Source of the DNA: Candidatus Sumerlaeota bacterium | Lineage (GTDB): Bacteria > Sumerlaeota > Sumerlaeia > JAFGJS01 | Direction: 5' to 3' | Assembly: GCA_016928995.1 (NCBI GenBank) | Contig: JAFGJS010000093.1 | Coordinates: 1 to 30,517, forward strand | Length of the DNA: 30,517 bases | Shown here: positions 1 to 30,517 of the stretch, piece after piece | How the letters are laid out: each line of letters begins with the position of its first letter | Numbering within the stretch: position 1 is the first letter of the stretch | Translations under genes and position numbers: made by a program | Notes under the pieces: model-generated | What the model was told of the DNA's origin: nothing | What the model saw: the letters and a program-made list of their open reading frames with translations, nothing else | Database searches by the model: none

Positions 1-367
1 ACGCTTGGCTTCGCCACGCCAGCAGTTGTATTCTCAAAGAACACGTGACCACCCCGTGGGGGGGGCACTTGGAAGTTGAATCCGGGTTTTCGGAAATAAT
101 CCGCTTTTTCCGTTACTTTGCGGGCTGATCTTCTTTCTGGGGAATGTTGAATAAAAATCACCACAACGGCACGATGACACAACGTCACATATCACATAAG
201 CAGTTTAATATTCATCGGCAAAACGGCGCGTGAAGGGGCGTTTGCTCTCAACTGCTTTTTGACCGGCATCCCCGACTGCTTGATTGCCGATTCCATGCCG
301 ATGTGGGATAAAGGTTGAATTCATTCGCCGAAATCGGCGCAGGCGGCAATTACGAAGGATGATGGGA
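1..367. other. metH upstream region without a recognised gene
   Basis: No convincing gene is present; the short open frames lack ribosome binding sites and family features. I looked for cobalamin, SAM and SAH riboswitch hallmarks by eye and recognised none. A small perfect hairpin, CGCCG-AAAT-CGGCG at 326-339, lies about 15 nt before the metH ribosome binding site and could affect translation (inference). The first 25 bases include a small TGGC-TTC-GCCA hairpin like the intergenic palindromes found elsewhere in the window. Confidence 0.5.
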
Positions 368-4084
<3,717 letters not shown>

Positions 4085-4085
4085 T

Positions 4086-4114
4086 GGGTCTAGGGTTTGG
4101 GGTCTAGGGTCTGG
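4086..4114. repeat. GGGTCTAGGGT short tandem repeat
   Basis: Two copies of GGGTCTAGGGT(TT) stand in tandem between metH and the convergent membrane protein gene. The repeat supplies the last codons of that gene, so its C-terminus (TLDPKP) is repeat-encoded. The unit is G-rich and resembles a telomere repeat. I recall similar strings between genes in some environmental bacterial genomes, but cannot verify that here. Confidence 0.7.
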
Positions 4115-5097
4115 CGAATTTTCTGATGGGAACCAGCTGATTTCTGCTCGATGGCGTCGAGCATTATCTGCGCAGCTTCGCGTACCGCAGGACTGGGATT
4201 ATTCAAGTCCTGCCTCAATAAACTCGGACTTGGCACGCCAAGCGGGCTGCCTTGCGGTTGTATTTCAAAATCGCTTCCTTCAGGCGCCTGAGTTATGTTC
4301 TGTATGATTATATTTACGTCTGGCGAATATAGTTTATCATTTGGGCCGATGGACGCAAATGACGATATGCTCATAATTGAATTTCCCCTCGATTCCTCAC
4401 CGCCATTTCCATAGAAAATACCATTCTGTAAATCATACGCATAATAGCAACAATTCGGATATCCTGATAAATTGAAGAGCATCCCTCCGTTTGATGATGC
4501 GATAAGATTGGATGAATCTGCTGCTTGTTTTACATTGCGCACTAATGGAATCCAGGTGCGTGGCCAATCGCCATTTGTAATCCCAAGAATTTTCCATTTA
4601 GCTGTTCTCTTAGATTCATATTCTAAAAGACCGAGCGCAGTAGTGTGCCATTCGTTTAGATCTACATATTGACTTCCATCTTGCGCTTGCCAACGTCCTC
4701 GTTCTCTCCACGGAGGATTGTCAAGTCTAAGGAAAAAGAAGAACCAGCAAATGGAACATGGATAGCCGAATATTAGCATTGTTGTAATAAATGACATAAT
4801 ACGGTTTTTTCGGCGTTCATTCCACCAAACCATTATAAGCCAATGGAATAATATCATAATGATCAGGCAGATATTAAGATATACCTTCCATTTAGCTGTG
4901 GGTGGATGCGTCTCAACACTGATGGGAAGATATGTTTTGGGATCATAGATTACATTGGGTGAAAGGTGTTTCGCATTCCAGAATAGGAGCATAAAATAAG
5001 CCGCGGGAAGCATAAGCGTTAGGGCATTCCCGATGATGAAAAGCAGGTTGTAAGGCGATATGTTTTTTTCTTCAGATTGTAGTTTATGAGATATCAT
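4090..5097 (-). CDS. Hypothetical membrane protein with three N-terminal TM segments
   Basis: I do not recognise this 335-residue protein. Three hydrophobic segments lie near residues 16-41, 72-91 and 98-123. The second is rich in Trp and Ile, and the third is followed by an aromatic stretch (WFFFFL). Residues 125-335 form a soluble part with Trp, Tyr and Asn-rich segments and a CCYYAYD motif, possibly a beta-rich extracytoplasmic domain. The C-terminus ends in codons supplied by the GGGTCTAGGGT repeat. The gene is clearly richer in A and T than metH or the genes to its right, which suggests acquisition or fast evolution. No strong Shine-Dalgarno precedes the ATG. It is convergent with metH. 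Codon structure over 1 kb makes it likely to be a real gene; function unknown. Confidence 0.7.
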   Translation of the reverse strand: MISHKLQSEEKNISPYNLLFIIGNALTLMLPAAYFMLLFWNAKHLSPNVIYDPKTYLPISVETHPPTAKWKVYLNICLIIMILFHWLIMVWWNERRKNRIMSFITTMLIFGYPCSICWFFFFLRLDNPPWRERGRWQAQDGSQYVDLNEWHTTALGLLEYESKRTAKWKILGITNGDWPRTWIPLVRNVKQAADSSNLIASSNGGMLFNLSGYPNCCYYAYDLQNGIFYGNGGEESRGNSIMSISSFASIGPNDKLYSPDVNIIIQNITQAPEGSDFEIQPQGSPLGVPSPSLLRQDLNNPSPAVREAAQIMLDAIEQKSAGSHQKIRQTLDPKP

Positions 5098-5186
5098 CTG
5101 TGATCGGCTGTATTTGACATTCGTTTTGATTCCAGATGAATAGACAACAGAAATAGAAGTGAGTTCTGAATAGTTTTAAAAAATAT

Positions 5187-5612
5187 GGAGCGGGCCTGTA
5201 AGCCGGATTCTGTCGGGGATGGTCATTCATCTGGGACACATGTCGCCATGCGCCTCGAGCAGCCTACCCGGGCCTCCTAACGGCGCGGACCACGCCTCGG
5301 CCCCTATTTGGCCTTGCACCGGATGGGGTTTTCCAGGCCGCCGTGTCGCCACGACGCCGGTGCGCTCTTACCGCACCATTTCACCCTTGCCTGTGAAGAC
5401 GGACTCCGCGGAGCCCGCGTTCCATCGGCGGTGTGTTTTCTGTTGCACTTTCCGTCGGATCGCCCCGCCTTGCTGTTGGCAAGCATCCTGTCCTGCGGTG
5501 TCCGGACTTTCCTCCACACGGCGCCGCTCCCCGCCGCCGCCGCACGCCTAGTCGAAACCAGGACCGCGGAAGCCGGCGGACGACGCCGCGCAGCGGCCAT
5601 CCAGCCCGCTCC
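5187..5612 (-). ncRNA. rnpB: RNase P RNA, bacterial class A
   Basis: This is the catalytic RNA of ribonuclease P, which matures tRNA 5' ends. Read on the minus strand it contains the near-universal GAGGAAAGTCCGGAC (5500-5514) and, near the 3' end, ACAGAATCCGGCTTA (5199-5213); these form the conserved P4 core. The two ends, GGAGCGGGC and GCCCGCTCC, pair perfectly as helix P1 and set the boundaries at 5612 and 5187, giving 426 nt. The length and the presence of both conserved regions fit the A type. A run of T (minus strand) follows the P1 helix directly and could serve as the end signal. Several open frames cross this locus but are not genes. Confidence 0.97.
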
Positions 5613-5863
5613 ATAAGTTTGATTTTTCATCATCGCATGGCGATGCGCAATGTTTTTTCAATCGCCGCTTTTGGCGAATTTCATGATGTGAATGTCAGTT
5701 TCGGATCCGATTTATTGCGCGTATATTATATCAATATCGAATAAATATCGAGAAATAGTAATTTTTAGCTTGCAGTGTAAGTTAAATGCAACTTACGCTG
5801 GTAATAATTTGTTACAATTTCACTAGAAGCGCGTGTGAACGTTGCAGAAAGGAATTTATTCCC
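5613..5863. promoter_or_regulatory. Divergent AT-rich intergenic region between rnpB and the H1-like gene
   Basis: This 250-nt region must drive rnpB leftwards and the H1-like gene rightwards. It has an AT-rich core (about 5715-5765) with the direct repeat ATATCGA, two small hairpins (CGCAT-GGCG-ATGCG at 5634-5647 and TCGCC/GGCGA near 5660-5676), and the 7-bp inverted repeat listed separately. No near-consensus -35/-10 pair stands out for either gene. Confidence 0.4.
5775..5798. promoter_or_regulatory. Inverted repeat, possible operator of the H1-like gene
   Basis: GTAAGTT (5777-5783) and AACTTAC (5790-5796) form a perfect 7-bp inverted repeat with a 6-nt spacer, about 70 nt before the ATG at 5864. 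The symmetry extends to GTG/CGC ends with one mismatch. Its position and dyad symmetry suit a dimeric regulator, perhaps autoregulation; this is inference. Confidence 0.4.
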
Positions 5864-6337
5864 ATGGCTAATGAAAAGCTGAACGAGGTGTATTCTGAAA
5901 TGAAAGCGGCCGCGCAAGCCGAGGTGTTTTCGCAGATTCAACCCAAGCTGGCGCAGTTGCAGAAATTGATGACGGACCTTGAAGGATTGCTGGGCAGCGG
6001 CGCCCGTCCGAAACGGGGACGGCGTGGACGCAAGCCGGGCGCGGCCAAGAAAACTATCCGGAAAGCGACAAAGAAAGCGGCTAAGAAGGCTGCGAAGAAG
6101 GCCCCTAAAAAGGCGAAGGGCGGCAAGCGTGTGCCGAAGGGCGCTTTGGAAGACGCGCTGGTCAGCGCTCTGAAAAGCGCAGGCAAGCCGTTGTCGCCGG
6201 CGGGGCTGCGTGACGCGCTGCTCGCCATGCCCATGTTCAAATCGCACAATCCGAAAAATCTGTATTCGCAGATTTCGCAAAAGATCAAAAACGTGAAGCA
6301 AATTAAGAAGACCAAGGACGGTTATTCCGCTTCATAA
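5864..6337 (+). CDS. Histone H1-like, lysine-rich DNA-binding protein
   Basis: This 157-residue protein has three parts. Residues 1-45 form an amphipathic helical segment with regular Leu spacing, probably a dimerising coiled coil. Residues 48-92 are very basic, with RGRRGRK followed by repeated AKKA units like the tail of histone H1 and bacterial H1-like proteins. Residues 93-157 look like a compact winged-helix or HTH domain (ALEDALVSALKSAGKPLSP, ending in a KTKDGYSAS wing). A role as a nucleoid-associated protein that bridges or condenses DNA is inferred from this layout. The ATG at 5864 is chosen because AGAAAGGA (5846-5853) lies just upstream; the open frame extends further without a binding site. 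The gene stands alone between an inverted repeat and a strong terminator. Confidence 0.85.
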   Translation: MANEKLNEVYSEMKAAAQAEVFSQIQPKLAQLQKLMTDLEGLLGSGARPKRGRRGRKPGAAKKTIRKATKKAAKKAAKKAPKKAKGGKRVPKGALEDALVSALKSAGKPLSPAGLRDALLAMPMFKSHNPKNLYSQISQKIKNVKQIKKTKDGYSAS

Positions 6338-6364
6338 CTTGCGAGGGTTAACAGGATATAAAAA

Positions 6365-6402
6365 GGGCGCGGCTGATGAATAACACCGCGCCCGTTTTTT
6401 TA
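6365..6402. terminator. Bidirectional rho-independent terminator
   Basis: GGGCGCGG (6365-6372) pairs perfectly with CCGCGCCC (6386-6393) around a 13-nt loop. It is followed by GTTTTTTTATTTTTT on the plus strand, ending the H1-like gene. On the minus strand the same stem is followed by TTTTTATA, so it can also end msrB from the other side. Confidence 0.9.
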
Positions 6403-6419
6403 TTTTTTACCATATTTTT

Positions 6420-6842
6420 TTAATCATCAGTGGATTGCTGTGGATCGGTTTTTTCTTCAAGTTTGAGCGCGGCGGAATTCACGCAATAGCGTTGCCCGGT
6501 CGGCTGCGGGCCGTCATTAAATACATGCCCCAGGTGCGCGCCGCATTTCGAACAAACGACTTCAATGCGCAGTTGAAACTGGCTCCGGTCTTCATGTCGC
6601 TCCAGCGCGTCATCGCTCGCCGGGCGCCAGAAGCTCGGCCAGCCGGAGCCGGAATTGTATTTATTATCCGATTCGAACAACTCATTGCCGCAGCATACGC
6701 AGCGATATACGCCTGCTTTTTTGCAGTCGTTATATTCGCCGGTGAATGCGCGTTCCGTTCCTTTTTTGCGCGTCACCTCATATTGCTGCGGGGTGAGCTG
6801 CTCCTGCCATTCTTGATCGGTTTTTTCCACATCATATGCCAT
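6420..6842 (-). CDS. msrB: Peptide-methionine (R)-S-oxide reductase MsrB
   Basis: MsrB repairs oxidised methionine by reducing the R-sulfoxide with thioredoxin as electron donor. The 140 residues are a standard single-domain length. The structural zinc is bound by Cys pairs at 48/51 (CVCC) and 97/100 (CSKCGAHLGHVF). GSGWPSF (66-71) is the family signature, and C120 in RYCVNS is the catalytic cysteine. No signal peptide is seen, so it is probably cytosolic. The start is supported by GAGAGG about 8 nt upstream. It follows the histidine kinase by 63 nt on the same strand and may be co-transcribed with it, which would tie redox repair to sensing (inference). The stop lies beside the bidirectional terminator. 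Confidence 0.97.
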   Translation of the reverse strand: MAYDVEKTDQEWQEQLTPQQYEVTRKKGTERAFTGEYNDCKKAGVYRCVCCGNELFESDNKYNSGSGWPSFWRPASDDALERHEDRSQFQLRIEVVCSKCGAHLGHVFNDGPQPTGQRYCVNSAALKLEEKTDPQQSTDD

Positions 6843-6905
6843 TAGTCGTACCTCTCGCTGGGGATTGGCGCAAACGGCGGCAATTGACGCGGACTTTGAT
6901 GATAA

Positions 6906-8180
6906 CTACTGCATTCGGACTGGCAGCGTGAAAAAAAACATCGAACCGGCGCCTTGCGTGGTTTCCATGCCCACGGTTCCGCCGTGCGCTTCCACGCATC
7001 GTTTCACGAAACTCAAGCCTAATCCTAATCCGCGTTTTGCGAATTCATATTCGCCGGATGAGTGATGTGTAATATCGAGGCTGGAAAAGAAATCGTCAAA
7101 TATAAACGGCCGGTCTTCCTCGGCGATGCCCACTCCCGTGTCGCTGATGCGGTAGATGACGCTCTTATGATCGGGGCTGATGCGCACGGCGGCGACGATA
7201 TATCCTCCGTCCGGCGTGAACTTGATCGCATTCATCAGCAGCTGTTCGAGCGCCTCGCAAATCATTCTCTGGTCCATGAAGACCAGTGGCATGTCCGCCT
7301 CTGCGTCGACCATCAGGTTCAGATGACGCAATTCAAGAAACGGCGCCAGTTTCCTTTCAACCTCGCGCAGGCAATCCGCGGGCGGCGCCATCTCGCGTTT
7401 GATGATGCGATGATACGTTCCTGTTTGCGCGGCCGTGATGGCGCGATGCACGATTTTCTGCAGCCGGTCCGCTCCGTTGATCGCCGTATCCAAAGCGCTG
7501 ATCAGAGTGGGCTCCTTGTTTTGCATGTCGCGGTTGATGATGTTCAGCATGCCGATGATCGACGAAAGCGGCGTGCGCAATTCATGCGAGGTGACGGTGA
7601 TGAATGCGTTTTTCATCATCTCCAGCTGCTGCAATTCCGCCTTGAGTTGCTGTTGCGCTGCGTCGGATTCGTCCAGATCATGCGCAGTGTCGACGTCTTC
7701 TTTATCAATTTCTTTGCGCCGGCCATACGCCGCTTCGGCGAGTTGGATGCGATGCGCCAGGGCCACGCGGATCGCGCCGCGCAGGCGCTGTTCGCTGACT
7801 TCATCCGCCGTCATGCAATCGTCGGCTCCGGCGCACAGCGCGTCGAACGCTCGCGTTTCATCCGGCGACGGCAGCACGGCGATCAACGGCGCGCCGGGCA
7901 TGCGCCGGCGCAGTTCGTCCAGTTTTCCGGCGCATTGACCGTCATCTTGCTCGCCAAGCCAGAATAACACGGCGCAGCAGGATTCTTCCCGGAACAAGCG
8001 AACAGCCTCGTTCAGGTTGACCGCCGATTCCAGGGCGCAGGCCAGCATCCGGCCGCCGTAGAAGGAATAGCGCTCCATTCCCTGTCGCGGCGCGCCGATC
8101 AACAGCGTGCGCAACGGAGCGGGTTTTAAGGGGCGCGCGACTTGATCGCCCTGGGGATGCTGTGGCAATGAATTATTCAT
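6906..8180 (-). CDS. Histidine kinase with degenerate N-terminal receiver domain
   Basis: A 424-residue soluble sensor kinase without membrane segments. Residues 22-142 fold like a response-regulator receiver (LRTLLIGA start, late AGADDCMTADEV region), but the segment that should hold the phosphorylated Asp reads VLFWLGEQDDG, with Trp at position 74. Phosphorylation there is unlikely. Residues 172-190 are a coiled coil. The DHp helix has TSHELRTPL with the phospho-accepting H199. The ATPase domain has N317 (N box), DTGVGI (347-352) and GLGLGL (384-389), so the kinase core looks intact. No cognate response regulator is adjacent. The ATG at 8180 has an AT-rich TATAAAATAATAAT stretch upstream and no obvious Shine-Dalgarno. 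It is divergent from guanine deaminase and upstream of msrB. Confidence 0.92.
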   Translation of the reverse strand: MNNSLPQHPQGDQVARPLKPAPLRTLLIGAPRQGMERYSFYGGRMLACALESAVNLNEAVRLFREESCCAVLFWLGEQDDGQCAGKLDELRRRMPGAPLIAVLPSPDETRAFDALCAGADDCMTADEVSEQRLRGAIRVALAHRIQLAEAAYGRRKEIDKEDVDTAHDLDESDAAQQQLKAELQQLEMMKNAFITVTSHELRTPLSSIIGMLNIINRDMQNKEPTLISALDTAINGADRLQKIVHRAITAAQTGTYHRIIKREMAPPADCLREVERKLAPFLELRHLNLMVDAEADMPLVFMDQRMICEALEQLLMNAIKFTPDGGYIVAAVRISPDHKSVIYRISDTGVGIAEEDRPFIFDDFFSSLDITHHSSGEYEFAKRGLGLGLSFVKRCVEAHGGTVGMETTQGAGSMFFFTLPVRMQ

Positions 8181-8322
8181 TATGCATTATTATTTTATAC
8201 GCCGATGTTTTCGGCGCGGTTCATTTTAATTCACGCAAACACCGGATGATTCAATTGCCGGTTGATTTGCTGTTTCGCACTGCGCACAATTGCGCTTGTA
8301 TGCTTGCATCAATCGAGGACTG

Positions 8323-9657
8323 ATGACAACCGATTCTGCCATTCCGGATTCTTTTTCCGTTTCATGCATCGTGCGCGGCGCGCTGCTGACGCCTCTTCCG
8401 GGCGCCGGCGACGCCGTGCGATGGGAGCCGGATGGCGCGCTGGCGATTGGATCGGATGGCCGCATTCTCGCTTCCGGTTCGGCGAACGAAATTCTCGGCC
8501 GTTTTCCCGGCGCGGCAGTGGACGATTTCAGCGGCCGATTGATCCTGCCCGCCTTCGTGGATGCGCATTTGCATTTTCCGCAGCTCGACATCATCGGCAG
8601 TCTCGGGGACAGCTTGCTCGAATGGCTGGAAAACAGCGCGCTACCGGCTGAATTACGCATGACCGATAGCCGCTACACCGAGATCGCCGCGCACATCCTG
8701 ATCCAAACATTGTTGACACACGGCATCGCCACAGCCGTCATTTACTCCTCGTCGCACACGGATGCGACCCGCACACTATTCGCCGAAGCGGAACGGAGCG
8801 GCATGCGCGCGCTGATCGGCAAGGTCAGCATGGATCGCCATGCGCCCGCGGCTCTGCTTTCCGATGCGGATCGCGACGTTGAGCAAACCGCCCGGCTGAT
8901 CGAGAAGTGGCATCAGCGCACACCGCTGCTGCATTACGTCGTGACGCCGCGTTTCGCGCCGTGCTGCTCGGACGAGTTGCTGCGAGGCTGCGGCGAATGG
9001 CTGCGCAGCCATCCGGATTTACGCTTGCAGACGCACTTCGCGGAAACTCGCGCGGAATGCGACTGGGTGCGCGAACTTTTTCCCCACGACCGCGACTATC
9101 TCGCCGTATATGAGCGGTGCGGCTTGCTCGGGCCGCGGACGATCCTGGGTCATGCGATCCAGATCGACGCCGCCATCGCAGAGCGCATCGCCGAATCCGG
9201 CGCGGCTGTGGCGCACTGCCCCTCATCTAATCTATTTCTCGGCAGCGGATTGATTCCACTTGAGCTGCTGGAAAAATTTAACGTGCGCGTGGGGCTGGGG
9301 AGCGATATTGGCGCCGGAACATCTGTTTCGATGTGGCGCACGATGCTTGCTGCGTATCAGGTTCAGCGGCTGCGCGGACGCGCGCTTTCACCGGGCAGGC
9401 TGCTGAAGATGGCCACCTGGCAAGGCGCCCGGGCGTTGGGTTTGGAGCAGGAGACTGGCGCCTTGATTCCCGGTTTGTTCGCGGATTTTCAGGTGATCGA
9501 TTGGCAACGGCATCCGCTGCTGAAGCGCAGGATGGAGCAAGGCGCGGTTGATGCGGATGCGGTCATCTCAGCCCTGATCGCTCATGCCGACGACCGCGTA
9601 ACTGAGGAAGTTCGGGTGTTGAATCGCCCCATTTGGCAGCAGCCGGTGAATGGATAA
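8323..9657 (+). CDS. guaD: Guanine deaminase
   Basis: A zinc amidohydrolase that converts guanine to xanthine and ammonia in purine salvage or breakdown. The 444 residues match the family. Metal-site motifs are in order: PAFVDAHLHFPQ (H82, H84), THFAET (H238, E241), GHAIQ (H277), and GLGSDIGAGTSVSMWRTM (D328). HCPSSNLFLGSGL is typical of guanine deaminases rather than other amidohydrolases. The open frame reaches back to a TTG at 8290, but the ATG at 8323 with CGAGGA just before it is the better start. It is followed by a 140-nt gap holding palindromic repeats. No other purine catabolism gene is near. Confidence 0.94.
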   Translation: MTTDSAIPDSFSVSCIVRGALLTPLPGAGDAVRWEPDGALAIGSDGRILASGSANEILGRFPGAAVDDFSGRLILPAFVDAHLHFPQLDIIGSLGDSLLEWLENSALPAELRMTDSRYTEIAAHILIQTLLTHGIATAVIYSSSHTDATRTLFAEAERSGMRALIGKVSMDRHAPAALLSDADRDVEQTARLIEKWHQRTPLLHYVVTPRFAPCCSDELLRGCGEWLRSHPDLRLQTHFAETRAECDWVRELFPHDRDYLAVYERCGLLGPRTILGHAIQIDAAIAERIAESGAAVAHCPSSNLFLGSGLIPLELLEKFNVRVGLGSDIGAGTSVSMWRTMLAAYQVQRLRGRALSPGRLLKMATWQGARALGLEQETGALIPGLFADFQVIDWQRHPLLKRRMEQGAVDADAVISALIAHADDRVTEEVRVLNRPIWQQPVNG

Positions 9658-9674
9658 CTGATGTTATCGCGCCA

Positions 9675-9785
9675 ACTTTGGAGTGCGCAGGCCATGCCTG
9701 CGCCGTGATCGGTGGAATTAATTCTTAAAGGCTATGCACTGGGCGCTCCACCAAGGCGGCGGCATGGCCGCCGCAGTCCAAGGCG
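9675..9785. repeat. Pair of inverted palindromic intergenic repeats
   Basis: Two copies of one element face each other in the gap after guaD. The first contains GCGCAGGC-CAT-GCCTGCGC (9685-9703). The second contains GCGGCGGC-ATG-GCCGCCGC (9756-9774). Both have an 8-bp stem and a 3-nt loop. Read in the same sense they share the flank TTGGA(G/C)TGCG, the centre GGCCATGCC and a nearby GGTGGA. The stem bases differ between copies while pairing is kept, as expected for selected RNA or DNA hairpins. They may also end transcription of guaD and the convergent gene. Confidence 0.8.
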
Positions 9786-9801
9786 TCTGAGGCGCGTAAC
9801 A

Positions 9802-10410
9802 TCAATCAATAAGTTTTGCATCTAGTGCGTCTTTATCCCATGATACATCGCCGCAGCCTTTGCGCTGGTTTTCATGCCGCGCGAGGATGAAGAGGAAGTC
9901 GCTCAGGCGGTTAAGAAAAACCAGGCACGTTCGGGATACGCTCTGTTCGCGTTCGATCAATCCGACGATTAATCGCTCCACACGGCGGATCACGGCGCGC
10001 GCCACATGCAGCGCCGAGGCCGCCGGAGAGCCGCCGGGCAGGATGAACTGCTGGAGCGGAGGCAATCCGGCGTCGAGTTCGTCGATGCGGCGCTCCATCC
10101 AGTCCACGTCGCGTTGTTCGACGCACGGATAATCCTCCGGCGGATGGTCGTCCTCGCAGGCCAGCATCGCGCCAAGGTTGAACAGCAGATGCTGGATGCG
10201 CGTCAGATCATTATCCAGTTGTTTCCGTTCTTCCGTCGCTTCGCCGGTCAGCAGCGAGCGCGCCAAGCCGATATGCGACGACGCCACGTCCAGCGCGCCG
10301 CAGGCCTCGAGCCGCGGTGAATTTTTCGGCACGCGCCGTCCGCTGAACAGCGACGTCTCGCCCGTGTCGCCCGTGCGAGTGTAAATGCTGGATTTTTTAT
10401 GCTGAGACAT
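9802..10410 (-). CDS. ATP:cob(I)alamin adenosyltransferase, PduO type
   Basis: This enzyme makes coenzyme B12 by moving the adenosyl group of ATP to cob(I)alamin. The 202 residues contain the PduO-family N-terminal ATP-binding motif TRTGDTGETSLFSG (12-25), FILPGGSPAASALHVARA in the middle, and RRVERL plus NRLSDFLFILAR toward the end. All are hallmarks of the PduO/MMAB class rather than the CobA or EutT classes. It is cytosolic. The start follows AAAAGGAG by about 12 nt. A TTTTTTTTGACAGGAT repeat lies directly upstream. No adenosylcobalamin-dependent enzyme is in view; MetH in this window uses methylcobalamin, so the product must serve another enzyme or B12 salvage. Confidence 0.95.
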   Translation of the reverse strand: MSQHKKSSIYTRTGDTGETSLFSGRRVPKNSPRLEACGALDVASSHIGLARSLLTGEATEERKQLDNDLTRIQHLLFNLGAMLACEDDHPPEDYPCVEQRDVDWMERRIDELDAGLPPLQQFILPGGSPAASALHVARAVIRRVERLIVGLIEREQSVSRTCLVFLNRLSDFLFILARHENQRKGCGDVSWDKDALDAKLID

Positions 10411-10426
10411 GCTTGGCGGCCGCTCC

Positions 10427-10465
10427 TTTTTTTTGACAGGATGAACGGGATGGACGGGATTTTTT
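10427..10465 (+). repeat. GACAGGATGAAC repeat, left copy of an inverted pair
   Basis: The copy starts with a T run and then reads TTGACAGGATGAACGGGAT, followed by a second, similar unit (GGACGGGAT) and another T run. It matches the reverse complement of 10801-10837 over most of its length. It lies between the adenosyltransferase start and the end of the small frameshifted gene. Confidence 0.8.
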
Positions 10466-10466
10466 G

Positions 10467-10800
10467 TTACTCTTTTGTACAGGGATATTGGATCGTAACC
10501 TCAAATCTTAATCGAGAAATCTGAGCATTTTGTGTCTCATTTTCTGCCTGCGCCGCCGCTCCGAATACCGCCGCGACAACTCCAATGCCGCCTTTGACTT
10601 TATTCTGATCCATTGCGGTGATTGCAACATCAAAGCTAACTTTTGAGCGGAGGTTGTCACCGTCGAAATACTGGTCGTTACTACCTTTTTGTGTGTGGAT
10701 TGATTGCGGCGCCGGGCGATTGCACACGTTTCTGCGCGGATTCCACACCTTCAATGATTTGCACAAGTGATTCTTCAATAAATTCTTTCAGGTTCATCAT
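10467..10800 (-). pseudogene. Small conserved-looking protein gene, disrupted by a 1-nt frameshift
   Basis: From the ATG at 10800 (or 10797), with AGGAG just upstream, the frame reads MMNLKEFIEESLVQII and continues to INPHTKR, then stops at once. The frame one base later continues with KGSNDQYFDGDNLRSKVSFD and ends at 10467 with a beta-rich domain (VSFDVAITA, a Gly-rich KGGIGVVAAVFGAAAQ, and SRLRFEVTIQYP). Removing one A from the run at about 10684-10688 fuses both parts into one protein of roughly 110 residues. The joined layout, an amphipathic helix followed by a small beta domain, resembles a family of small bacterial proteins I recall only vaguely (Trypco2-like in style, low confidence). 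It could be a recent pseudogene, a sequencing error or, less likely, a programmed shift. It is flanked by inverted repeats, and the right copy contains its ribosome binding site. Confidence 0.65.
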
Positions 10801-10837
10801 TTTTCTCCTGTTGATCCAGTTAATCCTGTCAAAAAAA
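10801..10837 (-). repeat. GACAGGATTAAC repeat, right copy of an inverted pair
   Basis: Read on the minus strand it gives a T run, then TTGACAGGATTAACTGGAT, then CAACAGGAG. It is the inverted partner of 10427-10465. Its last unit forms the Shine-Dalgarno of the small frameshifted gene. Confidence 0.8.
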
Positions 10838-10856
10838 TCGGGAAAATACCTGTCAT

Positions 10857-11261
10857 TCAATTGCTCGTTTCACTGGATTCGGCGCGTTCGCGGATGAAGA
10901 TCTGCGGGCTGAAGTTTCGCCAGACGATGTTTCCCAGCGCCAGACCGATGCCATCCATCACCAAATCGCTGTCGTTCCAGCCGCGCCAATAGACGAACAC
11001 CTCCTGATGCCATTCGTCGCTGACGCCCCAAAGCAGCCCCAGCGCCAAGGTCCACGCCGCGCATTGCCAGGGGCGCAGACCGGGAAAGGTGTGATTCAGC
11101 GCGCGGGACATCAGAATGCCTGTGACGCAATAAAGCAGGAGATGAGCCACGGGCGTCAGATCAAGCGGACCAGTGCTCGGAAATTGGTCGCCCGGTGTGT
11201 GCGACAGCATGAAATTCACTCCGAGCCAGGCGAATAGCGGCAACCAGAAAAAACGGCGCAT
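10857..11261 (-). CDS. VanZ-like family membrane protein
   Basis: A 134-residue integral membrane protein with about four hydrophobic segments. It carries the VanZ-family signature: an acidic-HQ stretch (SDEWHQEVFVYWRGWNDSDLVMD) followed by a Gly-rich helix (GIGLALGNIVW). In enterococci VanZ gives low-level teicoplanin resistance, but most relatives have no proven role; a cell-envelope role is the most that can be said. The start is set at MRRFFW (11261), where GAGAG precedes the ATG; the open frame extends 24 codons further but that part lacks a binding site. It is transcribed divergently from serA across a 384-nt gap and ends beside the right-hand inverted repeat. Confidence 0.85.
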   Translation of the reverse strand: MRRFFWLPLFAWLGVNFMLSHTPGDQFPSTGPLDLTPVAHLLLYCVTGILMSRALNHTFPGLRPWQCAAWTLALGLLWGVSDEWHQEVFVYWRGWNDSDLVMDGIGLALGNIVWRNFSPQIFIRERAESSETSN

Positions 11262-11645
11262 AGGATTCTCTCGCGTATCATTTGTTGAAATGAGATGCAA
11301 TAAATCGTCTATCGTCCGATCTCTATTTGTCAATCCCAGTTCGATTGAGAGGGCGAATCTTGACGGCGATGGACTTCAAACCGGATTCTCTTTTGTCGGC
11401 CCCGGTTATTATATCAACAAAAATTTCACGAATTACAGCTGTTTTTTTGGAGCGATGAAGGCGAGAATGGCGCCTGAAGGATCTTAAATTGTGAGCGAAG
11501 CATGGACCGTCCCGCATTCATCCCTTGACAGCTGAAGGGAGCGCGTTTAAAAGCAACATTCGGTCGTTCGTAAAATGCTTCAGCGGAACGGCTAGCGTAA
11601 ACATCAAACCACATCATAATTTTTTTCCAAGGAAACAAAAAAACC
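11262..11645. promoter_or_regulatory. Divergent intergenic region between vanZ-like gene and serA
   Basis: I see no gene in this 384-nt gap. The serA-proximal half holds a promoter (listed separately) and an A/T-rich leader. I saw no clear hairpin, tRNA or riboswitch. The serA ribosome binding site is AAGGAA at 11629-11634, 11 nt before the ATG. Confidence 0.5.
11525..11553 (+). promoter_or_regulatory. Probable sigma70 promoter of serA
   Basis: A perfect TTGACA (-35, 11525-11530) is followed after 17 nt by TAAAAG (-10, 11548-11553, four of six matches). It lies about 90 nt before the serA start, leaving a sizeable leader. Confidence 0.5.
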
Positions 11646-13235
11646 ATGGCACGCATCCTGATCGCAGACTCTCTGAGCGCGGAGGGCGTGAAGATTCTTC
11701 AAGCCGGCGGCGCGTTCGAGGTGGACAATCGTCCAGACATCACTCCCGAACAATTGCTCGAGGACATCGCTCAATACGACGCGGTTGTGATTCGCAGCCG
11801 TTCGAAGATTCCCAAGGAAGTGCTGCAAAAAGGAAGCAAGCTTAAAGTGGTCGGCCGGGCCGGCGCAGGGCTGGATAATGTGGATCTCGCCGCGGCGACC
11901 GAGCTGGGCGTAGTGGTGATGAACACTCCGGGCGGCAATACGATTTCCGCCGCGGAACATGCCTTTGGTCTGATGCTGTCGCTGGCGCGGAACATCCCGC
12001 AGGCCGACGCGTCGATGAAGGCGGGGCGCTGGGAAAAGAAGAAACTGACCGGCACCGAGGTGAACGGCAAGACGCTGGGCATCGTTGGACTGGGCCGCAT
12101 CGGCATCGAATTCGCCAAGCGCGCCGAAGGCTTTAATATGCGCATTCTGGGCTTCGATCCCTTCGTCTCCGCGGACATCGCGAAGAGCTACAACATCGAA
12201 TTATGCGAGCTGGACAAAGTGATGTGCGAATCGGACTTGATCACGATTCACTCGCCGAAAAACAAAGACACCATCGGCATGTTCAACGCCGGGGTTTTCA
12301 AGAAAATGAAAAAGAACGCCCTGCTGATCAATTGCGCGCGCGGCGGCATCGTGGTCGAACAGGATCTGATCGACGCGCTGGAAGCCGGAGAGATCGCGGG
12401 CGCGGCGCTCGATGTGTTTGAAGCTGAGCCGCTGCCCGAGGATTCTCCGTTGCGCAAATCGGGGAAACTGGTGCTGACTCCGCATCTGGCCGCCAGCACG
12501 GAAGAGGCGCAAGAGGGCGTGGCGGTGCAGGTGGCTGAGCAGATTGTGGACCTGCTCAAAACCGGGCAGATTCGCAACGCGGCGAATGCGCCGGACATCG
12601 CTCCGGACATCCTGGGCAAGGTGCGGCCGTACTTGCAGCTCGGCGAGCAGCTGGGCCGCTTCACCTCCCAGATGACTCCGTGGCCGGTTGTGAAGCTGAG
12701 CGTGCGTTACTTCGGCGAGGTGCTTGACTTGCCTGTTGCGCCGATCACGACGGCGATCGCCAAGGGCTTTGTGGAGCCGAAGGTCGATCCGCCGGTCAAT
12801 TACGTCAACGCGATGAAACTGGCCGAGCGGATGGGCATCGAGATCACGGATACCCGCGATCATGAGAAGCTGGATTACCAGAACTTGCTCCAGCTGGAAG
12901 TGGAGAGCGAGTCGGGTGAAAAAACATTGGTCGCCGGCACGTTTTTCACTCGCACAACGCCCCGGATTGTGCAAATTAATGACAAGCGGGTGGTCGCCGA
13001 GCCTTCGGGGACGATGATCGTGCTGGAAAACAAGAACGTTCCCGGCGTCATCGGCGCTGTGACGACGCTGCTGGGCGAACAGAAAATCAATATCGGCGAG
13101 CTGACGTGGGGGCGCCGCGAAGATCAAAACGAAGCCATGACCCTGATCAACGTGGACTCCGAAGTCAGCAGCGGCATCATCGAACAAATTGAAAAACTGC
13201 CCAATATTAATTGGGCCAAACTTCTCACGGTGTGA
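11646..13235 (+). CDS. serA: D-3-phosphoglycerate dehydrogenase SerA, long form
   Basis: SerA oxidises 3-phosphoglycerate to 3-phosphohydroxypyruvate with NAD+, the first step of serine synthesis. The 529 residues correspond to the long type with an extra intervening (ASB) domain and a C-terminal ACT domain. The catalytic domain shows GRAGAGLDNVDL (70-81), the nucleotide motif GLGRIG (148-153), R232 in CARGG, E261 in FEAEPLP, and H280 in PHLAAST, the expected Arg-Glu-His set. The ACT domain (about 455-529, VPGVIGAV and INIGELTWGR) usually binds serine for feedback control. The start has AAGGAA 11 nt upstream. galK follows after 8 nt, so the two are probably co-transcribed. Confidence 0.97.
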   Translation: MARILIADSLSAEGVKILQAGGAFEVDNRPDITPEQLLEDIAQYDAVVIRSRSKIPKEVLQKGSKLKVVGRAGAGLDNVDLAAATELGVVVMNTPGGNTISAAEHAFGLMLSLARNIPQADASMKAGRWEKKKLTGTEVNGKTLGIVGLGRIGIEFAKRAEGFNMRILGFDPFVSADIAKSYNIELCELDKVMCESDLITIHSPKNKDTIGMFNAGVFKKMKKNALLINCARGGIVVEQDLIDALEAGEIAGAALDVFEAEPLPEDSPLRKSGKLVLTPHLAASTEEAQEGVAVQVAEQIVDLLKTGQIRNAANAPDIAPDILGKVRPYLQLGEQLGRFTSQMTPWPVVKLSVRYFGEVLDLPVAPITTAIAKGFVEPKVDPPVNYVNAMKLAERMGIEITDTRDHEKLDYQNLLQLEVESESGEKTLVAGTFFTRTTPRIVQINDKRVVAEPSGTMIVLENKNVPGVIGAVTTLLGEQKINIGELTWGRREDQNEAMTLINVDSEVSSGIIEQIEKLPNINWAKLLTV

Positions 13236-13243
13236 CAGACGTA

Positions 13244-14413
13244 ATGACCATTGACAAAAACAAGTTGATCGCTTCCTTCACCAAGCGTTTTAATCATGCG
13301 CCGGAGGCTGTCTCGCGCGCGCCAGGCCGGGTGAATCTGATCGGGGAACACACGGACTATAACGAAGGCTTCGTCATGCCCGTGACGGTGGACCGCGAGG
13401 TGGCCATGGCTGGCCGGCTGAACGGAACCGCGTTGCTGCGAATCCACTCGATCGACTTCAACCAATCCGTGGAGCTTCCGATTGACCAGCTGACTCCGCA
13501 GAAAGAGCTGGACTGGAGCAATTACACCGCTGGCGTGGTGAAGCACCTTCAGAAAGCCGGACATACGGTGAAAGGCATGGATCTGGCTTTCACCGGCGAT
13601 GTTCCGCGCGGCGCGGGGCTCTCCAGTTCCGCCGCGCTGGAGCTGTGTTCTTGTGTTTGCATCGAATTGCTTAACGGCATTGAACTGGATCCCATTGAGC
13701 GTGTGAAAATGTGCCAGCAGGTGGAAAATCAATATGTCGGTATGAACTGCGGCATCATGGATCAGTTTATCAGCAACATGGGCGACCAGACTCATTGCCT
13801 GGTGATTGATTGCCGTTCGCTGGAGTTCGAGCGCATCCCGTTGCAGTTGGGCGACTGCGAGATTGTGATCGCCGACACCCGCTCGCCGCACAAACTGACC
13901 TCCTCGGCTTATAACGAGCGCCGCAGCCAGTGCGAGGAGGGCGTCAAGCTCATTGGCAAAGCGCTCAAACGGAAAATCAGCGCGCTGCGCGATGTGAGTG
14001 TGGAAGAGATTCAGAAATTATCCGCGCAACTCCCCGAGCCGATCCGCTCTCGTTGTCAGCATGTAGTGAGTGAAAACGCGCGCGTGCAATTGGCGCGCGA
14101 GTTGCTGAAAGCCGGCAAGTTGGAAGAGTTCGGTTTGCTGATGAATCAGTCGCACATCAGTTTGCGGGTGGATTACGAGGTGTCCAGCGTGGAGTTGGAC
14201 GAACTGGCCTGGACCGCATGGAGCATGCCCGGCGTGCTCGGTTCGCGCATGACCGGCGCCGGTTTCGGGGGATGCACCGTGACGCTCGTGCGTTCCTCGG
14301 AAGTCGAGACCTTGAAGAGCAAACTCGATGAACGATATTATGCTCCACGCGCGTTGGAGCCCCGCGTCTATCGCTGCATGCCCAGCGCCGGCGCCATTGC
14401 GGAGAAGATCTGA
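13244..14413 (+). CDS. galK: Galactokinase GalK
   Basis: GalK phosphorylates galactose to galactose-1-phosphate in the Leloir pathway. The 389 residues match the family. The N-terminal signature GRVNLIGEHTDYNEG includes catalytic R29 and substrate-binding E35, H36 and D38. The ATP-binding GHMP loop is PRGAGLSSSAALE, the catalytic base lies in CGIMDQF, and the C-terminal GHMP motif is GSRMTGAGFGGC. It starts 8 nt after the serA stop. It has only a poor Shine-Dalgarno, so translational coupling to serA is likely. No galT or galE is near. The serA-galK pairing has no obvious metabolic logic and may be a local arrangement. Confidence 0.96.
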   Translation: MTIDKNKLIASFTKRFNHAPEAVSRAPGRVNLIGEHTDYNEGFVMPVTVDREVAMAGRLNGTALLRIHSIDFNQSVELPIDQLTPQKELDWSNYTAGVVKHLQKAGHTVKGMDLAFTGDVPRGAGLSSSAALELCSCVCIELLNGIELDPIERVKMCQQVENQYVGMNCGIMDQFISNMGDQTHCLVIDCRSLEFERIPLQLGDCEIVIADTRSPHKLTSSAYNERRSQCEEGVKLIGKALKRKISALRDVSVEEIQKLSAQLPEPIRSRCQHVVSENARVQLARELLKAGKLEEFGLLMNQSHISLRVDYEVSSVELDELAWTAWSMPGVLGSRMTGAGFGGCTVTLVRSSEVETLKSKLDERYYAPRALEPRVYRCMPSAGAIAEKI

Positions 14414-14525
14414 GCGATTCTGACGGCGCTGCATTTTCCCGGTAAAATCCTCCGGGGATCGGGGCGTCTCAATGCGCTAAGCGATTCCTTCCGAAGCATT
14501 TGCGCGGATCTGTCTGATATTGCGG

Positions 14526-14555
14526 TTGACATGTCCGCGCCAAAACGTGAATAAT
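14526..14555 (+). promoter_or_regulatory. Probable sigma70 promoter of the PilO-like operon
   Basis: TTGACA (14526-14531) is followed after 18 nt by AATAAT (14550-14555, five of six matches). It lies about 90 nt before the ATG at 14648, within the 234-nt gap after galK. Confidence 0.6.
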
Positions 14556-14647
14556 TCCATCAAATTGTTTGGACGCGCCCGGCAATCCAGCGCAGCGGCG
14601 GGAAACAAGCGGCTGGATGCGCATCTTGGAAACGGAGCGTATAAAAG

Positions 14648-16279
14648 ATGGCCTTCCGGATCGGCAAACGCCACAAACTCAGCATCGGCGGCATCTCTAC
14701 GATTGTCCTGATTCTGCTTTTGCACCTGATGATTTACGGCCCGCACGCACGAGAATATTCCCGGGCAAAGCAGGATTATGAAAACGCACGCAATCAGCTG
14801 CAATCCTTACAGTCGCGAAATCCCGGCCAGTTCAACAGGGCCGAGTTTGAGAAAAAGACGGAGGAATTTGAGGCGGAATTCAAGCAGTACCGCCAGCAAT
14901 CCGACATTGACGTGAGGAAGATCTGGCTCGACGACTCTCCGGAAATGGAAGCGAAAAGGCGCGTCAAGGTCGACTCGCTGTTGAAAGATCTGCTTTTGTT
15001 TCGTGATCGGTTCGAAGATCCGCGACCTGAGCCGGGCAAGTATTCGGAAATGGATCGCAATGAATTGCGCAATGCCTGCATGCGTGATTTACGCGAATAT
15101 CGCGAGGATCCAAACTGGGAAGATAAAAAGAACGAGAGAATCAAAATCGGATTGAGTTTTCTTAATCGGGAAGGCTGGAACTTCCCCCGCCGGGAAGATT
15201 TCCCCGCCAATCTGACGGAGAAAAACAGCAGCCGGCTCGTGGATGTGCTGGAGAAAATCAAGGGCTATTTCACGCTGCTGGATCTGACGGACCCCAAGCG
15301 CGATCTTGTTATGAAAGAACGTCGCGATCAGCTGTTCGCGCTGATGAATGTGATGAATTTTAATCCCAATCAGTTATATGTGCTCCACGCGGGACGGCAA
15401 CTGCATCCGAATCTGGAAGGCTTCGGGGAACTTGTTCCGGTGTTGACCTGTTTGGCGAATGTGGATTTGATCGAACAACTAGCCAACCAGTATCAAAGAA
15501 CCAGCCAGGAATACCGGTTTGAGCGTGATTTTTTTGTCGAAGGTTTTTTCAAACACGTGAACACCGCGAATTTGAGATATCCGCCGATAAAATTGACTCC
15601 GGAAGAAGAAGCGGATCCTAACGCCATGCATGTCAAGGCGTTCGAGGGAACTTATCAGCTCAAAGCGTTGCTGCGGCTGTTGGAAATGGCGCGCTGCAAT
15701 GGCGTGGCGGACATCAAGTCCGTGTATCTACAGCTCCCAACCTTTATTTATGATCGTCCCGATGTCGAAGTTGCGGCTCAGGCTGCCGATGGAGCGCAGG
15801 CGGCGCCTCCGCAAACGAATAAGCGTTTCGGTCAACGTCCGGCTGAAGGGGCGGCGCCCAATCCGCCGGCGGCCGCGGCCAATACCGCTACGGCTCACGT
15901 TCCAAGACCCAAAGGCGCGCCGCTCGCCACTGTTTTACCGATCCGCATCATATTTACAGCGGACAGCATTGCGGCATGGAATTATCTCTGGGAAATAAGC
16001 CATTCAGACAAACTGTATGAAATCGACAGCCTTTCCATCACGGGCGATAAAAAAGGCAATTTGACTGTCGATGTGTTGATCGGCGCCGTTCCGTTCATTT
16101 TATCCATCTCCAGAATTGAGGGCATCACAGATCAAGGCGATCCGATTCAGCCTGAAGTCTCTGATGATGTGATGATGGCGGGTGAAACGCCGCAAGCCGA
16201 TCAGGCGGCGGCGACAGGCAACGCCGGTGAGGCCGATGCGGCCGGCGCAACTCCAGCCGCTGCCGGAGCGCAGCCATGA
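14648..16279 (+). CDS. PilO-like single-pass membrane protein with coiled coil
   Basis: I do not recognise a named family for this 543-residue protein, but the architecture is informative. A short basic N-terminus leads into one membrane helix (15-31), then a long coiled coil (33-85) and a helical middle. Two regions resemble the ferredoxin-like fold of PilO/GspM pilus or secretion proteins: about 328-365 (HVKAFEGTYQLKALLRLLEM, then DIKSVYLQL) and 427-480 (PIRIIFTADSIAAWNYLWEI, then YEIDSLSI and NLTVDVLI). An Ala/Pro/Gln-rich linker (375-425) separates them, and an Ala-rich acidic tail ends the protein. A role as an inner-membrane alignment component, comparable with the Akkermansia PilO-like protein Amuc_1100, is inference. 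CGGAG (14633-14637) precedes the ATG. Its stop overlaps the next start by 4 nt (ATGA). Confidence 0.75.
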   Translation: MAFRIGKRHKLSIGGISTIVLILLLHLMIYGPHAREYSRAKQDYENARNQLQSLQSRNPGQFNRAEFEKKTEEFEAEFKQYRQQSDIDVRKIWLDDSPEMEAKRRVKVDSLLKDLLLFRDRFEDPRPEPGKYSEMDRNELRNACMRDLREYREDPNWEDKKNERIKIGLSFLNREGWNFPRREDFPANLTEKNSSRLVDVLEKIKGYFTLLDLTDPKRDLVMKERRDQLFALMNVMNFNPNQLYVLHAGRQLHPNLEGFGELVPVLTCLANVDLIEQLANQYQRTSQEYRFERDFFVEGFFKHVNTANLRYPPIKLTPEEEADPNAMHVKAFEGTYQLKALLRLLEMARCNGVADIKSVYLQLPTFIYDRPDVEVAAQAADGAQAAPPQTNKRFGQRPAEGAAPNPPAAAANTATAHVPRPKGAPLATVLPIRIIFTADSIAAWNYLWEISHSDKLYEIDSLSITGDKKGNLTVDVLIGAVPFILSISRIEGITDQGDPIQPEVSDDVMMAGETPQADQAAATGNAGEADAAGATPAAAGAQP

Positions 16280-17121
16280 AGATTGAAATATTCCGCCTTG
16301 ATCAACGTCTGCTGGTATACCTGGAGGGGCAGCTCGTGCTGGACGTGCTGGAAGCGGTCAAGGCTGTCTATGAGCCTGTCGTGCAGCCGCCGCTGGAAAC
16401 CGTGCTGGTCAGCCTGGGAAAAGTGGAATACATGGATTGCGCCGGGCTGGGTTCGTTGATTGAAATCAAAGTTCAGGCGCATAAGGCCCGCGCGCGGCTC
16501 AGCCTGGTCGCCCCGTCTCAGGAAGTGATGAACATCCTTGCCGTGTCCAAACTGGACGATGTGTTTGAGATCATCGACGGCATCGACGCTGAGCGCGTGA
16601 TGCAGGAGATGAACACGCCGGAGCTGCGCATCCGTAAATACGATACGCGATCCAAGGTTCCTCCCGGCGGCATTTCATCCGTTTCGGCCAACATGTCCGG
16701 AGACATCTCGCTGGATTCCGAAGAGCAGGACGAGAAGGCTTGGGGCATGCACGTGCTGCAGCAACAGGAAAACGCCAATTCGCCTGCGGCGGAGCGGCCT
16801 TCTGCGGTTCCGGCGGGCAATCCCAATCCCACTCCGCATGAGGTGCGCGTGGCGCTGGAGGAATACTGCCGCGAGGCCGTGGAGCATCTGCGCAAGGGCG
16901 ACCTGGACAATTCCGTGCAGTGCTATCAAAAGGCCATTGAGATTAATCCGAATTACATCCCGGCGCGCAACAACCTGGCGATTGTGTTTGAAAAGAAACC
17001 CGCCTGGCTGAATTTGGCCATTGAGCAATGGGAAGTTCTGCTGGAGCTCAGTGAAAAGCACGAGGATCCGAAGCATGCCGAGCGGGCGCGCAAGCATCTG
17101 GCCAAGCTCCGCTCCAAATAA
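16276..17121 (+). CDS. STAS domain protein with C-terminal TPR repeats
   Basis: The 281-residue protein begins with a STAS domain (1-110), the fold of anti-sigma-factor antagonists such as SpoIIAA. The loop that normally reads D-S-S/A-G around the phosphorylated serine is MDCAGLGSL here, with Cys at 55 and Ala at 56, so regulation by phosphorylation at the usual site is unlikely. A low-complexity linker (about 125-190) follows. Two TPR-like helix pairs cover about 195-275 (AVEHLRKGDLDNSVQCYQKA and EINPNYIPARNNLAI), a protein-binding scaffold. Translation is coupled to the PilO-like gene by a 4-nt overlap, so the products probably work together. No anti-sigma kinase or sigma factor is nearby, which argues against a classic partner-switching role. 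Confidence 0.88.
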   Translation: MKIEIFRLDQRLLVYLEGQLVLDVLEAVKAVYEPVVQPPLETVLVSLGKVEYMDCAGLGSLIEIKVQAHKARARLSLVAPSQEVMNILAVSKLDDVFEIIDGIDAERVMQEMNTPELRIRKYDTRSKVPPGGISSVSANMSGDISLDSEEQDEKAWGMHVLQQQENANSPAAERPSAVPAGNPNPTPHEVRVALEEYCREAVEHLRKGDLDNSVQCYQKAIEINPNYIPARNNLAIVFEKKPAWLNLAIEQWEVLLELSEKHEDPKHAERARKHLAKLRSK

Positions 17122-17142
17122 AATCCGCCCGCCGCGTTTTCC

Positions 17143-18099
17143 ATGTCGCATCCATCCAAAACCAAACATCGCAAGAAACGCAATTCTTTGCGCGCGCGCG
17201 CGCAATACCGGCTGGAATATGCCGCGTTTCGTCTGACAGCCGCCGTGCTGAGCCGCATCCCTTTTCACATCGCGCTGAAACTTGGCGCCGGGCTGGGCGG
17301 TTTTTGTTTTCGCGTTCTCGGAATCCGTAAAAAGATCGTGATGCAAAATCTTCAGCGCGCTTTTCCCGGAAAAAGCGAAGCATGGCGGCGGGACACAGCG
17401 CTGCGGCATTTCCGCAACGCAGGCATGCTCGCCGTGGAGGTCATGCTGCTGCGCGACATCGCCAACCTGCCCGAAGCTGAATTCAGCCGCCGCATCGAGC
17501 TTCATGGCGAGGAGCATCTGCGCGCACTGGGATGGGGCGAGCAACCTTATGTCATGTGCACCGCGCACACCGGCAATTGGGAACTCGACGGCATTTTCGC
17601 CGGACGTCGCGAGATGAATTTCTCCGCGCTGGTCAAACGGATTCACAATCCGCATTTGGATCGCTGGATCAACGATGCGCGTCAATGCACCGGCACGCGG
17701 ACGATCTATCTGAAAAAAATCAAGAGCGTCTATCGCCATGTGCGGGATAGCCGGGGCGGCATTTGTTTTCTGAACGATCAAGATGCGCGCAAGCAAGGCG
17801 AGTTCATCGAGTTCTTTGGGCGGCCTGCCTCCACCTTCGCCGGACCGGCCTTTTTCGCGCTGAAGTTCGGCATTCCGTTCGTGCCGATTTTTCAATATCG
17901 CCGCCCGGATGATCCGGCGCGCCATGTCATCGTGGTCCAGCCGCCCATCCAGCCGCCGGAGCAGCTTCAACAGGATGAACAGCTCCATTATCTGCTGATT
18001 GAATTCAATCGCCGCCTCGAAGACTTCATCCGCGAACATCCCGATCAATATTTCTGGATGCATAACCGCTGGAAAACGCAACCGAAGAAACCCGTTTAA
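17143..18099 (+). CDS. LpxL/HtrB-type lipid A acyltransferase
   Basis: This family transfers a secondary acyl chain to the lipid A precursor at the inner membrane. The 318 residues are a normal length. The H-x4-E catalytic motif is at AHTGNWEL (H142, E147). Further family features are a basic N-terminus followed by an amphipathic or hydrophobic segment, NLQRAFPG near 69-76, LNDQDARKQG followed by FFGRPASTFAGPA, and the C-terminal MHNRWKTQP. Which acyl position it modifies cannot be told from sequence. It lies 21 nt after the STAS-TPR gene and upstream of a glycosyltransferase, which fits an envelope-polysaccharide operon. The ATG at 17143 lacks a good ribosome binding site. Confidence 0.9.
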   Translation: MSHPSKTKHRKKRNSLRARAQYRLEYAAFRLTAAVLSRIPFHIALKLGAGLGGFCFRVLGIRKKIVMQNLQRAFPGKSEAWRRDTALRHFRNAGMLAVEVMLLRDIANLPEAEFSRRIELHGEEHLRALGWGEQPYVMCTAHTGNWELDGIFAGRREMNFSALVKRIHNPHLDRWINDARQCTGTRTIYLKKIKSVYRHVRDSRGGICFLNDQDARKQGEFIEFFGRPASTFAGPAFFALKFGIPFVPIFQYRRPDDPARHVIVVQPPIQPPEQLQQDEQLHYLLIEFNRRLEDFIREHPDQYFWMHNRWKTQPKKPV

Positions 18100-18170
18100 A
18101 AAAACTTGTCGATCTTCCTTTCCATGTGAATGATTGACGCAGCCATGCAAACGAAAAGGCGGCGGCGCGC

Positions 18171-19325
18171 TTGAAACTTCACATTGTCATCCCCTGGTTC
18201 GGAGAACGCAGCGGCGGCGCGGAAATTTACGCGCATGGGCTGGCTCGCGCTTTGACGCAGGCGGGGCATGCGGTGGAAGTTTTGACGACATGCTGCCGCG
18301 ATCCCTTTTCGGATTGGTCCGCGTCGCAACTGCCTGCGGGCGAATCGCAGGTGGACGGTCTGACGGTGCGGCGTTTTCCGCCGGATCCGCGCGACGCGGC
18401 GCTGTATGCGCGTTTGGAACTCAAGGCGCGCAATGGCTGCGCGTTGACGGACGCCGAGGAGCGCGCTTGGATCCGCAACAGCATCAACAGCGACACGCTG
18501 ACGGAATTCATCGGGCGCAACCGCGCCTCCGGTCATTTCATCTTTCTGCCCTATCTGTATGGCGTGACTTTTTTCGGCTTGCGCGCGGCAGGCGGACGTG
18601 GCTGGCTGGTTCCCTGCCTGCACAACGAAAGCGCCGCGTACTTCCGCATTTTCGACGAGATGTTCACTCGCGCGCGCGGCGCGATGTTTCTCAGCCAACC
18701 GGAGATGGACTTCGCGCGGATACGCTATGGCCTGCCGTTCGAAAAATGCAAGCTGATCCGTGGCGGAATCGAAACGCAGCCGGGCGATGCGGAGCGTTTC
18801 CGCCGCGCGCATGGCATCGAAAAGGATTACCTGCTGTATCTCGGACGGCTCGTGCCGGGCAAAGGCGCGGATGTGCTGGTGAATTGTTATCGGCGCGGAC
18901 TGGAATGCGGCGACGCGCTGCCGGATCTGGTGCTGATCGGCGAAGGCGAAGCGATGGACAGCTGCGGCGGTCGTGTGCGGACGCTGGGTTATTTGCCCGA
19001 CCAGGACGTGCGCGACGCGATGAGCGGCTGCCTTGCGCTGTGCCAGCCGTCGTTTTACGAGTCGTTCTCCATCGTGCTGCTGGAAAACTGGCTGCATGGC
19101 CGTCCGGCTATCGTCAACGCGCACTGCGACGTGACGCGCGAGCATTGCCGCGCGAGCGGCGGAGGGCTTTGGTTCGCGGACAGCAGCGAATTTCGCGCCT
19201 GCGTGAGTTGGCTGCGCGAGGATGCGAGCCGCGCAAGCGCCCTCGGCCAAGCAGGCAAGCGATACGTAGAGCAGAATTTCATCTGGCCGCGAACAACGCA
19301 TGCGGTCGAGGAATTTATTCTCTGA
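18171..19325 (+). CDS. Glycosyltransferase family 4 protein (GT-B fold)
   Basis: A 384-residue glycosyltransferase of the GT4 type. The N-terminal half has the family opening (IVIPWFGERSGGAEIYAHGL) with the Gly-Gly-x-Glu donor/acceptor motif. The C-terminal half begins near YLGRLVPGKGADVLV and includes the E-x7-E motif in FYESFSIVLLENW, which binds the nucleotide-sugar. The sugar and acceptor are unknown; the neighbouring lipid A acyltransferase suggests LPS core or a related glycan. The only usable start is TTG at 18171: the frame opens after a stop at 18135-18137 and contains no ATG or GTG before it. A longer, GC-biased frame overlaps this gene and is judged spurious. Confidence 0.92.
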   Translation: MKLHIVIPWFGERSGGAEIYAHGLARALTQAGHAVEVLTTCCRDPFSDWSASQLPAGESQVDGLTVRRFPPDPRDAALYARLELKARNGCALTDAEERAWIRNSINSDTLTEFIGRNRASGHFIFLPYLYGVTFFGLRAAGGRGWLVPCLHNESAAYFRIFDEMFTRARGAMFLSQPEMDFARIRYGLPFEKCKLIRGGIETQPGDAERFRRAHGIEKDYLLYLGRLVPGKGADVLVNCYRRGLECGDALPDLVLIGEGEAMDSCGGRVRTLGYLPDQDVRDAMSGCLALCQPSFYESFSIVLLENWLHGRPAIVNAHCDVTREHCRASGGGLWFADSSEFRACVSWLREDASRASALGQAGKRYVEQNFIWPRTTHAVEEFIL

Positions 19326-19329
19326 GATG

Positions 19330-19371
19330 GCGAGGAAGAGTGAGATTAAGAGCAAGAGCAAAAGCAAGAGA
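19330..19371. repeat. GA-rich AAGAGC-type microsatellite
   Basis: An imperfect hexamer repeat, AAGAGC with AAAAGC and AAGAGT variants, fills the gap between the glycosyltransferase stop and the next gene's Shine-Dalgarno. It is purine-only over a long stretch. Confidence 0.75.
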
Positions 19372-19388
19372 TGTTAAGGAGGCGAATG

Positions 19389-19697
19389 ATGTTTATCGTT
19401 TTGGTCCATGTGCATGTGACGCCGGACTGCGTGGAGGCATTCCGGGCGGCGTCACTGGAGAACGCGCGCAACAGTGTGCAGGAGCCGGGATGCGCGCGCT
19501 TCGACGTGTTGCAGCAACAGGACGATCCGAATCGATTTGTGCTGGCCGAGGTGTATGATTCCGTGGAGGCTTCCGCGGCGCATAAGGAGACCGCGCACTA
19601 TGCGCAGTGGCGCGATACAGTGGCGGAGTTGATGGCCGAACCGCGCAAGGGCGTGAAGTACGATAATTGTTTCCCTGACGACGCGGGCTGGCGCTGA
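19389..19697 (+). CDS. LsrG-like antibiotic biosynthesis monooxygenase (ABM) domain protein
   Basis: A 102-residue single-domain protein of the dimeric alpha/beta-barrel ABM family. It resembles LsrG of E. coli, which acts on phosphorylated autoinducer-2, with matching segments [34 protein letters not shown], and a GPRK-like [13 protein letters not shown] end. Related proteins include YgiN-like quinol monooxygenases, so the substrate is uncertain. No other lsr gene is present. The second of two adjacent ATGs (19389) is chosen because AAGGAGG (19376-19382) sits 6 nt before it. It may be the last gene of the run starting at 14648, though the microsatellite separates it from the glycosyltransferase. 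It is convergent with the next gene, with 11 nt between. Confidence 0.88.
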
Positions 19698-19708
19698 TTC
19701 CGCGAATA

Positions 19709-20347
19709 TCAGCGCATGCGGCCTTGCTGCAGGGATTGCCGGGCGCGGGGCGGGCCGAAGACTTCCTTCATCAGGAACGCCGTGCGCAGATCGCCGAGGC
19801 CAAGCCGCACGCACTTTCGGGAGGGTTGTTGGACGCCGGTCGTATGCCGTCGGAGTTGAGCCTCGCGCAAGCGCTGACTTCGGGCGCGTTGCTCCAGGAT
19901 TTCACTCACTCTCGGCTTTGGCGCTTCGTTTTCCTGATACATCGGCGCTGGAGGCGGCGGCGCTTGCGGTTCGCGCATGGCCGGTCGCGGTGGCGCGGGC
20001 TTTTTTTGCAGCTCGCCCAGATCAACGCCCAGCATTAACTCCGCGATTTCACGCACCGCTTCATTCACGCCAGCTTCGGGTTGAGCAGCCGGCGCCGGTG
20101 TGGAGATGGGCGGCTCGTTGAACTCATACGGGATGACTGGCTCTTCGCGCGGAGCGGCCGGCGCAGGCGGATATTCCCGGCGAGGCGCGTGTTCCGCTTG
20201 CCGTTCCTGAGCCTTTTTTATCACTTGCGAGAACCACTTGATCAACGCGCCGAAGGCCCAGATGATCGCCACGATAATGAAGAAAATGATTTCGAAAACA
20301 TCTCCATTGGCCAAAACGGCGCTGAGCACGCATGCAGATGATGTCAT
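19709..20347 (-). CDS. Proline-rich membrane-anchored hypothetical protein
   Basis: I cannot name this 212-residue protein. A single hydrophobic segment (about 15-39, DVFEIIFFIIVAIIWAFGAL) is followed by a basic stretch and a long Pro/Ala/Glu-rich tail (50-150). A conserved-looking end follows: LRTAFLMKEVFGPPRARQ. Endings of the type IL-x-EI-x-GPP-x-A-x-R recur, as I remember, in proteins of planctomycete-like bacteria, so the C-terminus is probably functional. The gene is the last of the nfeD-floA run, 157 nt after floA, so it may act at FloA membrane microdomains (inference). No good Shine-Dalgarno is visible. Confidence 0.75.
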   Translation of the reverse strand: MTSSACVLSAVLANGDVFEIIFFIIVAIIWAFGALIKWFSQVIKKAQERQAEHAPRREYPPAPAAPREEPVIPYEFNEPPISTPAPAAQPEAGVNEAVREIAELMLGVDLGELQKKPAPPRPAMREPQAPPPPAPMYQENEAPKPRVSEILEQRARSQRLREAQLRRHTTGVQQPSRKCVRLGLGDLRTAFLMKEVFGPPRARQSLQQGRMR

Positions 20348-20410
20348 GATCGGACCGGACTTTCCGCGCCGGAAAGATGGATAGCATCAGGCGATGAAAT
20401 CGCGAAGCGC

Positions 20411-20458
20411 GGGCGGCGCCGGGAGCTTCCGGCGCTATGATGGCTCCAGGCGCCGCCC
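20411..20458. repeat. Hairpin with two mutually exclusive folds
   Basis: GGGCGGCGCC (20411-20420) pairs perfectly with GGCGCCGCCC (20449-20458), with an inner GGAGC/GCTCC helix (20422-20426 with 20443-20447). Alternatively GCGCCGG (20416-20422) pairs with CCGGCGC (20429-20435). The two folds share bases, so only one can form at a time. The site lies between floA and the following gene. No T run follows, so it is not a standard terminator; RNA processing, stability or attenuation are possible. Confidence 0.6.
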
Positions 20459-20504
20459 AATCAAACGCTTATTAAAAGGCGTTGGCAATTCTCATCATTT
20501 TTCC

Positions 20505-21518
20505 TTATCGCCCCTCAGGATTCGGATGTGATGGATTCTCCGGAGTGGCGATGTTTTCGCGCATCTTGGTGTCGGCCTTGACGTTCTGCATGTTGTAGTA
20601 ATCCATCACGCCCAGATGGCCCTTGCGGAAGGCATCGGCGAGGGCCAGCGGCACCTGCGCTTCGGCCTCGACGACCTTCGCGCGCATTTCTTGTTCGCGC
20701 GCCTTGAACTCCTGCTCGGCGGCGATGGCCATGGCGCGGCGCTCCTCGGCCTTGGCCTGCGCCATTTTCTTGTCCGCCTCGGCTTTGTCGATGTTCAGTT
20801 TCGCGCCGATGTTGTCCCCCACGTCAATGTCGGCGATGTCGATGGACAGAATTTCAAAGCCGGTGCCGGAGTCCAGTCCTTTTTCCAGCACACGGCGTGA
20901 AATAATGTCCGGATTTTCCAGCACTTCCTTGTGCGATTCAGCCGAGCCGATGGAGGTGACGATGCCTTCGCCAACGCGCGCGATGATCGTTTCCTCCGTG
21001 GCGCCGCCGACGAGCCGTTCCAGGTTCGCGCGCACGGTGACGCGCGCCTTGGCCTTAAGCTGAATGCCGTCCTTCGCCACGGCTTCGACGACGGATTTTC
21101 CTTTACGCGGATCCGGGCAGTCGATCACGGCGGGTTTCACGCTCATCTGCACGGCCTCGAGCACGTTGCGGCCGGCCAAGTCGATCGCCGTGGCCTTCTC
21201 CCAGGTCAGCGGGATGTTCGCCTTATCCGCGGAGATCATCGCCGTGACCACGAGGCTCACATGGCCGTTCGAAAGGTAGTGGCTTTCCAGTTCATCCGTG
21301 GTGATGTTCAATCCCGCTTTGCTGGCCTGGATCAGGGGATTGACGATGTAGTTCGGATTCACGCGGCGGATGCGCATGCCGATCAGCGAGATCAGCGAAA
21401 CGTTGGCCTTCGCCGCGATGGCGGCAAGATACAACCGCACGGGAATGAAATAGAAAAAAGCGAATAAACCGATGAGCAGCACAAATCCAATGACGACATA
21501 GATCAGTTCGGTTGGCAT
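20505..21518 (-). CDS. floA: Flotillin-like protein FloA
   Basis: FloA is a membrane scaffold that organises functional membrane microdomains. The 337 residues match the family throughout: an N-terminal hydrophobic anchor (about 5-27), the SPFH-like body with [20 protein letters not shown] and [40 protein letters not shown], then an Ala/Glu-rich coiled coil ([20 protein letters not shown]), and the end with [20 protein letters not shown] lies about 8 nt before the ATG. It follows the short nfeD gene by 38 nt, the common nfeD-floA arrangement in which NfeD proteins interact with flotillins. Confidence 0.97.
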
Positions 21519-21556
21519 AATGATGTTCTCCTTTGTCTCAGGTTGATGTTGCTATG

Positions 21557-21922
21557 TTAATTTTCAAAATTTCCGGTTTGCGGGACGTCGTCCACAACAA
21601 GTTGCGCACCGTCAATACCGAGCACCACGATTGCTTTGCCGCTTTCAATGTATTCGCCCTGCGCCCGTGCGTCAAGACGGCGGCCGTTGATCTCAACCAT
21701 GCCGCCGGGGCGCAGCACGCTGAGCGTCACACCCACGCTGCCGATCAATTCCGCGAGCGAGGCGTCCGTGCTGACGTAGCCGTCCTGCGCTTTCATCTCG
21801 CTCTTCAAACTGAATCCGCGCACGAACAGGACGAAGATCCCAAAGCCGCCCGCGACGACAAACGCCAGGCCGAACAAAAACATTCCCAACAACGATGACC
21901 AGGATGTCATGAAGAAATCCAT
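21557..21922 (-). CDS. Short NfeD-family protein (TM plus OB fold)
   Basis: A 121-residue NfeD-type protein without the protease domain. One membrane helix (about 9-34) leads to a C-terminal OB-fold domain (about 45-115) containing GSVGVTLSVLRPGGMVEINGRRLDA in the family pattern. This OB fold closely resembles the end of the long NfeD upstream (SVLRPSGMVVIAGKRLDART versus SVLRPGGMVEINGRRLDARA), so the two look like products of duplication. Short NfeD proteins commonly sit beside floA and are thought to work with it in the membrane; that is known from the family, not shown here. The ribosome binding site is weak. Confidence 0.93.
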   Translation of the reverse strand: MDFFMTSWSSLLGMFLFGLAFVVAGGFGIFVLFVRGFSLKSEMKAQDGYVSTDASLAELIGSVGVTLSVLRPGGMVEINGRRLDARAQGEYIESGKAIVVLGIDGAQLVVDDVPQTGNFEN

Positions 21923-21956
21923 CGCGAATGTCTGTATAGTTGACCTTAATCCACCA

Positions 21957-22163
21957 ATTTAAAATTCAAAATTCGAAATCCGAAACTAATTCTCAATTCA
22001 AAATTCCAATAATCAAAATGAAGCGGTCGTTTGATCCGCCATGATTTGTCGGAATGGTCGGACTGGTCTGACAAGTCCGACCGAAAAGCCACTAGATTCC
22101 GGCCTCTCGGTGGGCCAAGGCCCACCCTACAGTCTGCGTTCAACCAGCATCCAGCATCAAGCG
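21957..22163. repeat. Nest of four different intergenic repeats
   Basis: The gap between the two nfeD genes carries distinct elements side by side. An A/T-rich AAATTCAAAATTC-type repeat spans 21957-22022. A perfect 9-bp inverted repeat, GGTCGGACT/AGTCCGACC, lies at 22056-22064 and 22074-22082. A palindrome, GGTGGGCC-AA-GGCCCACC, lies at 22109-22126. A CCAGCAT tandem (22141-22158) touches the nfeD stop codon. Such strings are, as I recall, scattered between genes in planctomycete-like bacteria. No gene is seen. Confidence 0.75.
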
Positions 22164-23869
22164 TTTTTCGATTCTTCCTCCGGCGCGGGCGCGACAACGA
22201 CTTGCTGGCCATCGGAGGCGATCACGCGCACTCGCGTTCCTTTTTCCAGATATGAGCCTTGGGTGCGCGCGTCGAGCCGTTTGCCCGCGATCACCACCAT
22301 GCCCGAGGGCCGCAGCACGCTTTGCGCCTCGCCGATCATGCCGATCAGATCGTCACGGCGCTCCGCGCTCACATAGCCCGCCTTGGAGTCCAGCGTGGCG
22401 TCCAGCCCGACGATGCGCATGAAAAACGACGAGCGGATGTAGAACATCGAGGCGACGGCCAGCGCTCCGCCGATGATGATCGTGACTCCCGTCATCCGGA
22501 TCGGACCGGACACCGCGTCCCAGGTCAGCGCCATGCCTTGCGGCATTTCGAACATGGCCAGGAAGATGCTCAGCGTCAGGCAGATGATGCCGCTGATGCC
22601 GGCCACGCCAAAGCCGGGAATGACGAAGATTTCCGCAGCGAGCAGACCGATGCCCGTGATGAACAGAATGATTTCGATCCAGCCGGAGTTTTGCAGGAAG
22701 TAGCTGGCCCAGAAGAAGATACCGATGAAGAAGCAGCCGAGGATGCCAGGCACGCCAAAGCCCGGCGTGCGCATTTCCGTGAACAGGCCGACGAGACCGA
22801 GTCCGAGAAAAATCCACGCATAGCCCGTCACGGCCAGCGCGAATTTATCCAGCGACATCAGCTCGAATATTTCCTCTTTCTCGAATTTCATGTTCAAGTC
22901 ATCGTAAACATCCTCAGGGCGGTCGAGCGTTTTGATCGCCAGCCCGGCCTGCACCGCTTCCTTGGCAGTCAGGGAGAGCAGTTCGCCTTCCTTCACGATG
23001 CCGGGGATTTCATATTTTCGATCGACAAACGCCTCGGCCAGGTCCACCGGGTGGTTTTTCGCCTCGGCGGCGGAGCGGAATTCGGCGAGTGTAAAACTGT
23101 AGATTTTGGCCTGCACGTCCTCGCCCAGGCTTCCGATGCTCTGGCCGGTTCCGAGGATTGGCGTGGATGCGCCAATGTTGCCGCCGGGCGCCATGTAGAT
23201 GTTGTCGCAGGACAGGCTGATCAGCGCTCCCGCCGAGATGGCGTCATGCACATAGATCGTCGTCACCATCGGCGCCTGGATCAACGCCTTTTTAATATGC
23301 GACATTTCCGCCAGATCCCCGCCGGGAGTGTCGATTTCCAGCAAGAGCATCGCTGCGCCGGCGTCAGTCGCGGCCTGGATCGCGCGCCGCACTTGCAGCG
23401 TCATTTTCGCTCCCACCTCGCCGGTGAGTTTCGTGCGATAAACGAGGGGCCGCAGGCTTCTATCGGGCAGCACGGGTTCGGCCGGCTGGCGCTGCGACAT
23501 CGCCACGGGCTGCTCGATGGCTCCTTCTTCTTCTCCCTCCTCGGCGGCATGGCTTTCCGGCGCAGGCTCCACTTCCTGGAATTCGGTCTCCTGTTTCTTT
23601 TGCTGCTCAGCCTCTTCCTTTTTTTGCTCACGTTCCTCTTTGTATTGCTCGACTTTCTTCGCGCCCCATTCGAGCCCTTTTTCCAGCTGCTCCAGGCTCT
23701 TGTCCGCGAGGCCTTTTTTTCGCTCTGCGAGTTCTTTTTCCGTGAGTTCTTTGTTCTCATCGGCGCCCAACGCACGGGGCGCAACGGCACAGAGCATGAT
23801 CAGCAGCGCAATACTGAAGCATACGCCGCCTGTCCGTCGCAGCATTTTTATGAATCGCATCATGTTCAT
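22157..23869 (-). CDS. nfeD: NfeD-type membrane-bound serine protease (ClpP-like) with OB fold
   Basis: A long NfeD protein of about 570 residues. A signal peptide (MLRRTGGVCFSIALLIML, cleavage near ALGA-DE) is followed by a highly charged Glu/Lys-rich coiled coil. A ClpP/SppA-like protease domain follows: EIDTPGGDL, then AISAGALIS with the probable nucleophile S212, IGASTPILG, and the probable general base K255 in QAKIYSF. Four or so membrane helices and a C-terminal OB fold end the protein. The archaeal homologue uses a Ser-Lys dyad with similar spacing and cleaves stomatin-family proteins. The open frame reaches a TTG at 23941, but the ATG at 23869 fits the signal peptide better, although AGAAAGG lies rather far upstream. 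First gene of the nfeD-floA run. Confidence 0.94.
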   Translation of the reverse strand: MNMMRFIKMLRRTGGVCFSIALLIMLCAVAPRALGADENKELTEKELAERKKGLADKSLEQLEKGLEWGAKKVEQYKEEREQKKEEAEQQKKQETEFQEVEPAPESHAAEEGEEEGAIEQPVAMSQRQPAEPVLPDRSLRPLVYRTKLTGEVGAKMTLQVRRAIQAATDAGAAMLLLEIDTPGGDLAEMSHIKKALIQAPMVTTIYVHDAISAGALISLSCDNIYMAPGGNIGASTPILGTGQSIGSLGEDVQAKIYSFTLAEFRSAAEAKNHPVDLAEAFVDRKYEIPGIVKEGELLSLTAKEAVQAGLAIKTLDRPEDVYDDLNMKFEKEEIFELMSLDKFALAVTGYAWIFLGLGLVGLFTEMRTPGFGVPGILGCFFIGIFFWASYFLQNSGWIEIILFITGIGLLAAEIFVIPGFGVAGISGIICLTLSIFLAMFEMPQGMALTWDAVSGPIRMTGVTIIIGGALAVASMFYIRSSFFMRIVGLDATLDSKAGYVSAERRDDLIGMIGEAQSVLRPSGMVVIAGKRLDARTQGSYLEKGTRVRVIASDGQQVVVAPAPEEESKNA

Positions 23870-24018
23870 CTCAGGTGTATTCTGCCTTTCTCTACGCGTA
23901 TTAAAGGACAATTGGATGGTTGATTCAATGGATTTCGACAACTAATATGGCCGCTTGGTTCCTCGAATGAAAGAAAAAAAGCATAGGCGCGCAAATACCG
24001 GCGATGGAAAGGCGATCA

Positions 24019-24369
24019 ATGGACCCCGACGATTTTGAGGTTTGCCTTTGTTTCCATGTGAATCTGCGCAAGCTGATCACGCACCACCGGCTGAATCAGC
24101 CTAAGGTGGCGTCGCAAATGTCGGAATGTTTCGGCGCGGGCACGGGCTGCGGCTTTTGCCGGCCGTTTCTGGAGAGCGTGTTCCGGCAATTGCAGGAGAC
24201 GGGCGAAGCGTCGATCGAAGTGGCCGCCGGGGAATATCAGCGTCGCCGCAAGGCGTATCACAACCGCACCGGCTTCGACCGCAAATCGCTCGACAGCCTG
24301 ATGCCGCCGGTGGAACTCAATCCCGACGAACTGTTGGACGACATCGATGAAGACTTGAAACTTGATTGA
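24019..24369 (+). CDS. BFD-type [2Fe-2S] cluster-binding protein
   Basis: A 116-residue protein with the bacterioferritin-associated-ferredoxin (BFD) pattern: C9-x-C11 in VCLCFHV and C44-x2-C47 in GAGTGCGFCRPFLE. Together these bind one [2Fe-2S] cluster. An acidic C-terminal tail (NPDELLDDIDEDLKLD) extends beyond the usual 60-70 residues. BFD domains release iron from bacterioferritin or occur as electron-transfer modules; no bacterioferritin is near, so the partner is unknown. The second in-frame ATG (24019) is chosen because GAAAGG lies 6 nt upstream of it. It is divergent from nfeD. Confidence 0.9.
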   Translation: MDPDDFEVCLCFHVNLRKLITHHRLNQPKVASQMSECFGAGTGCGFCRPFLESVFRQLQETGEASIEVAAGEYQRRRKAYHNRTGFDRKSLDSLMPPVELNPDELLDDIDEDLKLD

Positions 24370-24480
24370 ACCTGAAAGGTTGTCGGGAAATAATGATTGA
24401 TCACGCGGCGTGTCTTTGGCTATCGTTCGCTGTGCAGATACGGTTCTAAGGTTGGATACATCCCAAGGAGCGCGGATACA

Positions 24481-27288
24481 ATGAAGAGAAGCGTGGCGAT
24501 TTTTATTTTGCTGCTGATCACAGCGGCGTTCAGCGCGTGCATTACGATCAATCGGAATCCTGCCGAGGCTGAGCCGCAGCCGGGCGCACAAGTCCAGGCC
24601 GAGGATCAGGCGACTTCCGCAACAGCGACGGCGGACGTGAAGGAGGGCGATCAAGCGTCCTCGCCATCGGCGCAGACCAAGCAGCCCGGTCAGCCGCAGC
24701 CTCCGCAACAACAAGCCCCTGGCGCCCAGCAACAGCAAGCCGCTGCGCAAAACGGCGCCGCTAAAGGCAAGATCGGCAAGGCGTTCGATGATGTGATCAA
24801 GGATCATGAGAAGATCGAGGGCTTCTTCACGTTCTACTGGGACAAGGAGCAGAATTCCCTCTATATGGAAATTCTGCCGTCGCAACTGGACACAATGTAC
24901 CTATGCTCCGTCTCGCGCGACCGGGCGGAATCCTCGATTTTCCATTCCGCAGAGATGATGCAGAATTTTCCGTTCGAATTCCGGCGCGTGGGCCGGCGGA
25001 TTCAGATGCTGCATAAGAACGTGTATTTCCGCGCGGACAAGGATGCGGCGTTCAGCCGGGCCGTGGAGCGCGACAAGAGCGACTCCATCGTGGCTTCGGC
25101 CAATGTGGAGTGCGATCCGCATCCCGAGCGGCGCAGCATTCTGGTCAACGCCGCCGCGCTGTTCATGCGCGATCCGGCCAATGTGCAGAAACTGGGCGTG
25201 CAGGTCGATATGGGCAACTCCTTCTGGGCGCTGGTCAAATCTTACCCGGAAAACAGCGAGGTGCAAGTGACGCTGAATTTCAACGGCCAAGGCGCAAGCC
25301 GGATGGACACGATCCCGGAGGACGATAACTTTTTTCATACGTACCATTATAGTCTGCACAAACTGCCCGACTCGGATTACAAGCCGCGTCCAGCCGATGA
25401 GCGCGTCGGCGTTTTTTATACGATGTATCAGGATTACACCAGCCTGTTGCGCGAAGAGCCCTACGTGCGGCTGGTTCGGCGCTGGAATCTGCAAAAAGCC
25501 GAACCGCGCTTCGAACTTTCGCCGCCGAAAAAACCGATTGTCTGGTGGATCGAAAACACCGTGCCGGTGGAATACAGGGACACAGTGAAGGCGGGAGTGC
25601 TGGAATGGAACAAGGCCTTTGAGAAGATCGGTTTCAAGGATCCGATTGAGGTCAAGCAAATGCCCGACGATGCGGATTGGGAGGCGGGCGATTCGCGCTA
25701 CAATGTGATTCGTTGGATGATGCTGCCGGAAAAAGGCATCGCTGTCGGGCCGGCGCATAGCAATCCGCTGACTGGCGAGATTTACAGCGCGGACATCCGC
25801 TTCAGCGCGGAATGGGTGCGATTCGCGTATACCCAGTATGAACGGCTGGCCGATCCGCTGCATGGCGACGCCGAGGCCGAGGCTGCGGCGATGGGACCGG
25901 GGCATTGGGACGATCCGATGAACGCTGCGATGGGCTACGGCAGCTGCAACTATGGGGCGTACAAATCGCAGGAGGCGGCGTTTGCCTGGGACGTGCTGGC
26001 GGCGCGCGCGGCGGCGGATGGAACAGAAGCGTCTGTTTCGCGCGAAGATTTCGTCAAGGCGGTGATCTTCGATGTGATTTGCCATGAAGTGGGCCATACG
26101 CTTGGGCTGGCGCATAACTTCAAGGGCAGCTCGGCCTATACGATGGAGCAGTTGCAGGATCCGGAGTTCACCAGGCAAAACGGCATCTCCGCGTCGATCA
26201 TGGATTACACACCGATCAGCATCTTTCCCAAAAGCGAAAAGCAAGGCGAGTACTGGCAATCCACGGTCGGTCCGTACGACTGCTGGGCGATTGAATACGC
26301 GTATAGCGAACCGGATCCGGACAGCGGCGAGAGCGAGGGGGAAATGCTCAAGCGCATCTTGAGCAAGGCGGGCGATCCGATGCTGGTTTATGGTTCGGAC
26401 ATGGACGTGCGCGGCGGCGCCATGGGCATCGATCCGAAGTGCCAGTTGTTCGATCTTGGCGCGGACGCCGTGGAATGGCGCGAGGTCAATCTGAAGATCG
26501 GCCAGGAGTTGCTGACCAATATGAGCGCGTTGTTTGAAAAGCAAGGTCAGCCGTACAACCACATGCGCATCGCCTTCAGCATGGCGCTTTATCAATACCG
26601 CCGTTCGGTCGATTCGATGTGCGCGTTCATCGGCGGCATCGATCATACGCGCGTGCGCGCCGGCGATCCGGGTGAACGGCTGCCGTTCGAGCCGGTTTCG
26701 CCCGAGGAACAACAGCGCGCGCTGGCGTTCCTCAAGCAGCACGTCTTCAGCGTCGATGCGTTGCGCTTCGATCCGGTGCAATTGAAGAAACTGGCGCCGA
26801 GTTATTACTATACATACAGCGGCGAGCCGTACAACGACCGGATTGATTATCCGGTGCATACGGTGATTGCGGAGATGCATCAGGACGCGTTGAACCAGTT
26901 GTTCGATCCATTGCGGCTGCAGCGCGTGCTGGATCTGGAGCTTTACGTCGAAGAGGGCGGCGCGAGTTTCAGCATTGCGGACATCTTCAACGAAGTGCGC
27001 GGCGCCGTATGGTCGGAATTGGACGGGCCGCAGAATGTAAATGCTTATCGTCGTTCGCTGCAACGGATGCACGCGCAAAAAATGATCGACCTGATGCTGG
27101 CTTCCTATGGCGGCGCGCCGTACGACGCCAAGATGCTGGCCCGCGCCAGTCTGAGGCAGATCCGCGACGGCATCGCCGCGGCGTTGCAGCAGGGCGGCAT
27201 GGACGCCCTCACGCGGGCGCATTGGAGCGAGACGCAGGATCTGATTCGCGCCGCGCTGGAGGCCCAGATCTCGCGCGAATCGTATTAA
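24481..27288 (+). CDS. Lipoprotein zinc metalloprotease (DUF5117/DUF4953-like)
   Basis: A 935-residue, probably membrane-anchored periplasmic or surface metalloprotease. The N-terminus is a lipoprotein signal peptide with lipobox FSAC (C20), followed by a Gln/Pro/Ala-rich linker (28-95). The catalytic zinc site is HEVGHTLGLAH (H535, E536, H539, H545), the extended metzincin-type HExxHxxGxxH motif, with SIMDY near 572-576 as the Met-turn. The surrounding sequence, including VWWIENTVPVEYRDTVKAGV and the long flanking domains, fits the DUF5117/DUF4953 zinc-dependent protease group. AAGGAG (24465-24470) lies 10 nt before the chosen ATG. A PrsW gene follows after 20 nt, so the two are probably co-transcribed. 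Substrate unknown. Confidence 0.93.
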   Translation: MKRSVAIFILLLITAAFSACITINRNPAEAEPQPGAQVQAEDQATSATATADVKEGDQASSPSAQTKQPGQPQPPQQQAPGAQQQQAAAQNGAAKGKIGKAFDDVIKDHEKIEGFFTFYWDKEQNSLYMEILPSQLDTMYLCSVSRDRAESSIFHSAEMMQNFPFEFRRVGRRIQMLHKNVYFRADKDAAFSRAVERDKSDSIVASANVECDPHPERRSILVNAAALFMRDPANVQKLGVQVDMGNSFWALVKSYPENSEVQVTLNFNGQGASRMDTIPEDDNFFHTYHYSLHKLPDSDYKPRPADERVGVFYTMYQDYTSLLREEPYVRLVRRWNLQKAEPRFELSPPKKPIVWWIENTVPVEYRDTVKAGVLEWNKAFEKIGFKDPIEVKQMPDDADWEAGDSRYNVIRWMMLPEKGIAVGPAHSNPLTGEIYSADIRFSAEWVRFAYTQYERLADPLHGDAEAEAAAMGPGHWDDPMNAAMGYGSCNYGAYKSQEAAFAWDVLAARAAADGTEASVSREDFVKAVIFDVICHEVGHTLGLAHNFKGSSAYTMEQLQDPEFTRQNGISASIMDYTPISIFPKSEKQGEYWQSTVGPYDCWAIEYAYSEPDPDSGESEGEMLKRILSKAGDPMLVYGSDMDVRGGAMGIDPKCQLFDLGADAVEWREVNLKIGQELLTNMSALFEKQGQPYNHMRIAFSMALYQYRRSVDSMCAFIGGIDHTRVRAGDPGERLPFEPVSPEEQQRALAFLKQHVFSVDALRFDPVQLKKLAPSYYYTYSGEPYNDRIDYPVHTVIAEMHQDALNQLFDPLRLQRVLDLELYVEEGGASFSIADIFNEVRGAVWSELDGPQNVNAYRRSLQRMHAQKMIDLMLASYGGAPYDAKMLARASLRQIRDGIAAALQQGGMDALTRAHWSETQDLIRAALEAQISRESY

Positions 27289-27308
27289 GCGCCGCATAGA
27301 AAGAATGC

Positions 27309-28289
27309 ATGGATCCGCAGCAGCTCATGACCGTCGCGCTGCAACTCGCCGTCACCCTCATCGCGGTGGCGGTTCCGATGTCTTTTTATGCGCTGTTGAT
27401 CTGGACCTTTGACCGCTTCGAGCGCGAACCGGCATGGCGCCTGATCGCGGCGTTTGTCTGGGGCGCGATCCCGGCGGTCGCTGGCAGCATCATCTTCACC
27501 GAGATTCTATACACGCCCTTGCGCTTCACGTTGGGCGCCGAGGACGACGCCCAGTTTCTCATCCGCGTCGCCATGGCCCCTGCCGTGGAGGAAATCCTCA
27601 AAGCCGGCGCGGTCTGGATGATGTACCGCCTGCATCCGCTGGAGTTCGACGGTTGGATCGACGGCCTGGTGTACGGCGCGATGGCGGGTTTCGGCTTTGG
27701 CTTTGTCGAGAACGTCGGCTACCTGATGAGCGCGCATACGTACGACAGTTGGCTGTCGATTTATCTTTTGCGCGTGATCACCTTCGGCTTCATGCATGGA
27801 TTTTACACCGCCTTGACCGGCGTCGGCTTCGGCGTCGCCCGGTGGGAGCGCGATCCGGCGCGGCGCGGATCGGCGATCTTTGGCTGTCTGATCCTGGCGA
27901 TCATGGCGCACAGCATCCACAACATCGGATGCGAACTTTCCGGCGGCGCCGGGAAGTCTGTCGCGATTTTGAATTACGGTTTGATGCTGTTCGTGATGGC
28001 TGTGTTGTATGTCGCTTCCACGCAACGCGCGCGGAGAACTCTGCGTAAATACCTGGCCGACGAAGCGCCGGAGGTGCTTTCGCAAAGGGAGTATAAGAGC
28101 GTCTGTTGCTCCCGGTTTGGCGGGATGAACATCTTTCATCCGCACTGGCGCAAAAGACGCCGCCTGGTGCAGCTCTGCGCGGAACTGGCCCAAAAGAAAC
28201 GTCAGCGCGCGCGCATGGGCGACGAATCCGGCAACGACGCCGAAATCGAACGCCTGCGCAACGAACTGCGCCAATGGCCGCATCGCTAG
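27309..28289 (+). CDS. PrsW family intramembrane metalloprotease
   Basis: A 326-residue polytopic membrane protease related to B. subtilis PrsW, which cuts anti-sigma factor RsiW. About eight hydrophobic segments hold the family motifs: APAVEEILKAG (EExxK), FGFVENVGY (E-N), FMHGFYTALTG (H) and IMAHSIHNI (H). After the last helix comes an unusual basic cytosolic tail (about 230-326), with a Cys pair and a Lys/Arg-rich coiled coil. It follows the lipoprotein metalloprotease by 20 nt, which makes a two-protease unit. No anti-sigma/sigma pair is adjacent, so the target is not evident. The stop overlaps the convergent gene by 4 nt. Confidence 0.93.
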   Translation: MDPQQLMTVALQLAVTLIAVAVPMSFYALLIWTFDRFEREPAWRLIAAFVWGAIPAVAGSIIFTEILYTPLRFTLGAEDDAQFLIRVAMAPAVEEILKAGAVWMMYRLHPLEFDGWIDGLVYGAMAGFGFGFVENVGYLMSAHTYDSWLSIYLLRVITFGFMHGFYTALTGVGFGVARWERDPARRGSAIFGCLILAIMAHSIHNIGCELSGGAGKSVAILNYGLMLFVMAVLYVASTQRARRTLRKYLADEAPEVLSQREYKSVCCSRFGGMNIFHPHWRKRRRLVQLCAELAQKKRQRARMGDESGNDAEIERLRNELRQWPHR

Positions 28290-28594
28290 ATTATCTCTTC
28301 ATAGCCTTGTATATATGCGACCTGATCCAAGTCGGAGAAGAATTTCCGGAGGTCTTCAAGATACTTCCTTTTATAAGAGGAATGTTTTTTTTGAATATGA
28401 AGTATGATTTCGTTTTTGTTGATTTCCTGGAACCACAATTCAAGCAGTCCGCGCAGGCCCCATTTATCTTCATGGATCGGCTCTTGTTGTTCAGCGGTGA
28501 TGGCAAGGTCGCTGCACAGCTGCTTCATGCTCCAAGGCTTTGACTCATCAAAGCGCAGCTTCAATCGATAGATTCGTGGTTCAATGGTTTCCAT
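28286..28594 (-). CDS. Small hypothetical protein
   Basis: I do not recognise this 102-residue protein. It is hydrophilic and mixed-charge, with METIEPRIYRLKLRFDE at the start and helical segments (CSDLAITAEQQ, LEDLRKFFSDLDQVAY). There is no membrane segment or signal peptide. The open frame extends to a TTG at 28648, which would overlap the upstream lipoprotein gene, so the ATG at 28594 is preferred although its AGGA lies about 17 nt away. Its stop overlaps that of the PrsW gene tail-to-tail by 4 nt. It is more AT-rich than the genes to its left and seems to belong with the two genes upstream on the same strand. Confidence 0.6.
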   Translation of the reverse strand: METIEPRIYRLKLRFDESKPWSMKQLCSDLAITAEQQEPIHEDKWGLRGLLELWFQEINKNEIILHIQKKHSSYKRKYLEDLRKFFSDLDQVAYIQGYEEII

Positions 28595-28628
28595 AACACA
28601 TGTGTGTCTTCCTATAGTTAGGCGTCTT

Positions 28629-29162
28629 TCATTGTTCCATCTGATCAATCAGCATTTCAAGATACGCGTCATTGCCTTTCAATGCCCACATGCTTCTCTT
28701 TAGTTTCAGAGATTTAAGAATTCGGCCTGTTCGCAAATCAATTAAGGAACCGTATAGGTATGTGATTTTTTGTTCGCGCAAAGCGCCATCGAATCGATCG
28801 GAATAGTTGAAAGTTAGAGCATAAACAGACTTCACTTCGGTTGCATTATATTGATCAATATCTCCGCGTACTGCCTCATCTTTCAAATCGACATCGATGT
28901 TCGTTCTGGCAAGTCTTCGGGCGACATCTTCCGAAATCACGTCATATCCACGAGCTAGGAGAAGATTCTCCAGCTCACCGGTGAGCCCCAAGGTGTCAGG
29001 CCCTTTACATATAACAGTGATCGACTCGTTGCGTTTGAAGGCGGCATTCTTGTGGGTTGCAACACGAACGGTAGAGCAGCCTGAAAGTAGAGTCATCGCA
29101 AACAGTAGAAATGGTACATGAGACAAGTAGGATAGTTGTGAAGGCAATATTTGTGTGATCAT
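28629..29162 (-). CDS. Hypothetical lipoprotein
   Basis: A 177-residue protein with a lipoprotein signal peptide ending in LLSGC, so it is probably anchored to a membrane facing the periplasm. The mature part begins STVRVATHKNAAFKRNESI and seems to alternate beta strands and helices; ELENLLLARGYDVISEDVARR and the closing TGRILKSLKLKRSM are its most conserved-looking parts. I know of no assigned function. The ATG at 29162 is chosen over 29171 because AGGA lies 10 nt before it but only about 2 nt before the other. It lies within the AT-rich minus-strand block. Confidence 0.75.
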   Translation of the reverse strand: MITQILPSQLSYLSHVPFLLFAMTLLSGCSTVRVATHKNAAFKRNESITVICKGPDTLGLTGELENLLLARGYDVISEDVARRLARTNIDVDLKDEAVRGDIDQYNATEVKSVYALTFNYSDRFDGALREQKITYLYGSLIDLRTGRILKSLKLKRSMWALKGNDAYLEMLIDQMEQ

Positions 29163-29273
29163 ATTTGGCATTTCCTATTTTTTCTATTAACCTTAGCTAC
29201 GTTTAGTCATGCGCGACTTTTTTTGCGTCCTTCTACAAGTTTCTCGGTATGTAATAAATAGATTTTAAGGTGC

Positions 29274-30011
29274 TTAAGGAATGGTCAATATTTTCTCAAT
29301 CAACTCTTTCGTGTCCAATATTGCCCGATATGTTTCTTCTTCACTGACTTTTTTTAATTTGTGAACTGCATCGTTACGTAACTTTCTGATAAGATGTGCT
29401 GTTTCTTTACCCTCCTTATCAATGATGTGATGAGAAAATGCTGTTTCTATCAATTTAAAAAGCTCTTTATTTTTTTCTCTATGCCCCTTATTTGCCAAGT
29501 TCACAAGAAGTTTTGGGTCAATGTTGTATAATTGTGTTTTTATCATGTCTTCTATTATTGAGCCGCAGAGAATTAAGGATGAACTATTAAGGCCATGCAG
29601 CCATGCCATCATAGCTTCTTCAAAATATGCTTTGAATTCAGAATTCTGTGCATGAATTGAAATTACCGTTGGTTTAAGCATTTTCGCTCTATCTATGTAA
29701 TCTCCAACTATACTAACCATCAAACCTGAATACCCACCGCTTGCCATTTGATCAAAAATTTCCTCTGCATCCTGTATTTCCCATATTAAATCTATTAATC
29801 TTTTAGCAGATTTCCGTTCGGTCTCATCAGGAATGTAGATGAGTGTCCCCGGTGACCATATAAGATCATTAACAATAGATCTCCAAAGTGTGCCGAACTC
29901 GCTTGCCTGATCTTCTTTTAAGTTGAAGGACTTGTTATCAAAGTCATAGACAACTCGGAAAATTTGCAGCAGTTTTAATATACGGTCAGGAAGTGATAAA
30001 GGTTCGCTCAT
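29274..30011 (-). CDS. DUF4145/HEPN-like hypothetical protein
   Basis: A 245-residue all-helical soluble protein. The C-terminal half (about 138-243) fits the DUF4145 pattern: LNSSSLILCGSIIEDMIKTQ, FKLIETAFS, then IRKLRNDAVHKLKKVSEEE and a closing helix. RNDAVH (212-217) is an R-x4-H motif as in HEPN RNases, though many DUF4145 proteins have no proven nuclease activity. DUF4145 also occurs next to or fused with restriction and other defence genes, but none is seen here. The N-terminal half is not recognised. The gene is strikingly AT-rich compared with the rest of the window, which suggests acquisition. GGAG lies 9 nt before the ATG. Confidence 0.8.
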   Translation of the reverse strand: MSEPLSLPDRILKLLQIFRVVYDFDNKSFNLKEDQASEFGTLWRSIVNDLIWSPGTLIYIPDETERKSAKRLIDLIWEIQDAEEIFDQMASGGYSGLMVSIVGDYIDRAKMLKPTVISIHAQNSEFKAYFEEAMMAWLHGLNSSSLILCGSIIEDMIKTQLYNIDPKLLVNLANKGHREKNKELFKLIETAFSHHIIDKEGKETAHLIRKLRNDAVHKLKKVSEEETYRAILDTKELIEKILTIP

Positions 30012-30116
30012 ATTTATCTACTCCACTGTTTCTTACCAATTCACACGTAGCCAGTTTTCGGTCAATGCTTTGGGCATTTAATGTGGAATAAAATAATCCA
30101 AATAACCTATTCGTGT

Positions 30117-30147
30117 CAAAAGAAAAGGCGGGGAAGGGTTCCCCGCC
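30117..30147 (-). terminator. Rho-independent terminator on the minus strand
   Basis: GGCGGGGAA (30127-30135) pairs perfectly with TTCCCCGCC (30139-30147) around a GGG loop. Read on the minus strand the stem is followed by TTTTCTTTT. It would stop leftward transcription coming from beyond the window before it reaches the DUF4145-like gene. Confidence 0.8.
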
Positions 30148-30156
30148 GTTGGGTTT

Positions 30157-30207
30157 GTAGCGCCGGCGTCTCGCCGGCTGGATGGTCGCCGGGGACGGCG
30201 GCGCTAC
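30157..30207. repeat. GTAGCGCCG palindromic element with inner hairpins
   Basis: GTAGCGCCG (30157-30165) pairs with CGGCGCTAC (30199-30207). A competing or nested hairpin, GCCGGCG-TCT-CGCCGGC, lies at 30162-30178. A short GCC/GGC arm follows. The whole can fold as a branched structure. Confidence 0.7.
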
Positions 30208-30334
30208 GATGGCAATCACTCCATGCCAACAACAGCGAGACATGCGTGTTTTATTCATCCTCGATTGGTTCTGTGTCAATCGTTGCCTGGCGTGGTCAAT
30301 GCCGCGGGGCGCATTTCAGTTCCGCTACGCGCAT

Positions 30335-30388
30335 CGTACTGTGGGCTTCCAGCCCACAGCTGGCGGCGGGTAAGATGCCCGCAGTACG
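30335..30388. repeat. CGTACTG three-way-junction-like palindromic element
   Basis: Outer arms CGTACTG (30335-30341) and CAGTACG (30382-30388) enclose CTGTGGGC-TTCCA-GCCCACAG (30339-30359) and GCGGG/CCCGC (30366-30370 with 30378-30382). The outer arm overlaps the first hairpin by three bases. It is built like the element at 30157-30207 but with unrelated stem sequences. Confidence 0.7.
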
Positions 30389-30443
30389 AAGGCAACGTAA
30401 CAATTCGTCAACTGAACTATGATGCGTCCTATGCTGCGTTTGA

Positions 30444-30489
30444 ATGCGCCAAAGGCGCATGACATATCAGCCCAGGGCAACGCCCTGGG
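30444..30489. repeat. Two adjacent perfect hairpins
   Basis: ATGCGCC-AAA-GGCGCAT (30444-30460) and CCCAGGGC-AAC-GCCCTGGG (30471-30489) have stems of 7 and 8 bp with 3-nt loops, separated by 10 nt. Neither is followed by a T run. Confidence 0.75.
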
Positions 30490-30517
30490 TATGCGCGTCA
30501 CATCAGCCATGCCCTGA

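Follow-up and report, generated by a model that had tools for sequence, protein, structure and literature searches.

Short tandem arrays with units of 6-9 nucleotides (nt) occur between the genes of diverse bacteria. Heptamer arrays have been described as STRR in cyanobacteria (PMC2670836), as TAACTGA repeats in Beggiatoaceae (PMC4679880) and as GGGAATC repeats in Xanthomonas (PMC4692102). The function or mode of spread of intergenic 6-9-nt arrays has been left open (PMC2670836; in PMC4679880, "no mechanism is evident").

The contig analyzed here, a stretch of 30,517 nt from a Candidatus Sumerlaeota bacterium (hereafter, the window), contains two such arrays that face each other across one small gene. 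This arrangement raises the question of what kind of element the arrays and the gene form together, and what the arrays have to do with the gene between them. A first-pass annotation took the locus for a mobile or recombining cassette unit with no transposase of its own. Here, we report an analysis of the arrays in the window, across the host genome and around two families of small proteins, GxxExxY and S23, in other phyla.

Two inverted arrays enclose a single small gene

An inverted-repeat search of the window identified a pair of inverted arrays built of the 9-nt word ACAGGATNN, at 10428-10459 on the plus strand and 10806-10837 on the minus strand. The arms are 32 nt each, 84% complementary and separated by 346 nt, with a run of T on the outer side of each array. 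The features of the locus are as follows.

9802..10410, minus strand: cobalamin adenosyltransferase (PF01923), flanking gene; profile match, E 9.6e-59
10428..10459, plus strand: left array, T7 then GACAGGATGAACGGGATGGACGGGA, three ~9-nt units; inverted-repeat arm, exact motif
10467..10800, minus strand: enclosed small gene, ~106 aa, split by a frameshift, without a Pfam or NCBIfam family; ORF and profile searches
10684..10697, minus strand: frame-change site CACACACAAAAAGG; comparison of frames
10805..10809, minus strand: Shine-Dalgarno AGGAG, overlapping the inner right-array unit; read in the sequence
10806..10837, minus strand: right array, inverted copy, T7 GACAGGATTAACTGGATCAACAGGA; inverted-repeat arm, exact motif
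10857..11333, minus strand: VanZ-like flanking gene; E 3.3e-4, under the curated cut-off

Exact copies of GACAGGATKAACKGGAT lie at 10435-10451 (plus) and 10814-10830 (minus), with no other exact copy of this 17-mer in the window; when up to three mismatches are allowed, there are 4 sites versus 0.15 expected from shuffles. The arms score 39, a value that none of 3000 random 350-bp intervals of the host genome approaches (one reaches 30 and none reaches 36). A predicted RNA stem, formed by pairing of the arms, closes the whole unit. The unit is located between two minus-strand protein genes, 19 bp from the stop of the VanZ-like gene and 17 bp from the start of the cobalamin adenosyltransferase gene, and not inside 23S rRNA. 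Thus, the claims of the first-pass annotation on the layout of the locus were correct: the facing repeat copies are real, apart from arm coordinates that were a few bases off, they enclose exactly one small, frameshifted gene, and the innermost unit of the right copy contributes to its Shine-Dalgarno.

The enclosed gene starts with the ATG at 10800, runs for 39 N-terminal codons to a TAG and is continued by the ORF at 10467-10778, which lies in the +1 frame; this frameshift could be an assembly error. No homologs were detected in the other 39 genomes of the phylum or among the plasmids and viral contigs searched, except for four weak partial matches in Riemerella phages (38-39% over 64 aa). 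The gene product has no PADLOC defense match, no match to GxxExxY (PF13366/TIGR04256) among the Pfam and NCBIfam profiles, and no match to PF05635 (S23).

Two further arrays in the window, AAATTCAAAATTCGAAATCC (~7-8 nt) at 21960-22005 and GTCGGAATGGTCGGACTGG (~9 nt) at 22047-22085, lie between protein genes, with no inverted partner detected. Separately, positions 9657-9806 hold a MITE-like element with ends ACTGATGTTA..TAACATCA and an inner GCAGGCCATGCCTGC REP pair, which overlaps the stop codon of an amidohydrolase gene; its family numbers ~11 copies in 1.41 Mb of sampled host sequence, several of them with 5-bp target duplications, and its inner palindrome matches REPs beside a RAYT gene (L059).

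Polarity of the repeat is fixed across the host genome

The host genome assembly comprises 4.55 Mb in 161 contigs, of which 1.41 Mb (31%) was sampled for arrays and inverted repeats. Across the genome, GACAGGATNAACNGGAT with at most one mismatch occurs at 71 sites, compared to 0 for the reversed control. The sampled sequence contains 72 arrays, 48 of which make up 24 close pairs, and the polarity is identical in all 24: GACAGGAT reads inwards from either side. The expectation that inverted pairs enclose short genes holds for the two wide pairs (gaps of 342 and 362 bp), which contain one ORF apiece (the gene in the window and, in the nuo operon, an ORF of 108 aa), but not for the other 22, which are gene-less hairpins with gaps of 35-208 bp.

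More generally, 58 inverted repeats scoring at least 34 were found in the 1.41 Mb, versus 1 in a dinucleotide shuffle. Short-word arrays of many families, such as ACGCAGAGA, CACAGAGGA, GGGTCTA and CTTGCT, account for many of them. Most array pairs are narrow and gene-less, and the wide pairs with a short period mostly hold a single small ORF. Chance or low complexity as the source of the arrays is ruled out by the reversed control and the shuffled genome.

At the variable positions of the word, the two arms in the host genome match each other less often than expected by chance (997 of 1000 shuffles scored higher), so interruptions of the stem recur at intervals of about nine bases. In contrast, the arms of Spirosoma hairpins are matched. 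A perfect-palindrome model was accordingly rejected, stem perfection being no shared rule of these repeats. In one genome (G005, contig C140, L071), a segment of ~180 bp is repeated three times in tandem, with a GACAGGAT hairpin in each copy.

Arrays of the same kind bracket GxxExxY and S23 genes

The first-pass annotation stated that similar strings are common between genes in several phyla, and a genome search proved this correct. Rather than standing alone as a repeat, the arrays are of the kind that brackets genes for GxxExxY nucleases. We surveyed two families, GxxExxY, a PD-(D/E)XK nuclease (PF13366/TIGR04256), and S23, a four-helix bundle (PF05635), in genomes that include Bacteroidota, Planctomycetota, Acidobacteriota and Verrucomicrobiota. 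Within 300-bp flanks, inverted short-period arrays bracket 39 of 46 GxxExxY genes and 29 of 34 S23 genes; in other phyla, the respective counts are 10 of 11 and 25 of 27. When the distance is limited to 150 bp, brackets are present at 27 of 35 GxxExxY genes, compared to 9 of 258 small host ORFs (3.5%) and 13 of 3000 random intervals (0.4%), a highly significant enrichment (Fisher p 1.6e-23). About 15% of the GxxExxY and S23 genes have no detectable bracket.

The period of the arrays differs between the two families (p 8e-8). It is 8-10 nt in 35 of the 39 bracketed GxxExxY genes and 7 nt in none, versus 7 nt in 19 and 6-8 nt in 28 of the 29 bracketed S23 genes. A set of plasmids fetched later displays the same split, with seven cyanobacterial S23 genes bracketed at a period of 7-8 nt and two GxxExxY genes at one of 9-10 nt. 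With its 9-nt period, its arm score and its one small gene, the window unit fits the GxxExxY-type architecture, and its array class is the class that brackets GxxExxY genes elsewhere. In particular, GACAGGAT arrays bracket GxxExxY genes on host contig C127 and at loci L353, L358, L352 and L089, the taxa involved being the host genome, Spirosoma, Verrucomicrobiia and Lewinellaceae.

Because sequence search found no solved structural homolog of GxxExxY, and the AlphaFold model built without an alignment is poor (pLDDT 45), the chemistry of the putative enzyme is read from the E, D and ExK residues of PD-(D/E)XK nucleases that these proteins retain. GxxExxY was not found in viral contigs, and its PADLOC matches are weak, mostly to Cas4.

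Several loci show variations on this layout. At L089 (5700-6440), a complete GACAGGAT hairpin, instead of a single arm, lies on either side of the GxxExxY gene. On host contig C97 (164895-165558), a DMP19-like gene (PF14300) is located between CGCAGAG and GACGGGAT arrays, a further type of cargo. In cyanobacterial plasmids (L398, L399 and L404), S23 genes with heptamer-like or octamer-like arrays lie inside CRISPR operons, in the cas6/cas4 or cas10/cmr3 spacer.

Array sequence follows the phylogeny of the nuclease

Across 42 GxxExxY genes, the similarity of the arrays correlates with the similarity of the proteins (Mantel r 0.32), and the correlation persists with between-genome pairs alone (p < 0.0002). 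For 36 S23 genes, it is weak (r 0.19, p 0.002). We further divided the GxxExxY arrays into the GAT type (ACAGGAT, CACAGAT, CGCGGAT and similar) and the RAG type (CGCAGAG, CACGAAG, on either strand). In the maximum-likelihood tree of GxxExxY, all 11 GAT-type arrays, GACAGGAT included, fall into one half (17 rows), and the other half (25 rows) contains RAG-type arrays exclusively, a degree of clustering that none of 500 shuffles matched. The two labels were set after the arrays had been inspected; the Mantel test is independent of them. The agreement between arrays and tree extends across phyla. Three genomes (G000, G041 and G081) contain both array classes, each with its own half of the nuclease tree, which excludes host composition as the cause of this agreement.

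Orthologous spacers differ in their array content

Comparison of orthologous sites reveals units that are present in some genomes and absent from others. In the host, the nuoC|nuoD spacer contains the GACAGGAT-bracketed 108-aa ORF and a GxxExxY gene, and another GxxExxY cassette, this one with CGCAGAG ends, lies in the nuoE/nuoF spacer. The nuoC|nuoD spacer of four relatives measures 30, 34, 46 and 73 bp, the one of 46 bp being a solo heptamer array; in another relative, a GxxExxY gene directly follows nuoD. Across the host region as a whole (contig C127, 28131-33200, L031), the operon genes nuoC, nuoD, nuoE and nuoF are split by the two GxxExxY cassettes, a PIN-domain-like gene and other small ORFs.

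The spacer between the cupin and pgl genes was compared in 36 Spirosoma genomes. Depending on the species, it holds a GACAGGAT hairpin, CACAGAG-type hairpins, other arrays or ordinary short hairpins, or is reduced to 7-15 bp; the CACAGAG-type hairpins show compensatory changes between species. These spacer comparisons, along with the absence of the enclosed gene from related genomes, are compatible with lineage-specific gain of modular units; they are no demonstration of transposition. No target-site duplication was seen by eye at the window unit or the nuo unit, and neither a duplication nor an excised product was seen for any GACAGGAT unit.

The notion of a mobile cassette without a transposase stands in part. 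Its cassette-like character is well supported by the polarity fixed in 24 of 24 pairs, by the absence of the gene from 39 genomes of the phylum and by similar units that interrupt housekeeping operons, the genes on either side being direct neighbors in relatives; movement itself was not directly observed.

Alternative explanations and the preferred reading

Bracketing, fixed polarity, a period specific to each family, co-variation of array and nuclease, gene-less hairpins and presence or absence at orthologous spacers are direct observations. The arrays could act at the level of RNA, as sites of control or processing where a GxxExxY or S23 protein would bind to paired arrays, both in the transcript that encodes it and in others, with autoregulation, stabilization or RNase III entry as the outcome and with no mobility beyond ordinary gene gain. 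Co-variation of array and protein suits RNA binding as well as DNA binding, the units are located between operon genes, the predicted stem encloses the entire window unit, and RNase III is known to excise the intervening sequence (IVS) of the Coxiella burnetii 23S rRNA, which carries an S23 ORF (PMC4990558). Nevertheless, we regard control at the RNA level as unlikely: one orthologous spacer hosts different array families, a single operator would need less than symmetric brackets on two sides, and a preference of GACAGGAT clusters for operon spacers was rejected, with 17 of 24 lying between co-directional genes versus a background of 64%, which is no enrichment.

Somewhat less probable still is that a normal transposase mobilizes the arrays as ordinary MITE- or REP-like repeats and that small genes became trapped between copies by chance. 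The host does possess a genuine MITE family with ACTGATGTTACGCA ends, several copies of which show 5-bp duplications and three of which contain a GACAGGAT hairpin, and because this MITE sometimes contains the hairpin, part of the hairpin spread may be hitch-hiking. It also encodes nine Y1 transposases (Y1_Tnp, PF01797), but these have longer palindromes of their own and none of the nine loci carries the GACAGGAT repeat, and a REP/RAYT origin of the arrays was rejected on this ground; moreover, chance trapping predicts neither the period nor a sequence that tracks the enclosed protein. That paired arrays are binding sites of a global regulator of the IHF/HU type, as proposed in Geobacter metallireducens, seems very improbable to us. 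The main text on that organism describes the same architecture, tandem GTTGCTYN, TCTCCGTSY or MTYCTGA on opposite strands at a variable distance (PMC2700814), yet such a role leaves both the bracketing of GxxExxY and S23 genes and the tracking of sequence unexplained. Replication slippage or assembly noise without function is hardly credible and, taken over all the arrays together, is refuted. Slippage can yield short tandem units, and the host assembly is a fragmented MAG in which the enclosed gene is frameshifted; against this, the same class of arrays recurs in many independent assemblies and in complete plasmids, its polarity is fixed, its sites far exceed the reversed control and it is linked to gene families.

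In the best-supported reading, array and protein belong together as a pair, and the gene between the arrays, whether GxxExxY or not, is transported as a cassette; everything beyond the pairing we infer. On balance, we slightly favor reading 10428-10837 as a foldback-type cassette with array ends and a small gene as cargo. Since its ends belong to the GAT type, found around one half of the nuclease tree, the cassette most likely derives from a GxxExxY element and is non-autonomous. As the enclosed gene has no GxxExxY match, it is on the basis of its ends that the unit is classed as such a relative. In the mechanism that we envisage, the arrays would be substrate or binding sites of the GxxExxY nuclease, and a GxxExxY protein such as that of the GACAGGAT-bracketed copy in the nuo operon might act in trans at array hairpins or cruciforms, the window unit having probably arrived at its site as a block. 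A nuclease that reads the array word as a hairpin or cruciform would explain why the brackets are symmetric, why arrays and proteins diverge together and why some copies lack a gene. By analogy to the rRNA intervening sequences that bear S23 genes, pairing of the arms as a stem in the mRNA may allow the operon to tolerate the insert.

Relationship to known elements

The nearest architecture is that of the eukaryotic foldback transposons (FB, Galileo and Tetris), which have inverted ends made of tandem repeats and a variable middle and are often non-autonomous (PMC4079207). The window unit likewise has inverted ends built of short tandem repeats; it differs in lacking a eukaryotic-type transposase and target duplication, in its units of 7-9 nt and in its partner, a small prokaryotic nuclease or S23 gene. 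The 23S rRNA IVS likewise has a single small gene, there of the S23 type, between stem-forming inverted ends and is inserted into a transcript (PMC4990558), but it resides within 23S rRNA and has not been described with short-period arrays at its ends, whereas the units here lie in protein operons and those with GACAGGAT are of the GxxExxY type. Thus, we class the window unit with the foldback/IVS kind, and there is a real possibility that it represents a class of its own.

Among bacterial repeats, the paired octamer and nonamer arrays of Geobacter metallireducens have the same architecture, and their TCTCCGTSY resembles the reverse complement of CACGGAGA-like RAG-type units; they were published as putative IHF/HU sites, and no link to GxxExxY or S23 was found in the main-text passages on them (PMC2700814). 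The heptamer arrays (PMC2670836, PMC4679880 and PMC4692102) are intergenic, with 7-nt units that form hairpins or inverted pairs in some genomes, and arrays of this kind flank S23 genes here; however, the TAACTGA sets are chiefly direct repeats, and S23 is unmentioned in PMC4679880 and PMC4692102. REP/RAYT systems also comprise dispersed intergenic palindromes, but the RAYT genes here have other palindromes, without GACAGGAT arrays. MITEs, including ERIC and Correia-type elements, are non-coding inverted-repeat elements of 150-200 bp in spacers; target duplications here are confined to the ACTGATGTTACGCA family, with none at GACAGGAT units. Finally, an integron gene cassette has one downstream attC, compared to the arrays on both sides of the window unit. 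A search of the main texts of open-access literature yielded no paper that ties such arrays to S23 or GxxExxY genes and none containing the repeat strings; related strings gave one irrelevant match.

What is new here is that the arrays acquire a partner gene and a rule, whereby 7 nt goes with S23 and ~9 nt with GxxExxY, and the sequence tracks the protein. It is also conceivable, at not quite an even chance in our judgment, that a so far unrecognized superfamily of bacterial mobile cassettes exists in which a small protein (GxxExxY or S23) is matched with inverted arrays, reads its own word and diversifies jointly with it. Gene-less hairpins and arrays around foreign genes, such as the window unit, would then ride in trans, and ends and relics of such cassettes would make up the unexplained arrays of heptamers and nonamers in cyanobacteria, Geobacter, Xanthomonas, Beggiatoaceae and many uncultivated phyla. 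Single-gene inserts occur even inside housekeeping operons, such as nuo. The rule that connects array and protein is directly testable, and would assign a role to two widespread families of small proteins whose function is unsettled.
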